Notes: a model not told the origin generated them from the letters alone. Numbered from the stretch's first letter, positions 1-64,000 are shown. The stretch is 64,000 nucleotides of DNA from Aquiflexum lacus (GCF_015476655.1 NZ_JABFHF010000002.1:62001-126000), one strand, 5' to 3'. Numbers and translations: made by a program.

Positions 1-2
1 CT

Positions 3-761
3 GGTACAGGAGGTTCTTTTTCTGGGATTTCATTGGGAGGAGATGGTGATGGCTCTGTGGGAGTAGGGATAGGTGGAAGCGGCAGAGCAAATACAGGTTC
101 TGGAGGAGGAGCCGGAAGGAATAATGGTGGAGCAGGTTCTGCCGGTATGGTTATTATCCGGATTTCTTACCGGATTTTACCGGTTGAATACCTTTATTTT
201 GATGCTTTTTTTAAAAGGGAGACCAAATCGGTTGACTTAAAGTGGTCAACTGCCAAAGAGCTGGGTAATTCCCATTTTGAAATTCAAAGATCGCTACAAA
301 ATATAAATAATTGGGAAGTGATAGGAAATGAACCTGGATTGGGCTGGTCGGATAATCCTGTTGCATATGTGTTTAGTGATGATAACTTACCACTGATAGG
401 TAATTTTGCTTATTATCGAATCAGGCAGTTTGATGTCAATGGTAACGCTAGTTTGTCAAAAACAATATCTGTTCGCCTACCATCCCTAAATCAAGTGAAC
501 GGTGTTTGGCGAGCTTTCCCGAATCCCAATAGCGGTGAAAGGTTTAGCTTGGAATTGATCAATGAAAAAGAATACAATGGGGAGGATTTAACGGTAAAAC
601 TTATTTCGCCTACAATGGTAAATAGAGTAATTAAAGGTAAGAATCTCCGTGAGATTTCGGGATTAATCTTGGAAGAGTTTCAAAATGTTTCAAGAGGGAT
701 TTATCTCCTCGAGATTACTTGGGGTCAGAAGGCAGAATATTTGAAAATTATGAAACAATGA
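3..761 (+). CDS. Glycine-rich secreted protein with T9SS-like C-terminal module (5' partial)
   Basis: The reading frame is open to the left edge of the window, so the true start lies outside; an internal ATG at 33 is probably not the start. The first ~45 visible residues are glycine/serine-rich. The rest is the ~200-residue module shared with the next three genes. It begins near RILPVEYLYFDA, contains WSTAKE and NSHFEIQRS, a GLGWSD turn, YYRIRQFD, an FPNPNSGE stretch resembling the YPNP of T9SS sorting domains, and ends RGIYLLEITWGQKAEYLKIMKQ. It is most similar to the C-terminus of the gene at 1039. I infer export and surface attachment or release through T9SS; the passenger function is unknown. 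Confidence 0.8.
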   Translation, partial: GTGGSFSGISLGGDGDGSVGVGIGGSGRANTGSGGGAGRNNGGAGSAGMVIIRISYRILPVEYLYFDAFFKRETKSVDLKWSTAKELGNSHFEIQRSLQNINNWEVIGNEPGLGWSDNPVAYVFSDDNLPLIGNFAYYRIRQFDVNGNASLSKTISVRLPSLNQVNGVWRAFPNPNSGERFSLELINEKEYNGEDLTVKLISPTMVNRVIKGKNLREISGLILEEFQNVSRGIYLLEITWGQKAEYLKIMKQ

Positions 762-1038
762 TTCTTTCAAAATTTTTTGTGGTTTAGGAATACCATTTGG
801 TAATTTTTGATTTTATACTTTATGGTTCAGATTTTTTAGTGTGAATCAAAAAAGATAGACGAATAAATGCATTTTAATGGCACAAATAATCTTTTTATAT
901 TTTCTTAAAAATGTTTTTGCTATATTAATAGCCATATAATCCCCTAGTGATTTCGACAGTTGACATTGACTAAAGCCTATTAAACCCCTCTTATTTCTTA
1001 AACAAATATTTGTATACCAAGAAATTAAGGAATCCTGG

Positions 1039-3210
1039 ATGAATAATAAAATTACGCTTACCCAATTTATACTCCTATTTGCTGTTTTTTTTGGTAGCAA
1101 TCTAAGTGCATTTGGACAATGCAATAGTCCTGTTGTTTTCAATAGTCCTGGGGAAAACACTTTTTTTGTTCCTGCCGGTGTCAATTCCTTGATTGTTGAA
1201 GTTTGGGGTGCAGGTGGAGGTGGTGGCGGGAGAACAGAAAACGGTACCGGCGGCGGTGGCGGAGGTGGAGGCTATTCAAGAAGCGAAATCATAGTTATTT
1301 CAGGTTCAGTTTATACCGTTTGGGTTGGTGCCGGTGGTCTTTCTAGTATCAATGGTGAAGATTCATGGGTTGCGCCTACAGATGATATAACCAATAGAAT
1401 AGTTTTGGCCAAAGGCGGTGAAACTCCGGGGATCAATACTCCTGCCGGAGGACTTGGAGGATCATCTGCAAATGGTATTGGAACTTTTAGGTTCAGTGGT
1501 GGGAATGGAGCTACTGCAGCTGCCAATGCTGGAGGAGGTGGTGGTTCATCAGCAGGTATTGGAATAGATGGGAATCCTGCGACGGACCGAGAAGGTGCCA
1601 ACGCCCCGAGAGGAGGAGGCCCCGGAGGGGATGGCGCAAATGGTAATAATCGACCTGGAAATTCACCTTTTGAAGGACCGGGAGGTGGCGGGGGCGGTGC
1701 AAGAGGCGCCAACCAAAACGGTGGGGATGGAAGCGATGGAAGGGTCAGTATTTCCTATACTTGTCAGTTTTTTGTTGGAGGAATCCTATTGGATGATGGT
1801 GCAGTTACAGGGACCACAATCATAGAGTTTTCTTCTCCGGGTTTGAATTCTTGGACTGCTCCAAAAGGGCTTACTGAGTTTGACTTGTTTGTAGTTGGAG
1901 GCGGCGGCGGCGGCGGTTTTGGAAATGCAGCAGGAGGTGGAGGTGCAGGGGGTGTGTCTCTGGCTAGTTTCAGTAATATTAACGGAGGACAGGGATTTGT
2001 CGTGGATACTGATTTTGAAATGAACGTCGGAGGAGGAGGAGGGGGTGCTGGGAACCAAAACGTTAAAGGCACCAATGGTACGCCATCTATTTTTGGATTT
2101 GGTACAGATTATGAGACCATTGCCGGGGCTGGCGGTGGTGGAGGTTCTAATTCAAGTGTTGACGGACGAAATGGGTTTATGGTTAATTCTTCCGGAGGAG
2201 GAGCAAGTGGTTTAAATATATCCGGTCTTGGAAATGCATTAGGGAATAATGGTAGTCCTGGTTTGAATGAATTCACTGGAGGCGGGGGCGGAGGAGCAGG
2301 AAGTACAGGTACACCAGGAATATTAACTCCTGGGCCAGGTTCAAATATTACTGCAACAGGCGGAAACGGTGGTGAGGGATTTCCTTCGAATTTTAGAGGA
2401 AATTTGGTCATTTATGCTGCTGGAGGGGGCGGATCCACTGATGCAGGTTCTAATCCATCAAGAAATAATCCCGGTTTGGGGGGAAGTGGTATAGGTGGAA
2501 ATGCAAATAGAAACGGGATAGGTGGTGCAGGACGTTCACAGGGTTCTGGAGGTGGTGCGGGAAGCGGTGGTGGAGGTTCAGGAATTTCAGGAGTGGTCAT
2601 TATCCGATACCCCAACTTCAGAATTTTACCGGTTGAATATCTTTACTTTGATGCTAATTTTAAAAGGGAAGATAAATTGGTTGAACTTCAATGGGCCACT
2701 GCCAAAGAATGGGAAAACTCTCATTTTGAAATCCAAAGGTCTTTGCAAGGCATCAAAAATTGGGAATTGATCGGGAATGAACCGGGGTCAGCTTGGTCTG
2801 ATGATCCGGTGGAATATCTGTACAATGACAACAACCTGCCATTGATAGGTGGTATGGCCTATTATAGACTCAAGCAGGTTGATTTCAATGGGAATTCCAA
2901 TTTTTCAAAAACAGTTTCTGTCCGTCTACCAACTTTAAATCAAGTAAAAGGTGTTTGGCGGGCTTTTCCAAATCCTAACGCAGGAGAAATATTCAACTTG
3001 GAATTGATAGATGACAGGGAATATCAGGGAGAAGATCTGAGGGTAAGACTTATTACACCTTATGCAGTCAATAAGGTGATTAATAGTAATAATCTCCGTC
3101 AGATTTCGGGATTGATATTGGAAGAACTGCAAAGGGCTTCTAAAGGGATTTTTCTTCTAGAGATTTCATGGGGACAGAAAGTTGAGTTTATTAAGATAAT
3201 GAAGCAGTGA
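1039..3210 (+). CDS. Large glycine-rich secreted protein with T9SS-like C-terminal module
   Basis: 723 residues. Residues 1-26 form a signal peptide (hydrophobic LTQFILLFAVFFGSNLSA). Two glycine-rich domains follow, about residues 35-240 and 255-525. Each opens with a short beta segment (VPAGVNSLIVEVWGAGG and APKGLTEFDLFVVGGG), the pattern of the bacterial Gly-rich domain seen in surface proteins. The last ~200 residues repeat the module of the upstream gene almost residue for residue (LPVEYLYFDA, FPNPNAGE, LLEISWGQKVEFIKIMKQ), which points to recent tandem duplication. Codon use in the glycine tracts is GGA/GGT/GGC-mixed, so antisense frames look like long proline-rich ORFs; these are shadows. 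Likely surface-exposed or secreted through T9SS; ligand unknown. Confidence 0.85.
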   Translation: MNNKITLTQFILLFAVFFGSNLSAFGQCNSPVVFNSPGENTFFVPAGVNSLIVEVWGAGGGGGGRTENGTGGGGGGGGYSRSEIIVISGSVYTVWVGAGGLSSINGEDSWVAPTDDITNRIVLAKGGETPGINTPAGGLGGSSANGIGTFRFSGGNGATAAANAGGGGGSSAGIGIDGNPATDREGANAPRGGGPGGDGANGNNRPGNSPFEGPGGGGGGARGANQNGGDGSDGRVSISYTCQFFVGGILLDDGAVTGTTIIEFSSPGLNSWTAPKGLTEFDLFVVGGGGGGGFGNAAGGGGAGGVSLASFSNINGGQGFVVDTDFEMNVGGGGGGAGNQNVKGTNGTPSIFGFGTDYETIAGAGGGGGSNSSVDGRNGFMVNSSGGGASGLNISGLGNALGNNGSPGLNEFTGGGGGGAGSTGTPGILTPGPGSNITATGGNGGEGFPSNFRGNLVIYAAGGGGSTDAGSNPSRNNPGLGGSGIGGNANRNGIGGAGRSQGSGGGAGSGGGGSGISGVVIIRYPNFRILPVEYLYFDANFKREDKLVELQWATAKEWENSHFEIQRSLQGIKNWELIGNEPGSAWSDDPVEYLYNDNNLPLIGGMAYYRLKQVDFNGNSNFSKTVSVRLPTLNQVKGVWRAFPNPNAGEIFNLELIDDREYQGEDLRVRLITPYAVNKVINSNNLRQISGLILEELQRASKGIFLLEISWGQKVEFIKIMKQ

Positions 3211-3700
3211 GCAGTCTCAGTTGGCAGCCACACATTTAAGGTTTCAGGGATCGTAGTTGCAAGTCCTAAACATTTTTTTAAAATATTCAGAAAAGGTAAT
3301 GACGTTAGGCAGCCGTCATCCCGAGTGGAGAAAATTGGCATTTACTGAATGGAAAATGACATAAATCGGGCTGCAGACCTCTCTCCACGATAGCTATCGG
3401 GATTCGGGACAGGCTTTTCTATGTCATGACGGCTGATCCGATTTTTTAGATATAAAAATCCTTTTTGATTTTATTTTTCGATTGTATTTAGATTCTTTTG
3501 AAGATAAGGGATAGTTACTGCTGAATTTTTAAACGATTAATTGTTAAAGAATTATAAATCAATGAATTAACCGTAAAATTTTATAGTGGTAAATCTAAAT
3601 CTATCTGGATTTACGGATATTTTTTAATAGTTTAAATATTTTATAAATCATTAAAAAAGCATTTCATATATAAAAAAATGCAAAAATATTGATTATTTAT
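3211..3700. other. Intergenic stretch with dispersed-repeat copy A
   Basis: No gene is supported here. Positions about 3274-3440 hold a dispersed repeat that recurs near 13812-14100: both share a TTCAGAAnAGGTAATGAC block, a GGCATTTAC...AATGACAT block, a GCAGACCTCTCC block, and the palindrome CGATAGCTATCG (3388-3399). The remainder, 3440-3700, is AT-rich with no evident coding. Confidence 0.6.
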
Positions 3701-3730
3701 TTGTTTATTAAATACAAATAAGTACATTTG
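3701..3730 (+). promoter_or_regulatory. Bacteroidetes-type promoter of the secreted protein gene at 3767
   Basis: TTG at 3701-3703 and TACATTTG at 3723-3730 are separated by 19 nt, an exact match to the Bacteroidetes consensus TTG-N19-TAnnTTTG. The -7 box covers the upstream candidate start at 3728, so the real start must be downstream (ATG at 3767). Confidence 0.75.
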
Positions 3731-3766
3731 AAACACAAAATAGACTCTACAAAAATCAATCACCCC

Positions 3767-5311
3767 ATGAGATTTTTAAAAACAGTACTTTTCGCCCTAT
3801 TTCTTTTGCTTGGCTACAATAGCAATGCGCAAGTGACATACACTACAAGTGGAACTTGTTCTCCTACAATGACCAATTATCTGACAACGGCTTCTTGCTG
3901 GGTGCGTACCGGAAGTTGTTCTCCAAATCCTCCAGCAACTCCACCTTCCAACGGTTCATCAGGTTGTCCGGTAACAATTGTTATCAACCATGAGGTTAAC
4001 CTTGCGAGTTTGACTGTTGGTTCATTTACTACGGTCAGGGTAAATTCAGGTGGTAAATTAAATATCTCTGGAAACCTTACAAAGACAGTAGATACCGAAG
4101 GAAGTATTTTTGTAAATGGTGGAGAGATTGCAGTTAGTGGGAACTTAATTTTACCAAGTGGCAAAAATACTGCAAACACAAAACTTAATATTGATATTAG
4201 AAATGGAGGAAGTTTTAATATTACTGGTGGACTATTGGACATTGAAAATAATGCACAGTTAGTCATTGATGGTGATGGAGATGCTACTAGTATTTTAAGC
4301 GTGAAGTCATTTAATTTTGGTCAGAGATCCAAGGTTGATATTTTGGTAGGTGGGGGATTGTTTGTCGAAGGTGATGTGGATTACAGAGGAAATAATTCGG
4401 AAATTAATGTCACTGGTTTTTTTAGAACAGGTGGAAGTGTGATTATTACAGGGGGGTCTGGTAATCAATTGAATGCTTATGGGAATGCTCAGATTATGAT
4501 TGAGAAAAATCTTGATGTTAGAGGTACCAGTGACATTACTTTTGGAGGAACAAGTGAAACAGATATTGGTGGCGATATAATTACTGTAGGTAGTGCAAAA
4601 GTAATTGCAACCGAACAGGCTCAAGTTTTTGTTTGCGGAACATTTCCTGTTCCATGTAATGATAATAATTGTAACACACAGGAAATTATTCAGGGAACTT
4701 TTGCAGCATCCTGTAGAATAATGCCTGTAGAATATGTTTATACCAAAGCACAGTTTAATGCCAATATCAGATCAAATTCTATTTTTTGGGCAACCGGTAA
4801 GGAGGTTGAAAACAGTCATTTCGAAATTGAAAGATCAATTGGTAATATTACTGATTTCAGAGTAGTTGCAACTGTTGATGGAATGGGATGGTCAGACAAC
4901 GTGACCGAATACAGTTTTGAAGATTTGAGCCTTCCTTTGAATGAGATTGTTGTTTATTATAGAATCAATCAGTTTGATTTTGATGGAAAAGTTACAGTTG
5001 GGAAAGTGATGTCTGTACGTCTTACTTCAAGCAATCAGAATATGGTCAATGTGTGGAAAGTATATCCCAATCCATTGGTTGGAGGTGAGCGATTAAACAT
5101 CAAGCTTACAGATTTTAAGGCCTATACCGGTGAAACCATTACAGTGAAAATTCTTTCTTCAACATCAGCAGCTTTCCAAGTACAGGCAAGGTCTGAATCT
5201 GAACTGAATGAAGTGTTAAGCGTATTAGTAGCAAGGGTACCGAGAGGAGTTTTGATGATCGAAATACAGTGGGGTCAGCAGGTGGAGCACTTTAAATTGT
5301 TGAAGAAGTAA
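3767..5311 (+). CDS. Secreted repeat protein with T9SS-like C-terminal module
   Basis: 514 residues from the ATG at 3767. A longer frame starts at 3728, but that codon lies in the promoter -7 box, and the 3767 start gives a clean signal peptide (MRFLKTVLFALFLLLG, cleavage after SNAQ). Residues ~70-300 are short repeating beta units rich in G, N, I and V (for example NSGGKLNISGNLTK), resembling a right-handed beta-helix. The last ~200 residues are the module shared with the neighbours: MPVEYVYTKAQF, ENSHFEIERS, GMGWSD, YYRINQFDFDG, VYPNP, IEIQWGQQVEHFKLLKK. I infer T9SS export. Paralogue of the next gene; function unknown. Confidence 0.85.
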   Translation: MRFLKTVLFALFLLLGYNSNAQVTYTTSGTCSPTMTNYLTTASCWVRTGSCSPNPPATPPSNGSSGCPVTIVINHEVNLASLTVGSFTTVRVNSGGKLNISGNLTKTVDTEGSIFVNGGEIAVSGNLILPSGKNTANTKLNIDIRNGGSFNITGGLLDIENNAQLVIDGDGDATSILSVKSFNFGQRSKVDILVGGGLFVEGDVDYRGNNSEINVTGFFRTGGSVIITGGSGNQLNAYGNAQIMIEKNLDVRGTSDITFGGTSETDIGGDIITVGSAKVIATEQAQVFVCGTFPVPCNDNNCNTQEIIQGTFAASCRIMPVEYVYTKAQFNANIRSNSIFWATGKEVENSHFEIERSIGNITDFRVVATVDGMGWSDNVTEYSFEDLSLPLNEIVVYYRINQFDFDGKVTVGKVMSVRLTSSNQNMVNVWKVYPNPLVGGERLNIKLTDFKAYTGETITVKILSSTSAAFQVQARSESELNEVLSVLVARVPRGVLMIEIQWGQQVEHFKLLKK

Positions 5312-5350
5312 AAATTTTTTTAGAATGAAATCCAACCAGGAATAGTTTTT

Positions 5351-5387
5351 AAAAAACCTGTTTTATTCAATATAGAACAGGTTTTTT
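5351..5387 (+). terminator. Rho-independent terminator after the gene at 3767
   Basis: Stem AAAAAACCTGTT (5351-5362) pairs with AACAGGTTTTTT (5376-5387), followed by further T residues. It lies 40 nt after the stop codon. Confidence 0.75.
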
Positions 5388-5462
5388 TTCTATTTTTGGA
5401 TTAAACAAAGAGCAGATATAAAAAAAATTGTTTAGTTATTAGGAACACGAAAAGCAAATATG

Positions 5463-5470
5463 TATATTTG
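5463..5470 (+). promoter_or_regulatory. Probable -7 box (TATATTTG) for the gene at 5505
   Basis: TATATTTG fits TAnnTTTG and its surroundings (AAATATGTATATTTGAAA) resemble the promoter of the paralogue at 3723. No good TTG lies at the right distance upstream. Confidence 0.45.
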
Positions 5471-5504
5471 AAATTCAGTTTTCTTTGCTCAAAAACGAGA
5501 ATAA

Positions 5505-6956
5505 ATGAACAATTTTTATAAAATATTATTTTTATATCTAATCCTCTCGGGAGTTTCTTTCTATGGGTATGGGCAGACATATACATACAATCCAAGTAAA
5601 GCAGGCTGTAATGGAACATGGGGTAATGGAAATTGTTGGGATATAACGACATTAAATGACCCAAGTGGTTGTACAGCAAATGCTAGTCTTTTTCCTCCGG
5701 CAATACCTGCCGGGTGTAAGGTTAATGTGGTTATTAACGATGACCTAACTATTACTGGAGATCTAACTTTTGATGGAACTTACAATAGCATTTCAGTAGG
5801 CAATGGAGCGAAATTCAATATTACTGGAAATGTAACTATTGGAGAAGCGAGACAAGTAGAATTTAATGTAGTTGGAAATAGTGAGTTTAATATCCTGGGC
5901 GAATTGATTATTTCCTTAGGTTCCAATAATCCAAGTACAATTTTAGATATAACAGGCGATGATACTGCCAATATTTTAGTTGGCTCAATTGACCTGAAAG
6001 GTAGATCTATAATTAACATACTAGATGGAGGTAGGTTAATAAGTTCTGGGACGACTAGGTATAATGGTAATAGCTCTCAAATTAATGTTTCTGGATTTTT
6101 CAGAACTTTCCAACTTGAAATAATGGGGGGGAGTCAACATCAATTAAATACCTTTGGAGATGCAAAAGTGATTATTGATAATGATTTAGAATTATTTGGT
6201 AATTCTCAGATTGTTTTTGGAGGGAATAGTGAAATAGACATTGGAGGAAATATCAATGCAGGTGGGGCTGCTAGAGTAACTGCAACAGGATCTGCTAAGG
6301 TTTATTATTGTGGTGTTATTAGTAATGAAATTGAACTTGAAGCTGGCAAATTTTTTGATAGCTGTCGGATTCTACCAGTTGAGCTTCTTTATTTCAATTC
6401 TAATTTTTCACCTCAAAATGGTGCTACAATAATAAATTGGTCTACAGCCAAAGAATGGGAGAACAGCCATTTCGAAATTGAAAGGTCTGAAATGAATATA
6501 AAAAAATTCAAAAAGATTGGACAAGTGAAGGGGATTGGTTGGACTGAGACAATATCTTCCTATTCTTATGAAGATAAAAATTTACCGATTTCGGGAGGCA
6601 TAGTTTACTATAGGTTAAAACAAGTAGATTTCAATGGAAATTTTGAATATTCAAGTGTAGTTTCTGTAAATCTTCCAATGTTACAAGTAACCAATGGCAT
6701 TTGGAGAGCTTATCCAAACCCAACAGAGAATGGTCAATTGAGGGTAAGTTTATTGGATAGGGATGGATACAACGAGGAAAGCTTGACTTTTAGACTGATA
6801 CACCCCACTTCAGTTACTGAATCCATGTCTGTTTCAAATGAGGATGAAATGAACGAAATCCTTGCTACTTGGGTGGCTAAAATTCCAAGAGGATTGTTTG
6901 TTGTAGAAATCCGGTGGGGGCAGAAAGTGGAGCATATCAAGGTTTTAAAAAAATAA
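5505..6956 (+). CDS. Secreted repeat protein with T9SS-like C-terminal module
   Basis: 483 residues, the fourth member of the tandem family. Signal peptide MNNFYKILFLYLILSGVSF, cleavage near YGYGQ. Residues ~60-280 are beta-helix-like repeats (NISGxxxxG, GGNINAGG). The C-terminal module runs from LPVELLYFNSNF through WSTAKEWENSHFEIERS, GIGWTE, YYRLKQVDFNG and WRAYPNP to VVEIRWGQKVEHIKVLKK. The passenger aligns by eye with the gene at 3767 (FRTF/FRTGG, QHQLNTFGDAKVIIDNDLEL and related segments), so these two form one sub-pair and the two glycine-rich genes another. Surface or extracellular role inferred; ligand unknown. Confidence 0.85.
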   Translation: MNNFYKILFLYLILSGVSFYGYGQTYTYNPSKAGCNGTWGNGNCWDITTLNDPSGCTANASLFPPAIPAGCKVNVVINDDLTITGDLTFDGTYNSISVGNGAKFNITGNVTIGEARQVEFNVVGNSEFNILGELIISLGSNNPSTILDITGDDTANILVGSIDLKGRSIINILDGGRLISSGTTRYNGNSSQINVSGFFRTFQLEIMGGSQHQLNTFGDAKVIIDNDLELFGNSQIVFGGNSEIDIGGNINAGGAARVTATGSAKVYYCGVISNEIELEAGKFFDSCRILPVELLYFNSNFSPQNGATIINWSTAKEWENSHFEIERSEMNIKKFKKIGQVKGIGWTETISSYSYEDKNLPISGGIVYYRLKQVDFNGNFEYSSVVSVNLPMLQVTNGIWRAYPNPTENGQLRVSLLDRDGYNEESLTFRLIHPTSVTESMSVSNEDEMNEILATWVAKIPRGLFVVEIRWGQKVEHIKVLKK

Positions 6957-7127
6957 TTTATTTTAAGTAGTAGGATTTTTTGAATTCCAAAAATGGATTT
7001 CATACCCTAGATTTTGTTTTGTAAACTAACCATTTGGTTATTTTGTTATTCTTTTTTTATTTCATTTTTCTGATAAGGCTTTTTAACTCTTATTATTATG
7101 AATGTCACCTAACTTAATTTCTTTGAA

Positions 7128-8759
7128 ATGCGTAAAATCACCCTTACTTTATTTATTACAGCTACGATTCTGGCATGTGTGCCTGATGATAAAAACCCGA
7201 TTTCGGATCCTACAGTTGAAATCAACACAGATATTGAAACACTGAATACCAGGGTTTCATTGGAAGGTACAGGGGTAGTGGAAATATTCGGATCGGAAAT
7301 GTTAAATGGAAGAATCTCGGAAGAAGATATTCCTGCCGGAAAAGTACCGCTCATGATGGTATCCCAAGTCGATCCACCTAATCTGTCAGGCAAGGAATTG
7401 ACTGCTACTCATGTGGATATTTCGGGCAATTATGCCTATGTCAGTTACAATACAGTCGGACCGGTTTTCTTGGGAGCAATTGAAATATTTGATATTACCG
7501 ATCCCCTACATCCAAAAATCACGAGCCAGGCAATTTTCAAAAATGGTGATATTAATTCACTGAGCTATAAAAATGGCGTATTGTATGCTGCAGCTGCTTT
7601 TGATATCGATCAGGAACCCAATATCAGTACCGCTGCACAACTCGTGGTTGTCAATGTCAGCAATGGTAAATTCGTTTCAAATTTTTCAAAATTTGATATA
7701 GAAGGATTTGCTGCAGTGGATGTATGTACTACGTCAGAAGATATTGCAGTGGCTAGTGGAAGCAATGGACTGGTAGGTCTGTTCAGCAGTAAAGGTGAAA
7801 TGCACAATAAATTTCCTTTGACTGATCTTAGGGCGGTCAAATATGGCAATGATGTACTGGCAGTACTAAGTGGAAAGGAAGGAATTAAATTATTAAATCC
7901 GTCTAATTTAGAAACTATTAAGTCAATTCGGACTGAAAATGATATTGCAGAATCAAAAAGGACTTTGGATATGGCCCCAGGCTTGTTATTTGCTTCTGAA
8001 GGACAGAGAGGCGTAGGTGTATATTCCACTGCAACAGGTTTTTTTTTACAACGTCTTTCCATTCCTGTCAAGCCTGAAGAGGTAGAAGATGGCGATGTGG
8101 TGACTAACGCCGTGTCTTTTGATGACGGCAAAGTTTTTATGGCAAATGGCGGGGCAGGGATTTCTGTTTCCCAATTAGTTGAAAATGATATGTTGGAAAA
8201 TATCGGGGTATTGGGAATCTATGGTTCTACTAACTTTGTGAAAGCGAAAAAAGGATATGTTTTTGTAGCTTCTGGTCGAAAGGGGCTCCAAATTCTTAAT
8301 TTGACACAAAAAGAAGAACTGCCGTTAAGTAGCGAAATCAGCTGTACGGGATTTGGATCTTATGAAGGTAAATCCAATCTAAATGTCAATTCGAATCAAA
8401 CTGAAGGATATACAGGTGCTGTTTCTCTTAAGAATGTCAATATTGGAGGTTCACTGACTTTCTGTGGCTCTATGGCTATAGAAAATAGTCTAAACTTAAA
8501 TAGTGGGGGAGTATTTATGATGAATGGATCCTTGGTTTTTGGGCAATACAACAAAAACCGGTCGCTTTCCATTAACAGCAATGCGGTTTTGAAAGTATAT
8601 GGGGATTTGGTTATTTATGGGGATTTGAACCTCAACTCAGGTGCTACTTTGGAATTTGTTGGAGAAGGCAATAAGGTTTCGATTTTTGGCAAAGTAAATA
8701 AAAATCAAAACGTAACCATTAAAGGTGAATTCATTGATACGGAAGGGAAATTGAAATAA
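7128..8759 (+). CDS. Beta-propeller (LVIVD-like) lipoprotein
   Basis: 543 residues. Lipoprotein signal MRKITLTLFITATILAC with the lipobox cysteine at residue 17. Residues ~80-395 hold repeats of the form 'V.ISGNYAYVSY...GAIEIFDITDP..P', typical of LVIVD/beta-propeller surface proteins. After a single CTGFGSYEGKSNLNVNSNQ junction, the last ~130 residues switch to beta-helix-like units (SGGVFMMNGSLVFG, NLNSGATLEF) like those in the two genes upstream, but without the T9SS-like tail. It is thus a propeller with a helix-like stalk, probably anchored by lipid in the outer membrane. Same strand as the T9SS-like array, 171 nt after it; possibly functionally linked, unproven. Confidence 0.75.
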   Translation: MRKITLTLFITATILACVPDDKNPISDPTVEINTDIETLNTRVSLEGTGVVEIFGSEMLNGRISEEDIPAGKVPLMMVSQVDPPNLSGKELTATHVDISGNYAYVSYNTVGPVFLGAIEIFDITDPLHPKITSQAIFKNGDINSLSYKNGVLYAAAAFDIDQEPNISTAAQLVVVNVSNGKFVSNFSKFDIEGFAAVDVCTTSEDIAVASGSNGLVGLFSSKGEMHNKFPLTDLRAVKYGNDVLAVLSGKEGIKLLNPSNLETIKSIRTENDIAESKRTLDMAPGLLFASEGQRGVGVYSTATGFFLQRLSIPVKPEEVEDGDVVTNAVSFDDGKVFMANGGAGISVSQLVENDMLENIGVLGIYGSTNFVKAKKGYVFVASGRKGLQILNLTQKEELPLSSEISCTGFGSYEGKSNLNVNSNQTEGYTGAVSLKNVNIGGSLTFCGSMAIENSLNLNSGGVFMMNGSLVFGQYNKNRSLSINSNAVLKVYGDLVIYGDLNLNSGATLEFVGEGNKVSIFGKVNKNQNVTIKGEFIDTEGKLK

Positions 8760-8775
8760 AAAACAATCGTTAAAC

Positions 8776-8807
8776 AAACCCTCCGAAATTTAAGTTTAGG
8801 AGGGTTT
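8776..8807. terminator. Bidirectional terminator between convergent genes
   Basis: AAACCCTCC (8776-8784) pairs with GGAGGGTTT (8799-8807); T-rich on both strands. It separates the propeller gene (+) from the NTF2-like gene (-). Confidence 0.7.
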
Positions 8808-8812
8808 TGTTT

Positions 8813-9238
8813 TTATCTCTTTTCCTCATACCAGGTCTTATGGACTATTTTCCACTGACCATCCATTTTGATCAAAGTCAGGTAATCAAAATAATATATG
8901 CCCGGCCAAAAGAGTTCGGTCTTAGCCAAAGCTGTATAGCCTTTAATTTCAATATCCAGTAATCGGTTATCAAATTTATCGGGATCTCTTTTGTCACCAT
9001 TTGCCGTTCCTGAAGCCCATTCTTCGTATGGCGTTACGGTAAAATTCTCCCCCCGATATCCGATCAATCTGGCTGAGGGATCAAAAGCTGTATCAAGTTT
9101 CGTTCGATCCCTTTCCATCATGCCATCAAAATAAAGTTGTATGGTATGTGTGATGGCCGATTTTTCCTCATTGACTGACTGGGCAAAAACTGTCCCGCAA
9201 CAGGAAAGAAAAAGAATGATGAGGGATAGATTTTTCAT
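8813..9238 (-). CDS. Secreted NTF2-like / putative lumazine-binding domain protein
   Basis: 141 residues. Signal peptide MKNLSLIILFLSCCGTVFAQ. The remainder is one SnoaL/NTF2-like alpha+beta fold: an N-terminal helix (EEKSAITHTIQLYFDGMMERD), then strands ending in DYLTLIKMDGQWKIVHKTW, the usual end of the putative lumazine-binding family common in Bacteroidetes. Such proteins are generally periplasmic and of unknown ligand. It lies 24 nt downstream of serS on the same strand and may be co-transcribed. Confidence 0.75.
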   Translation of the reverse strand: MKNLSLIILFLSCCGTVFAQSVNEEKSAITHTIQLYFDGMMERDRTKLDTAFDPSARLIGYRGENFTVTPYEEWASGTANGDKRDPDKFDNRLLDIEIKGYTALAKTELFWPGIYYFDYLTLIKMDGQWKIVHKTWYEEKR

Positions 9239-9262
9239 CGATGGGGCATATTAATCTTTGGT

Positions 9263-10534
9263 TTAAATAAAATCAAAACCCAAATAAGGGACCAATACAT
9301 TGGGCATCTTGATGCCATTCTCAGTTTGGTTGTTTTCCAGAATGGAAGCTACGATTCTTGGCAATGCCAAGGCACTGCCATTGAGGGTATGGGCCAATTG
9401 CGTTTTCTTATCCTCTCCTCTAAAACGCAGTTTCAACCTATTGGCCTGATAGGTCTCAAAATTGGATACTGAACTGACTTCAAGCCATCTTTCCTGCGCA
9501 GCGGAGTAGACTTCCATGTCATAAGTCAATGCTGAGGTGAATCCCATATCTCCACCGCAAAGCCTCAAGACACGGTAAGGGAGTTCTAATTTTTGCAGCA
9601 GGTTTTGAACATATTTGCTCATATCCTCCAATGCAGTGTAAGATTGGTCAGGATGTGAAATATGTACGATTTCTACCTTGTCAAACTGATGTAACCTGTT
9701 CAGCCCTCTGACATGCGCGCCCCAACTTCCCGCTTCCCTTCTAAAGCATGGGGTGTATCCGACATTTTTGATGGGGAGATCCTGTTCCTCTAAAATCACA
9801 TCCCTATACATATTGGTAATGGGAACTTCCGCTGTTGGGATTAGAAAAAGCTTGTCGACTGTTGCTTCATACATTTGACCCTCTTTGTCAGGTAGTTGCC
9901 CGGTACCATAGCCGGAATCTTCGTTGACCAAAATCGGCGGTTGAACTTCGATATAACCGGCTTTCAATGCCTCATCCAAAAAGAAATTGATCAAAGCCCT
10001 TTGAAGTCTTGCACCTTTGCCCTTGTACACGGGAAATCCTGCCCCTGCTATTTTGACACCTAGATCAAAGTCGATGATGTCATGTTTTTTGATCAATTCC
10101 CAATGGGGTAATTTGTTTTCGGGAAGTACAGGGATTTTGCCATGTTCCAAAACGATCTCATTGTCTTCAGCAGATTTTCCTTTTGGGACAGAAACATGGG
10201 GGACATTGGGAATGGTAAACAAGAGTTGTTTCAATTCCTCTTCAAAATTGGAATAGGTAGTCTCTAAGGTTTTGATCTGTTCCTTGATTTCAGAGGTCTT
10301 TGATTTGATTTTTTCAGCCTCCTCTTTTTTACCTTCCTTCATCAAGGCTCCAATCTGTCTGGAAATCGTGTTGGAATCTGCTTGAAGATTGTCTCTTTGG
10401 ACTTGGGTTTCTTTCCTGTTTTTATCGATTTCCAAAACCTGGAGTAGGACAGTCTCCGCATTTGCAAAATTGCGTTTCTGCAATCCATGCAATACAGCTT
10501 CAAAGTTGTCCCTGATGGTATTTACAAGTAACAT
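9263..10534 (-). CDS. serS: Seryl-tRNA synthetase
   Basis: 423 residues, the normal length. It charges tRNA-Ser with serine using ATP in the cytoplasm. The N-terminal ~110 residues are a long antiparallel coiled coil (heptad-rich KEGKKEEAEKIKSKTSEIKE), the tRNA-binding arm. The class II core follows, with motif 2 (CFRREAGSWGAHVRGL) and motif 3 (TLNGSALALPRIVASILEN). The start MLLVNTIRDNFEAV is the expected one. Essential housekeeping gene. Confidence 0.97.
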   Translation of the reverse strand: MLLVNTIRDNFEAVLHGLQKRNFANAETVLLQVLEIDKNRKETQVQRDNLQADSNTISRQIGALMKEGKKEEAEKIKSKTSEIKEQIKTLETTYSNFEEELKQLLFTIPNVPHVSVPKGKSAEDNEIVLEHGKIPVLPENKLPHWELIKKHDIIDFDLGVKIAGAGFPVYKGKGARLQRALINFFLDEALKAGYIEVQPPILVNEDSGYGTGQLPDKEGQMYEATVDKLFLIPTAEVPITNMYRDVILEEQDLPIKNVGYTPCFRREAGSWGAHVRGLNRLHQFDKVEIVHISHPDQSYTALEDMSKYVQNLLQKLELPYRVLRLCGGDMGFTSALTYDMEVYSAAQERWLEVSSVSNFETYQANRLKLRFRGEDKKTQLAHTLNGSALALPRIVASILENNQTENGIKMPNVLVPYLGFDFI

Positions 10535-10643
10535 AATGTGTGTTGTATAGTCTAATTGAAAGGTGCAAAGATAAGGATGTTCACCAATTGAGGAGGCGCT
10601 TATTTCAATAATATCAAAGGCTAAAAATATTATTTGACCTTAA

Positions 10644-11411
10644 TTATTTCACGATAATGGCCTTTTGTACACTGGAAAAAGGGCCATCCAACTCGGTCCC
10701 GTCTTTATTCAGCAGTTTGAGCTGTAGGTTATATTCACCTTTAGGTAAGTCTGAGATTCGGATAGGATACACCTCATTGATTTCATAGGAATATTCACCA
10801 ACCCTGACCTGCACTTTAAGATTGTCCAAAAGCATATCACCTCCAATGACCAAAAAATCTATGGTAATTTCCTCATTTTCAAAGTAAGTCTGTCCATTGA
10901 TGGGAAGATTCATTGCCAGGTAAGGTTCTGCAGAATATGGAAACGGCCTAGAATCCCCTACCAAAAAATCCCGGATAACATAGTTTCCAAATTCCTTGAG
11001 TGCCAATCCTTCATTATCTAAAAGATACGCTACTATCCTGTAAGTGCCTTCATTTAGTTCTCTTTGAAAAATGGGCGAATTATATCCAATAGGGTCACTC
11101 GAGTTAAGTATGATATTCAGTTGGAATCCGCTCAATCCTTCTCCAAATGGATAGTTTTTGATATTGAATTCAAAAGGCACTTTACCAGGTTTGAAACTCT
11201 CCATATTCAGAGGGGAATACATTTCAATGATGGCGTCAGGAAAATCCTTTTGTTCATCAAAATAGTAAAAACTGATTTCTTTGCTTGCATTGGCCAAAGA
11301 GTCAATGATATCACTTTCGAATTTCAATTCATCTTTTTTTTCCCTTGATCCCGAACAGGCGTGAAGTAAGATCAATACCAAAAGACAAAAATACTGCGTG
11401 GTTTTTTTCAT
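10644..11411 (-). CDS. Lipoprotein of unknown function
   Basis: 255 residues. Signal MKKTTQYFCLLVLILLHAC with a lipobox cysteine at residue 19. The body contains two beta-sandwich-like stretches (FEFNIKNYPFGEGLSGFQLNII; VQVRVGEYSYEINEVYPIRI), reminiscent of Ig-like extracellular domains, and ends YNLQLKLLNKDG..LDGPFSSVQKAIIVK. I do not recognise the family. It is divergent from the oxygenase gene with a 74-nt gap. Confidence 0.7.
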   Translation of the reverse strand: MKKTTQYFCLLVLILLHACSGSREKKDELKFESDIIDSLANASKEISFYYFDEQKDFPDAIIEMYSPLNMESFKPGKVPFEFNIKNYPFGEGLSGFQLNIILNSSDPIGYNSPIFQRELNEGTYRIVAYLLDNEGLALKEFGNYVIRDFLVGDSRPFPYSAEPYLAMNLPINGQTYFENEEITIDFLVIGGDMLLDNLKVQVRVGEYSYEINEVYPIRISDLPKGEYNLQLKLLNKDGTELDGPFSSVQKAIIVK

Positions 11412-11485
11412 AGTGAAGGAGGTACAAAGGCTAATTTATTTAATTTTGGCTTAACTTGGCTTATAATTAAAACAAATTTACAGAT

Positions 11486-12466
11486 ATGAGTGAGATACTA
11501 TATGATGAGATCCCTTCTTTGGACTTGGCTGACTTTACTTCAGGTAATCCTGAAAGGAAGCAGGCTTTTGTGGAGAAACTTGGTCAGGCATACAATAACA
11601 TAGGTTTTGTGGCGATCAAAAGCCACGGATTGAGTAAAGATCTTCAGGATAATTTATATTCCAGTATTAAAAAATTTTTCAGCTTGCCTGATGAAATCAA
11701 GTCCAAGTACGAAAAACCTGAAATCGGATACCAAAGGGGCTATACCGGCAAAGGCAAGGAGCATGCAAAAGGCAGGAATACAGGTGATCTCAAGGAGTTT
11801 TACCATGTAGGTCAGGATCTTTCCTCCATTCCCGATAAAGATCCCATCAAAGCTGAATATCCTGATAATATTTGGCCTTCAGAACTCCCTGAATTTGAAG
11901 CCATTGCACTGGAAACCTATAAGACCTTGGAGCAGGCCGGTAAAAACATGCTCAAAGCAATAGCCATTTACCTTGGTTTGGAGGAAACTTATTTTGAGGA
12001 CAAAGTAGCACATGGCAATTCCATCCTCCGACAGATTCACTATTTTCCGATAGAAAACCCTGATGAGGTACCTGCTGATGCAGTTCGTGCCGCAGAACAT
12101 GGGGATATCAATCTCATCACTCTCTTGATGGGAGCAAGTGCCGATGGTCTTCAGGTGTTGAGAAAAGATGGCAAATGGATCCCTATCACCGCTTTGCCGG
12201 ATCAATTGGTAGTGAATGTTGGGGATATGTTGGAAAGATTGACCAACAAAAAATTGAAATCGACGATCCACCGGGTAGTCAATCCTCCCAAAGAAATGAT
12301 GCATACCAGTAGGTATTCCATACCTTTTTTCATGCATCCCCGATCTGATATGGATTTGACCTGCTTGGAAAGTTGTGTTGACGAACAGCATCCCAAGCAA
12401 TTTGAGGATGCCACAGCAGGAGAGTTTTTGGATGAGCGTCTGAGGGAATTGGGCTTAAAAAAATAA
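11486..12466 (+). CDS. 2-oxoglutarate/Fe(II) oxygenase, isopenicillin N synthase family
   Basis: 326 residues, a normal length. The N-terminal DIOX_N-type half (IPSLDLADF, GFVAIKSHGL) is followed by the jelly-roll Fe(II)/2OG domain. Iron ligands are visible as HGD (in AAEHGDINLITLLM) and the distal H in STIHRVVNPP; RYSIPFF supplies the RxS pair that binds the 2-oxoglutarate carboxylate. The substrate cannot be told from sequence: the family covers hydroxylations and ring closures. The chromate transporter starts 3 nt after the stop, so the two are probably co-translated. Confidence 0.88.
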   Translation: MSEILYDEIPSLDLADFTSGNPERKQAFVEKLGQAYNNIGFVAIKSHGLSKDLQDNLYSSIKKFFSLPDEIKSKYEKPEIGYQRGYTGKGKEHAKGRNTGDLKEFYHVGQDLSSIPDKDPIKAEYPDNIWPSELPEFEAIALETYKTLEQAGKNMLKAIAIYLGLEETYFEDKVAHGNSILRQIHYFPIENPDEVPADAVRAAEHGDINLITLLMGASADGLQVLRKDGKWIPITALPDQLVVNVGDMLERLTNKKLKSTIHRVVNPPKEMMHTSRYSIPFFMHPRSDMDLTCLESCVDEQHPKQFEDATAGEFLDERLRELGLKK

Positions 12467-12469
12467 GCC

Positions 12470-13666
12470 GTGTCAGTCAAAAGCGCTCGATATTATTTCT
12501 ACCTAAAAGATGTATTGTGGCTTTCCTTGACAGCATTTGGAGGTCCGCAGGTTTTTCTCGCCATGGTATTGGATACCATGGTGAGGAAACGCGGCTATAT
12601 CAAAGAACAGGAATTATGGGAACTGAATGCGCTTTGTCAGATCCTTCCCGGCCCTACTTCCACACAAACCATTTCAGCGATTGGGTATAGAATTGGAGGC
12701 CCTACTTTGGCCTACTTATCCTTGTTTGTTTGGATACTACCTGCAACGTTATTGATGATTTCCGCGGCTTTTCTTATTGATTACCTCCAAGAAAACACTC
12801 CCGGTGCGCTGAATTTTGCAAAGTTTATTCAACCTATGGCAATAGGTTTTATCGTTTATGCAGCCCGGCAGACCATCTTCAAAATGGTAAAAACCACAGA
12901 GGCTTCCATTTTGATGATGTTTTCAACTTTTATTTCATTCTTTTATAACTCCCCATTTATTTTTCCAATCCTGCTTCTTGTCGGAGGAGTTACCACATCA
13001 CTGAAATACAGGAATCAACCCAAAGAGGAAGGGGATAAGAAATTGGTGATTTCATGGGCCAATTTTTACTTATGGGGAGGCATACTGATATTTGCGGCGG
13101 TTTTGGGTGCCATTACCAAAAACCAATCTGTATTGCTTTTCGAGAATTTTTATAGAAACGGAAGTTTGATCTTTGGAGGAGGTCAGGTGCTCGTCCCTTA
13201 TTTGTTTACAGAGTTTGTGGAATTCAAAAAGTTTTTGACTTCTCAGGAATTTCTGACTGGATATGCCATATCGCAGGGGATTCCCGGACCGACCTTCAGC
13301 ATCAGTTCGTACGTTGGAGCCCTATCCATGAGAGATTATGGAGTGGCAGGATTACTGACAGGAGGTCTGATTGCTGCCGCAGGGATATTTCTACCCGGAA
13401 CATTTCTGATATTCTTTGTCATCCGCTTTTGGGACCAATTGAAAAAATACCGGCCTGTTCGTGCAGCCCTTGAAGGAATCAATGCGGTGAGTTGTGGAAT
13501 GTTGATTGCTGCGGCCTATTTGCTTTTTGAGCCTTTGGATGCGAATGTGTTTAATATTTTGGCCATCATTGGAACCTACTTGTTGCTTCAGTTTACCAAA
13601 TTGTCCTCACCGTTGATTATCGCCTTGGGTGTTTTGGCAGGGATTGGATATAATTGGGTTTTTTGA
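12470..13666 (+). CDS. chrA: Chromate transporter (ChrA/CHR family)
   Basis: 398 residues with a GTG start at 12470, chosen because it follows the upstream stop by 3 nt and keeps the family N-terminus (WLSLTAFGGPQVFLAMV). Two homologous CHR halves are visible: residues ~1-190 (TAFGGPQ, LPGPTSTQ) and ~200-398 (FGGGQVLVPYL, GIPGPTFSISSYVGAL), each with about six membrane segments. Family members export chromate at the inner membrane; substrate here is inferred only from homology. No separate chromate-resistance regulators are nearby. A purine-rich repeat tract begins straight after the stop codon. Confidence 0.88.
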   Translation: MSVKSARYYFYLKDVLWLSLTAFGGPQVFLAMVLDTMVRKRGYIKEQELWELNALCQILPGPTSTQTISAIGYRIGGPTLAYLSLFVWILPATLLMISAAFLIDYLQENTPGALNFAKFIQPMAIGFIVYAARQTIFKMVKTTEASILMMFSTFISFFYNSPFIFPILLLVGGVTTSLKYRNQPKEEGDKKLVISWANFYLWGGILIFAAVLGAITKNQSVLLFENFYRNGSLIFGGGQVLVPYLFTEFVEFKKFLTSQEFLTGYAISQGIPGPTFSISSYVGALSMRDYGVAGLLTGGLIAAAGIFLPGTFLIFFVIRFWDQLKKYRPVRAALEGINAVSCGMLIAAAYLLFEPLDANVFNILAIIGTYLLLQFTKLSSPLIIALGVLAGIGYNWVF

Positions 13667-13667
13667 G

Positions 13668-13770
13668 AAGTGAGACGTGAGACGTGAGACGTGAGACACT
13701 AGACACTAGACACAAGATCCAAGAGCCAAGAAGCAAGAAACAAGAGCCAAGAAGCAAGAGCTGAGAGAAG
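13668..13770 (+). repeat. Purine-rich degenerate tandem repeat after chrA
   Basis: GAGACGT(GA) units (GTGAGACGTGAGACGTGAGAC), then ACTAGAC units, then AAGAGCCAAGAAGCAAGA units. Almost pure A/G with interspersed C and T on the + strand. The same vocabulary recurs after gcvP (43032-43112) and at the end of the decarboxylase gene (45645-45675). Confidence 0.7.
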
Positions 13771-13908
13771 GGGGTGAAAGAAGGGAGTTCTTCATTGCGA
13801 GTTTTCAACATTTTGAAAATGTTCAGAATAGGTAATGACATCAAGTTACCTTTGTTTGGCCTCGTCCGCGATAGCTATCGGGATCGGCCACCGGGCTTGT
13901 CTTTTGGG

Positions 13909-13957
13909 GAGGTGGGAGTGGGAAAAGCGGCGGCGCCGCTTTTCCCACTCCCACCTC
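13909..13957. repeat. Perfect 23-bp inverted repeat with 3-nt loop
   Basis: Left arm 13909-13931 begins GAGGTGGGAGTGGGAAAAGC; loop GGC; right arm 13935-13957 is its exact reverse complement. It is GC-rich and has no T-run, so it is not a simple terminator. It sits in the middle of dispersed repeat copy B. Confidence 0.85.
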
Positions 13958-14254
13958 ATATAACCATATTTCCCGGTCCCCGAGCTTGCCGAGGGGTATT
14001 TTACATTTATGTCATTGGTAGTTTTTAAAATTTGGCATTTACAGAAAGGAAATGACATCAAAGCGGGCAGCAGACCTCTCCTTACGTCGAGGTGACAAGG
14101 GGAAGTACTGCAATAGATTCGAATGCTATTTGTAGTTCTAAACCATCAATTTCAAAATCTGTCGATGGTAGGAGCATTGGGTAAACCTTGATATTTCGAA
14201 TTTTCCTTCGTGCAGCGTGGCAATCTCTGAGGGGAATATGGAGAGGATGAAAAA

Positions 14255-14279
14255 AGGGCTTTCAACATTTGAAAGCCCT
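14255..14279 (-). terminator. Probable terminator of the xerC/D-hpf transcript
   Basis: AGGGCTTTCAA (14255-14265) pairs with TTGAAAGCCCT (14269-14279); on the - strand it is followed by a T-run. It lies about 180 nt beyond the hpf stop. Confidence 0.55.
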
Positions 14280-14457
14280 GATTAGAAATTGTCTGTTTGT
14301 TCGTTGATTCGCTTTTTTCCAAAAAAAGAATTTAAATTATCAAAATGCTGATTAAAATAAACTTTGGCGTACATCGGTCAACGGTCATCCAACTTCCAAC
14401 ACGAAAATCAAAGGAAACTAAAGCACTGGCATCATTAAGGTCAGCCAAATAGACCAT

Positions 14458-14763
14458 TTATTGCTTAGCGAGAACAGCTTTCTCTTTAAATTTTTTGATT
14501 TGTCGTCGAAGGGCCTCTATGGCTTCATCTGCAGCTGCTTCAAAGGATTCACTTTGTTGTTTGGCAAAAAGGGTTTTACCCGGCACATTCATTTTTATTT
14601 CAATAATTTTATTTTCCTTCTTCTCATGATTATCTAGTCTCATAAAAACTTCACCGTCGACAATCTGATCATAATAGGTGTCTAATTTATCGGCTTTCTT
14701 TTGGATGAAGTCGATAAGCTTGCGATCTGCGTCGAAATGGATGGAATGCATTTGAAGTCTCAT
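14458..14763 (-). CDS. hpf: Ribosome hibernation promoting factor (short HPF/RaiA family)
   Basis: 101 residues, the short form without the C-terminal dimerisation domain of long HPF. The beta-alpha-beta-beta-beta-alpha fold is visible: MRLQMHSIHFDADRKLIDFIQKK, then DNHEKKENKIIEIKMNVPGKTLFAKQQSESFEAAADEAIEALRRQIKKFKEK. It binds the 30S decoding region in stationary phase. It lies 29 nt downstream of the tyrosine recombinase gene, a pairing common in Bacteroidetes. Confidence 0.92.
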   Translation of the reverse strand: MRLQMHSIHFDADRKLIDFIQKKADKLDTYYDQIVDGEVFMRLDNHEKKENKIIEIKMNVPGKTLFAKQQSESFEAAADEAIEALRRQIKKFKEKAVLAKQ

Positions 14764-14792
14764 AACATTAATGGTTTAAAGTTAAACGTATA

Positions 14793-15677
14793 TTAAGCTT
14801 TTGGATGTGCCTGTTCAAACACAGCCTTAAGTTTTTCCATGGAATTGTGGGTATAGACTTGCGTTGCAGCAAGGTTGGCATGTCCGAGTAGATCTTTGAC
14901 AGCATTGAGGTCCGCCCCTTTGTTCAATAAATGCGTCGCAAAAGTATGTCTCAGCAAGTGTGGGCTTCTCTTGGTAGTTTGAGCAAAAAGGTCTAAATAA
15001 TGTTTTACAATACGGTAAATCTTCATGGGATATGCCTGCTCTTTAGAGTTTATAACGATAAAATAGTCACTCTGGTCTACAAAAGAAAATGTTTCTTCAA
15101 ATACTTTTTTGTACGAAATTATATTCTTTTTTAGCCTATTGGTAAGTGGAATCATTCGTTCTTTTTTCCTTTTACCAAACACCTTGACACTTTCGGAATA
15201 AAGGTCTATATCTTTCCATTTTAATTCCAATAATTCCGAAAGCCGGACCCCTGTCAGGTATAAAAACTCCATGACCATTTTGTCTCTTTGTCCATCAAAA
15301 TCGGCCTCATATTCCATTTCATCCAAAATCTTGTCCATCGCCTCTTCCTGCACAAATTCAGGTAGGCGTTTTGGTGACTTCAGGGCTTTCAGTTTGTAAG
15401 TGGGGTCTTTGCTGATTTCACCTGAACGGAGCAGAAACTTATAAAAGGAGCGTAAAGTGGCCATTTTCCTGTTTACAGTCAAGGCACTTCTATCCTCTTC
15501 TACCAAATCAACGATCCAGGCCCTGATTTCGGAATGTTCCGCATGAGATATGTCCTCTTTTTCAAATGATAAAAGGTAAAATTCAGTAAACTGCTCTAAA
15601 TCCTTTTTATAGGCAAGTACGGTATGTGCACTCGCTCTTTTTTCAAATTCAAGATAGTTGATAAAGGATTCCAGCAT
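14793..15677 (-). CDS. xerC: Tyrosine recombinase, XerC/XerD type
   Basis: 294 residues, typical of Xer proteins. N-terminal SAM-like DNA-binding domain (LESFINYLEFEKRASAHTV), then the catalytic domain with R in TGVRLSELLELKW, the beta-hairpin K (KVFGKRKKERMIPL), HLLRHTFATHLL (H-x-x-R), GH in DLLGHANLAATQ and the nucleophile Y in VYTHNSM. It resolves chromosome dimers at dif. Only one Xer is in this window, so XerC versus XerD cannot be decided. Upstream of hpf, as in many Bacteroidetes. Confidence 0.9.
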   Translation of the reverse strand: MLESFINYLEFEKRASAHTVLAYKKDLEQFTEFYLLSFEKEDISHAEHSEIRAWIVDLVEEDRSALTVNRKMATLRSFYKFLLRSGEISKDPTYKLKALKSPKRLPEFVQEEAMDKILDEMEYEADFDGQRDKMVMEFLYLTGVRLSELLELKWKDIDLYSESVKVFGKRKKERMIPLTNRLKKNIISYKKVFEETFSFVDQSDYFIVINSKEQAYPMKIYRIVKHYLDLFAQTTKRSPHLLRHTFATHLLNKGADLNAVKDLLGHANLAATQVYTHNSMEKLKAVFEQAHPKA

Positions 15678-15767
15678 GATTTTGGGTAACTTATTTTTGA
15701 ATATATGAATTTAAGTGTGAAACTCATATTTAATATTGATGAAAATCTTTAACCATCAGGACTTGAG

Positions 15768-16403
15768 TCAATCTCCATTTGGTAGCGGTTCATCAGGATT
15801 ATAAACGGCATCCATGGAAGCGGCAGTTTCCTCAACAGTATCTGTAAAACCCACCGATTTTCTTCTTTCATTAATTGATTCAGGGTTTTCTACAGGCCAA
15901 ATCACCCATGAACCATCTTGTCTGAGTTGCCCGCTGGATTGGGTGCCGTAAACCTGCTTTTTACCTTGATACATCAGCATCCGGTCCAGCATCATGGCTG
16001 CATGGACCGGGCGGGCCTCCTCCCTATCTGCCAATGCTTGCAATTGAGGATAATAGGTTTCTATGTCCGATAGCTCGGCATGTTGGATCACCAGAAAAAC
16101 TGCCCTAGCGGCATCGTCTCCGATTTTGCTTTTTTCCGGCCAACCATATTTCTGAAGTTTGTTAATTACCCAAGCTTGATTGGAGGAATCAATTCTGTTC
16201 ATTTCTCCATAAAAGCTGAACTCAATTTCCTCATTGGCTTGCATGGCATCCATAAATTTTTTCCGTATACCTTGGTCAAGCGCCATGATTGAGTCCAATG
16301 AGTTGGCAAAAGATTCGTAATCCAAGACCTCATTGTTTTCGCTTGATGGGTTACTGCAGGCTATGGCAAAAAGTCCAAAATAGATCAATATTAATCTTTT
16401 CAT
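15768..16403 (-). CDS. Lipoprotein, DUF6624-like
   Basis: 211 residues. Signal MKRLILIYFGLFAIAC with a lipobox cysteine at residue 16. Helical body: LDSIMALDQGIRKKFMDAM, then YGWPEKSKIGDDAARAVFLVIQHAELSDIETYYPQL, then MMLDRMLMYQGKKQVYGTQ. The 'GWP..S.IG..A....WLVIQHA' and 'YGTQ' pattern matches the DUF6624 group as I remember it; function unknown. It is inserted between rpsU and the Xer gene. Confidence 0.7.
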   Translation of the reverse strand: MKRLILIYFGLFAIACSNPSSENNEVLDYESFANSLDSIMALDQGIRKKFMDAMQANEEIEFSFYGEMNRIDSSNQAWVINKLQKYGWPEKSKIGDDAARAVFLVIQHAELSDIETYYPQLQALADREEARPVHAAMMLDRMLMYQGKKQVYGTQSSGQLRQDGSWVIWPVENPESINERRKSVGFTDTVEETAASMDAVYNPDEPLPNGD

Positions 16404-16494
16404 ATTTTAATAGTCTAAGTTGACCCTAAACTACTTTTTCCCTTATAAAAATGAGAGCATGGTCCGTTAAGGATTGTTAAGGATATCAAAAAAA

Positions 16495-16521
16495 AGCGCA
16501 TCCACTTTCGGTAGATGCGCT
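16495..16521 (-). terminator. Terminator after rpsU
   Basis: AGCGCATC (16495-16502) pairs with GATGCGCT (16514-16521); a run of A on the + strand gives the U-tract on the - strand transcript. It lies about 35 nt past the rpsU stop. Confidence 0.75.
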
Positions 16522-16556
16522 GATTGATGTGTGTATCTCAAAAAGATAGCAAACAA

Positions 16557-16751
16557 TTAGTTCATTTCTTCTGTTTGCATTCTTTGCTTGTAAGCTGCTT
16601 TGATTACTTGTTCTCTTCTTTTGATAGAAGGTTTTACAAAGTGCTGACGTGCCCTAAGTTCCCTTACAGCACCAGTCTTGTCAAACTTCTTTTTAAAACG
16701 CTTGAGCGCTTTTTCAATTGATTCGTTTTCTTTTACGTTGACTATGATCAT
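16557..16751 (-). CDS. rpsU: 30S ribosomal protein bS21
   Basis: 64 residues, the normal length for the phylum: MIIVNVKENESIEKALKRFKKKFDKTGAVRELRARQHFVKPSIKRREQVIKAAYKQRM. In Bacteroidetes ribosomes bS21 helps bS6 and bS18 hide the 3' end of 16S rRNA, so most genes do not use Shine-Dalgarno pairing. This gene does have a perfect one (see the adjacent site), consistent with autogenous control. It has its own promoter and terminator, so it is monocistronic. Confidence 0.95.
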   Translation of the reverse strand: MIIVNVKENESIEKALKRFKKKFDKTGAVRELRARQHFVKPSIKRREQVIKAAYKQRMQTEEMN

Positions 16752-16758
16752 ATGTATA

Positions 16759-16768
16759 CACCTCCTTT
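16759..16768 (-). promoter_or_regulatory. Perfect Shine-Dalgarno sequence of rpsU
   Basis: On the - strand AAAGGAGGTG lies 7 nt before the ATG, complementary over 10 nt to the canonical anti-SD of 16S rRNA. I saw no comparable SD at the neighbouring gene starts I inspected. In Flavobacterium johnsoniae, a strong SD on rpsU lets ribosomes lacking bS21 translate it preferentially. Confidence 0.85.
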
Positions 16769-16776
16769 CAGGGTTG

Positions 16777-16807
16777 CAAAGGTAGTGGAATATTTTTCCA
16801 AGACCAA
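16777..16807 (-). promoter_or_regulatory. Bacteroidetes-type promoter of rpsU
   Basis: On the - strand TTG (16807-16805) is separated by 20 nt from TACCTTTG (16784-16777), which matches TAnnTTTG. This predicts a leader of about 20 nt that contains the SD. Confidence 0.7.
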
Positions 16808-16864
16808 AATTATTTAGATTAAAATGGAAGGAGATACAAAATTGATTGAATTTAGCCTTTCTAA

Positions 16865-16902
16865 AAACACAAAACCCGACTGTTCAGCCGGGTTTTGTGT
16901 TT
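16865..16902 (-). terminator. Terminator of atpDC
   Basis: AAACACAAAACCCG (16865-16878) pairs perfectly with CGGGTTTTGTGTTT (16889-16902), 17 nt beyond the atpC stop. Confidence 0.8.
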
Positions 16903-16918
16903 GAATATATTAGCATAT

Positions 16919-17167
16919 TTAGCCGATTACTTTCTCGGCCAACAATACAATTTTATTGTCATTGACTTCTACTACGCCTCCTTCGACGACGTGGCTTTTC
17001 TTTCCTTCTTTGGTAGTGTAGGAAACAGTCCCTCTTCCCAATGCAGACACAACAGCTGCGTGATTTTGCAAAACCTGAAAAGATCCATCAACACCTGGAA
17101 ATGTGGCTTCTGTCACTTCACCCTGAAAAACCTGCTGTTCAGGAGTTACTATGGTTAATTTCATCAT
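16919..17167 (-). CDS. atpC: F0F1 ATP synthase subunit epsilon
   Basis: 82 residues: only the N-terminal beta-sandwich (MKLTIVTPEQQVFQGEVTEATFPGVDGSFQVLQNHAAVVSALGRG), without the C-terminal helical hairpin of the ~135-residue E. coli protein. This short form is normal in Bacteroidetes. It links the central stalk to the c-ring. 41 nt after atpD on the same strand. Confidence 0.93.
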   Translation of the reverse strand: MMKLTIVTPEQQVFQGEVTEATFPGVDGSFQVLQNHAAVVSALGRGTVSYTTKEGKKSHVVEGGVVEVNDNKIVLLAEKVIG

Positions 17168-17208
17168 TGGAATATCTTTATAGCCTGAAGGTTAAGACAG
17201 GCTTTGGA

Positions 17209-18720
<1,512 letters not shown>

Positions 18721-18757
18721 TTAGAATAAAAAGGATGATGCTTTTTAAATTTGAGTG

Positions 18758-18786
18758 CAAAATTAATTATAAAAGCTTAATACCAA
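18758..18786 (-). promoter_or_regulatory. Probable atpDC promoter
   Basis: On the - strand TTG (18786-18784), 18 nt, then TAATTTTG (18765-18758), which fits TAnnTTTG. Predicted leader about 40 nt. The rest of the divergent region to 19018 shows no gene. Confidence 0.55.
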
Positions 18787-19018
18787 AGGATGTTTGGAAA
18801 ATTAATCCTGCTTGGTTGATCTTTTTTAAAATGTTTTTCAAAAGCCTTTCTGTAAGGTCGTCTTTAAACTTAAATTTTCAAGAATCTTTTTAGGTTTTTT
18901 ATGCCTTTAGGGTTTATTAATAGTTCCGGTCCATCGTCATAGATTGATTCTATCAATTTTGTATTCTCTCAATACCCTGATAAAAAATTCAGATTCATAG
19001 AAAATATCAATTAAATTT

Positions 19019-19080
19019 TATTTGGATTAAATCTAAATACACTGATATTTGTCACATTATTTTAAATCAATCTAAATAAT
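19019..19080 (+). promoter_or_regulatory. Haem-uptake promoter with two iron-box-like palindromes
   Basis: TTG (19022-19024) and GATATTTG (19044-19051) are 19 nt apart, a near-consensus promoter. Palindrome 1, 19019-19039, has core TTGGATT-A-AATCTAA and covers the -33 element. Palindrome 2, 19056-19080, has a perfect right half AATCTAA, a weak left half, and overlaps the start codon at 19079. A cleaner copy lies at the TonB-receptor start (22897-22911). The core resembles sites of DtxR-family or Fur-family iron repressors; which regulator binds is unknown. Confidence 0.65.
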
Positions 19081-19930
19081 GATAAGATTCATTCTATTAT
19101 TCCTTCTTGGAACTACAATCTTTTCCTGTGCTGAAAGGAAGACTGAAGTCACCGCAGATAAAGTTAAGATAATCACAGCAGGTGGTACCATCACAGAAGT
19201 TGTCAGCGAATTGGGGTTTGGAGGAGACATTATTGCGACTGACATTACCTCAACCTTCCCTGCCAACATGCAGGAATTGCCTTCTATTGGTTACCGTAAT
19301 CAGATCAAAGCCGAGGGTATTTTGGCCTTAGGACCCGATTTGGTCTTGGCGGAGGAGGGATATATGTCTGAAGACGTGGTCAGGCAGTTGCAAGCTGCTG
19401 GACTTCAAGTCCAGTTTTTTGAAAAGCCCAAAGATATCAATGGTACCTATAAGATTGTCTTTGAAATCTCCAACTTCTTAGAAGTGCCTGAAAAAGGGAA
19501 GGCCATCAATGCTTCTATAGAAGCTGACATCAAAGAATTGCAAAATTATTTGCAAGCTCAATCTACAAATCCAAGTATGGCTTTTGTCATGGCAAGAGGT
19601 CAGGAAATGGTGTTTGTTGCGGGCGAGGAGACCTTTGCGGAATCGATGTTCAATATGGCAGGGCTAGACCATGTGGGTAAAGGATTCAAAGACTTTATTC
19701 CACTTACTCCTGAAGCTTTGATCTCCATGAATCCTGATTACCTGCTCTTTTTTGATTCGGGAATTCAGTCTATAGGAGGAATGGATGGTGTCAAAAATAT
19801 CAGAGGTATAGAAAATACCACCGCTTTCAGGCAGGGACAGATTCTTTCTTTGGACGGACAATACCTATCAGGATTTGGCCCCAGAGTTGGTAAAGCTGCA
19901 TTGGAACTTGCAAAATCCGTGAGAAAATAA
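19079..19930 (+). CDS. hmuT: Haem ABC transporter substrate-binding lipoprotein (HmuT-like)
   Basis: 283 residues. Signal MIRFILLFLLGTTIFSC with a lipobox cysteine at residue 17. Class III periplasmic-binding fold: KIITAGGTITEVVSELGFGGDIIATDITSTFP, then the HmuT-type 'LPSIGYRNQIKAEGILALGPDLVLAEEG', whose Tyr is the position used as haem ligand in known HmuT proteins, then a long helix. It receives haem in the periplasm and delivers it to the permease encoded 4 nt downstream. First gene of the haem operon. Confidence 0.88.
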   Translation: MIRFILLFLLGTTIFSCAERKTEVTADKVKIITAGGTITEVVSELGFGGDIIATDITSTFPANMQELPSIGYRNQIKAEGILALGPDLVLAEEGYMSEDVVRQLQAAGLQVQFFEKPKDINGTYKIVFEISNFLEVPEKGKAINASIEADIKELQNYLQAQSTNPSMAFVMARGQEMVFVAGEETFAESMFNMAGLDHVGKGFKDFIPLTPEALISMNPDYLLFFDSGIQSIGGMDGVKNIRGIENTTAFRQGQILSLDGQYLSGFGPRVGKAALELAKSVRK

Positions 19931-19934
19931 ACCC

Positions 19935-20993
19935 TTGATACAGACACTGACATATCGCAAAAATAAGACTCAGAATCTCATTCTTGGATTGTTGGGTAGT
20001 GCTTTGATGGTAGTTGTGGTCATTTCACTATCCTTGGGAGCTTTTCATATTCCTGTTTATAATGTCTTAGGGGTTCTTATGGATACTATAGGATTAGGTA
20101 TTACGGATTTTTCCCCACAGCAATCCAATGTTTTGCTTCATATACGTTTGCCTAGGATAGTGATGGCAATTCTTGTCGGTGGAGGCCTAGGAATTACCGG
20201 GGCGGCTTTGCAGGGGCTGTTTAGAAATCCCCTTGTCGAACCGGGCCTTATTGGGGTGAGTAGTGGAGGAGCCTTATTTGCAGTGATATTCATTGTATTT
20301 GGAAGTGGTTTTCCGGTCTTGAGCTATTTCGGAGGAATAGGCCTACCGCTTTTTGCCTTTATTGGAGGTCTCATCAATACCTCCTTGGTATATAAGCTGA
20401 GCAGTTCAGCCGGAAAGACAAATATTTCTTTATTGATTCTCGCAGGAGTTGCTCTAAATGCACTTTCAGGGGCACTGATCGGATTGGTGATTTTTTATGC
20501 GGATGATGCCGCTTTGAGGAATTTCACATTTTGGAGTTTGGGCGATGTTGGAGGGGCCAATTGGGATAAGGTAGGGATTGCATTTCTGCTGATATCAGGT
20601 CCGGCAATATTGGTCACCTCACAGTTTAAAAATCTCAATGCCCTTTCAATAGGTGAAAATGAGGCATTTCACATGGGTGTAGATGTCCAGAAAGTAAAAT
20701 ACATCTTGCTATTTTCAAGCGCGCTGATTGTTGGAACGGCGGTGTCTTTAACAGGAACTATAGGATTTGTCGGCCTAATCGTTCCGCACTTGATTAGAAT
20801 GATGTTTGGAGCCGACCATAGATTGGTTCTTGCGGGATCATTTCTATTGGGTGCCTGTTTGTTGACTATTGCCGATTTATTGGCGCGGACCATTGTCATG
20901 CCTTCTGAAATGCCCATCGGCATCATCACCGCCATCATCGGTGCTCCATTTTTTATCTGGCTTATTATCAACGTAAAAAAAATCAGATCCTGA
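19935..20993 (+). CDS. hmuU: Haem ABC transporter permease (FecCD family)
   Basis: 352 residues with a probable TTG start 4 nt after hmuT; the next in-frame ATG would remove the first membrane segment. FecCD features: LLHIRLPRIVMAILVGGGLGITGAALQGLFRNPLVEPGLIGVSSGGALFAV, GTIGFVGLIVPHLIRMMFGADHR and a final AIIGAPFFIWLI. About ten membrane helices. It forms the inner-membrane haem channel with the ATPase encoded next, whose ATG follows after one nucleotide. Confidence 0.9.
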   Translation: MIQTLTYRKNKTQNLILGLLGSALMVVVVISLSLGAFHIPVYNVLGVLMDTIGLGITDFSPQQSNVLLHIRLPRIVMAILVGGGLGITGAALQGLFRNPLVEPGLIGVSSGGALFAVIFIVFGSGFPVLSYFGGIGLPLFAFIGGLINTSLVYKLSSSAGKTNISLLILAGVALNALSGALIGLVIFYADDAALRNFTFWSLGDVGGANWDKVGIAFLLISGPAILVTSQFKNLNALSIGENEAFHMGVDVQKVKYILLFSSALIVGTAVSLTGTIGFVGLIVPHLIRMMFGADHRLVLAGSFLLGACLLTIADLLARTIVMPSEMPIGIITAIIGAPFFIWLIINVKKIRS

Positions 20994-20994
20994 T

Positions 20995-21795
20995 ATGTTA
21001 CAAGCAAATGATATCCATTTCTGCATCCGGAATATGCCTATTGTGGACCAGGCAAGCGTCTCTCTCGCTCCAGGTGAATTGACAGTAATCCTAGGTCCCA
21101 ATGGTGCCGGTAAATCTACTCTGTTCAAAATCTTATCAGGAGAGATTCCATGTAAGTATGGAAATGTCGCATACAACGGATCTCCAATTACCGGATTCTC
21201 TCCCAAAAATCTTGCCCTCGTCAGGGCGGTAATGCCTCAGCATAGCTATTTATCATTTCCATTCAAAGCTTTGGAAGTAGTTGAGTTGGGATTACTCTCG
21301 GGGGGTAATTCATTTCGTCAAGACCTAGTGGAAGAGGTCATGACCGAAACCCATACCTGGCACCTCAAGGACAAACTTTACGGGAACTTGTCAGGTGGTG
21401 AAAAGCAAAGAGTCCAACTCGCCAGGGTGTTGACCCAGATTTGGGATAAAAAACCTTTTCCAAGATACCTGCTTTTGGACGAACCTACTTCCAGTATGGA
21501 TATTGCATTACAACATCATGTACTTAAGATAATCCATAAAATAAAGAAAAGAAACATCGGTGTCCTTGCCATTTTGCATGACCTTAATCTTGCTGCCAAC
21601 TATGCTGATAAGGTAATCTTACTCAAAAAAGGAAGAATCCTTTATCAAGGAGCCGTCAAAGACGTGATGACAGCTACAAATCTGGAGAAAATATTTGAGC
21701 ATCCTATTCAGGTATTCTCCGGCTCAGAGGATTCTCCCATCATCATTCAAAGTATACCATTTATTCAAAACCATTTAGAAACCAAACTTGCATAA
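20995..21795 (+). CDS. hmuV: Haem ABC transporter ATP-binding protein
   Basis: 266 residues. Walker A GPNGAGKST near residue 35, Q-loop in AVMPQHS, signature LSGGEKQRVQLARVL, Walker B LLLDEPTSSMD and switch H in AILHDLNLAANYADK. The order and 1- to 4-nt spacing with hmuT and hmuU show one translation unit. Energises haem import. Confidence 0.93.
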   Translation: MLQANDIHFCIRNMPIVDQASVSLAPGELTVILGPNGAGKSTLFKILSGEIPCKYGNVAYNGSPITGFSPKNLALVRAVMPQHSYLSFPFKALEVVELGLLSGGNSFRQDLVEEVMTETHTWHLKDKLYGNLSGGEKQRVQLARVLTQIWDKKPFPRYLLLDEPTSSMDIALQHHVLKIIHKIKKRNIGVLAILHDLNLAANYADKVILLKKGRILYQGAVKDVMTATNLEKIFEHPIQVFSGSEDSPIIIQSIPFIQNHLETKLA

Positions 21796-21798
21796 ACT

Positions 21799-22845
21799 AT
21801 GGAATCTACCATGCAATTTTCCTCAGTAGCTTCTTTAAAAGAAGCCTGGGAAGAACTTAAAAAACAACAGCCTCAACTGAGGGTAAGAGATGCCGCACAA
21901 AAGTTAGGCGTATCCGAAGCGGAACTGATTGCTTCCACTATTGGACCTGAAACGGTCAGGCTAAACGAAAACTTTGCAGAACTTATCATCGCCTGCAAAA
22001 GCCTTGGCAAAGTAATGGCCCTGACCAGAAATGAAGGTTGCGTATTGGAACACAAAGGTAATTTTCAGAAAATCGACCTGATGGGTCAGGCACCCAATCA
22101 GGTGGCGACCGTGATCGGCCCGATCGAGCAGCGGATCTTTTTCAGCGGCTGGAAATTTGGTTTTGCTGTGACCAACCATACACCAAGAGGCACAATGAGG
22201 AGCTTCCAGTTTTTTGACAAGGCAGGTGTTGCAGTTTTGAAAATTTATCTTCAGGAAAAAAGTAATGAAGATGCTTATGATAAGATTTTGAATGATTTCA
22301 GAAGCAATGACCAAAACGCTGATCTGGAAGTTGAAGCATATCCTAAGTCAGAACATGCCAAAGAGATTGATCTGGCAGCTTTTACGCATGAATGGGAAAA
22401 TATGAAGGATACCCATGATTTCTTTGGGATGCTCAGAAAGTACAATGTACATAGACTTGATGCTGTCAAATGGATCAATGACAAATGGGCTTATGAAGTG
22501 GACAGACTATCGGCAAGAAAAATTGTAGAAACTGCCTCAGCTGAGAAAATGCCTATCATGATTTTCGCTGGTAACAAAGGAAATATACAGATCCATCAAG
22601 GAAAAGTAAGAACCATCCGTCAGATGGGAAATTGGCTCAATGTCATGGATCCTGACTTCAATATGCACCTGAATGAGGACATCATAGATTCGGCTTTTGT
22701 TGTTCACAAAAATACTTCAGACGGTTTGGTTTCTGCTTTGGAGCTTTTTGACAAAGAAGGGGAAATGATCGCTCAATTCTTTGGATTGAGGAAGCCGGGA
22801 ATACCACAATTGGATGCTTGGAAAGGCCTAATTGATAGTCTTTAA
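21799..22845 (+). CDS. hmuS: Cytoplasmic haem-handling protein, HemS/HmuS family
   Basis: 348 residues, the full two-repeat length of HemS/HmuS/ChuS. The halves begin at about residues 10 and 185 and share 'W..L......VR...R..G......IA' and 'GPI/VMD......LNE' patterns (VIGPIEQRIFFSGWKFGFAV; WLNVMDPDFNMHLNEDIIDSAFVV). The family binds imported haem and, in some members, degrades it. This is the proteobacterial type, not the CobN-like chelatase called HmuS in Porphyromonas. 3 nt after hmuV. Confidence 0.88.
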   Translation: MESTMQFSSVASLKEAWEELKKQQPQLRVRDAAQKLGVSEAELIASTIGPETVRLNENFAELIIACKSLGKVMALTRNEGCVLEHKGNFQKIDLMGQAPNQVATVIGPIEQRIFFSGWKFGFAVTNHTPRGTMRSFQFFDKAGVAVLKIYLQEKSNEDAYDKILNDFRSNDQNADLEVEAYPKSEHAKEIDLAAFTHEWENMKDTHDFFGMLRKYNVHRLDAVKWINDKWAYEVDRLSARKIVETASAEKMPIMIFAGNKGNIQIHQGKVRTIRQMGNWLNVMDPDFNMHLNEDIIDSAFVVHKNTSDGLVSALELFDKEGEMIAQFFGLRKPGIPQLDAWKGLIDSL

Positions 22846-22855
22846 ACTTAATCCC

Positions 22856-22876
22856 GCCGGGAGGAATCCTCCCGGC
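22856..22876. other. Strong intercistronic hairpin between hmuS and the haem receptor
   Basis: GCCGGGAGGA (22856-22865) and TCCTCCCGGC (22867-22876) are perfect complements around one base. An A-run, not a T-run, follows on the + strand, so it is not a classic terminator. It begins 11 nt after the hmuS stop and may stabilise or pause the transcript. Confidence 0.6.
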
Positions 22877-22892
22877 AAAAAAATTTGAGATT

Positions 22893-25196
22893 ATGATTAG
22901 ATTTAATCTAAATAAAATAGCATTTTTCTTCCTGTCTTTATTATTTTGCTCCGAACTTTCTGCTCTTGAAGGGGATGGGGAAAAGAAAATTCTTGATAGC
23001 TCAGGAAAACCTATCATCCATGCTTTGATCAAACCTGAAGGCCAAAAAGCGCTTGCTGTAGATGCTTTGGGTAAAATCGAAATTCAAAATCCTTCCGAAA
23101 CGATAACCGTATTTGCTTTGGGTTTTGAAAGCCGCCAATTGACTTGGCAGGAATGGCTGTTGGATGAGGAAATTATCCTTCAAGAGAAATCGGGTAATCT
23201 TCAGGAGATAGTAGTGGCGGCGACCCGTACAGAACGTAGTGTTGAACAACTACCCATGCCCGTAACGGTATTGAATGCTGAAAAGATTAAGGAAACAGGG
23301 GGCATTCGTTTATCCGAGATTTTGAGGGAGCAAACAGGCTTACAGATTACTTCAGATCATGGTTCGGGGCTGCAAATGCAGGGCTTGGACTCGGATTATA
23401 TTCTGATTCTTCTTGATGGAGAACCCATGATAGGGCGAACCGCCGGCACCTTCGACTTAGACCGTATTTCTGTTTCCAATATTGATCGGATCGAAATCCT
23501 CAGAGGGCCTTCGAGTGCCATTTATGGCAGTGAAGCCATGGGCGGCGTGATCAATATAATTACCAAATCAGGTAACAATAAATCCAACGTGGATCTAGGC
23601 CTTCGGCACCGCTCCTTCAATTCCTGGAATCCCTTTTTGGAATTAGGAGTCGGCAAAAAAAACTGGAGTACTCAGGTTTTTCTGGATCATTTTCGGACAG
23701 ATGGATTTGATCTTACTCCCGAAACAGTGGGCCAAACCCAAAATCCTTTTCAGGCCTCTACCGGACAGCTTAAAATTTCAGGTGACCTTTCTGAAAAGTT
23801 AAATGTCAGTGTTTTTGGCAGAGGATATCTGGAGACATCGCAAGGCATTCTTCAAACTAACGGTAATTCAGGTGTTGAAATTCTTGACTTGGGTAATGAA
23901 AGAAGGGATTTCAACTTAAACCCTACCATACGTTTTAAGCCCGATGCAGATTGGACACTGACGCTTCGGGGCATGAGCTCATGGTTTTCAACCAATTCGG
24001 ACACCAGGTTCAGAAATGGTGGAGAAGTTTTTGACTTTCAGTATTTTGCACAATTCTATCATCGGACTGAACTGCAGACTGACTTTCAGGCCAATTCTAA
24101 AAACCTGATCACTTTGGGTATGGGGCAATTGATAGAAACGGTGGAAGCCACCCGCTATGAAGAAAAAAACCGATTTGACGCGGGCTACTTTTTCCTTCAG
24201 CATTTATGGGATCCTATTCCCAAAATCAATGTAGTTACCGGCCTGAGAGCTGATTTTCACAGTCAATTTGGAAATCGACTGAGCCCAAAAATTTCAGCGC
24301 AATATCAGATTTCTGAAAGCTTCAGTTGGCAGGCCTCTATGGGTACCGGGTTCAAAACACCCGATTTCCGGCAATTATTGTTGAATTTTAACAATGCTGC
24401 TTCCGGATACTATGTTTTTGGTGCCAATCTTGCTGAGCGGGAAATTTCCAGATTGCAGGAAGAAGGCTTGATAGCACAAATTCTAATTGATCCTCAAACA
24501 CTGGGAGAACTAAATGCCGAAACATCCAGGTCAATCAATACCGGATTTCGATGGAAACCAACAACACAAAGTCTCATTCAGTTAAATGCTTTCCGCAATG
24601 AAATAGATAACCTGATAGAAACAGCTCCAATTGCCCAATTGGTCACCGGACAGAATGCATTTTCCTATTTCAATATCCGTAGCGTAGTCACCCAGGGAAT
24701 AGAAGTTGACGCCCAAATTAACTTACTGGATAATCTCAGTCTGAGTGCGGGTTACGCTTTTTTGGATACCAAAGATATGGAGATGCTTGAGCGCATTGAA
24801 AATGGGGAAATTTTTAAGCGGAATTCACAAAACCAAACCCAACGTGTCACCCGTGCAGATTATGGAGGACTATTCAATAGAAGTCGTCATAGTGGAAACT
24901 TCAAAGTGAATTACCGTGACAACCTTACTGAAATCAATTGGTCCCTGAGGGCCATTTACAGAGGTAGGTTTGGTTTTGCAGACCTAAACGGAAACCTCAT
25001 CCTTGATGACGACAGAGAATATGCCCCGGGATGGGTAAGCATAAATATTACTACCTCGAAGACATTTGAAAATGGGCTTTTTCTGGAGGCAGGAGGTACC
25101 AATCTTTTAAATGCTGCAACACCGGCTCAACCGAATAATCCCGGCAGGGTGCTGTTTCTAGGAATCAAAATACCAATTCTAAATCTTATAAACTAA
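22893..25196 (+). CDS. hmuR: TonB-dependent haem/haemoprotein receptor
   Basis: 767 residues. N-terminal signal (KIAFFFLSLLFCSELSALEG), then a carboxypeptidase-regulatory-like segment (~30-100), a TonB-box-like LQEIVVAATRTE (~103-114), a plug domain (LPMPVTVLNAEKIKETGG ... RIEILRGPSSAIYGSEAMGGVINIITK) and a 22-strand barrel ending in NNPGRVLFLGIKIPILNLIN. Haem specificity is inferred from its operon partners. The start codon overlaps a TTAGATT-T-AATCTAA palindrome. Confidence 0.9.
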   Translation: MIRFNLNKIAFFFLSLLFCSELSALEGDGEKKILDSSGKPIIHALIKPEGQKALAVDALGKIEIQNPSETITVFALGFESRQLTWQEWLLDEEIILQEKSGNLQEIVVAATRTERSVEQLPMPVTVLNAEKIKETGGIRLSEILREQTGLQITSDHGSGLQMQGLDSDYILILLDGEPMIGRTAGTFDLDRISVSNIDRIEILRGPSSAIYGSEAMGGVINIITKSGNNKSNVDLGLRHRSFNSWNPFLELGVGKKNWSTQVFLDHFRTDGFDLTPETVGQTQNPFQASTGQLKISGDLSEKLNVSVFGRGYLETSQGILQTNGNSGVEILDLGNERRDFNLNPTIRFKPDADWTLTLRGMSSWFSTNSDTRFRNGGEVFDFQYFAQFYHRTELQTDFQANSKNLITLGMGQLIETVEATRYEEKNRFDAGYFFLQHLWDPIPKINVVTGLRADFHSQFGNRLSPKISAQYQISESFSWQASMGTGFKTPDFRQLLLNFNNAASGYYVFGANLAEREISRLQEEGLIAQILIDPQTLGELNAETSRSINTGFRWKPTTQSLIQLNAFRNEIDNLIETAPIAQLVTGQNAFSYFNIRSVVTQGIEVDAQINLLDNLSLSAGYAFLDTKDMEMLERIENGEIFKRNSQNQTQRVTRADYGGLFNRSRHSGNFKVNYRDNLTEINWSLRAIYRGRFGFADLNGNLILDDDREYAPGWVSINITTSKTFENGLFLEAGGTNLLNAATPAQPNNPGRVLFLGIKIPILNLIN
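22897..22911. promoter_or_regulatory. Perfect iron-box-like palindrome at the receptor gene start
   Basis: TTAGATT-T-AATCTAA: two perfect 7-bp arms around one base, 2-16 nt inside the reading frame after the ATG at 22893. The same core occurs at 19022-19036. It could allow separate iron control of receptor expression. Confidence 0.6.
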
Positions 25197-25204
25197 AAAA
25201 TAAA

Positions 25205-25813
25205 ATGAAAACAATGCAAAAATTTATCTTCACAGTTGGGATTATTACCTTCTTATTTTCCTGCAACAACAATGATGAACCTGCTCCGGTAGTACCTCTT
25301 GAGGCCACTTTGGTGGAAGATCTGGCAGCTCCCAATGACCTGATTGATCGAACAACCGGTCAAGTAATTGAAGAGCGTCCATTTCAATATTTCAGCATGG
25401 AGCAAAATGCCATTGTAAGCGAAAATGAAAATTGGGATTTGGCTTTCAAAGGGACTACCATCCGTGTCAATAGTGCCAATAATGTCAGCGCTGCCATTGT
25501 TACTGGAATTTTCGAGGAAATCACTGAAGTTCCTGCTTCTGCTGTGTTTGCTAAAGATACAGCCACTTCCTTTGCGATTCCGACTGGTAGTGGAACAGGC
25601 TGGTACAATTACAATTCCACGACATTTACGGTAACGCCTATTCCCGGCCGTGTGATTTTAGTTCAAACCACAAAAGGGAATTATGTCAAAATGGAAATCC
25701 TAAGTTATTACAAAGGTAATCCACCTGTAGAAGAAATCGACCCAAGGATGACTCCAAGTGGACATTACACCTTCCGGTTTATCCTACAGCCAAATGGAAG
25801 TACTAAGTTTTAA
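25205..25813 (+). CDS. HmuY-family haem-binding lipoprotein
   Basis: 202 residues. Signal MKTMQKFIFTVGIITFLFSC with a lipobox cysteine at residue 20. HmuY-like features: 'FQYFSMEQNAIVSENENWDLAFKGTTIRVN' near residues 60-90, a TGSGTGWYNYN loop and the final strands GHYTFRFILQPNGSTKF. HmuY proteins are surface haemophores that capture haem and pass it to a TonB receptor, here encoded 8 nt upstream. The His or Met ligands used by characterised HmuY proteins cannot be placed by eye. Confidence 0.85.
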   Translation: MKTMQKFIFTVGIITFLFSCNNNDEPAPVVPLEATLVEDLAAPNDLIDRTTGQVIEERPFQYFSMEQNAIVSENENWDLAFKGTTIRVNSANNVSAAIVTGIFEEITEVPASAVFAKDTATSFAIPTGSGTGWYNYNSTTFTVTPIPGRVILVQTTKGNYVKMEILSYYKGNPPVEEIDPRMTPSGHYTFRFILQPNGSTKF

Positions 25814-25839
25814 TTTTCTTCTCAATTTTCGATAATTAA

Positions 25840-26031
25840 GAGGCTGTCTCATAAGTGAAATCTTCAAAAATTGTATCCAGATATTGTTTGGGATTAAATT
25901 TCACTAAACTTTGTGTCTTAGTGGCATTTTTGAAGAATTTTGGTCACAAAGACACTAAGCAAAGCGCCTAATTGTAAAACCGATAATTTATTTGGCAATA
26001 AAATTAGAAAGACGATTTATGAGACAGCCTT
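25840..26031. mobile_element. MITE-like element with 14-bp terminal inverted repeats
   Basis: AGGCTGTCTCATAA (25841-25854) and its exact complement TTATGAGACAGCCT (26017-26030) enclose about 160 bp with no ORF. TTAA occurs immediately outside both ends (25836-25839 and 26032-26035), a possible target duplication. Inside, CTTTGTGTCTTAGTG and a near-inverse CACAAAGACACTAAG form a second pair. It lies between the HmuY-like gene and the NlpC gene. A transposase-less derivative of an IS is likely. Confidence 0.65.
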
Positions 26032-26043
26032 TTAATTTTTTAT

Positions 26044-26538
26044 CTAAAAAACTCTTCGCCCAAACCGAAATGCCTTACTCCAATAGGAATTGTCCAGCTT
26101 GTCTTCTGTGACACCAAGGGATGTCGATGAGTGGATAAAAATGATGTTGCCCCTGGAGTTTTCAGTGACAATTCCGGCATGAGATACTTTTCTTTTGCTT
26201 TTTCCCGTAGAGAAAAAAACAAGATCACCTTTTTCCAGCCTACTCTCATTGACCTTCTTACCCATTTTGCTTTGTGCTTCGGATGTTCTGGGCATGTTGA
26301 TGCCCACGGGTTGGAATGAATGAAAAATCAAAGCGGAGCAATCTATTCCTGATCGGGTAGTTCCGCCGTACCTATATGGAGTGCCCCGGTAAGAACGGGC
26401 GGTGTCAATCACTTTATTGATATTCTGATTCCGGATTTTTTTGGTTGAGGAGCATGAAGAGAAGAAAATAGGAATGGTGATAGTAATCAGGATCAATAAA
26501 ATTCGGGATTTGAGAATTTGCCCTAAGTTTGTCTTCAT
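26044..26538 (-). CDS. NlpC/P60 family lipoprotein (cell-wall peptidase)
   Basis: 164 residues from the internal ATG at 26538 (MKTNLGQILK). The longer frame to 26592 adds 18 residues before a good lipoprotein signal, so the short start is preferred. Lipobox IFFSSC. NlpC/P60 catalytic residues are visible: Cys in SGIDCSALIFHSF, His in VSHAGIV and a third polar residue in IHSSTS. Family members cut the D-Glu-meso-DAP bond of murein peptides; here probably from the outer-membrane inner face. Confidence 0.88.
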   Translation of the reverse strand: MKTNLGQILKSRILLILITITIPIFFSSCSSTKKIRNQNINKVIDTARSYRGTPYRYGGTTRSGIDCSALIFHSFQPVGINMPRTSEAQSKMGKKVNESRLEKGDLVFFSTGKSKRKVSHAGIVTENSRGNIIFIHSSTSLGVTEDKLDNSYWSKAFRFGRRVF

Positions 26539-26737
26539 TATTGGCAGGAATATTTTTATCTTCAATAATACATAGCTAACGTATAGATTCAAAAGATTAT
26601 CTAACTATAAATTAATTACTATCTGGCAAAGGGTGATACGGTTAAGGCGAAAACTGTTTTGAAAATGTCCTTAAGAGTGGAAATTGGTCTGCTTTTGGCT
26701 ATATTGCCTCAGAAATGGAGCTGTCAAAATTAGTGAA

Positions 26738-26980
26738 ATGAGTAAGGAAGATTTTAGAAAATTACCAATAAATAAAAAGATACAGATGCTTTATACAGAA
26801 GGAACTTTTGTAGTAGGCATCAGGTATTATACCTATAAGGTAAATCTGTACTTACTTAATAATGAATATATTGAGGTTTTTTACAACCATAAATTGGATA
26901 AAATAGATAACATTGATTTTTTGAACAGAAGGCATACCAGAATGAAGTTTTATCTTGATCAGATTCAGTTCAGCCTCTAA
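26738..26980 (+). CDS. Small conserved hypothetical protein
   Basis: 80 residues from the ATG at 26738 (MSKEDFRKLPINKKIQMLYTEGTFVVGIRYYTYKVNLYLLNN). The longer open frame to 26684 has a non-protein-like start. It contains a short helix and then alternating aromatic strands, and ends 6 nt before the coaE stop, tail to tail. I recall similar small proteins in Bacteroidetes, function unknown. Confidence 0.6.
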   Translation: MSKEDFRKLPINKKIQMLYTEGTFVVGIRYYTYKVNLYLLNNEYIEVFYNHKLDKIDNIDFLNRRHTRMKFYLDQIQFSL

Positions 26981-26986
26981 AGGTAT

Positions 26987-27595
26987 TTAAGCTTGCTGAC
27001 CCAATAGCTCACGGTGGATTTGCAACACCTGCGGAATCAATAATTTGTTGTCAGCGTTTTTGATCACATAGTCTGCCCTCTGATTTTTTTCTTCATCAGG
27101 AATTTGTTTGTCAATGATATCATTCACTTGCTTTTCTGTCCTATGAGGGTCACGAAGTAAAACCCTTGTAATCCGGATCTTCAAAGGTGCACTAACATTG
27201 ATCGTTTTATCCAGGTCTTTGAAAGAGCCGGTTTCAAAAAGTAAGGCAGCTTCTTTCAAAACATAAGGGGAGATTTGTTGGGCGGCCCATTTTTCAAAAT
27301 CCTTTTTTACAGCAGGATGGACCAAACTGTTAATGGTTTTGACTTTTTCTTCATTACTAAATACCGTTTCTGCCAAATAGCTTCGGTTTAGCTTTCCATC
27401 TTCGGTGTAGCTTTTATCTCCAAAATGAGTCAAAATTTGATTTTTCAGTTCCACATCGTACGCCATCAACCACTTTGCCCTGTCATCAGCATAATAGATG
27501 GCTATGCCTAAAATGGAAAAAATCTTTGCTACGGTCGATTTGCCCGAACCAATACCTCCTGTGAGGCCGACAAGAAGTGGGGTTTTTCTAGTCAT
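26987..27595 (-). CDS. coaE: Dephospho-CoA kinase
   Basis: 202 residues, the usual length. P-loop GLTGGIGSGKSTVAKIF at residues ~9-25, then YYADDRAKWLM and a lid region RVLLRDPHRTEKQVNDII, typical of CoaE. It phosphorylates dephospho-CoA, the last step of CoA synthesis. Its start overlaps the ybbR-like gene by 8 nt, the last gene of the nusB operon. Confidence 0.95.
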   Translation of the reverse strand: MTRKTPLLVGLTGGIGSGKSTVAKIFSILGIAIYYADDRAKWLMAYDVELKNQILTHFGDKSYTEDGKLNRSYLAETVFSNEEKVKTINSLVHPAVKKDFEKWAAQQISPYVLKEAALLFETGSFKDLDKTINVSAPLKIRITRVLLRDPHRTEKQVNDIIDKQIPDEEKNQRADYVIKNADNKLLIPQVLQIHRELLGQQA

Positions 27596-28553
27596 ACCTT
27601 AGTTTTAATACTTCCGGTTCAAATTTGATGTTCTCAAGGTAGGTAGGTTTTGGTAGAACTTGTACATTGATGGTACTATCCTGAGCGTTGCGGTTATTAT
27701 AATTTAATATGGCCTCAAACTCCAATGCCTTGAGGTCCTCAAGCTTTCTTTCATCTATCAAATAAGACATGATGATGGTACCAGGTTGTTGAACCAAACT
27801 GACATTGTCGGGGAAGTTGACCAGTTTCAATCTAAGCCTTTTATTTCCTTCCAGCATTTGAATCAACTCAAAGCGGACGTGAACACTTTCTTCTTCCAAC
27901 TCCAGATATTTTTTCAGGCTGTCAGGTAGTTCAAGGGTAATAATTTTACTGTAATTTTCACTGATTCTAACTTCTTGGAGGTCAACATTCAAAACGCCAT
28001 CGAGTTTTTGTAACACAGAAGTTGGACCTTTGATATTGATAACAGCAGGGTCAATCTCAATTGGGGTAATCAATCTAAAGTTTTTTGCTAAAGTATTGGT
28101 AGTGGTGTCTGCTTGAATTTTGATTTTTCGGGTTACTATTTTGTCAATACTGAATCTGACTGTATCTGGCAAAATTGAGACTAAACTTGTAGGATTTAAT
28201 GTTTCCGAAAGACCACGCCTGATTTCAGAAGTGAGAAAATAATCCTTGGTAGAGGGATTGTTGATTTCTATCAAAAAAGGAGATTCGTTGATTTTAAAAT
28301 ATTTTCTTAATAGATCCCAACCATTACCATTGATTTCCAATTTGATTCTGTTTGGGAGATTTTCAACAGCCATAAATTCATTGTCATCAAAAATAATTTC
28401 AATGGGAAAATCTACGACTGTTGTATAATTATCTTTATTAAGCGCATTTAAAACCCAAAAAGTGGCGGCTGCTATGAAACATAGCGCCGCCACTTTAAAA
28501 TTTGAGGTTTTTTGTGGATTAAGATTATTGAAGAATTTTTTAAGCTGGGCCAA
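27588..28553 (-). CDS. YbbR-like domain protein
   Basis: 321 residues. One N-terminal membrane helix (FKVAALCFIAAATFWVLNAL), then YbbR-type beta repeats (VDFPIEIIFDDNEFMAVENLPNRIKLEINGNG; INIKGPTSVLQKLDGVLNVDL). In Firmicutes the related CdaR regulates c-di-AMP synthase, but no cdaA is adjacent, so the role here is open. Extracytoplasmic, anchored by the N-terminal helix. 7 nt after yajC. Confidence 0.85.
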   Translation of the reverse strand: MAQLKKFFNNLNPQKTSNFKVAALCFIAAATFWVLNALNKDNYTTVVDFPIEIIFDDNEFMAVENLPNRIKLEINGNGWDLLRKYFKINESPFLIEINNPSTKDYFLTSEIRRGLSETLNPTSLVSILPDTVRFSIDKIVTRKIKIQADTTTNTLAKNFRLITPIEIDPAVINIKGPTSVLQKLDGVLNVDLQEVRISENYSKIITLELPDSLKKYLELEEESVHVRFELIQMLEGNKRLRLKLVNFPDNVSLVQQPGTIIMSYLIDERKLEDLKALEFEAILNYNNRNAQDSTINVQVLPKPTYLENIKFEPEVLKLRYD

Positions 28554-28560
28554 GATATTT

Positions 28561-28875
28561 TTATTGGGTTCCTAAAGCTTTTTTACTAAAATCAGCCGAA
28601 ACAGCAGATTTTTCAACTTTAATCTTGAATCCTTTGTCCAGTTCAAGTGTCAGAGTTTCTCCATCTATGGAAAATATTTTTCCATGGATTCCACCTATAG
28701 TCACTACGCTGTCTCCTTTTTTAATGGACTCAAGAAAATTTTTGGTTTCTTTTTGTTTTTTTTGTTGAGGCCTGATCATGAAGAAGTACATGATCAAAAT
28801 GATGGAGCCAAAAAGGAAGACTTGTCCCATAATACCAGCACCACCATCGGCCTGAAGTAAAATCCAAAGTTTCAT
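28561..28875 (-). CDS. yajC: Preprotein translocase subunit YajC
   Basis: 104 residues. N-terminal membrane helix GQVFLFGSIILIMYFFMIRPQQKKQKE, the defining YajC motif, followed by the soluble domain SIKKGDSVVTIGGIHGKIFSIDG. Accessory component of the Sec-DF complex. 3 nt after the DUF1573 gene. Confidence 0.95.
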   Translation of the reverse strand: MKLWILLQADGGAGIMGQVFLFGSIILIMYFFMIRPQQKKQKETKNFLESIKKGDSVVTIGGIHGKIFSIDGETLTLELDKGFKIKVEKSAVSADFSKKALGTQ

Positions 28876-28878
28876 ATA

Positions 28879-29415
28879 TTATTTTTTAACTGGACCGAGT
28901 TGATTTGGGTTTGCGCCGGCTAATTTTGGGGTTACATTACCTTTCAATCTCAATCTTGTAACATTAGGGCTTGTATTTGCCTGAATGGTAACTGTTGGGG
29001 CCTGCGTTCCAGTCTTGGCTGTAGAATTGAAAATCACTTTCACAAAACCTTCATCACCTGGCTTAACGGGCGTTTTGGTCCAGTCAGGACTGGTACAACC
29101 GCAAGATGCAGTGATGTTTGAAATCACCAATGGTGCTTGTCCGTTATTGGTGAATTTGAAGAGATGCTCCACTACTTTTCCTTCATTGATTGTTCCGAAA
29201 TCATACTCCATTTCTTGAAATTGAAAGGCCCCCAAAGAGGTAGGATCTGCAGCTGCCACCGAACTTACGTTTGTTGGTATGGGTTGGGATGCTTCCAATC
29301 TTGCCAATTTTTGTTCCAACTCAGCGATTTTATCGCTTTGGTCATTTTTAGTTTCGCAACCTACTGCGGTGATAGCTAGGGCCAAAGCCAAAGCAGACAT
29401 TTTTAGGTATTTCAT
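28879..29415 (-). CDS. DUF1573 lipoprotein
   Basis: 178 residues. Signal MKYLKMSALALALAITAVGC with a lipobox cysteine, then a short coiled coil (DKIAELEQKLARLEAS) and one DUF1573 beta-sandwich: FDFGT-like EYDFGTINEGKVVEHLFKFTNNG and the hallmark ITASCGCTSPDW. DUF1573 proteins are widespread in Bacteroidetes with unknown ligand. Adjacent on both sides within 12 nt to operon partners. Confidence 0.85.
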   Translation of the reverse strand: MKYLKMSALALALAITAVGCETKNDQSDKIAELEQKLARLEASQPIPTNVSSVAAADPTSLGAFQFQEMEYDFGTINEGKVVEHLFKFTNNGQAPLVISNITASCGCTSPDWTKTPVKPGDEGFVKVIFNSTAKTGTQAPTVTIQANTSPNVTRLRLKGNVTPKLAGANPNQLGPVKK

Positions 29416-29427
29416 AACTTGTTTGAT

Positions 29428-29730
29428 TTAATTCGATTCTCTGTTTATTTGTTCTATCAGTTTATTCACATCACTGAGAAGGTTTTCTGCTTTGTTTTTT
29501 GCATCAGAAATGACCTTGTTACCTTCAGTTTTCGCTTCATTGGAAGGCAGATTTTTTCCTTCTCTTAAATCATTGATCAATTTTTCCAGCTCCTCACTGT
29601 ACTTGGATAGTTGGTAAGAAAGTCTGTCTCTGGTGTTTTTTCCAGTATCGGGGGCGAAAAGGATACCAATAGCAGCGCCTATACTGGCACCTGCAATGAA
29701 TGCTATCCATGAATTTGAATTATTGCTCAT
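29428..29730 (-). CDS. YtxH domain protein
   Basis: 100 residues. One glycine-rich membrane helix (AFIAGASIGAAIGILFAPDTGKNTRDRL), the defining YtxH motif, then a charged helical tail. A stress-related membrane protein family with no known activity. 12 nt after nusB. Confidence 0.85.
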   Translation of the reverse strand: MSNNSNSWIAFIAGASIGAAIGILFAPDTGKNTRDRLSYQLSKYSEELEKLINDLREGKNLPSNEAKTEGNKVISDAKNKAENLLSDVNKLIEQINRESN

Positions 29731-29742
29731 CAGTTTAATGTT

Positions 29743-30918
29743 TTATTTGTTATCTAAAAGACCTCTACCACTCTTACGGATAAGACCCTTTTCAGTTAGT
29801 TCTTTTGACAAAACATCCAACAATCCGTTCACAAATTGTTTGCTTTTGGGAGTACTGTATGTTTTTGAGATGTCAATATACTCATTGATGCTGACTTTGA
29901 CCGGGATACTTGGGAAATTCATCATTTCTGTGATTGCCATGGAAAGGATGATCTTATCTGTCTGAGCAATTCTTTCAATATCCCAGTTTTGGGTTTTTTG
30001 GGAGATCAGCATTCTATTATCCTCGTCATTTCGGACGGTCAAGTTAAATATATTTTGGAAAAATTCCTTGTCATCCTCCCAATTGATGGCTATTTCGGGA
30101 AGTACGGCACCGGAATTTTCCGCTTCGTTTTTGAGTACTTTTGAGGCTAGGCTCCTTACCACAGATTTATTCTCTGTCCAATTAATGTCTTTTTCCGCAA
30201 AAAAATTCAATATCACCTCAGATTTGAATATTGCTTTTTTTAGAATGTTATCTACAATCTGGAAATCCTGTTCCATACTGGGTTCCTCCAATTGTATGTA
30301 TTCCTGATAGCTCTCCAATGGCTTCACATATTCCCTGAACCATTCTTTGATTTCCAATTCCAATTCCTCAATGCCAGCATGTTGTCTTATGACAGCAGCT
30401 TGGTAATCAGCAGAATTTTTAATGTTCTGGAGAATTTTGTTTTTAGCAAGATTGATTTCTCCCAACGTCATTTTTACCGCGTCTGTAGACCTTTTTTTCT
30501 TTTTTTCTGACTCAAGAGCCACATAGTCTCCAAATGCAATTAAAAGTTGAATGGCAAATAAGTATAATTGTGGGATCCTTTCTGCCGAGGTTACCATATT
30601 CTTCAACAAAAACTCATAGTCTTTTTTATTGGCTTTGTGATAATTGTTGATTGCTGCTTTGGCTTCTATATTGACTTTCTGATTGAGATTGCCATTGGGT
30701 TTAAAAATTTCAGAATTCAGATTTTCTACAAAGGCTTTTACAGCTAATTCGCCTTCTTTTTTGAGAAGACCTTTATCCTGTACTTCCATGGTATTGAGGT
30801 CAGGTAAGAAAGCTTCCCTTATTTGGTCTTTGGCGATATTGAGATTTGATGCCTTGCATTGATCATAGGCGTATAAATTCTGAAAGGCTTTGACCCTGAG
30901 TATTCTTCTGTTTAACAT
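29743..30918 (-). CDS. nusB: Transcription antitermination factor NusB (enlarged)
   Basis: 391 residues against ~140 in E. coli. The start MLNRRILRVKAFQNLYAYDQCK is NusB-like. The NusB core helices lie at about residues 290-385 (IERIAQTDKIILSMAITEMMNFPSIPVKVSINEYIDISKTYSTPKSKQFVNGLLDVL). The middle ~230 residues are helical and charged, as in other Bacteroidetes NusB proteins. It binds boxA RNA with NusE in rRNA antitermination. First gene of a six-gene operon. Confidence 0.9.
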   Translation of the reverse strand: MLNRRILRVKAFQNLYAYDQCKASNLNIAKDQIREAFLPDLNTMEVQDKGLLKKEGELAVKAFVENLNSEIFKPNGNLNQKVNIEAKAAINNYHKANKKDYEFLLKNMVTSAERIPQLYLFAIQLLIAFGDYVALESEKKKKRSTDAVKMTLGEINLAKNKILQNIKNSADYQAAVIRQHAGIEELELEIKEWFREYVKPLESYQEYIQLEEPSMEQDFQIVDNILKKAIFKSEVILNFFAEKDINWTENKSVVRSLASKVLKNEAENSGAVLPEIAINWEDDKEFFQNIFNLTVRNDEDNRMLISQKTQNWDIERIAQTDKIILSMAITEMMNFPSIPVKVSINEYIDISKTYSTPKSKQFVNGLLDVLSKELTEKGLIRKSGRGLLDNK

Positions 30919-31060
30919 ACCTGAAATTAAAGAACGTAAATATAAATATTTTGTGGGAGGATAAAGAAAGTATTCTGTTTTACCTTCCCAAAGATGACAA
31001 TACCAACTGTAGCCTTGATTTTATTCGGCTGACAGGTGGTATTGTTTTGTATTGTTTATC

Positions 31061-32161
31061 TCAATAAGGCAATTTGACTTTGCCCATTGCCTGTATCCTA
31101 TTCCATGCCATTTCAATGGCAGCTTGCTGGGCAGGGATATTTTCTTTTTCTGATTTATCCAAAATCGCGGTGCAGATATCGTAAATCTTTTCTGCGTGTT
31201 TGTAGGTCAGTTCCCTGTTGTAACCGCCTACAAATTCGGCGTAGACATTGATAAGGCCGCCGGCATTGATCAAAAAATCGGGAGCATAGGTGATGCCTTT
31301 TTCCAAAAGGATTTTGCCATGCTTTTCTTCATCCTGCAATTGATTGTTGGCTGCACCTGCTATAACCTGACATTTTAATCTATCGATGGTTTGATCGTTG
31401 ATGGTAGCGCCTAATGCACATGGTGCATAGATGTCCATATCAATATCATAAATCACATTTGAGTCGACAACTGTGGCTCCGGTTTCTTTGGCCACCTGCT
31501 TCAATTTATCTTCAAAGATATCTGTGATAAAAACTTCTGCCCTTTCTTTGATCAAGTGTTCGACAAGATATTTACCAACTTGTCCGATTCCTTGGACAGC
31601 GATCTTTTTTCCCGTAAGGCTATCTGATCCAAAGGCCTTTTTAGCTGCTGATTTCATGCCCAAATACGTGCCATATGCCGTGACAGGTGAAGGATCTCCA
31701 CCACCTCCCCTTACTTCGGGCAGGCCGGTTACATATTTGCTTTCCATAGCGATATATTCCATATCGCTGGTTTTCATATTAACATCTTCGGCAGTGATGT
31801 AGCGGCCTCCAAGGCTTTCAATAAATCTTCCGAATCGTCTTAGAAATGCTTCATTTTTCAGCTTAGGATCGCCAATGATTACGGCTTTTCCTCCCCCCAA
31901 ATTCAGGCCGGAAATGGCAGCTTTGAAAGTCATACCCCGGGATAATCTCAGTACATCTGTGATGGCTTCAGCTTCGGAAGCATAGTTCCACATCCTAGTA
32001 CCACCTAAGGCTGGCCCGAGTACCGTGTTGTGTATACCGATAAGGGCCTTTAAGCCCGTAGGCTCATCATAACAAATAACTAATTGCTCGTGGCCTAAAG
32101 AAGTGATCTGACCGTAAATAGATCCTTCCCTCACTTTTTCCTCAGTATTAATCTCTACCAT
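31061..32161 (-). CDS. Glu/Leu/Phe/Val family amino-acid dehydrogenase (probably leucine)
   Basis: 366 residues, the length of leucine/phenylalanine dehydrogenases rather than ~450-residue glutamate dehydrogenases. Substrate region GPALGGTRMW and the catalytic Lys in LGGGKAVI, nucleotide-binding GIGQVGKYL, then AGAANNQL. It oxidatively deaminates branched-chain or aromatic amino acids with NAD(P). Substrate is inferred, not proven. Divergent from the ABC exporter. Confidence 0.88.
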   Translation of the reverse strand: MVEINTEEKVREGSIYGQITSLGHEQLVICYDEPTGLKALIGIHNTVLGPALGGTRMWNYASEAEAITDVLRLSRGMTFKAAISGLNLGGGKAVIIGDPKLKNEAFLRRFGRFIESLGGRYITAEDVNMKTSDMEYIAMESKYVTGLPEVRGGGGDPSPVTAYGTYLGMKSAAKKAFGSDSLTGKKIAVQGIGQVGKYLVEHLIKERAEVFITDIFEDKLKQVAKETGATVVDSNVIYDIDMDIYAPCALGATINDQTIDRLKCQVIAGAANNQLQDEEKHGKILLEKGITYAPDFLINAGGLINVYAEFVGGYNRELTYKHAEKIYDICTAILDKSEKENIPAQQAAIEMAWNRIQAMGKVKLPY

Positions 32162-32306
32162 TTGAACTTGGATTTTATTTAAGTGTTATATTTGGGTTAT
32201 TGTGCTTTAAAAACGTCAGGCAAAATTATATATTTTGTTTGGGCTTTACTAATACAATTAATGGAGTATAACAAAACTTATCAAGAGATTTTAAAGTTTT
32301 TATTTT

Positions 32307-34097
32307 GTGAAACACTTACTACGGCTAAACAAATACCTATATAAATACAAGGGCTATCTCCTTTTGGGAACATTATTTACCATTATCTCCAATATTTTTG
32401 TAATAATACCTGCCCAATTGGTAAGAATTTCAATAGATTTTGTGGTTGAGAGTTTTAAGTATTATCAGGTTTTTGGAGAGGGTCATCTGGCAGAAATTGC
32501 CCGAAGTCAATTCCTGAAATTTGTTCTTGTCTTTGGAGTTTTGATTTTGGTCATGGCGCTGTTAAGGGGTTTTTTCCTTTTTCTGATCCGTCAGACTGTG
32601 ATCATCATGTCAAGGCTGATAGAGTATGATTTGAAGAATGATATTTTCGACCACTACCAAAAATTACCCCTCAGCTTTTTTAGACAGAACAGTACAGGAG
32701 ATTTGATGGCAAGGATTACAGAGGATGTGAGTAGGGTAAGAATGTATCTCGGTCCGGCATTGATGTATGGTATAAATCTATTGGTGTTGTTTCCTTTAGT
32801 GATCGGATATATGTTGACAGTCAATGTTGAGTTGACCATTTATTCACTTCTTCCCTTACCTATACTTTCTATAAGTATTTATTTTGTCAATAACATGATC
32901 AATGAACGTTCAGAGAAGATTCAAAGGAGCCTTTCTGGACTGAGCACTTTTGTACAGGAGGCATTTTCGGGTATCAGGGTCTTAAAAGCTTTTGTGAGAG
33001 AGGAGGACAGTTCCAATGAATTCACCAAGGCAAGTGAAGATTATAAGGATAAATCGATTCGTCTGACTTTGGTGCAGTCTCTGTTTTTCCCACTGATTAT
33101 GGGTCTGATCGGAGTCAGTACGATATTGACCGTATACGTTGGCGGCATACAGGTGATGGATGGGCAAATTGGATATGGTGTGATTGCAGAATTTATTCTT
33201 TATGTCAATATGTTGACATGGCCTGTGACTTCTTTGGGCTGGGTGACCAGTATCATCCAACGGGCAGCAGCATCTCAGGCCAGAATCAATGAATTTTTGG
33301 ATGTGGAAAATCCCATGATAAGTACAGAAAGTTATGTCGGTCCTATTTCTGGAGATATTTCTGTAAAAAATGTATCTTTTGTATATCCTGATTCGGGAAT
33401 AAAAGCTTTGCAGAATGTAAGCTTCACGATCAAGTCAGGAGAATCCCTCGCGATCATAGGTACCACAGGTTCAGGCAAATCCACCATTGCCAACCTTTTG
33501 CTTCGAATGTATGACCCACAGGAGGGTGAGATATGGATTGATGATAAAAACATACAGGAATATGACATCTCAGACCTTCGCAAACAAATAGGATATGTTC
33601 CTCAGGATGTCTTCCTCTTTAGTGACACGATTGCCAGTAACATCGCTTTTGGACGGGATCAAACAGATATGGATATCGTGGAGAAAGCTGCAAAAGATGC
33701 TGATGTTTATGAAAATATCGTAAAATTTCCAAATGGCTTCAACACAAAGCTGGGTGAGCGTGGGGTCACGCTTTCAGGAGGACAAAAACAAAGGGTGTCT
33801 ATTGCAAGAGCTGTGGCCAAAGAGCCCAGAATTCTGCTACTAGATGATTGCCTCTCTGCAGTTGATACCAAAACTGAAAATGCAATTTTGAATGCGCTCA
33901 AAGACATTATGGTCAATAGAACCTCTATCATCATTTCGCATAGAGTTTCCTCCGCAAAACTTGCAGATAAAATTATAGTCTTAGACGATGGAAGGGTCAT
34001 CGAACAAGGATCGCACGATATCTTGATGGCAAAAAAAGGCGTTTATGCTGAATTATATGAAAAACAGACCCAAGTGAATGAGGTAGTCGGAGAATAA
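32307..34097 (+). CDS. ABC transporter, exporter type (MsbA/lipid A-like)
   Basis: 596 residues with a GTG start at 32307, which gives the usual N-terminus KHLLRLNKYLYKYKGYLLLG. Six membrane segments in residues ~20-300, then an ATPase domain with Walker A GTTGSGKST near residue 391, Q-loop VPQDVFLFSDTIASNI, signature LSGGQKQRVSIARAV, Walker B ILLLDDCLSAVD and switch IISHRVSS. Half-transporter that works as a homodimer. Substrate cannot be inferred. Confidence 0.92.
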   Translation: MKHLLRLNKYLYKYKGYLLLGTLFTIISNIFVIIPAQLVRISIDFVVESFKYYQVFGEGHLAEIARSQFLKFVLVFGVLILVMALLRGFFLFLIRQTVIIMSRLIEYDLKNDIFDHYQKLPLSFFRQNSTGDLMARITEDVSRVRMYLGPALMYGINLLVLFPLVIGYMLTVNVELTIYSLLPLPILSISIYFVNNMINERSEKIQRSLSGLSTFVQEAFSGIRVLKAFVREEDSSNEFTKASEDYKDKSIRLTLVQSLFFPLIMGLIGVSTILTVYVGGIQVMDGQIGYGVIAEFILYVNMLTWPVTSLGWVTSIIQRAAASQARINEFLDVENPMISTESYVGPISGDISVKNVSFVYPDSGIKALQNVSFTIKSGESLAIIGTTGSGKSTIANLLLRMYDPQEGEIWIDDKNIQEYDISDLRKQIGYVPQDVFLFSDTIASNIAFGRDQTDMDIVEKAAKDADVYENIVKFPNGFNTKLGERGVTLSGGQKQRVSIARAVAKEPRILLLDDCLSAVDTKTENAILNALKDIMVNRTSIIISHRVSSAKLADKIIVLDDGRVIEQGSHDILMAKKGVYAELYEKQTQVNEVVGE

Positions 34098-34160
34098 TCC
34101 TCTCTTGGCAAGAACATGTCAGATTTTTTTTGATAATCATACTTGACCTGTCAGATCAAA

Positions 34161-34823
34161 TCATTCACGGTTTTTGGCGAAAAAATCAAATCCAATTTTT
34201 TGGGGATTTCCCATGCTTGAAGTATGTTCGAGTTTTTGGTGATAAGAGATCAGCATGATATCATGGAAAGCAGGAGCCAAAAGATCATTTTCCAATGCAG
34301 AAACGATCAATTGCTCTACCAAGTCTCTCATTTTTTCTTTGGACACCGGGTTTTCCTTTAGCTCTGGAAAATTGAAGACTATTTTCCTGTCACCTTCCAA
34401 AAAGAATTTGTTTTCTCGATTGAGCAGTATTCGGCCTATCAAATACCCCGGGTCATCGAGCCTGCCAAACGTCAAAGTATCGCTAAGGAAGTTATAAATC
34501 AAAATCTGTCCAAAATACCTGAGTGAAACATCCTCTTTTAGGTATTTGGATTTACTGAGATAAGTGTCGTCTGGAAGTCTTACAATATTACTTTGTAAAA
34601 TAAAAATCAAAACATCGGCACCTATCCTAAAGATGAATTCATAGTCGTTGATTTTTTCGATTTTGATGGGGATAGGTTTTTCTTCTTTGTTTTCCTCAAT
34701 GATCTCTTTACTCAGTTCCCGGCAAATATTTTCCAACTCGATAAAGAGCGCTTCTGTGCTTTCAAATAAATTATATTTCAATTTGCTGGTAGTCTGAAGC
34801 TTACTTAGTATATTAGAAACCAT
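34161..34823 (-). CDS. Conserved hypothetical protein
   Basis: 220 residues, no signal peptide or membrane helix. Alternating helices and strands (ALFIELENICRELSKEIIEENKEE; YEFIFRIGADVLIFILQSNIVRLPDD; YLIGRILLNRENKFFLEGDRKIVFNFPEL). I do not recognise the family. The 31-nt gap to the divergent coiled-coil gene suggests a shared control region. Confidence 0.65.
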   Translation of the reverse strand: MVSNILSKLQTTSKLKYNLFESTEALFIELENICRELSKEIIEENKEEKPIPIKIEKINDYEFIFRIGADVLIFILQSNIVRLPDDTYLSKSKYLKEDVSLRYFGQILIYNFLSDTLTFGRLDDPGYLIGRILLNRENKFFLEGDRKIVFNFPELKENPVSKEKMRDLVEQLIVSALENDLLAPAFHDIMLISYHQKLEHTSSMGNPQKIGFDFFAKNRE

Positions 34824-34854
34824 TGATTCAAAGGGTTTAATAAATATTTATATT

Positions 34855-35163
34855 ATGTCAGAAAAAAAAACAGGGTTTGAAGAAGTGGAATCACTTCTAC
34901 AGGATATTGGCACTAAAATAGAACAATTAATCGAAAAAGGCACCAATGCGACAGGTGAGGCAAGAGATGAAATAGAAAAGAAAATCAAAGACCTAAAAGA
35001 GAAGAAAACCACCCTTGAAGACGAATTCAATAAGGGAAAGGAAAAAATTGAAAAGCTCTATAAAGAAGAAATGGAACCTAATTTTCAGGATTCCAAGGAG
35101 CATTTCAAAGAAGGATTTAAACAGTTATTGGAAGGTATAAAAACATTGTTGGGCCAAAAATAA
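34855..35163 (+). CDS. Small coiled-coil protein
   Basis: 102 residues, almost all charged helix (EIEKKIKDLKEKKTTLEDEFNKGKEKIEKLYKEE), no membrane segment. The distribution of L/I every 3-4 residues supports a coiled coil. It resembles the histidine-less stress-type coiled-coil proteins of Bacteroidetes but cannot be named. Followed by a strong terminator. Confidence 0.75.
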   Translation: MSEKKTGFEEVESLLQDIGTKIEQLIEKGTNATGEARDEIEKKIKDLKEKKTTLEDEFNKGKEKIEKLYKEEMEPNFQDSKEHFKEGFKQLLEGIKTLLGQK

Positions 35164-35203
35164 AACTTATCCCGCTCCTGGAAGCAGAAGCGGGATAAGT
35201 TTT
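35162..35203. terminator. Bidirectional terminator
   Basis: AAAACTTATCCCGCT (35162-35176) pairs perfectly with AGCGGGATAAGTTTT (35189-35203) over 15 bp between convergent genes; T-rich on both sides. Confidence 0.85.
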
Positions 35204-35230
35204 ATTTTTTTAAATTTCTTTAGGTTGCCT

Positions 35231-37372
35231 TCAATTTTTTTCGATTTCAGGCAAAGCAAAAGCAACATAAGCGTCTCCGGATTTTGTGCCTTTACCTCCT
35301 CCGCAGGCAATCACCACAAATTGTTTACCGTTTTTCTCATAGACTGCGGGGGTAGCATGACCTGCAGCGGGCAACTTGGCTTCCCATAAAACCTTACCTG
35401 TATCTTTATCAAATGCCCTGATCTTTTCATCTTTGGTGGCAGCAATAAATACCAAACCTCCGGCAGTAGTGACAGGTCCTCCATAATTTTCTGAACCGGT
35501 CGGCTCAAAACCCTTTTCTGTCAGTTCATCAAATTCTCCGAGGACCGATTGCCATTTGATTTTCCCTGTATTCATATCCATGGCAGTAAGGGTTCCCCAA
35601 GGAGGCTGAATGCCAGGATAACCATCTTCAGTCAGCAACCTCGAATAACCTTGCATGACATATTGAGGCGTAAGCAGTTCAACTCCGCCTTCCAGTTCTT
35701 TTTTTTCTGCGTTTGGATCCTGTTCTTTTCCAAGAAGATATTCCACCAACAACTTCCTGTCATCGTCCGCAATGTGCGCAAAAGCAGGCATAGCCCCTTT
35801 CCCGTTTTTGATTAAAGCGTCCAAGGAAGTTGCGGTAAAATTTTTGTTCAAATCCATCAAAGTTGGAAAAGCGGGCGGATTTCCTTTTCTATCTACGCCA
35901 TGGCAATTGGCACAGTAATTCACATATATTCCTTGGCCAAGATTCTCGAATTTTGGGTTGGCACCCATTTTTATCACCCATGGGATTTCATTGGCATTGA
36001 TGTACATGGTTTGGGTATAGGGATCAAATGAAGAGCCCCCCCATTCAGCCCCACCATCCATTCCGGGAAACAACACTATCCCATGTTCATGACTTGGAGG
36101 TAACCACATGTCACCATATTTCACATTTTCGAGTTTAGACCTGATTTCTTGTTCCCATTCAGGCGTTAGCTTTAAAATTTCATTCTCCGTATAGGCCATT
36201 CTCATAAATGGTTCCGGTAATGAGGGATGTGGTTGAGTGGGCCAACTTTTATCCCCAGGAATTTCTGATTGTGGTACAGCCTTTTCATGTATCGGCCAAA
36301 CAGGTTCACCCGTAACCCTATCAAAAACATAAATATAACCCTGTTTGGAAGTCTGGGCCACAGCATCAAGCCATTTGCCATCTTTTTTGATTCGGATCAG
36401 GTTTGGATTGGCAGGAAAATCCCGGTCCCAAATATCGTGATGAATGGCCTGAAAGTGCCAGATTCTTTCACCGGTACTTGCATCAAGTGCGATCAGGCTG
36501 TTGGCAAATAAATTCTGACCATGCCTGTAACCACCCCAGAAGTCATAGGCTGCCGAGCCTGTAGGTACATACACAATACCCCTTTCATCATCCAGACTCA
36601 TACCTGCCCAGTTATTGGCAGCACCGATTTTATCCCAATATTCTGCTTCCCAAGTGTCATGTCCAAATTCTCCGGGATGGGGAATAGTGTGAAAAATCCA
36701 CTCCCTTTCTCCAGTTTTTACATTGAATGCACGGATATGGCCAGGTGCAGCATCAAGCCCTTCAGAAAGGCGCATACCCATGATCAATTTGTCTTTGTAA
36801 ATAATTCCAGGGGTATTGGATACGATCAGGAATTCTTCCATGTCTGTATCCAGATTTTTTTGAAGATCCACTTTTCCGCCATCGCCAAATGTTTCGATAG
36901 GTCTTCCATCTGTTGCATTTAAAGCCATCAGCCAATTGCCTGCTGTAAACAATATTCGCTTATCATCACCTTCTTCCCAATAGGTCACGCCACGGTTAGT
37001 GCCGGCCCAGGAGTTTTGACCCCCAAGCAATTGGAACGGGTTGAATCTCCAAAGTAATTTGCCTGTAGCAGCATCCAAAGCAAATACATTGACCTGTGGA
37101 CTAGTGGCAAACAAAACGCCGTCAACTACGATTGGTTGACATTGGATTTGGGACCTTTCGGTGGCATCTCCGGTGTTGAAAGTCCAAGCTACTTCGAGGT
37201 TTTTGACATTTTCTTTATTGATCTGACTGGAAGCAGAATATCGAGCGGCATCTTTGGTCCCGCCAAAAGTCTCCCATTTGCTGTAATCCAACAACTTAGT
37301 AGAATCCGGGCCACTGCAAAAGGTGAAAACAATAAAATTGAGGCAAATCAGGGTTCTTATAGACTTGGTCAT
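35231..37372 (-). CDS. PQQ-dependent dehydrogenase with nested cytochrome c domain
   Basis: 713 residues. Short N-terminal signal MTKSIRTLICLNFIVFTFC with a possible lipobox cysteine at residue 19. Eight-bladed quinoprotein propeller: WAGTNRGVTYWEEG, tryptophan-docking repeats such as ALDAATGKLLWRF and AFDKDTGKVLWEA, and KTGEREWIFHT. A c-type haem motif CANCHG near residue 483, with AMPAFAHI downstream, sits inside the propeller. Members oxidise sugars or alcohols in the periplasm and pass electrons to the bound haem. Substrate unknown. Monocistronic, 135 nt from the next gene. Confidence 0.88.
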   Translation of the reverse strand: MTKSIRTLICLNFIVFTFCSGPDSTKLLDYSKWETFGGTKDAARYSASSQINKENVKNLEVAWTFNTGDATERSQIQCQPIVVDGVLFATSPQVNVFALDAATGKLLWRFNPFQLLGGQNSWAGTNRGVTYWEEGDDKRILFTAGNWLMALNATDGRPIETFGDGGKVDLQKNLDTDMEEFLIVSNTPGIIYKDKLIMGMRLSEGLDAAPGHIRAFNVKTGEREWIFHTIPHPGEFGHDTWEAEYWDKIGAANNWAGMSLDDERGIVYVPTGSAAYDFWGGYRHGQNLFANSLIALDASTGERIWHFQAIHHDIWDRDFPANPNLIRIKKDGKWLDAVAQTSKQGYIYVFDRVTGEPVWPIHEKAVPQSEIPGDKSWPTQPHPSLPEPFMRMAYTENEILKLTPEWEQEIRSKLENVKYGDMWLPPSHEHGIVLFPGMDGGAEWGGSSFDPYTQTMYINANEIPWVIKMGANPKFENLGQGIYVNYCANCHGVDRKGNPPAFPTLMDLNKNFTATSLDALIKNGKGAMPAFAHIADDDRKLLVEYLLGKEQDPNAEKKELEGGVELLTPQYVMQGYSRLLTEDGYPGIQPPWGTLTAMDMNTGKIKWQSVLGEFDELTEKGFEPTGSENYGGPVTTAGGLVFIAATKDEKIRAFDKDTGKVLWEAKLPAAGHATPAVYEKNGKQFVVIACGGGKGTKSGDAYVAFALPEIEKN

Positions 37373-37507
37373 CGGGTGGATTTATTGAATACAGAAATTA
37401 AAGTATGGATTTTAGCAATAACAACAAACTAATTCCCCTTGAAAAGTAAAATTTTTGATTGTTGAATATATGCAAGGGATTGTCTGCCTTTATTCCTTAT
37501 AAATTCT

Positions 37508-38431
37508 TTACTTCTTAAGCACTACCCAAAAATCCTCCATCATGGCTTTACTGTCTATTTTTGAAAAAATCTTAACCGTGAAGGTTTTGCTCTCAGGAGG
37601 AGAATTAACCAAAATAGTCTCTGAATACTGGGGTAATAAATAGGCCTGCACTAAGGCCAAATCCCACATTACCCGCGTTTTATCCTGAGGATTTTGTTCT
37701 CTCCATCTGTCTGCAAGAATTTTTTCTATAGGGATGTTGTCGTCGGTTTTTTTAAAGGTCTCGTCCCGATCAAATTTCAAGGGAAGTGCGGTTTCCAAAG
37801 GCATGATTGTAAAGTCGAGTCCGGAAAGATCCAAAAGGTAATCAAAGGCATTGAGGTCATTCCTGATATTGAATTCATTCTTACTCCAAGCTCGCGAGCT
37901 TTGATTGTATTTAGCGCCCAAAGCGTAAATCCTTATTTTGGGTATAATTTCAGGGTCAAGAATGATGGCTGATGCTACATTCGTCAATGCTCCCAAAGTT
38001 AGGATATCCAGTTTTTCATTTTCAGGCAATGAATTGGCAAGAGCTATTATGGCTAGTGCTGCCGGAGAATCCCTTGGTTCCTGACCTCCCCAAGCTCTGC
38101 CGATTTGCCTATCTGCACCTTTGGGGTGGGGGATATGGGAAAGTCCCATGGTGTTCAGAATAAGCTCATTGAGCCGCTGACTGTCCTCCAAGGTATTCAA
38201 ACCCTTGGTATCATAAGCATTCCATTTTTCAAAAACCAAAAGGTCCGGATTATTAAAATGGGTTGAACTTAAGCCAACCACATCCACAGAAGGCTCTTTC
38301 AATAACCTGACAATTGCATAAAGATCATCCATTTCATTCCCGGTATCCGAATCCAACCATACTTTTTGCTTTTGGGCAAAAAGCTGGAAGTTCATCAGAA
38401 AGACGAGGAAAAAAATGGTTGATATTTTCAT
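37508..38431 (-). CDS. Secreted nucleoside hydrolase-like protein
   Basis: 307 residues. Signal MKISTIFFLVFLMNFQLFAQ. The calcium-binding WLDSDTGNEMDDLYAI matches the DxDxxxxDD signature of inosine-uridine nucleoside hydrolases; LTLGALTNVASAI is the second conserved block. It probably releases bases from nucleosides in the periplasm, but some secreted family members act on other N-ribosides. Starts 9 nt downstream of the M28 peptidase, probably one operon. Confidence 0.82.
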   Translation of the reverse strand: MKISTIFFLVFLMNFQLFAQKQKVWLDSDTGNEMDDLYAIVRLLKEPSVDVVGLSSTHFNNPDLLVFEKWNAYDTKGLNTLEDSQRLNELILNTMGLSHIPHPKGADRQIGRAWGGQEPRDSPAALAIIALANSLPENEKLDILTLGALTNVASAIILDPEIIPKIRIYALGAKYNQSSRAWSKNEFNIRNDLNAFDYLLDLSGLDFTIMPLETALPLKFDRDETFKKTDDNIPIEKILADRWREQNPQDKTRVMWDLALVQAYLLPQYSETILVNSPPESKTFTVKIFSKIDSKAMMEDFWVVLKK

Positions 38432-38440
38432 AATTTAATT

Positions 38441-39937
38441 TTATCGGGCAGTCCTTGTATTGGTGCCATCCACAGGTGTTCTGTTCTCTCTATTGGCCAA
38501 ATCCCAAGCAGTATGGAAAATCAACGTAGCCCTTTTGGTCATCAAAGGAAACTCGATTTTGTCCACAGTATCACTGGGCTGATGGTAATCATCATGAATG
38601 CCATTGAAAAAGAAGATCACCGGAATATTGTGTTTGGCAAAATTGTAATGGTCAGATCGGTAGTAGAACCTGTTTGGATCATCTTCCGCGTCATACCTGT
38701 AATCCAAAATCAGACCGGTATAGGTGATGTTGTTGTATTCGTTGATGACTTTCAAGTGTGAGGAAAGCATTTCAGAACCGATCACATAGACATAATCCTG
38801 ATTCTCGGCATCCTGATATTCATAATCTATCCTGCCCACCATATCAATGTTGATATTGTTCACCGTATTTTCCAATGGGAAAATCGGGTTGTTGGAATAA
38901 TACTCAGAGCCTAAAAGTCCTTTCTCTTCTCCGGTCACATTCAGGAACAATACGCTTCTTTTTGGTCGAATACCATCTTTTGCAGCCAAAGCAAATGCCT
39001 CTGCAATTTCCATCACGGATACAGTCCCCGAACCATCATCATCGGCACCGTTGTTTATTTCTCCTTTACTGTTGATTCCTACATGGTCATAGTGGGAAGA
39101 AATCACCAATACCTCTTCCTTTTTATCTGTACCCTCCAAGAAAGCCATGACATTTTCAGTGGGGACCAATCTGTTTTCTTTTTTGACTAAATAAGAAGCT
39201 TTTTGTGTTTTGATAGACTCAGGGTTATTTTTGGCGGCTTCCTTCAATATCTCCACAGGAGTATCAAACAATACAGACATCTTGTCTGAGCTTACCAAAA
39301 ATATAGGTTCTTGTTTGGTTGGTTGTTCAAAACCCAATCTTCCCCTGCCGCTCAAGGATTTGTACCAATTGGTCATTCGGTCAAAATTAGCCTGTCCTTC
39401 CATGGTGACAATCACAATTCCTGCAGCACCTGCTTCCATCACCTCAGGCACAACTGTCTGAGCTCTGCTACCGATTGCCCATAGGCCAACCAATTTTCCT
39501 TTCACATCTACTTTTTTCAAATTCTCATCGTTGGCAAGCCCCAAAAATACCAGATCAGTTTTTGCAAGCCTTTTCATGTCCGCATCACCAATGAACACAA
39601 AGTCTTCATTGTTAACCAGTTTCTGTTTGCCAACAGTAAGGTTCACTTGGGGATATGAAACAGATGATAGGTTAAATTTCTGAAAATATTCCCCATCAAC
39701 AGGCCCTGAAAGTCCAAGATTTTTATAAAAACCAGCTAAATATTCAGCAGCTAATTTTTGACCTTTTTCCCCTGTATCCCTGCCCTCCAATTCATCTGAG
39801 GCCAAATAAGTCAGGTGTTTTTCAAGGTCAGTCGCAGTGATTGAATTGGCATATTTTATCGCAGTGGCATCTTGGGCTTCGATCTTTCCAGTAAATAATA
39901 GAGCTATCGCTCCTACTATCCATATTTTCTTTTTCAT
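38441..39937 (-). CDS. M28 family metallopeptidase (aminopeptidase)
   Basis: 498 residues with signal MKKKIWIVGAIALLFTGKIEAQ. Two-zinc M28 ligands are visible: H in VISSHYDHVG, bridging D in NGADDDGSGTVSVMEIAEAF, E-E in NVTGEEKGLLGSE, D in NIDMVGRIDYE and the final H in DDYHQPSDTVDKIEF. A PA insert lies before the core (residues ~130-250). It trims amino acids from peptides in the periplasm. Divergent from gcvP. Confidence 0.92.
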   Translation of the reverse strand: MKKKIWIVGAIALLFTGKIEAQDATAIKYANSITATDLEKHLTYLASDELEGRDTGEKGQKLAAEYLAGFYKNLGLSGPVDGEYFQKFNLSSVSYPQVNLTVGKQKLVNNEDFVFIGDADMKRLAKTDLVFLGLANDENLKKVDVKGKLVGLWAIGSRAQTVVPEVMEAGAAGIVIVTMEGQANFDRMTNWYKSLSGRGRLGFEQPTKQEPIFLVSSDKMSVLFDTPVEILKEAAKNNPESIKTQKASYLVKKENRLVPTENVMAFLEGTDKKEEVLVISSHYDHVGINSKGEINNGADDDGSGTVSVMEIAEAFALAAKDGIRPKRSVLFLNVTGEEKGLLGSEYYSNNPIFPLENTVNNINIDMVGRIDYEYQDAENQDYVYVIGSEMLSSHLKVINEYNNITYTGLILDYRYDAEDDPNRFYYRSDHYNFAKHNIPVIFFFNGIHDDYHQPSDTVDKIEFPLMTKRATLIFHTAWDLANRENRTPVDGTNTRTAR

Positions 39938-40074
39938 AAAATATATTTGGGGTATTTAAAATTAAGGCTTCAAACATAGAAATAATTCCCAATACATTAA
40001 AACCGTTTGTCAATTTGAGTGTTACAAGACTATAATTCTTTGGGTTTAAAAAATTATTATCATTCAATAATTTA

Positions 40075-40082
40075 TACCTTTG
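40075..40082 (+). promoter_or_regulatory. Probable gcvP -7 box (TACCTTTG)
   Basis: Fits TAnnTTTG. It overlaps the TTG at 40080 that opens a longer frame, so it favours the ATG at 40140 as the start. Confidence 0.5.
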
Positions 40083-40139
40083 CACAACCAAAAAAGTGAT
40101 GAGAATAGAACCCAAATTTGTCCTTATATCTTAATAAAA

Positions 40140-43031
40140 ATGAAGATTAAATTAGATCCCTCTACCAAGTTTGAACAAAGACATAACGGCCCATCTCCGA
40201 AGGAAATTGAACTGATGCTAGACAGTATCGGAGCAGCTTCCATGGAAGAGCTAATAGATCAAACCATTCCAAAGGCCATACAGTTGGAAAAACCTTTGGA
40301 TCTTCCCAAATCCAAAACAGAAGCTTCATTTTTGAGGGAATTCAAAAAACTGGCATCTAAAAATAAGATTTTCAAATCTTTTATTGGGTTGGGTTATTAT
40401 GATACGATTGTGCCAGGTGTGATCCTGAGAAATATCCTTGAAAATCCGGGATGGTACACCGCCTACACTCCATATCAAGCTGAGATTGCTCAGGGAAGAT
40501 TGGAAGCATTGATCAATTATCAGACCATGGTGATGGACCTTACCGGTATGGAGATGGCCAACGCTTCATTGCTAGATGAAGCCACTGCGGCTGCTGAAGC
40601 GATGACCATGCTTTATGCTTCCAAGCCCAGAGAAAAAAAGAATGCCAATAAATTTTTTGTGGATGAAAAAATATTCCCTCAGACCAAGGATCTTCTGATC
40701 ACCCGTGCTGAACCTATCGGTATCGAGTTGGTCATTGCGCCTCTTTCAAGTTTGGATCTGACTGATGCAAACTTATTTGGGATGCTTTTGCAATACCCTA
40801 ATCTTGATGGTGCTGTGATCGATCATGCTCAATTGGTCGCTTCTGCAAAGGAAAATAATGTGCTGACTGCTTTTGCTACAGATCTTTTGAGCTTGACCTT
40901 ACTTACCCCTCCGGGAGAAATGGGAGCAGATGTGGTAGTGGGCACTAGTCAACGATTCGGAGTCCCTATGGGATATGGAGGTCCTCATGCCGCATTTTTT
41001 GCTACAAAAGAAGCTTATAAAAGACAAGTTCCCGGAAGAATTATTGGTGTTTCCGTAGACAGGGATGGGAATAATGCTTACAGAATGGCATTACAGACCC
41101 GTGAGCAACATATCAAAAGAGAAAAAGCCACTTCCAATATTTGCACAGCACAGGTGTTGTTGGCAGTCATGGCAGGAATGTATGCTGTTTACCACGGTCC
41201 AAAAAGCTTGAAAGAAATTGCAGCAAGAACCCATGGACTTGCCCAATTGACTGCAAAGGCATTGGGATTATTGGGATATGAGCAATTGAATGAGAACTTT
41301 TTTGACACCATCAAAATCAAAGCGGATGCTGTACAACTGTCAAAAATCAAGGCCTTTGCTTTATCGTCTGAGATGAATTTCAGGTATGAAGAAGGTGCCG
41401 TAGTATTGGCTTTTGATCAAGCAAAGACCATCAGCGATGTTAAGGGAGTGGTGGAAGTATTCTCAAAGTCCATCAACAATAAAGTTCAGTTTGATTGGAA
41501 TGCCATGATTTCTGAATTGGAGTTAAATTATCCGGCAGGTTTGTTGAGAACTTCTGAATATTTGACGCACCCCGTTTTCAATCTTTACCATTCAGAGCAT
41601 GAAATGCTCCGGTATATCAAAAGATTGGAAAACAAGGACCTTTCTTTGGTACATTCCATGATTTCTCTTGGCTCATGTACCATGAAACTGAACGCAACAG
41701 CAGAAATGATTCCCGTTACTTGGCCTGAGTTTGGTCAGTTGCATCCTTTCTGCCCCCAAGATCAGGCAGCCGGATATTATGAGCTTTTTCAAAATCTCAG
41801 AAATTGGTTGACTGAAATCACAGGATTTTCCGATACATCCCTCCAACCCAATTCCGGTGCACAGGGAGAGTATGCCGGATTGATGGTAATCCGCGCTTAC
41901 CACATGAACAGGGGAGATCACCATAGGAATATAGCTCTGATCCCAACTTCCGCACATGGTACCAATCCAGCATCAGCGGTGATGGCAGGGATGAAAGTTG
42001 TCTTGGTCAAATGTGATGAAAGTGGAAATATTGACGTGGAGGATTTGAAGTCAAAAGCTGAAGCACATAAAGGTGAATTGGCATCTTTGATGGTGACTTA
42101 CCCCTCAACCCATGGGGTCTTTGAGGAAGCCATTCAGGAAATCTGTCAGATCATCCACGATAATGGTGGTCAGGTATATATGGACGGGGCAAATATGAAT
42201 GCGCAGGTTGGACTGACAAGTCCTGGAAGAATTGGTGCGGATGTCTGTCACTTAAATCTCCATAAAACCTTCTGTATTCCTCATGGTGGTGGTGGACCAG
42301 GGATGGGCCCAATATGTGTAGCAGAGCATTTAGTGCCGTTTTTACCGGGCAACCCTTTAATTGAAACAGGAGGGACATCTGCTATCACTTCAATTTCAGC
42401 AGCACCTTATGGTAGTGCGAGTATTCTTCCGATTTCATATGCCTACATCGCCATGATGGGTGGAGATGGATTGACCAATGCTACCAAAATCGCCATTCTG
42501 AATGCCAACTACATCAAATCAAGACTGGAAAAGCATTATCCAATTCTCTATACTGGAAAAGGTGGACGGGCAGCCCATGAAATGATCCTGGATTGCAGGG
42601 AATTCAAAGAGGTTGGGGTAGAAGTAGAAGATATTGCCAAGCGTCTAATGGATTATGGATTCCATGCTCCGACGGTATCTTTCCCGGTAGCGGGAACATT
42701 GATGATAGAGCCAACGGAATCAGAAACCATGGCTGAATTGGACAGGTTTTGTGATGCCATGATTGGAATCCGCGAAGAAATCCAAGAAGTGTATGATGGT
42801 AAGGCAGATAAAGAAAACAACGTGCTAAAAAATGCACCTCATACAGCAGTACTCGCTTTATCAGATAATTGGGATTTCCCTTACACAAGAGAAAAAGCAG
42901 TCTATCCTTTACCATTTGTGAAAGGCAATAAATTCTGGCCAACCGTCAGAAGAGTCGATTCCGCATATGGTGATAGAAATCTGGTGTGTAGCTGTATTCC
43001 TGTGGAGGAGTATGCGGAGACGGAGGTTTAG
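40140..43031 (+). CDS. gcvP: Glycine dehydrogenase (decarboxylating), P protein
   Basis: 963 residues from the ATG at 40140. A TTG-initiated frame from 40080 would add 20 non-conserved residues and lies in the promoter. N-terminal half [17 protein letters not shown]; the PLP lysine lies in [20 protein letters not shown] near residue 708; SYLARPYGSAS-like [15 protein letters not shown] follows. Decarboxylates glycine and passes the aminomethyl group to the H protein. Single-polypeptide form, as in Proteobacteria. The stop is followed immediately by a purine-rich repeat. Confidence 0.95.
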
Positions 43032-43112
43032 AGGTGAGACATGAGTTGTGAGAGTTAAGAACCAAGAGCCAAGAGACAAGAAGCGAGAAACGAGAGGCGA
43101 GAAACGAGATGA
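43032..43112 (+). repeat. Purine-rich degenerate repeat after gcvP
   Basis: Begins right after the gcvP stop: GGTGAGACATGAG, AAGAACCAAGAGCCAAGAGA, GCGAGAAACGAGAGGCGAGA. Same composition and units as after chrA. Confidence 0.65.
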
Positions 43113-43121
43113 GTTAGGGTG

Positions 43122-43156
43122 AAACCTTTGGGGTTTTTAAAACCCCGAAGGTTTTT
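43122..43156 (+). terminator. Repeat-borne hairpin/terminator after gcvP
   Basis: AAACCTTTGGGGTTTT (43122-43137) pairs, with one mismatch, with AAAACCCCGAAGGTTT (43139-43154) and T residues follow. A near-identical unit lies after the decarboxylase gene at 45686-45716. Confidence 0.6.
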
Positions 43157-43281
43157 ACCAGAAAACAAGGTTCGAGACTTAGATTCAAAGCCTGGCTCTA
43201 GTATCGCGGAGACAACAATAAAAAACATCCTTCCAGGAAACTGGGAGGCTTTTTTTGATCTCCAGATCAATCCCTTCCTTT

Positions 43282-43311
43282 CTTTTGTTTCCTTTTGTCA
43301 CTTTTGTGGTT
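43282..43311 (+). repeat. Single arm of the CTTTTGTGGTT repeat family, left of the PIN module
   Basis: Matches the right arm of the palindromic elements at 50631-50722 and 61571-61675. Between it and 43371 nothing is recognised. Confidence 0.65.
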
Positions 43312-43370
43312 AAAAAAAAGTATCTTCTTTACCAAATGTTTCGAAGCTACAAGCTCCGAAAAACAATATT

Positions 43371-43784
43371 TTATTCCTCCCCAAAGTCCATAAAACCAAG
43401 TTTGATAAGACCTTGTTTAAGCTTCTTATCCCCAGTCCATAGGGGGATTTTAAGCTGAATTGAAAGTGCTACAAAAGGAGTATCTTTAATATCAATGCTT
43501 TTGCAGAGATGGTATGCCTTCTTTTTGTTTTCTTCTTTAATAGTCTCAAGAGAAACAAAATTTATTCGGTTTACAATTGAGGAAAAAAATTCAAAGAATT
43601 CGGTCTCATCAAGTTTTGAATATTTCAGTAACTTCTCTTTGTGTTTATATAATTCAATGATGATATAATTTGGGGCAAAATAATTCATTGTTTCATCAAA
43701 AAGTTTTTCCCTAATTCCAGAAGATTTGGAGATTAAAGCTGATAAAATAATGTTGGTATCTACGACAGCCGCATTCGAAATCAT
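43371..43784 (-). CDS. PIN domain ribonuclease toxin
   Basis: 137 residues, the usual PIN length. Acidic residues of the active site are visible: D9 in VVDTNIIL, E in IIIELYKHKEKLL, D in SIDIKDTPFVALS and D in WTGDKKLKQGL. It cleaves RNA and is presumably held inactive by the small protein encoded just upstream, whose stop overlaps this start by 4 nt (ATGA arrangement). The pair lies between two single repeat arms (43282-43311 and 44088-44117). Confidence 0.85.
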   Translation of the reverse strand: MISNAAVVDTNIILSALISKSSGIREKLFDETMNYFAPNYIIIELYKHKEKLLKYSKLDETEFFEFFSSIVNRINFVSLETIKEENKKKAYHLCKSIDIKDTPFVALSIQLKIPLWTGDKKLKQGLIKLGFMDFGEE

Positions 43785-44005
43785 TTGGCTATATTTTTCA
43801 AAAACTCCTCACCATTTTTATCCCACCAATCCTGATTGATTTCATCTGCAATTTTCAATATTTTGTCATCCAAAGCCGATTTTTGTGCCAAATCTTCGAT
43901 TTTTAATCGCTTAATCAAGGAATCTAAAAACTGCTCAGTAAAGCCTTTTTTGTTAAGTTTCAGAATAATTTGACTGGTTGTGCTTTCTATCTGTAGATTT
44001 TCCAT
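43781..44005 (-). CDS. Antitoxin partner of the PIN toxin
   Basis: 74 residues: N-terminal helix, then a charged helical tail ending DEINQDWWDKNGEEFLKNIAK, a pattern common in Bacteroidetes antitoxins beside PIN genes. It contains no recognised ribbon-helix-helix or HTH motif. Gene order antitoxin-toxin with a 4-nt overlap supports translational coupling. A TAAATTTG -7-like box lies at 44029-44022 on the - strand. Confidence 0.75.
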   Translation of the reverse strand: MENLQIESTTSQIILKLNKKGFTEQFLDSLIKRLKIEDLAQKSALDDKILKIADEINQDWWDKNGEEFLKNIAK

Positions 44006-44087
44006 CGCTTATTTCTTTTATCAAATTTAATTAATTCCCAGAACATTTTGTTTATGGTGTTTGATTTCAACATTAAATCTTCCTTTT

Positions 44088-44117
44088 CTTTTGTTTTCAT
44101 TTGGCACTTTTGTGGTC
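44088..44117 (+). repeat. Single arm of the CTTTTGTGGTT repeat family, right of the PIN module
   Basis: Direct-oriented relative of 43282-43311. It lies inside the 68-residue frame 44027-44233 on the - strand, which is therefore doubtful. Confidence 0.6.
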
Positions 44118-44227
44118 AAATAAGTACCTCCAAGGTGAAGAACTCCCTTAAATATATGACGGTTCTTTTGGGTAGTAATCAGTATTTTTTCATCTTGTTT
44201 TTCAAACCGTTCTAACCAATCAATTAC

Positions 44228-45676
44228 ATGCAAAGCTTTGATTTAACCCCTTCCGAAAGACAGGAACTGTACAAATTCACCATTGACTTTCTTGAGAAAT
44301 ACTATTCTGATACAAAGTCCAATCGGGTTTCTCCGAGGCTCGATATTTCTGAAATTGTGAAGGAAGTAAGGAAGGTTGATTTCTCTGCTCCTTTAACTTC
44401 TAAGGAGGCTCTCAAGCATTTGGTGGAGGGTATGAAAAACTATTCTGTCCAAACCCCACATCCAAAATATTTCGGCCTCTACAATCCCCGGGCAAACTTC
44501 CCCAGTATTTTGGGAGATTTGATCACCGCTGTTTTTAATCCCCAATTGGCAGCTTGGAGCCATTCTCCATTTGCCAATGAAATTGAGAATTATCTGATTG
44601 CTGAATTTGGAAAGAAGTTTGGATATTCTACAGAGAGCATAGATGGGGTGTTTGCAAGTGGAGGTGCCGAAGCTAACCTGACCGCTGTTTTGTGTGCGGT
44701 GAACTATGCTTTTCCCCAATTTGCCAAGTCGGGTTGGTTTGGGGTAAGGAAGAGACCTGTGATGTATTGTTCGGCTGAGTCTCACCACTCAGTTCATAAG
44801 GCAGCTAAAACCGTTGGATTGGGCTATGATGCCATCAGGAATATTCCGGTTAGGAAAGACCTGAAAATGGATTTGGAAATCCTAAAGGAAACCATTCAAA
44901 AGGATGTTCATGACGGTTACCAACCTTTTTTGGTCATCGGTACTGCCGGCACAACGGGAACAGGCGCCATTGATGACTTGCCGGGAATCAGGAAAATCGC
45001 AGATGACTTCGGGCTTTGGTTCCATGTGGACGCTGCTTATGGAGGTGCGGCAGTTTTGCATCCCGATCTGAAACCTTATCTGAACGGAATTTCACTTTCT
45101 GACTCCATCACTTTTGATGCGCACAAATGGTTGTCTGTCACGATGGGCACCAGTTTGTTTATCACCCGGCACAAAGAAATCTTATCAGAAACATTCCGGA
45201 TCACAGCCGAATATATGCCCAAGGAAGCCAAAGACCTTGAAATTGTCGATCCATTTACCCATTCCATCCAATGGTCCCGCAGGGCTTATGGCATCAAACT
45301 GTATTTGGCATTGATGATTTTTGGTTGGGAGGGTTATGAAAAAACCATTCGCCATCAAACAGAAATAGGGGAAAAACTGAAAGGTTTGTTGAAAAACAGC
45401 GGATGGACTGTAATGAACAGCAGCCCATTTCCCGTGGTATGTTTTATGGATGAAAATTACCTGGATAATCCTGATTTCACCAAAACAGTAATCAAAAACA
45501 TCATTGACTCCGGAAAGTCCTGGCTATCTATTTATCCTGTCTTCGGCAAACCAACATTCCGGGCCTGTATTACAAACTACAATACTTCGGAAGAGGATAT
45601 TGAAGCATTGGTAAGTGAATTGAATGAGGGGAGGGAGATTTTAGAATCAAGAATCAAGAACCAAGGGACAAAATGA
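44228..45676 (+). CDS. PLP-dependent amino-acid decarboxylase (group II)
   Basis: 482 residues. Group II features: HPKYFGLYNP, FASGGAEANLTAVLCAV, HHSVHKAAKTVGLG, GTAGTTGTGAIDDLPGI, WFHVDAAYGGAAVL and the PLP lysine in FDAHKWLSVTMGTSLF. Related to aromatic amino-acid, glutamate and sulfinoalanine decarboxylases; substrate unknown. The last ~12 residues (ESRIKNQGTK) are encoded by the purine-rich repeat and look like an extension of the natural C-terminus. Confidence 0.88.
   Translation: MQSFDLTPSERQELYKFTIDFLEKYYSDTKSNRVSPRLDISEIVKEVRKVDFSAPLTSKEALKHLVEGMKNYSVQTPHPKYFGLYNPRANFPSILGDLITAVFNPQLAAWSHSPFANEIENYLIAEFGKKFGYSTESIDGVFASGGAEANLTAVLCAVNYAFPQFAKSGWFGVRKRPVMYCSAESHHSVHKAAKTVGLGYDAIRNIPVRKDLKMDLEILKETIQKDVHDGYQPFLVIGTAGTTGTGAIDDLPGIRKIADDFGLWFHVDAAYGGAAVLHPDLKPYLNGISLSDSITFDAHKWLSVTMGTSLFITRHKEILSETFRITAEYMPKEAKDLEIVDPFTHSIQWSRRAYGIKLYLALMIFGWEGYEKTIRHQTEIGEKLKGLLKNSGWTVMNSSPFPVVCFMDENYLDNPDFTKTVIKNIIDSGKSWLSIYPVFGKPTFRACITNYNTSEEDIEALVSELNEGREILESRIKNQGTK
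45645..45675 (+). repeat. Purine-rich repeat running through the decarboxylase stop
   Basis: AGAATCAAGAATCAAGAACC-type units followed by GGGACAAAATGAG. Third copy of the family seen after chrA and gcvP. Confidence 0.6.
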
Positions 45677-45685
45677 GTTAGGGTT

Positions 45686-45716
45686 AACCTTTGGGGTTTT
45701 CAAAGCCCCGAAGGTT
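45686..45716 (+). terminator. Repeat-borne hairpin after the decarboxylase
   Basis: AACCTTTGGGG pairs with CCCCGAAGGTT (one mismatch); near-identical to the unit after gcvP. Confidence 0.55.
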
Positions 45717-46085
45717 TTAATAGAAAATGGAGTTAAAGTTGCCAAGTAATTTTAAGCCAATCACATCTTTTGTCACCCAACTCAGTCGATATTCACCTCT
45801 ATGCCTAGACAGAAATTTGTATTTAAAGCCATCTGGGTGAAGATTGACGAAGACGCTAGTTGTAGTCCGGTACAGCAGTCGGGAGTATCTACACATTTCT
45901 ATCTTTGGATCCCGTACAGGAGTCAGGAGCAATTCCAGTGCTGTTGAAATATTTTTAATTATGGGAGAAGAATATCATCCCGATGGCTATCGGGACCGAA
46001 ACCAAAAAATGCCTCTCTTATGTCTTACATCTTGCTTCTTATGTCTTAAACCTATCTCTCCTCAACTCCTTGCACTCCTACGCAA
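45717..46085. other. Gene-free accessory stretch, possible gene remnant
   Basis: A 71-residue - strand frame (45717-45932) ends in GEYRLSWVTKDVIGLKLLGNF, which looks protein-like but I cannot identify it; it may be a decayed gene. GTCCGGTACAGCAGTCGGGAG and ATCCCGTACAGGAGTCAGGAG form a direct repeat about 40 nt apart (45866-45935). The palindrome TCCCGATGGCTATCGGGA lies at 45978-45995, related to the copies at 3388 and 13869. Confidence 0.4.
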
Positions 46086-46120
46086 TTTTGACTAAATTGG
46101 TCAAAAAATATTTGTCAAAA
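46086..46120 (+). promoter_or_regulatory. Three-half-site operator before the HTH-MNT gene
   Basis: TTTTGAC (46086-46092), GTCAAAA (46100-46106) and GTCAAAA (46114-46120) start at exactly 14-nt intervals; the first two form a perfect inverted repeat. AATATTTG (46107-46114), one mismatch from TAnnTTTG, sits between the second and third sites, and the ATG at 46123 follows within 2 nt. This looks like an autoregulatory operator and a near-leaderless promoter. Confidence 0.65.
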
Positions 46121-46122
46121 TC

Positions 46123-46716
46123 ATGAACAGGTTCGGCAAAAAAATCAGAAAGCTTAGACTGGAAAAAGAGATGCCCCTCCGGACAGTAGGTGTGTTCTTG
46201 GATATTGACCAAGCTTTAATCAGTAAAGCAGAGCGGGGAATCAGGAAACTATCCAAAGAACAGGTCATCCGCTTGTCAGAAATTTTTGAGATTCCATCTT
46301 CAGAACTATTGGTTCCTTGGATGGCGGATAAGGTAGTATATGACCTCGGCGATGATAACGAAATGGCCAAAGAAGCACTGAAAGTTGCAGAGGAGGAAGT
46401 TGCTTATAGGGTTTTTGAGAAAATTGACAGAAAAGCCATAATCAAAAAAATCAATGAAATCCTTGATAGGGATTCAAGAATAGAAAAAGGCTGGGTTTTT
46501 GGCTCCTTTGCCAGAGGGGACGACAATCCGGAAAGTGACATCGATATCTTATTCCAAGTAAAGAAAAATGTTAAATTCAGCATATTCGATCAGCTTGGAA
46601 TTAGGGAACAGTTGATAGAAGCGCTTAATAGAAAGATTGACTTTGTGGAACACGACACACTTCGTGAGTATATGGTAGATAATGTAAAAAAGGATCTAAT
46701 TCAGATTTATGGCTAA
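46123..46716 (+). CDS. XRE helix-turn-helix fused to MNT nucleotidyltransferase antitoxin
   Basis: 197 residues. Residues ~1-65 are an XRE/Cro-type HTH (FGKKIRKLRLEKEMPLRTVGVFLDI ... ISKAERGIRKLSKEQVIRLSEIF). After a helical linker (~66-105), residues ~106-197 are a minimal nucleotidyltransferase with GSFARGDDNPESDIDI, the exact GSx10DxD motif, and a third acid in RKIDFVEHD. MNT proteins neutralise HEPN toxins by adding AMP to a tyrosine near the HEPN active site. The HTH makes it a likely self-repressor. The HEPN gene overlaps its 3' end by 8 nt. Confidence 0.85.
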   Translation: MNRFGKKIRKLRLEKEMPLRTVGVFLDIDQALISKAERGIRKLSKEQVIRLSEIFEIPSSELLVPWMADKVVYDLGDDNEMAKEALKVAEEEVAYRVFEKIDRKAIIKKINEILDRDSRIEKGWVFGSFARGDDNPESDIDILFQVKKNVKFSIFDQLGIREQLIEALNRKIDFVEHDTLREYMVDNVKKDLIQIYG

Positions 46717-47059
46717 ACCTACCAATAAAGAAAGGCTACTACATGTTATCCATGCAATCGATAGTATCAAGGATTTTATGGATGATATGGATGAAGAGGA
46801 ATTTCTTAAAAATTCAATGATTCAAAGTGCTGTTCTTTACCAGTTCTTAATTATCGGAGAAGCTATAAAAAGTATTGAAAGCTGGTTTTTGGAACCTTAT
46901 CCCTATCCATGGAATGTTCCAAAATCCTTTCGGAATTTTATAGCTCATGAATATCATAAAATAAAAATGACACGGATTTATGCAGCTTCTGAAGATTTAG
47001 ATCAATTGAAAGCTCTTGTGAACCGTATTATAGAAAAGGAATTCCCTGATACCAATTAA
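46709..47059 (+). CDS. HEPN-domain (DUF86 family) ribonuclease toxin
   Basis: 116 residues, the normal DUF86/HepT length. The Rx4HxY motif is intact in FRNFIAHEYHKI; the Tyr is the residue AMPylated by MNT antitoxins in the HepT/MntA system. All-helical protein. Starts inside the 3' end of the antitoxin gene (8-nt overlap), so translation is coupled. Its target here (tRNA or mRNA) is unknown. Confidence 0.88.
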   Translation: MAKPTNKERLLHVIHAIDSIKDFMDDMDEEEFLKNSMIQSAVLYQFLIIGEAIKSIESWFLEPYPYPWNVPKSFRNFIAHEYHKIKMTRIYAASEDLDQLKALVNRIIEKEFPDTN

Positions 47060-47078
47060 CCCTATTATATTAAATACA

Positions 47079-48665
47079 ATGAAAACAACCTCCCTAATCC
47101 TATCATTCCTTCTGATCTCTTTCAGCACATTTTCCCAAATCCAAAAAAACTGGGCTTGGGGTGGGGAAATTGATCCTTTGCAAACAAAATATGAGGTTCT
47201 GCACTATCAGTTGGAACTGGAAATATTTCCCGAAAAACAGGAGATCCATGGGAAAAACAAAATCACTTTCTCCTCAGATGAAAAGTTGGATACGCTAAGA
47301 GTGAACCTGATCGAGGAGTACAAAGTGAGCAAAGTCATCATGGATGGAGCGGAAGTCGGTTTCAGGCATTTTGGGGATACATTGGACATTTATCCTTCCG
47401 ATTGTACTTGCACTGAGGTGGAGGTGTTTTACGGTGGCCAAACTCCAATCGCTATCCGGCCACCCTGGACAGGAGGTTTTACTTGGGAGATAGACGAATT
47501 GGATAACCATTGGATGGGGCTATCCTCTCAGAATGAAGGTGCAAAGATTTTCATGCCCTGCCTGGACCACCCATCAAGTGAACCTTCAAACGGAGTGGAT
47601 TTGATCCTCACTGCCCCATATCCTTATTTTGTAGCAGCAAATGGAAGACTGGTAGATACCAAAAATGAAAATGGAAAAGTCACCTACCATTGGACCACAC
47701 AATATCCCATTAACAATTACAATATCAACTTTACGATGGGGGTTTTCCATGAAGAATCAAAAACTTTCAACAGTACAGATGGGACGGAAATCCCGATGAT
47801 AGTCTATGTCCTGCAGGAAAACAGGGATAAAGCCAAATCGCTGATGGAAGTATTGGAAACTTCTGCCAAAACCCATGAGAAGTTTTTTGGATCATACCCC
47901 TTTCCCAATGACAAAATCGCTGTGGTGGAAACTCCCTATTTGGGGATGGAACATCAGACTATCAATGCTTATGGGAACAACTTTCAGTTTGAAAAAATAG
48001 GGGATGGGTACGCCGATTGGCTGCTTCACCATGAATTGGGGCATGAGTGGTTTGGCAATAAGGTTTCGGTCAAAGACTGGGCAGATTTCTGGATCCACGA
48101 GGGATTGACGGCTTATGGGGATTGGCTGTTTTATCTGGAACATGGAGGAGAAGATGCCTATCATGAAAAGGTAGCTTCGGTCAAAAAGGGGATTGCCCAT
48201 GCCAGGCCCGTAGTTTCACCAAGAAACTCCAACTCTGACCAAGCCTATCATCCCGAGATTTACACCAAAGGGGCATTTATAATACATTCGCTGAGATACT
48301 ATATTGGGGATGAGGTGTTTTTCCCCATGCTCAAATCCTTTGCTTCAGATGAGCGATTTACCTATGAAAACCTCGTCGAAACAGCTGATTTTACTCAGTT
48401 TGTACAGCAATATACTGGAATCGAATTACAGGGATTCTTTGATATGTATCTAAAAACCATCCGGGTTCCTAAGGTGAAAGTTTCCAAAAAGGGTAAAAAA
48501 GGGTATCAGGTCAGCCTACCCAATATTGATTTTTCGATGCCAGTGGAAATCAAAACTTCCAATGGATTTGAGCGCCATATTCTTTCCTCCAAACCAGTGC
48601 TAGTAAGAAGTGCAGGGACGATAGAGGTTGATCCGAAAGGTTGGTATTTACTCGATCAAAAATAA
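47079..48665 (+). CDS. Secreted M1 family aminopeptidase
   Basis: 528 residues with signal MKTTSLILSFLLISFSTFSQ. N-terminal beta-saddle domain (LQTKYEVLHYQLELEIFPEKQEI), then the thermolysin-like domain with HELGH near residue 317, the third Zn ligand E in FWIHEGLTAY, and the exopeptidase-type TPYLGMEHQT in place of GAMEN. No large C-terminal helical domain, so shorter than PepN, as in LTA4-hydrolase-like or Bacteroidetes secreted forms. It starts 19 nt after the HEPN gene but probably has its own promoter. Confidence 0.88.
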   Translation: MKTTSLILSFLLISFSTFSQIQKNWAWGGEIDPLQTKYEVLHYQLELEIFPEKQEIHGKNKITFSSDEKLDTLRVNLIEEYKVSKVIMDGAEVGFRHFGDTLDIYPSDCTCTEVEVFYGGQTPIAIRPPWTGGFTWEIDELDNHWMGLSSQNEGAKIFMPCLDHPSSEPSNGVDLILTAPYPYFVAANGRLVDTKNENGKVTYHWTTQYPINNYNINFTMGVFHEESKTFNSTDGTEIPMIVYVLQENRDKAKSLMEVLETSAKTHEKFFGSYPFPNDKIAVVETPYLGMEHQTINAYGNNFQFEKIGDGYADWLLHHELGHEWFGNKVSVKDWADFWIHEGLTAYGDWLFYLEHGGEDAYHEKVASVKKGIAHARPVVSPRNSNSDQAYHPEIYTKGAFIIHSLRYYIGDEVFFPMLKSFASDERFTYENLVETADFTQFVQQYTGIELQGFFDMYLKTIRVPKVKVSKKGKKGYQVSLPNIDFSMPVEIKTSNGFERHILSSKPVLVRSAGTIEVDPKGWYLLDQK

Positions 48666-48833
48666 TTATTTATCAAATTCAAGATATTAAAGCAACCGGA
48701 AAAGATTATAAGCAGTTTAAAATGAAATCCATTTAAAATTTATAAATCTTTGGATTAGAAAACTGATTTCGTTTTCTTGCCGGGAGCCTGCTAGCCATTT
48801 TTAGTATTTTCTCAAACCTAAACTTTAATCTAC

Positions 48834-50615
48834 ATGAACAAGCATATTTATGAATCTGGGCTAATCGGTAACTGTTCCTACATTGCCCATGTTGAAAAGA
48901 ACACTAATATTTCGTGGCTTTGCCTGCCTCGCTTTGACTCGGATTTTATTTTCGGTGGAATGCTGGACAGAAAAAAAGGTGGTGAGTTTACCATTTTACC
49001 AGAAGGGTCTGATTTTGAATCTACTCAATCATATTTAGAAAATACCAATATACTTGAAACCATAATTAATACTGGACAGGATAGTTATAAAGTGACTGAT
49101 TTTGCCCCTCGTTTCAAGAATTTCGACAGGTATTTTAAACCCTTGATGCTGATCCGGAAGATAGAACCTCTTACCGGAGCCTCAAGGATTAAGATTACCT
49201 GTAAGCCAGTTGCGCAAAGAGGAACAAAAACACTTACGCCCAGTATTGGTAGCAATCATATTCAGTATATGGGTGAGGATCAGGAAATCAGACTGACTTC
49301 AAATGCAGCCCTTACTTACATCTGTGAAGGGAAATCTTTTGTGCTTCAGCGGCCAATTTATCTGGTTTTCACCTATGGAAGGCCATTGGAAGCGCCGATT
49401 GAATCCACATCTGAGAGATTTCTGCAAGCAACTACGGATTACTGGCAATCATGGGTCAAGTCCACCAGTATTTCCGGATTTCATCAGCGGTTGGTGCTTC
49501 GCTCTGCCCTGATCCTAAAAATCCACCAATATGAGGACACCGGTGCCATCATAGCCGCCTCCACCACATCCCTTCCGGAGTCTCCAGGCTCCACAAGGAA
49601 TTGGGATTACCGATATTGTTGGATAAGGGACAGTTATTATACCCTAACTTCTTTTAATGGTGTTGGTCACTTTGAAGAGCTCGAGAAATATTTTGAATTC
49701 ATCCAAAACCTGCCGACAGGTGCAGATGGAAGATATCAACCACTTTATTCTATTACAGGAGAGAGTTTGTTGATTGAAGAAATCTCTGATTTGGAGGGTT
49801 ATTTGGGAAACAAGCCCGTCAGATTTGGCAATCAGGCCTATACCCATATTCAAAATGATCTGTATGGACAGGTGTTGGTTTCCCTTTTACCCCTGTATTC
49901 AGATCAGAGGTTCACCTCAAAGGAACGAAGTCATTCTGAACCCATGATCATGAATCTTTTGGATAAAATCGAACAGACGATGGATGAAAAGGATGCAGGT
50001 TTATGGGAGTTTAGGAGTCTTGCCCAAGAACATTGCTATACATTCCTTTTTCATTGGGCAGGTTCATTGGCAGCCGCCAAAATCGGGAAACGTCTCAAAA
50101 ACGAAAAGATGTATGAGAAAGCAATGTACTTGAAGGATCTTGCAGTGGCAAAAATAGAAGCTTGCTATCTCCCTGACAGGAAGGCCTACTCGCAGGCCAT
50201 TGGCGCAAAACATATGGATGCTTCTACCTTGCAGTTGATTACCATGGGTTACTTTGGAGATGATATAGAGCGGGCAAATAATCACCTTAAGGAATTGGAA
50301 AAAGAGCTGCTTTCAAAAGATTACCTCTTTTTCCGATACAAGCATATGGATGATTTCGGGGTACCTGAGACCACATTTTTGATCTGTGCATTTTGGTATA
50401 TTGAGGCATTGGCTTGTGTGAATAGGCTGGATGAGGCAGTTGAAGGTTTTGAAACATTGATCAAATATTCCAACCACCTCAATCTATTTTCAGAAGATGT
50501 GGATCAGGCTACAGGTAGTCAATGGGGGAATTTTCCACAGGCTTACTCCCATGTAGGATTGATGAATGCGGCTTTCAGAATTGGTAAAAAGTTGGATCGG
50601 CCTAATTTTCTATAA
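48834..50615 (+). CDS. Glycoside hydrolase family 15 protein (glucoamylase or trehalase type)
   Basis: 593 residues. N-terminal beta-sandwich (IGNCSYIAHVEKNTNISWLCLPRFDSDFIFGG), then the (alpha/alpha)6 barrel with STRNWDYRYCWIRDSYYTLTSF, GLWEFRS bearing the likely acid Glu, and FSEDVDQATGSQWGNFPQAYSHVGLM with the likely base. No signal peptide, so cytoplasmic. It is convergent with a fused trehalose synthase/phosphatase gene 168 nt away. GH15 enzymes include trehalases, so trehalose is the first substrate to test; glucoamylase is the alternative. Confidence 0.87.
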   Translation: MNKHIYESGLIGNCSYIAHVEKNTNISWLCLPRFDSDFIFGGMLDRKKGGEFTILPEGSDFESTQSYLENTNILETIINTGQDSYKVTDFAPRFKNFDRYFKPLMLIRKIEPLTGASRIKITCKPVAQRGTKTLTPSIGSNHIQYMGEDQEIRLTSNAALTYICEGKSFVLQRPIYLVFTYGRPLEAPIESTSERFLQATTDYWQSWVKSTSISGFHQRLVLRSALILKIHQYEDTGAIIAASTTSLPESPGSTRNWDYRYCWIRDSYYTLTSFNGVGHFEELEKYFEFIQNLPTGADGRYQPLYSITGESLLIEEISDLEGYLGNKPVRFGNQAYTHIQNDLYGQVLVSLLPLYSDQRFTSKERSHSEPMIMNLLDKIEQTMDEKDAGLWEFRSLAQEHCYTFLFHWAGSLAAAKIGKRLKNEKMYEKAMYLKDLAVAKIEACYLPDRKAYSQAIGAKHMDASTLQLITMGYFGDDIERANNHLKELEKELLSKDYLFFRYKHMDDFGVPETTFLICAFWYIEALACVNRLDEAVEGFETLIKYSNHLNLFSEDVDQATGSQWGNFPQAYSHVGLMNAAFRIGKKLDRPNFL

Positions 50616-50630
50616 ACAAAGTAAAAAATG

Positions 50631-50722
50631 GAACCACAAAAGTGACAAAAGAATACAAAAGTTACTGAATATCAACTTTTGGTCATATCCTCTTTTGTTC
50701 CCTTTTGTTTCTTTTGTGGTTC
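50631..50722. repeat. Palindromic dispersed repeat (GAACCACAAAAG family), copy 1
   Basis: Left arm 50631-50661 (GAACCACAAAAGTGACAAAA...) and right arm 50692-50722 (...TTTCTTTTGTGGTTC) match at 27 of 31 positions as inverted repeats around a 30-nt centre. Lies between the convergent GH15 and OtsAB genes. A second full copy is at 61571-61675. Confidence 0.75.
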
Positions 50723-50782
50723 AAATATAATTCCCTAATTTTTTTAAAACCAATTGCTTAATTTTCGAATTTTCAAAACCAC

Positions 50783-52957
50783 CTACTCAATGAGTTTTTT
50801 GAGTAGGTCTCGTACCTGTCGGTAGGATTTGATGTTATAATTTGCTTGGGTGTAGGCATAACCTACCCGGATGGTGTAAGCATTTTTAGGCATGGCCTTG
50901 AAAGTGTCTTCATCTGTCCAATCGTCACCAATTGCCAGGACAAAATCATATTCTATACCTTTCATCATGGTTACAGCTGCACGACCCTTGTTGATATCAG
51001 GCCGTTTGATTTCCAAGACCATGTTTCCTTCCAAAACCTGCAAATTATATCCACGTGCCATATATTTGAGATGAGAAAAGAGTTCCCTCATTCTTAGGTC
51101 TCCTAGACCGCTTTCTACTTTTCTGTAATGCCATACCAACGAATGGTGTTTTTCTTCAATAAATGCACCTGGGGTCCTGAGTACATAATATTCCATGATT
51201 TTTCTGATCTCTTCCTTCCAACTATCATCTACCTCGGCATAAAGTTCCCATCCTTCCTTGGAGGATTTGCGCTTCACCCAAACACCGTGTTCAGCAATCA
51301 TATCTATTGATTGACCTTTAAACCATTGACCAAGCGTATCCTTATCTCTACCGGAAATAATGACAACTTGAGATTTGGTACTCAAACCTTTGATTATAGC
51401 TTTTAACTCCGCATCAGGCATAGCATCCTGTGGGTTTGATTTGAATCCCGTCAACGTACCATCATAATCTAAGAACAGAACAGGGTTGGAAGCAGTTTTG
51501 AATTTTTCTTCAATTTCTTGGATAATTTTGGTATCCACCACCCTAGAGGTAAGTTCCGCTTGTTTCTCTTTCACATGCTCCAACCGATCTAGATAAACCT
51601 TTACCCATTGAAAAATATCATACTTCTTCAGACTTTCCTGCATAGAAACCATTCTGGATTTTTGTTCCTCAGGTTTCATAGCTAATGCTTGATAAATAGC
51701 ATCTACCACACCCTGCTTATCGTTGGGGTTGACCAAGACTGCATCTATGAGTTCTTTAGAAGCTCCTGCCATTTCGGAAAGAATCAGGACACCTGTTTGG
51801 TCGGTTTTACTGGCTACAAATTCCTTGCATACCAGATTCATCCCATCCCTAAGCGGTGTGACCAAAGCGATGTCAGACATACTATAAAAAGCACTCAATT
51901 CCTCAAAAGGAAAACCCCTGTAGAAATAGTGGACCGGTATCCAATTTAGGGTGGAGTACTCTGCATTTATCCGGCCTACCAGTAAATCAATTTCTTCCTT
52001 AAGTTCCTTGTAGGATTGTACCATGTCCCTACTGGGCACCACAACCATGATCATAGATATTTTCCCATGAAGTTCCTTATGGCTTTTTAGAAGTTCGTAG
52101 AATACATGGAGACGTTGAGGAATACCTTTGGAATAATCCAGTCTATCTATGGTTAAGATCAGCTTGACATCTCCTACTTGGGTTTTGAAATTTTTGACAA
52201 TATTTTGGGTTTTTTTGCTTTTGGCCTGTTTTTCAAATTTCCCATAATCAATACCCATGGGAAAAGAATCGACATTAATTATCCTATTTTCCGCTTGGAT
52301 ATATCCGCTTTCGGAAGACATTCCTGTGATCCTGCCCACAGCACTGAGAAAGTGACGCATGTCGTCATATGTGTGAAATCCGATCAAATCAGAACCGCAG
52401 ACTCCTTCCAGCAATTCTTTTCTCCAGGGGATCATCCTGATAATTTCATAGGATGGAAAGGGTATATGTTGAAAAAATGCAATCGTCGCATTGGGCAAGG
52501 CCTCTCTCAGCATTTTGGGGAGGAGCAATAATTGGTAGTCATGCACCCAAATGGTGTCATCCGGAGCAGCTTTTTTTAGAATAGCCTCGCAAAACATTTG
52601 ATTGACCCGAATGTATGCTTCCCAATGCTCAGGGTTGTAAACTATGTACTGGGTAAAATAATGGAATGCCGGCCATAAGGTTTCATTACTGAATCCTTCA
52701 TAAAACTGCTCCACGTCTTCTTTTGTAAGGAAAACCGGTGCCATTTTCAATTCATGCAATTCCAAAATGATTTCTGCTCGCTGTTCGGGGTCTTCAACAG
52801 TATTGCCCGGCCAGCCTATCCAGATATTTTCACCTGATTTGTAAATGGACCCTAAGCCTGTGGCCAAACCTCCTGCCGATGGTTTGAATTCGAATCGGCC
52901 ATTTCGGTGTCTTAGGGAAACAGGAAGTCTATTTGATACAATTATGGTTTTTACCAT
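50783..52957 (-). CDS. Fused trehalose-6-phosphate synthase/phosphatase (OtsA-OtsB)
   Basis: 724 residues. OtsA (GT20) in ~1-470: NRLPVSLRHRNG, SAGGLATGL, IGWPGNTVED, WVHDYQLLLLPKML and DRLDYSKGIPQRL. The HAD-type phosphatase occupies ~490-724 with LFLDYDGTLTGF (nucleophile D) and IGDDWTDEDTFKAM. It makes trehalose from UDP-glucose and glucose-6-phosphate through trehalose-6-phosphate in one protein. The fusion is common in Bacteroidetes. It faces a GH15 gene that may degrade the product. Confidence 0.95.
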   Translation of the reverse strand: MVKTIIVSNRLPVSLRHRNGRFEFKPSAGGLATGLGSIYKSGENIWIGWPGNTVEDPEQRAEIILELHELKMAPVFLTKEDVEQFYEGFSNETLWPAFHYFTQYIVYNPEHWEAYIRVNQMFCEAILKKAAPDDTIWVHDYQLLLLPKMLREALPNATIAFFQHIPFPSYEIIRMIPWRKELLEGVCGSDLIGFHTYDDMRHFLSAVGRITGMSSESGYIQAENRIINVDSFPMGIDYGKFEKQAKSKKTQNIVKNFKTQVGDVKLILTIDRLDYSKGIPQRLHVFYELLKSHKELHGKISMIMVVVPSRDMVQSYKELKEEIDLLVGRINAEYSTLNWIPVHYFYRGFPFEELSAFYSMSDIALVTPLRDGMNLVCKEFVASKTDQTGVLILSEMAGASKELIDAVLVNPNDKQGVVDAIYQALAMKPEEQKSRMVSMQESLKKYDIFQWVKVYLDRLEHVKEKQAELTSRVVDTKIIQEIEEKFKTASNPVLFLDYDGTLTGFKSNPQDAMPDAELKAIIKGLSTKSQVVIISGRDKDTLGQWFKGQSIDMIAEHGVWVKRKSSKEGWELYAEVDDSWKEEIRKIMEYYVLRTPGAFIEEKHHSLVWHYRKVESGLGDLRMRELFSHLKYMARGYNLQVLEGNMVLEIKRPDINKGRAAVTMMKGIEYDFVLAIGDDWTDEDTFKAMPKNAYTIRVGYAYTQANYNIKSYRQVRDLLKKLIE

Positions 52958-53132
52958 TACACGGAATTAATAAACAATAAATGAATTTTTGATAAAAGAC
53001 AGATTTCTAAATATAGTCAAAAAAGTCCAAAATTTGACCATTTTTAAAGGTTTTTGACCCAAATCGATAATGTTAAATTGTAGTCAATTATCTTTATTAG
53101 ATTGTATTTCTAACTCAAAAAACATAACCAAA

Positions 53133-53405
53133 ATGAAACATTTTAGGCATTTTATCCTTCTTTTTGCAGGAATTTTTTTTGGGATTCCAGGATTTTCCCA
53201 ATCAGATCCACACGCATTTTACCTCACTTGGACCTCAGATCCGACCACCTCTATGGATGTGGACTGGCATATCGATGAGGAAGGAAGATTAAGGAAGGAG
53301 AGGACTGAAACACGATTGAACCAAAAACAGCTTTTGAGATTTCAAAGTTTACTTTGCTTTGTCACCTCGACGACAGGAGAGGTCTATTGCCTCCAAGCTA
53401 AATAG
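53133..53405 (+). pseudogene. Truncated purple-acid-phosphatase/metallophosphoesterase remnant
   Basis: 90 residues from the ATG at 53133 (the frame continues up to 53070 without a better start). Signal MKHFRHFILLFAGIFFGIPGFSQ, then HAFYLTWTSDPTTSMDVDWH, as in the Fn3-like N-terminal domain of secreted metallophosphoesterases. The catalytic domain is absent. The final ~20 residues come from a dispersed repeat whose reverse complement matches 14067-14100, so the gene seems cut short by repeat insertion or deletion. Its stop overlaps the symporter stop region. Confidence 0.6.
53357..53392 (-). repeat. Fragment of the dispersed repeat that ends copy B
   Basis: On the - strand it reads GACCTCTCCTGTCGTCGAGG, matching GACCTCTCCTTACGTCGAGG at about 14074-14093. 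It forms the 3' end of the truncated phosphatase gene. Confidence 0.6.
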
Positions 53406-54882
53406 CCCTCACCCTATTCACCATCCAACCCAAAACAAATCCCACAATAAAAACAGCCATGGTTCCCAAAACAATCGCTAGATTTTTATGCAGTTCCAGG
53501 ACTGGCCAGCCATAAGCCCTGAGTAACTCTTCCAGACTTATCCATGCAATGATGATCAAGCCACAGATTACACCTGTGATTGCTGGGATAATACTTTCGG
53601 ATTGAGTCAGCACTCCTAAAAGGAAAAGTCCCAATATTCCACCACTGAAAATCGAAGCCAATGCCCACCAGGCATCCAAAGCGCTACTGACCCCATTAAA
53701 TGCCAGTCCAATTAAGATACTTGCTAATCCCATGATAAATGAAGACAAATACAGAACTTTGAACTCGACGGCTTTCGGTAGTTTGGGGAATAAGTATTTT
53801 TTGACATGATCTTCCAAAATAACTGTAGCCGAACTGTTGATACTGGTAGATAGTGTACTCATACCTGCGGCAAATATGGCTGCGATCATCAGTCCGGTCA
53901 ATCCTTTGGGAAGCGTTGAAACAATAAAATAAGGGAAAACTTTATCCGCATTTTCAAAGGATTGTAATTCTATTGGGAGGTTTTCAGGGAATTGTTGATA
54001 ATAGGTAAAAAGTGCTGTGCCTATCATAAAAAACAACAAGGAAACCGGGACATAAAGCAGGCTTCCCAACCACGTTGATATCTTGGCTTCTGATTCGGTT
54101 TTCGCACCCAAATAGCGTTGGATATAACTTTGGTCCACACCGAAATTCTGCAAATTGATAAATAATCCATAGACCAAAATTACCCAAAAGGTACTCTGAC
54201 TCCAATCAAAGGAAAAGCTGCCCAAGGAAAGTTTATTTTGTTCGTGGGCTATTTCATATACCTGTGAAAAACCTCCTGGCATTTCCCAAATGATCAAAAC
54301 AAAACAGGTCAATGCACCTATGATTAATAAAACACCCTGAACAGCATCCGTCCAAACCACCGCTTCTATTCCTCCCAACATGGCATATATTACCACCCCA
54401 ATTCCTGTGGCAATGATTATCAAAGGGATACTCCAGCCAAACAATGCATTCATGGGCAAAGCCAATAAATACATGATGGCCCCCATGCGTGCCAATTGGG
54501 TAAGCAGGTAGCAGGTGGAGGCATAGACCCGGGCCCAAACTCCAAACCTGTTTTCCAGATAGGCATAGGCTGATGGGCTCTGAAGTTTTCTGTAGAGTGG
54601 GACAAAATATTTCACTGCTACAAATCCTGCCAATGGTATGGAAAGACTAAAAACAAAACCGTTCCAATTGGACTGATAGGCACTGCCTGGTAAGGCCAAA
54701 AAACTGATGCTGCTCACATAAGTTGCGAAAATGGACATTCCCAATGCCCATGCCGGCAACCTTCCTCCTCCGGTGATGTAATCGATTGGTGTTCTTTTTT
54801 TGAAATAAAAGGAAGCCCCAAAGCCAATTATTCCAATCACATAAACCAAAAAAACAGTGAGGTCGATGATAGGAAGATTCAT
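53398..54882 (-). CDS. Sodium:solute symporter (SSS family)
   Basis: 494 residues, about 13 membrane helices, typical of SSSF. Motifs: DYITGGGRLPAWALGMSIFATYVSSISFLALPG near residues 30-65, YAYLENRFG, and AAIFAAGMSTLSTSINSSATVILED, the sodium-site region. It lies 23 nt after a DHDPS-family gene; pairing with a lyase suggests uptake of a sugar acid or sialate-like substrate, which is inference. Confidence 0.9.
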   Translation of the reverse strand: MNLPIIDLTVFLVYVIGIIGFGASFYFKKRTPIDYITGGGRLPAWALGMSIFATYVSSISFLALPGSAYQSNWNGFVFSLSIPLAGFVAVKYFVPLYRKLQSPSAYAYLENRFGVWARVYASTCYLLTQLARMGAIMYLLALPMNALFGWSIPLIIIATGIGVVIYAMLGGIEAVVWTDAVQGVLLIIGALTCFVLIIWEMPGGFSQVYEIAHEQNKLSLGSFSFDWSQSTFWVILVYGLFINLQNFGVDQSYIQRYLGAKTESEAKISTWLGSLLYVPVSLLFFMIGTALFTYYQQFPENLPIELQSFENADKVFPYFIVSTLPKGLTGLMIAAIFAAGMSTLSTSINSSATVILEDHVKKYLFPKLPKAVEFKVLYLSSFIMGLASILIGLAFNGVSSALDAWWALASIFSGGILGLFLLGVLTQSESIIPAITGVICGLIIIAWISLEELLRAYGWPVLELHKNLAIVLGTMAVFIVGFVLGWMVNRVRAI

Positions 54883-54905
54883 AAATGGTGATTGAGAGGT
54901 GGGGA

Positions 54906-55838
54906 TTAAATGCTTTTAATTTTGAAGATGATTTTTTCAAGATTTTGGACTATTTTTTCTTTCGTCAGTGCGTCCACGGTTTGTAAAGGTGGAGCGATAT
55001 GAGGTTCACAGATACCCAAATAATAGAGGCTTTCTTTGACACCACAGAGGTAGCTTGAGCTTTTTGGGCTACATCCATAAATGTTCTTTGAAATTTCCAG
55101 AATGAGAGGCTGGATTTTGTTGACCATTTCAAAATCATGGTTTTTAGCAGCTTCAAAGAGTCGGACATAGAGACTTGGGAAAATATTAGCACCTCCGTTG
55201 ACCCCGCCATCACCACCTGAAAAGACAGATTGAGCAAGCATCTCCTCAGGACCTATCAACACAGAAAATTCAGAATTCCCCTTTTTTAGTTCCAATAGGT
55301 TCTGGAAGTATACGCCATTTCCCGAACTGTCTTTGATTCCGATAATATTGGGATGTTGGGATAATTTCTGTACCGTCTCAGGCTCTAAAGTGATTTTGGT
55401 CATGACGGGAAAATTATACAAAAAGAGTGGCAAGGGGCTCAGGTCCGCAAGTCTGATATAATATTTAAATAGGTCATCCTGATCCAAATGGAAATAGTAA
55501 GGAGGGGCAGCCACAACTGCTTCAGCGCCATTTTCTTTAGCGGTTTTGGCTATTTTCAAGCTTACATCCAAAGCCGTATGGGTGATACCGGCCAAGACCA
55601 AATGCTGGCCTTGTGATTCCTTACAGGTGATTTCTATCAGTTCTTTTTTGATGGCCGGTTTCAAACTGGAAGCTTCACCTGTGGTTCCCAAAATAAAAAT
55701 CCCATGGACTCCCCCTTGGGTCAGGTGTCGAATCAATCTTTCTGTCCCTTTCCTGTCCAATTCTCCATTGGATAGTAAAGGCGTAACCATAGGAACAATT
55801 ATTCCTTCCAATTTATCTGATGTATTTTCTGTATTCAT
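54906..55838 (-). CDS. DHDPS/N-acetylneuraminate lyase family aldolase
   Basis: 310 residues, a normal length. Class I aldolase features: MVTPLLSNGELDRKGTERLIRHL, GTTGEASSL, the Tyr in FLYNFPVMT and the Schiff-base Lys in IIGIKDSSGNG. The GTTGEA loop and co-transcription with a symporter argue for a catabolic lyase (sialic or sugar-acid) rather than lysine biosynthesis. Substrate undetermined. It is the first gene of a two-gene operon. Confidence 0.85.
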   Translation of the reverse strand: MNTENTSDKLEGIIVPMVTPLLSNGELDRKGTERLIRHLTQGGVHGIFILGTTGEASSLKPAIKKELIEITCKESQGQHLVLAGITHTALDVSLKIAKTAKENGAEAVVAAPPYYFHLDQDDLFKYYIRLADLSPLPLFLYNFPVMTKITLEPETVQKLSQHPNIIGIKDSSGNGVYFQNLLELKKGNSEFSVLIGPEEMLAQSVFSGGDGGVNGGANIFPSLYVRLFEAAKNHDFEMVNKIQPLILEISKNIYGCSPKSSSYLCGVKESLYYLGICEPHIAPPLQTVDALTKEKIVQNLEKIIFKIKSI

Positions 55839-55937
55839 TTTAGATTTTCCAATTTTGATTTGGTATAAAATCCAATTTAAATAAATATCCCATTAGATTA
55901 TGAAAATGGGCCTTAACTTTTATTTTCTTATGCTGTT

Positions 55938-56002
55938 AACGTAAATTAGTTTACGTTTGCAAAATAAGACAATTTACTTTTACAAAATAAACTTTATATT
56001 TG
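55938..56002 (+). promoter_or_regulatory. Operator-like palindrome and promoter of the DUF4143 ATPase
   Basis: AACGTAAA (55938-55945) and TTTACGTT (55950-55957) form a perfect 8-bp inverted repeat. Related half-sites GTAAATTA recur just downstream (near 56005). TATATTTG (55995-56002) fits the -7 consensus. Confidence 0.55.
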
Positions 56003-56017
56003 TGATGTAAATTACTT

Positions 56018-57235
56018 ATGCTTATGGTATTTAAAGAAGATATAGAAGCCGCATACGATGGTCAAAAACGAGTATTAGCCAAAGATTTTGGGTTTATCAA
56101 ACGTGAAATGTTGGAGATATTCAAACCATCCTCTACTCATGTCGAGGTAATTTCCGGCATAAGAAGATCTGGAAAGAGTACCCTGATGCGACAGATAGTC
56201 AAAAAATATTATGAAAAAGTCGCCTATTTCAACTTTGAAGATTCAAGAGTATTTGGTTTTGAAGTAGGTGATTTTTCAAAGTTGGATGATGTCATGGGAG
56301 AGGATGTTGAAGCCTACTTTTTTGATGAAATCCAGAATGTGAAGGGTTGGGAGGTTTTTGTGAGACAGCTACATGAAAGAGGGGAGAAAGTATTTGTCAC
56401 CGGTTCAAATGCTTCACTTTTGAGCCGGGAAATGGGTACAAGATTGACCGGAAGATATCTCAGTCATGAAGTATTCCCTTTTTCATATAAAGAATACCTC
56501 ACCTTTTTAGGTCTAGATGATAGTCAGGAAAATTTCAATGACTATGTGGTTAAAGGTGGCTTTCCTGAATTCCTAAGAGACCAAAACCCTGAAATACTTC
56601 AAATGTTGCTGAAAGATATCTTGTATAGGGATATAGCGGTCAGGTATGGAATAAAAAATACCCATGTGCTGATGGATATCGCACTTTTTTTAATATCCAA
56701 TATCGGGAAAGAGGTAAGTTTCAATGGTATCCGCAAAACTTTCAATGTCGGTTCGCCTACCACCGTTTCTGATTATTTATCTTGGATGGAGGATTCCTAT
56801 TTGTTGTTTTTCCTTCCGCGGTTTAGTTGGTCCTCTAAAAGTATATCGAAAAATCCCAAAAAAGTTTATTGCATCGATACTGGATTTGCCAAATCCAATT
56901 CATTGAGTTTCATAAAGGATAAGGGAAGACTTTTGGAGAATCTTGTTTATTTGAATTTTAGGAAAAAAAATAAAAAGCTGTATTACTTCAAAGAAAAGAA
57001 GGAATGTGATTTTGTGGTTTTTGAGGGAACTGTTTGTCGATGGCTGATACAGGTTACCAATGAATTGAATCCTGACAATAGGGATAGGGAAGTGGAAGGT
57101 TTGGTGGAGGCAATGGGGTTTTTCAATATGGATGAGGGTTATATCATCACGATGAATCAAAGTGATCAATTGACAAAGGAAAATAAAAAAATCATCATCC
57201 AAGACTTCAAAAAATTCTTTGACCTCTTGAATTAA
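56018..57235 (+). CDS. AAA-family ATPase with DUF4143 domain
   Basis: 405 residues. P-loop GIRRSGKSTLMRQIV near residue 46, Walker B AYFFDEIQNVKGWEVFVRQL, sensor-like VFVTGSNASLLSREMGTRLTGRY, then DUF4143 with YCIDTGFAKSNSL and LLENLVYLNFRKKNKKLYYFKEKKECDFVV. The last part is a PD-(D/E)xK-like fold. The family is abundant, often accessory, and of unknown function; toxin or defence roles have been suggested. An alternative start ATG lies two codons in (56024). Confidence 0.9.
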   Translation: MLMVFKEDIEAAYDGQKRVLAKDFGFIKREMLEIFKPSSTHVEVISGIRRSGKSTLMRQIVKKYYEKVAYFNFEDSRVFGFEVGDFSKLDDVMGEDVEAYFFDEIQNVKGWEVFVRQLHERGEKVFVTGSNASLLSREMGTRLTGRYLSHEVFPFSYKEYLTFLGLDDSQENFNDYVVKGGFPEFLRDQNPEILQMLLKDILYRDIAVRYGIKNTHVLMDIALFLISNIGKEVSFNGIRKTFNVGSPTTVSDYLSWMEDSYLLFFLPRFSWSSKSISKNPKKVYCIDTGFAKSNSLSFIKDKGRLLENLVYLNFRKKNKKLYYFKEKKECDFVVFEGTVCRWLIQVTNELNPDNRDREVEGLVEAMGFFNMDEGYIITMNQSDQLTKENKKIIIQDFKKFFDLLN

Positions 57236-57277
57236 ATAATATATTTTTGTAATATTCTAAGATAAAATGGATGTCCA

Positions 57278-58252
57278 ATGAAACGATTTCTTTCAATTCT
57301 CGCTATCGTTATGCTGACTTTTTCCTGTCAGGAAACTGAGGAAAAAAATGAAGAAACAATTTCTCCAGAAGCAGAGGCATTTTTGAATGAGTTCCTCCAA
57401 TTGGTTGAAAATGATTTTTATAGTTCATTTAGTTTCAATTACACTTGGAAGAAGTCCCAAATTGATCAGGCCATATCGGAATTGACTAAAGATGCCCGGA
57501 AAATCGAGGATACTTATATTGCATTGGATAAGGTGTTCGAGATGATTGGGGATGATAAAAGTTATGTGATCAACTCAAGAGGAGAAATTGTAGCAGGAGA
57601 CAAAAATGCCTTTGATTGTATTTCAGTCCAAAAACAAACACCCGCTTTACCCAATAATATAGCCTATTTGGATATTCCGACCTCTCAATTAAGCCCCGAA
57701 GATATAGCTTTGGCCATTCAGGAACAGATAAGGGGGAGAGAATTGGAGGCAACAGATGCTTGGATCATAGACCTCCGAAGCCTGACAGGAGGGAATTTGG
57801 AGGGAATGTTGGCCGGTTTGGGGCCTTTACTTGGAGATGGGGTCTTGGGGGCATTTTTTTATGATGACAGTAAAAAAGAAGATTGGGAGTATAAAAACGG
57901 TGGATCCTTCATTGGTGGTGTTCGAAAAGTGACTGTTCCAAATGCATTGGAGGTATTATCTCCCTTACCAAAAGTTGCAGTCTTGATTGACGGGTCAACT
58001 TGTCGGGAAGGAGAGCAAATATTTGCTGCAATACTTAGTAGGCCCAATACCCGAACCTTTGGTAATGCCACTGCTGGAAGGGCTTTTCTGGAAGACCAAC
58101 GAAGCCTGGCAGAAGGGCATAAGCTACATTTTGTGAAAGCGATGCTGATGAACAGAGAAAGCAATCTGACCACTTTTCCTAATTTGCACCCGGATGGCAA
58201 TTCTTCTGTTACAGTAAATTTTGATGATGTATTTGAATGGCTGGGAATTTAA
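57278..58252 (+). CDS. S41-like lipoprotein, probably lacking the catalytic serine
   Basis: 324 residues. Signal MKRFLSILAIVMLTFSC with a lipobox cysteine at residue 17. The S41 fold is visible: NIAYLDIPTS, AWIIDLRSLTGGNLEGMLAGLGPLLG, PKVAVLIDGSTCREGEQIFAAIL and TFGNATAGRAF. In active members the segment after the T carries S in S-A-G-E or S-x-x-E; here it reads C-R-E-G-E with Arg at that position. It is thus possibly a non-catalytic peptide-binding protein. No PDZ domain is evident. Confidence 0.7.
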   Translation: MKRFLSILAIVMLTFSCQETEEKNEETISPEAEAFLNEFLQLVENDFYSSFSFNYTWKKSQIDQAISELTKDARKIEDTYIALDKVFEMIGDDKSYVINSRGEIVAGDKNAFDCISVQKQTPALPNNIAYLDIPTSQLSPEDIALAIQEQIRGRELEATDAWIIDLRSLTGGNLEGMLAGLGPLLGDGVLGAFFYDDSKKEDWEYKNGGSFIGGVRKVTVPNALEVLSPLPKVAVLIDGSTCREGEQIFAAILSRPNTRTFGNATAGRAFLEDQRSLAEGHKLHFVKAMLMNRESNLTTFPNLHPDGNSSVTVNFDDVFEWLGI

Positions 58253-58288
58253 GATTGATTAATTTTATTCTTCAATCCCGAAAAATCC

Positions 58289-59158
58289 ATGTACTCAAAC
58301 GTCCAAGATTTTCTAAAACAACCTTACCCCTATTATTTCAAGGGGAAAAACCTTTGGATCTTAGCTACGGTGATTTTTGGGATGAGTATGGGCTTCAACT
58401 ATTTTTTTGAACCTTTTGTGGTTTACAGACCTGAACACAAAGTCAGTTATTTTTGGATTTCCATGATACATTCTTTGAATGCCTTTTTTTGTGTATTGCT
58501 CATTATTGGTTTGAACAATTTGAGTGTAAATGAAGACAAGTGGACTGTCAGAAAAGAAATCGCATTGATTGCAGGTGTATTGTTGATGATTGGAATCAGT
58601 CAGTTTCTTGTCAGGGATTTTATTTATTCAAATCCTGATAACTGGTCAATAAGATACTTTTTGGAAGAAATCAGAAATACATTTTTGGTAGGAGTTCTGT
58701 TTGCAATTATTCTTGTTCCCATGAATTACCTGAGATTATTGAAGGCACATCTGAAAACCGCCAAATCTCTCAACAGTCAGCAACAGCTTGATTTTTCAAC
58801 ACAAAGGGAAAAACTACTTCCTATTGTTACCCAACAAAAAAGTGATGACTTTGACCTCAACCCTGAAGAGTTTTTATTTGCCAAATCGGAAGGGAATTAC
58901 TTGGAGATATATTTCGAGAAAGGTGACACAGCGAACAAGGTTTTAAAAAGAATGACACTCAAAGAATTTGAAAGCCAATTGCAATCCTTTCCCCATTTTT
59001 TCAAAACTCACAGGTCTTTTTTGGTAAATCTCCAAAAAGTAGCGCAAGTAAAAGGCAATGCACAAGGTTATCAATTGAAAGTAAAAAGTCATTCTGATTC
59101 ACTCCCTGTATCAAGAGGGATGATTGATGACTTTGAAAGAAAGTACAAAGTCTCATAA
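58289..59158 (+). CDS. Membrane-bound LytTR transcriptional regulator
   Basis: 289 residues. Four membrane helices in residues ~22-150, then a linker, then a LytTR DNA-binding domain at ~195-285: EFLFAKSEGNYLEIYFEK, LKRMTLKEFESQLQSFPHFFKTHRSFLVNL and LPVSRGMIDDFERKY. It has no receiver domain, so the membrane part itself may sense a signal. Targets unknown; the next gene, an acyltransferase, is a candidate. Confidence 0.87.
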   Translation: MYSNVQDFLKQPYPYYFKGKNLWILATVIFGMSMGFNYFFEPFVVYRPEHKVSYFWISMIHSLNAFFCVLLIIGLNNLSVNEDKWTVRKEIALIAGVLLMIGISQFLVRDFIYSNPDNWSIRYFLEEIRNTFLVGVLFAIILVPMNYLRLLKAHLKTAKSLNSQQQLDFSTQREKLLPIVTQQKSDDFDLNPEEFLFAKSEGNYLEIYFEKGDTANKVLKRMTLKEFESQLQSFPHFFKTHRSFLVNLQKVAQVKGNAQGYQLKVKSHSDSLPVSRGMIDDFERKYKVS

Positions 59159-59252
59159 TCTTGCATTTCATCCCAAATCCTTGACATTGATCACAAGGCC
59201 CTTTTTTCAATCTTTTCAATATCTACTTTTGGATAAAACAAAATCAAAAATT

Positions 59253-60398
59253 ATGCGCAGACATGACTTAGATTGGCTAAGGGTAATCGTTTTCGGATTG
59301 CTGATATTTTACCATGTTGGGATGTTTTTTGTCCCTTGGGGATTCCATATCAAGAATGACATCATTTATCCCGACTTGCGGTGGCCTATGTTATTTGTGA
59401 ATCAATGGCGTTTGCCTATCCTTTTTGTGATTTCTGGGATGGGAACCTATTACGCCCTTTCCAAAAGAAGCGGTGGACATTTTGCCAAAGAAAGGATTCA
59501 AAGACTTTTGTTGCCATTGATGGTTGGTATTCTTTTGGTTGTTCCTCCCCAGGTTTATTTTGAGCGTTTGGATAAAGGTCAATTTACTGAGGGATATTTC
59601 GAATTTTGGCCATCACAGGCATTTATCGGAGTTTACCCCGAGGGTAATTTTTCTTGGCACCACTTGTGGTTTTTGCCCTACCTGTTGCTCTTTTCTCTGG
59701 TGTTGATTCCTGCTTTCCTTTACCTCAGAAATCATCCTCAAAGCTGGTTATTGAAAAAAATGACTGTCCTAGCTTCCAGGCCTTTTGGTCTGTTTTGGTT
59801 GATCATTCCGCTTTATCTATGGGAATCTTTATTGGAGCCTTTTTTCCCCTCCACCCATGCCCTATGGGGAGATTGGTTCAATGTGGTGAATTATATTACA
59901 CTGTTCTTTTTTGGCTTTTTATTGATTTCTGTCAAAGATATTTTCTGGAAAACTGTTTTGCAAAACAGAAGGAAATACCTCTATTGTGGGTTGGTCGGTT
60001 TCACACTATTGATTGGATTGAGACAGGTGTATGCAGATTCTACTTTGATCCATTTCATTGAAGCCTTTTTCAAAGTGTTCAACCTTTGGGCTTGGATATT
60101 GGCTTTGTTCGGTTATGCGGCTGCTTACCTGAATCGGCCCAGCACAGCCCTGACCTATGCCAATGAGTCGGTCTATCCATTTTATATTCTTCATCAGACT
60201 TTCACTATTGCGATAGGATTTTATTTGATGCACTTGGATTGGGGGTTTTGGCCCAAGTTCCTGGTCATGTCGGCAGGAACATTTGGTTTTTCCTGGTTGG
60301 TTTATGAATTTGGTATCAGGAGGTGGAAATGGATTAGACCTTTGTTTGGACTTAAGCAAAGCAAGCCTGAAGGAGTTGGTAAAAGAATTTATGCCTGA
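59253..60398 (+). CDS. Membrane acyltransferase, family 3 (OpgC-like)
   Basis: 381 residues from the ATG at 59253; the longer frame from 59124 overlaps the LytTR gene and lacks family similarity. RRHDLDWLRVIVFGLLIFYHVGMFFVPWG is the N-terminal acyltransferase-3 motif with its catalytic His. About ten membrane helices follow. It transfers acyl groups, commonly to glycans, at the inner membrane. Acceptor unknown. Probably transcribed with, or under control of, the LytTR gene 94 nt upstream. Confidence 0.85.
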   Translation: MRRHDLDWLRVIVFGLLIFYHVGMFFVPWGFHIKNDIIYPDLRWPMLFVNQWRLPILFVISGMGTYYALSKRSGGHFAKERIQRLLLPLMVGILLVVPPQVYFERLDKGQFTEGYFEFWPSQAFIGVYPEGNFSWHHLWFLPYLLLFSLVLIPAFLYLRNHPQSWLLKKMTVLASRPFGLFWLIIPLYLWESLLEPFFPSTHALWGDWFNVVNYITLFFFGFLLISVKDIFWKTVLQNRRKYLYCGLVGFTLLIGLRQVYADSTLIHFIEAFFKVFNLWAWILALFGYAAAYLNRPSTALTYANESVYPFYILHQTFTIAIGFYLMHLDWGFWPKFLVMSAGTFGFSWLVYEFGIRRWKWIRPLFGLKQSKPEGVGKRIYA

Positions 60399-60491
60399 TT
60401 TGTTTAGTTTGTTTCAAAATGATTTTGGACAAATTGGGGGAATTTAAATGTATTCATTAGTTTGCATTTCAATTACAAATTTTGAATTATC

Positions 60492-61517
60492 ATGGTCAGA
60501 TCCAAGCATTTTTCTGCAGCGATTTCTTTCTTTCTACTTTTCACTTATGCCTGTAATGCTGAACCCATCATGCCCCCTATTCCTCCTGTTGGGAATTCTT
60601 ATTCCTTGGGGAGGGTCGGAAATGCTGAGGATCTACAGACCGATACGGAAAGTGGACTTGTCCTGATGGGCGGCAGCACGGATGTGGATGCAGCCATGTT
60701 ATGGATGATCGAAAGGTCGGGCGGTGGGGATTTTGTGATCATCAGGGTAAGTGGCGGAGATGGATACAATGATTACCTCTATAATATGGGTGGACTGAAT
60801 TCTGTAGAAACCTTGCGTCTCAATACAGTTGAATCCGCCAATGATGAAAAGGTGTTTGAGACCTTGATGAATGCCGAGGCCTTGTTTATTGCGGGTGGTG
60901 ATCAGTCCCAATACTTGAGATTATGGGAAGGCACCAAAGTTGAAGAGGCCATTCAGTACCTGATCCATGAAAAACAAATTCCGATAGGTGGAACAAGTGC
61001 AGGTTGTGCCATTATGGGTGAGTTTGTCTATACAGGGGAAAGCGGTTCCATCATCAGTCAGGAAGCCCTCCAAAATCCATTTGATGAAAGATTGACAGTT
61101 CGCCGGTCCAGTCTCATCAATCATCCCCTTTTGCAAAACACAATCACTGACCAGCATTTTTCTCAGAGAGGGAGAGAAGGCAGATTGGTCGGGTTTTTGG
61201 CAAGGTTGAAAAACCTTGCCAATAATGAGCTTCTCAAGGCCATTGCAGTAGATGAGAAGACTGCGGTGGTGATTGACAAAGATGGCCAAGCCAAAGTTTT
61301 TGGTCAGGCCAATGCTTTTTACCTGATGGAATCCAATGCAGACCAACTAGCCGAAACACTCCAAAACCAAACTCCCCTAACATGGAACCTTGGCCAACAA
61401 GCCCTGAAATATAAAACGGTCAATGCTGATCAAAATCCATCTTTGGATCTCAAAACATGGGAATGGGAATGGGATGGATTTTGGTATGTGGAAGCGGGGG
61501 AACTAAAGATCAATTGA
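60492..61517 (+). CDS. Cyanophycinase-like peptidase (S51 family) lipoprotein
   Basis: 341 residues. Signal with a lipobox-like TYAC at residue 21. Class I glutaminase-like fold: GLVLMGGSTDVDAAMLWMIERSGGGDFVIIRVSGGDGYNDYLY, LFIAGGDQSQY, and the nucleophile in GGTSAGCAIMGEFVY near residue 169. DQHFSQRGREGRLVGFLARL follows, as in cyanophycinases. Cyanophycinases cut cyanophycin dipeptide branches; many Bacteroidetes homologues have other, unknown targets. Confidence 0.85.
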   Translation: MVRSKHFSAAISFFLLFTYACNAEPIMPPIPPVGNSYSLGRVGNAEDLQTDTESGLVLMGGSTDVDAAMLWMIERSGGGDFVIIRVSGGDGYNDYLYNMGGLNSVETLRLNTVESANDEKVFETLMNAEALFIAGGDQSQYLRLWEGTKVEEAIQYLIHEKQIPIGGTSAGCAIMGEFVYTGESGSIISQEALQNPFDERLTVRRSSLINHPLLQNTITDQHFSQRGREGRLVGFLARLKNLANNELLKAIAVDEKTAVVIDKDGQAKVFGQANAFYLMESNADQLAETLQNQTPLTWNLGQQALKYKTVNADQNPSLDLKTWEWEWDGFWYVEAGELKIN

Positions 61518-61570
61518 ATTTTTTTCTGGTCATTTAAAAATATAAGAAGGAATATGGATTTAATTTTTTT

Positions 61571-61675
61571 GAACCACAAAAGAGACAAAAGGAAACAAAA
61601 GTGAGTAAAATTTGAGGTTGAATGAAACCAATTTTTTTATTTTTCTTTTGTACCCTTTTGTAACTTTTGTGGTTC
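61571..61675. repeat. Palindromic dispersed repeat (GAACCACAAAAG family), copy 2
   Basis: Left arm 61571-61601 and right arm 61645-61675, 31 nt each, are near-perfect inverted repeats around a 43-nt AT-rich centre. Arms match copy 1 at 50631-50722, while the centres differ. It lies between convergent genes. Confidence 0.75.
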
Positions 61676-61707
61676 ATTATTTTTTTAAACCTCCCTGAAA
61701 AAGGCAT

Positions 61708-62838
61708 TTACGAAGCTTCCTCGTCTTCTTTTTTGGTTTCGGCGATATCGATTACATCTGATTTTAGGATCCAGCCTTTATCCAGTGCGTGCCTTGCAGC
61801 GTCCATGGTATCCGTCACCAAGAGCATCTCCACTCCGAGGTTTTGCATTTTCAATTGAATCTCTTCCATCGCAGCATGCCGGGACACTTGGACATCCCGG
61901 ATATAAATCATCTTGACCCTACCTGGATAATCTTTGATCACTTGCAGGTAAATTTCCGGGTCATGTTGACCGGAATCGCCGATCAGGATAAAAGGAATTT
62001 CTCCATAAAATTCAAATATCTTTTCCACTTGGGACAACTTGTGGTCAAAATGACTACCGGCTATCAATTGTTCCCTGGACAAGCCAATATCCCTTAACAT
62101 CAAGGGACCTTTGGGAATATGATGCACTTCCAAAAACTCCATCAGGAAATCATAAAGGTTCCAGGGGCTGCTCGATACATAAAACAAGGGGTTGCTTTCG
62201 ATTTCATCCCTCCCTTTTTCCATTGCTTTGTAAAATGCCGAAACACCTGGAAATGGAATTCGGGAATAGGCATTTCCCAAAAAAGTCGTCTTGATCATTT
62301 CCCATAGTCTCGTAGCACCTGTTGGTACAATAGTATCATCAATATCCGAAATGATTCCATACTCCAAATGTTCAGAGGGCATGAATATCTTATTGATGGC
62401 CGCTACTTGACCCTGTTTCGAAATGACCTTATCCAATAATTCCAAGTGTACTTCCTCCCATTGATTGGTAAAGGTACAATTGGCAGGAACAGGGATTCTG
62501 AATTCAGCATAGCCTTCCTCATCAGATACAGCAATAACTTCATTTTCATAAAATGTAGCTTTGACCCTCACATGGGGTATTTCCCAAGTCATAAAGCGTT
62601 TATACATTTTTTGAAAGTTTCTCAATCGCCTATCTTGTGCATCCGAAGGTCCGATTTTTCGGTCCCTGAGAATTCTTGCTACAAAATATATTTCCCGTTC
62701 GTTGCCAAAACCTTTGTAAGGCATGATCATGATTGACTTGATCAGTCCTAGTTTGATTCCGGATTTGAGTTTAAAAGAAGAATAAGCCCGCTTGATTTGG
62801 TATAAAAAAGGTAGTAGGTAAGATTGGCGTCTTTTCAA
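61708..62838 (-). CDS. App1-like phosphatase (DUF2183 catalytic domain)
   Basis: 376 residues. HAD-type catalytic region: YGIISDIDDTIVPTGATRLWEMIKTTFLGNAYSRIPFPGVSAFYKAM near residues 165-210, with D-x-D-D-T nucleophile motif, then FYVSSSPWNLYDFLMEFL and FILIGDSGQHDPEIY. In yeast App1 this domain is a phosphatidate phosphatase. Bacterial targets are unknown. The N-terminal ~160 residues form a beta-rich region (VKATFYENEVIAVSDEEGYAEFRIPV). Confidence 0.85.
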   Translation of the reverse strand: MKRRQSYLLPFLYQIKRAYSSFKLKSGIKLGLIKSIMIMPYKGFGNEREIYFVARILRDRKIGPSDAQDRRLRNFQKMYKRFMTWEIPHVRVKATFYENEVIAVSDEEGYAEFRIPVPANCTFTNQWEEVHLELLDKVISKQGQVAAINKIFMPSEHLEYGIISDIDDTIVPTGATRLWEMIKTTFLGNAYSRIPFPGVSAFYKAMEKGRDEIESNPLFYVSSSPWNLYDFLMEFLEVHHIPKGPLMLRDIGLSREQLIAGSHFDHKLSQVEKIFEFYGEIPFILIGDSGQHDPEIYLQVIKDYPGRVKMIYIRDVQVSRHAAMEEIQLKMQNLGVEMLLVTDTMDAARHALDKGWILKSDVIDIAETKKEDEEAS

Positions 62839-63006
62839 TTTGACTGGTTTTTAAAAATCAGGAATCCAAATTAGCCAAAATACTGTTGTGATTCTATTCT
62901 TTTTTGCGATATTAATAATCGATTTGTCTTTAGGGTATCTGAATTAACAGAATCGGATAAGACAGAATTTTCAAACCCAATCAATCTTTATAACCCAAAA
63001 TATTTC

Positions 63007-63950
63007 GTGATGAATCGTAGAAGAGATTTTCTCAAAAAAGCCGGATTGGCAACAGCAGCTTTAGGATTCGGTATTCCCCAATTCAGTTTCACTATGAAAA
63101 AACAAGACCCTTTGTTCAAAATCTCTCTTGCAGAATGGTCTGTCAACCGGTTGCTTTTTTCGGGACAGATGGATCATCTTGATTTTCCTTTGATGAGCAA
63201 AAAGCATGGAATTCTTGCGGTGGAGTATGTCAATCATTTTTTTATGGATAAGGCTCAGGACAGAAACTATCTCAAGGAAATGAATACCCGATGCGATAAT
63301 GAGGGGATCGACCAGGTCTTGATCATGGTGGATAGGGAAGGGACTTTGGGAGCCAAGGCTGCTACTGATAGGCAACAGACCGTTGAAAACCATAAAAAAT
63401 GGGTGGAGGCCGCGGAGTTTTTGGGATGTCATTCCATTCGGATCAATGCCTATACTGAGATTCCTTGGTCAACGGATCCAAAGATGGCTGCAGAAGCTAT
63501 GAAGCTTTGTGCAGATGGCATGCGATCTCTTTGTGAATTTGCTGATGACTTTGATATCAATATCATTATCGAAAACCATGGCGGATTTTCCATCGATGGC
63601 AAATGGCTCGTAGGTATGCTCGAACAGACCGGACATAAAAGAGCCGGCAGCCTACCGGATTTTGGCAACTTTAGGATTTTTAGGGATGAGAACAAACATG
63701 TTTCCTATGACTCTTATCAGGGTGTGGATGAACTGATGCCATGGCCAAAGGTGTCAGTCTCAAGCCAACTGTCTTTGATGACAAGGGAAACCAATATCCA
63801 TTAGACTATGAGCGGATGATGAAAATCGTGCTTTCCCATGGCTACCACGGCTATGTAGGCATCGAGCATGGCGAAAAAGACAAGGAATGGGAAAGTATTG
63901 TGGAGATTAGGGATACTTTGGTGGAAGTGAGGGATGCGATGAACGGGTGA
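63007..63950 (+). pseudogene. Secreted sugar-phosphate isomerase/epimerase-like protein, frameshifted
   Basis: Twin-arginine signal MNRRRDFLKKAGLATAALGFGIPQF, then a xylose-isomerase-like TIM barrel (HGILAVEYVNHFF, IRINAYTEIPWSTDPKMAAEAM, NIIIENHGGFSIDGKWLVGMLEQT, GSLPDFGNFRIF). The first frame ends at 63804. The remaining family sequence (AKGVSLKPTVFDDKGNQYPL ... HGYVGIEHGE) lies in the next frame from about 63741 to 63950. Adding one G after 63744 (TGG CCA to TGG GCC) joins both into ~315 residues. Either a true mutation or a sequencing error. Confidence 0.8.
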
Positions 63951-64000
63951 ATTCCACCTCAAAGCTCATAATCCAAGCAACTTTTCACGTTCTTCTCGTG

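Follow-up and report, generated by a model that had tools for sequence, protein, structure and literature searches.

The haem-uptake operon of Aquiflexum lacus, as found in the analysed window (one strand of 64,000 nucleotides, GCF_015476655.1 NZ_JABFHF010000002.1:62001-126000), is best explained as a Fur-controlled unit: Fur boxes probably sit at the hmuTUVSRY promoter, and a further, putative internal Fur operator lies in the receptor gene hmuR. The palindrome repeated at these places is, judging from its sequence, very probably a Bacteroidota-type Fur box. The genes, named by their Pfam matches, form the operon hmuT-hmuU-hmuV-hmuS-hmuR-hmuY (19079-25813, + strand; Table 1), and among named relatives Cognataquiflexum and Aquiflexum, of the family Cyclobacteriaceae, come closest, with HmuT proteins 79-84% identical. 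A preliminary description of this DNA had placed the palindromes at both ends of the haem operon; the operon actually continues via hmuR and hmuY to 25813, and the downstream palindrome (site 3) is therefore internal, at the hmuS/hmuR junction. The receptor is exchanged inside this fixed operon: a receptor type only about 30% identical is found in the hmu operons of many relatives (L174, L181, L182, L184, L187-L193, L197), the upstream genes and the first eight hmuR codons being kept.

Table 1. Predicted regulatory elements and genes of the hmu locus, in coordinates of the 64,000-nucleotide window.
Feature	Coordinates	Strand	Support
Conserved element ATAGAAAATATCAATTAA, at about -59 to -42, just upstream of site 1	18997..19014	+	28 hmu promoters
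Site 1, putative Fur box ATTTGGATTAAATCTAAAT, containing the -33 TTTG	19020..19038	+	exact family-motif match; 28/28 close hmu operons
Predicted promoter: -33 TTTG (19021-19024), N19, -7 box GATATTTG (19044-19051)	19021..19051	+	Bacteroidota-type; 26/26 operons
Site 2, weaker putative Fur box ATTTTAAATCAATCTAAAT	19059..19077	+	best match 36-39 bp from site 1, 28/28
hmuT, periplasmic haem-binding protein	19079..19930	+	Pfam Peripla_BP_2 9.2e-25
hmuU, permease	19950..20993	+	Pfam FecCD 2e-89
hmuV, ATPase	20995..21795	+	Pfam ABC_tran 3e-24
hmuS, HemS/ChuX-type haem-handling protein	21799..22845	+	Pfam HemS 5.4e-71
GC hairpin GCCGGGAGG-AAT-CCTCCCGGC, then AAAAAAATTT	22856..22876	+	predicted -19.6 kcal/mol
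Site 3, putative internal Fur box GATTAGATTTAATCTAAAT, hmuR codons 1-7	22895..22913	+	24/25 hmuR starts; recoding test
hmuR, TonB-dependent receptor	22893..25196	+	Pfam TonB barrel 5.5e-35, Plug 4.5e-24
hmuY, haemophore-like lipoprotein	25205..25813	+	Pfam HmuY 2.2e-10

The palindromes first noticed are real, with some corrections. The perfect copy, TTAGATT-T-AATCTAA (22897-22911), overlaps the beginning of the TonB-receptor gene, whose ATG is at 22893; the copy with one mismatch, TTGGATT-A-AATCTAA (19022-19036), is on the -33 region before hmuT. Both are as originally reported. The half-perfect copy near hmuT also exists (19059-19077, its right half alone intact), but the overlap with the hmuT ATG that had been claimed for it does not hold, as site 2 stops one base short of this codon (19079). 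The repeated unit, given before as 15 bp, is a 19-bp inverted repeat of 9-1-9 geometry, ATTTAGAwTnAwTCTAAAT, to which site 1 conforms exactly and sites 2 and 3 with two mismatches to the relaxed form. If no more than one mismatch is allowed, the 15-mer matches the window twice against 0.08 matches expected, a count reached by none of 100 shuffles; with three mismatches, the 12 matches found against 8.9 expected are at chance level and uninformative, and the half-perfect copy taken alone is therefore without significance. What makes site 2 convincing is a box at the same place in 28/28 close hmu operons (27 from relatives and that of the window). A matrix for the 19-bp unit (ATTTRGATTnAATCYAAAT) was built on 57 sites, from relatives and from site 1 of the window operon itself, and excludes any site-2 or site-3 sequence. 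Across the whole 64 kb, its three top-ranked places are exactly the three copies of the preliminary description: site 1, a member of the training set, scores 30.7 bits, site 3 20.3 and site 2 8.6, the next place reaching 5.5. A fourth match in the window, at 49690, falls within a long reading frame and was taken as chance. Palindromes arising by chance in AT-rich DNA would account for a count at three mismatches no higher than expected, but hardly for the excess at one mismatch, the deep conservation and the regulon-wide enrichment described below; the conservation excludes this explanation, whose probability we regard as negligible.

Site 1 recurs with few changes, as ATTTGGATTnAATCYAAAT, in all 28 close hmu operons; two more distant ones (L200, L201) have no such box, and in a third (L202) site 1 stands alone. 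Its left half is invariably ATTTGG in the close operons, probably because a Bacteroidota promoter has its -33 TTTG there: in 26/26 operons scanned, hmuT is preceded by TTTG, a spacer of 19 bases (20 once) and a -7 box of the form nAnnTTTG. In Flavobacterium, the sequence TAnnTTTG has been placed at -12 to -5 (PMC9723704); using this placement, transcription is predicted to start near 19056 and site 2 to cover about +4 to +22, over the predicted start. Sites 1 and 2 both overlap this predicted promoter, whereas no promoter is visible at site 3. The distance between sites 1 and 2 is 36-39 bp in 28/28 close operons, exactly 39 bp in 19 of them and 39 bp in the window. Comparable arrays are found elsewhere: the FecA-like receptor gene of the same genome is preceded by three boxes with spacings of 46 and 40 bp, and two further genomes of the class carry box pairs spaced by 39 and 40 bp. 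Site 2 is a weak box, and site 3 is imperfect in several relatives. Upstream of site 1, the segments ATAG, TC and AATT are near-invariant at a fixed distance in the 28 hmu promoters, which come from different genera. Written as ATAGA-W5-TCAATTAA, this element has many exact copies in the family that are hmuT promoters; it was tested as a second regulon motif and rejected, and since the remaining matches are few, no wider regulon is claimed for it. The element ATAGAAAATATCAATTAA looks like a candidate activator site or UP-like element specific to hmuT, or may be a degenerate Fur box.

The preliminary description had proposed to ask whether other copies of the motif lie before iron genes or a regulator gene, and the answer of the scans is positive: in the window's own genome, copies accompany ferric ABC, TonB-receptor and suf genes, and in relatives they precede ferritin, haem oxygenase and hemA genes and, weakly, several fur genes. 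A search of 148 Cyclobacteriaceae genomes for the 19-mer, allowing up to one mismatch, gives 176 matches against 15 for the reversed pattern (totals summed by hand from the per-genome table), and at the level of the class the relaxed form ATTTRGAWTnAWTCYAAAT is found exactly in 94/295 genomes, against 3 for the reversed control, with sites preceding sufA-like, haem-oxygenase-like, hemA-like and receptor genes. In about 26 of 30 inspected loci, the site adjoins a haem, iron or Fe-S gene; the gene types, whose names were mostly read from sequence and not from a profile search, comprise hmuT, TonB receptors, the hmuR start, an FbpA-like binding protein, ferritin, sufB, PepSY and a lipoprotein of the imelysin-associated type. 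Pattern searches of the own genome put the best places at hmu, at an FbpA-like ABC operon divergent from an oxyR-like gene, at the FecA-like receptor and between an lrp-like gene and sufB, the last site recurring in four relatives. The distribution of the sites suggests that the suf operon may be under iron control, and weak boxes (2-3 mismatches) that precede several fur genes at distances of up to about 120 bp suggest, not strongly, a possible autoregulation.

Some further regularities were seen around these boxes. A Fur-type box stands about 220 bp upstream of sufB in five genomes (L003 1501-1517, G000:C110; L085, L086, L100, L101). A small Cys-containing protein recurs beside Fur boxes in several families (L104, L215, L228, L230) and is a candidate member of the iron regulon; a gene for a NarL-type response regulator also recurs by such boxes (L083, L106, L107, L213, L230), in two cases divergent from ferritin.

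The question as to which regulator binds these sites is answered most readily by Fur. In Riemerella anatipestifer YM, the Fur box is ATTTAGAATTATTCTAAAT, electrophoretic mobility shift assays showed binding of purified Fur to several promoters, among them those of hmuR and the dicitrate receptor, and deletion of fur raised hmuY and hmuR (PMC5609570); from this literature, we consider it highly probable that Fur is both the binder and the repressor here. A paper on R. anatipestifer CH-1 quotes the E. coli consensus as the only one; a literature search on ATTTAGATT found nothing relevant, and a likeness to the alphaproteobacterial Irr box, which the literature search did not confirm, was dropped. 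Fur, rather than DtxR/MntR, is favoured by the 9-1-9 geometry, by the regulon and by the Riemerella box. The own genome encodes two Fur-like proteins and one Zur-like protein, Fur is present in all good-quality genomes of the family, and the paralog in the arrangement spoT-fur-purA is present throughout the relatives; this universal paralog between spoT and purA is most likely the acting Fur, the data singling out neither of the two paralogs. In terms of DNA recognition, 28/28 readable Fur paralogs have Asn in the recognition helix at a position that is Asn in Bacillus subtilis PerR and Arg in Fur, and the choice of Asn or Arg at this residue is reported to determine whether a PerR box or a Fur box is recognised (PMC8638851). 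The alignment gives the Fur of the window genome a Fur-type Glu at the sensing position, and such a hybrid of PerR-type Asn and Fur-type Glu would agree with a box that starts with TT and not TG.

The preliminary description had judged the core closer to sites of the DtxR/MntR type than to classic Fur boxes. A regulator of the DtxR family, whether an iron-responsive DtxR or MntR, has in its favour the resemblance of the half-site TTAGATT to TTAGGTT and the existence of one DtxR-family gene in the own genome and nearly everywhere in the family, but this sole protein scores best as MntR, and an affinity to DtxR/MntR is therefore not supported. In relatives, the DtxR gene frequently has manganese-type ABC or mntH genes as neighbours, whereas the regulon consists of iron, haem, Fe-S and ferritin genes and a near-identical box is bound by Riemerella Fur; moreover, one motif-bearing genome (G100, 99% complete) showed no DtxR match among those of its candidates that were scored. 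No motif copy with up to two mismatches lies near the own DtxR gene or at 30 DtxR loci of relatives, and in place of TTAGG/CCTAA half-sites at DtxR spacing the sites have an AGATT consensus and a 1-bp spacing. Presence or absence of the regulators across the 148 genomes does not discriminate, because the Fur and DtxR families are both nearly universal. With an MntR-like protein, no linked motif copy, the geometry, the regulon and the Riemerella box all set against it, binding by a DtxR-family protein is very unlikely.

Site 3 begins at ATG+2 of hmuR, about 4 kb downstream of the promoter. It is recognisable at 24/25 receptor starts as opposed to 0/101 starts of other genes of the operon, with a conservation of about 1.7 bits per base across the site that falls below 0.5 directly after it. 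The actual hmuR codons fit the Fur matrix better than synonymous recodings weighted by codon usage in 23/26 loci (p<0.05; mean z 2.6), the genomes being related and the 26 loci hence not independent; in several operons, the first eight codons are the same or nearly so even where the receptor is only about 30% identical. These residues are conserved as protein too (the signal-peptide start MxR-x-NLNK), and A/T-rich starts aid initiation, the start region after the hairpin being A-rich; the site could thus have been retained for the protein or its translation, its likeness to a Fur box being secondary. As the codons beat their synonymous versions in most loci and no other gene start of the operon looks alike, we find this explanation improbable. 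The idea of an internal control point, raised when the palindrome was first noticed, is upheld in so far as the site is conserved by the above measures.

As to its possible action, site 3 lies in a transcribed region without a visible promoter of its own. The pattern TTTG-N17-22-TAnnTTTG with up to one mismatch occurs within 200 nt before hmuR in 0/26 operons, and the identical scan is positive before hmuT in 26/26. That the site serves a small internal Fur-repressed promoter for hmuRY, in keeping with the usual location of Fur boxes in this family at promoters near the start codon, is rather unlikely in the face of this contrast. In most of the 26 operons, hmuR is preceded by a GC hairpin with an A/T tract after it (22856-22886 in the window), the sequences of the stem varying; the hairpin is not a standard terminator, because A and not T comes after the stem. 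Given a conserved site, the absence of a visible promoter and the presence of a hairpin, the likeliest role of site 3 would be that of an internal operator at which Fur acts as a roadblock to elongation, a reading to which we give somewhat less than an even chance. There is precedent in B. subtilis, where intragenic Zur boxes are cis-repressive and an elongation roadblock was proposed, with roadblocks by CodY and CcpA cited in the same work; the cis-repressive effect was not relieved by deletion of zur (PMC4324032), which calls for caution in reading site 3 as a roadblock, and a roadblock can be weak. Site 3 might instead be a true Fur site that acts by forming a DNA loop to sites 1 and 2, or by reinforcing the local loading of Fur: nearly every close operon combines two good promoter boxes with one 4 kb off, but it is the start codon and the hairpin that keep a constant position and not the distance to the promoter, and we regard looping or loading as unlikely, if somewhat less so than an internal promoter.

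On the proposed mechanism, when iron is plentiful, iron-loaded Fur would bind site 1 over the -33 element and, a little beyond the transcription start, site 2, shutting off the single hmuTUVSRY promoter. Fur on site 3 would stop those RNA polymerases that leak through, just after the GC hairpin has been transcribed, and the receptor/haemophore pair would thereby be kept lower than hmuTUVS. A more speculative extension, which we put forward only tentatively, is that site 3 and the hairpin together form a Fur-dependent attenuator, with iron-controlled termination within the operon: Fur on the first codons of hmuR would halt RNA polymerase with the GC hairpin near the RNA exit channel, and the module would have been retained through replacement of the receptor. 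If true, this attenuator module would constitute the junction for interchangeable receptors.

The box itself is known in kind; its Cyclobacteriaceae form, the fixed tandem and the conserved intragenic box with its hairpin appear, from the papers searched, to be new. They provide a usable iron-regulon consensus for a large part of the Bacteroidota, in which the definition of Fur boxes is poor, and the deviation from the E. coli box gains a testable reason in a Fur with a PerR-type Asn. A conserved intragenic Fur operator would let the operon express the outer-membrane receptor apart from the inner-membrane transporter.

The closest known relative is the box of Riemerella anatipestifer YM, which shares the 19-bp length, the 9-1-9 dyad and the outline ATTTAGA...TCTAAAT, and is likewise found upstream of hmuR/hmuY and of receptor genes, no more than 100 bp from the start codon (PMC5609570). 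It differs in two symmetric inner positions where A and T are swapped (ATT/AAT here, AAT/ATT in Riemerella), positions that are interchangeable across the class; in addition, the boxes described here are paired 36-39 bp apart and have an additional copy in the receptor gene. The classical Fur box (GATAATGATAATCATTATC; 7-1-7 TGATAATnATTATCA) is alike in length, dyad geometry, AT-richness and location at iron-uptake promoters, whereas the present box has TT for TG at the outer core and AGA for ATA, a deviation that would fit the PerR-type Asn that these Fur proteins carry in their recognition helix. Boxes of DtxR, IdeR and MntR have the form TTAGGTTAGCCTAACCTAA. With this consensus the present sites share the outer TTAG...CTAA, but they have another half-site spacing, no GG/CC core and no link to a DtxR gene. 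The intragenic Zur boxes of B. subtilis (PMC4324032) also place a box of the Fur superfamily within a reading frame, with cis-repression and a proposed roadblock; by comparison, site 3 is located at a start codon in the middle of an operon, is conserved over many genera and has a hairpin ahead of it.
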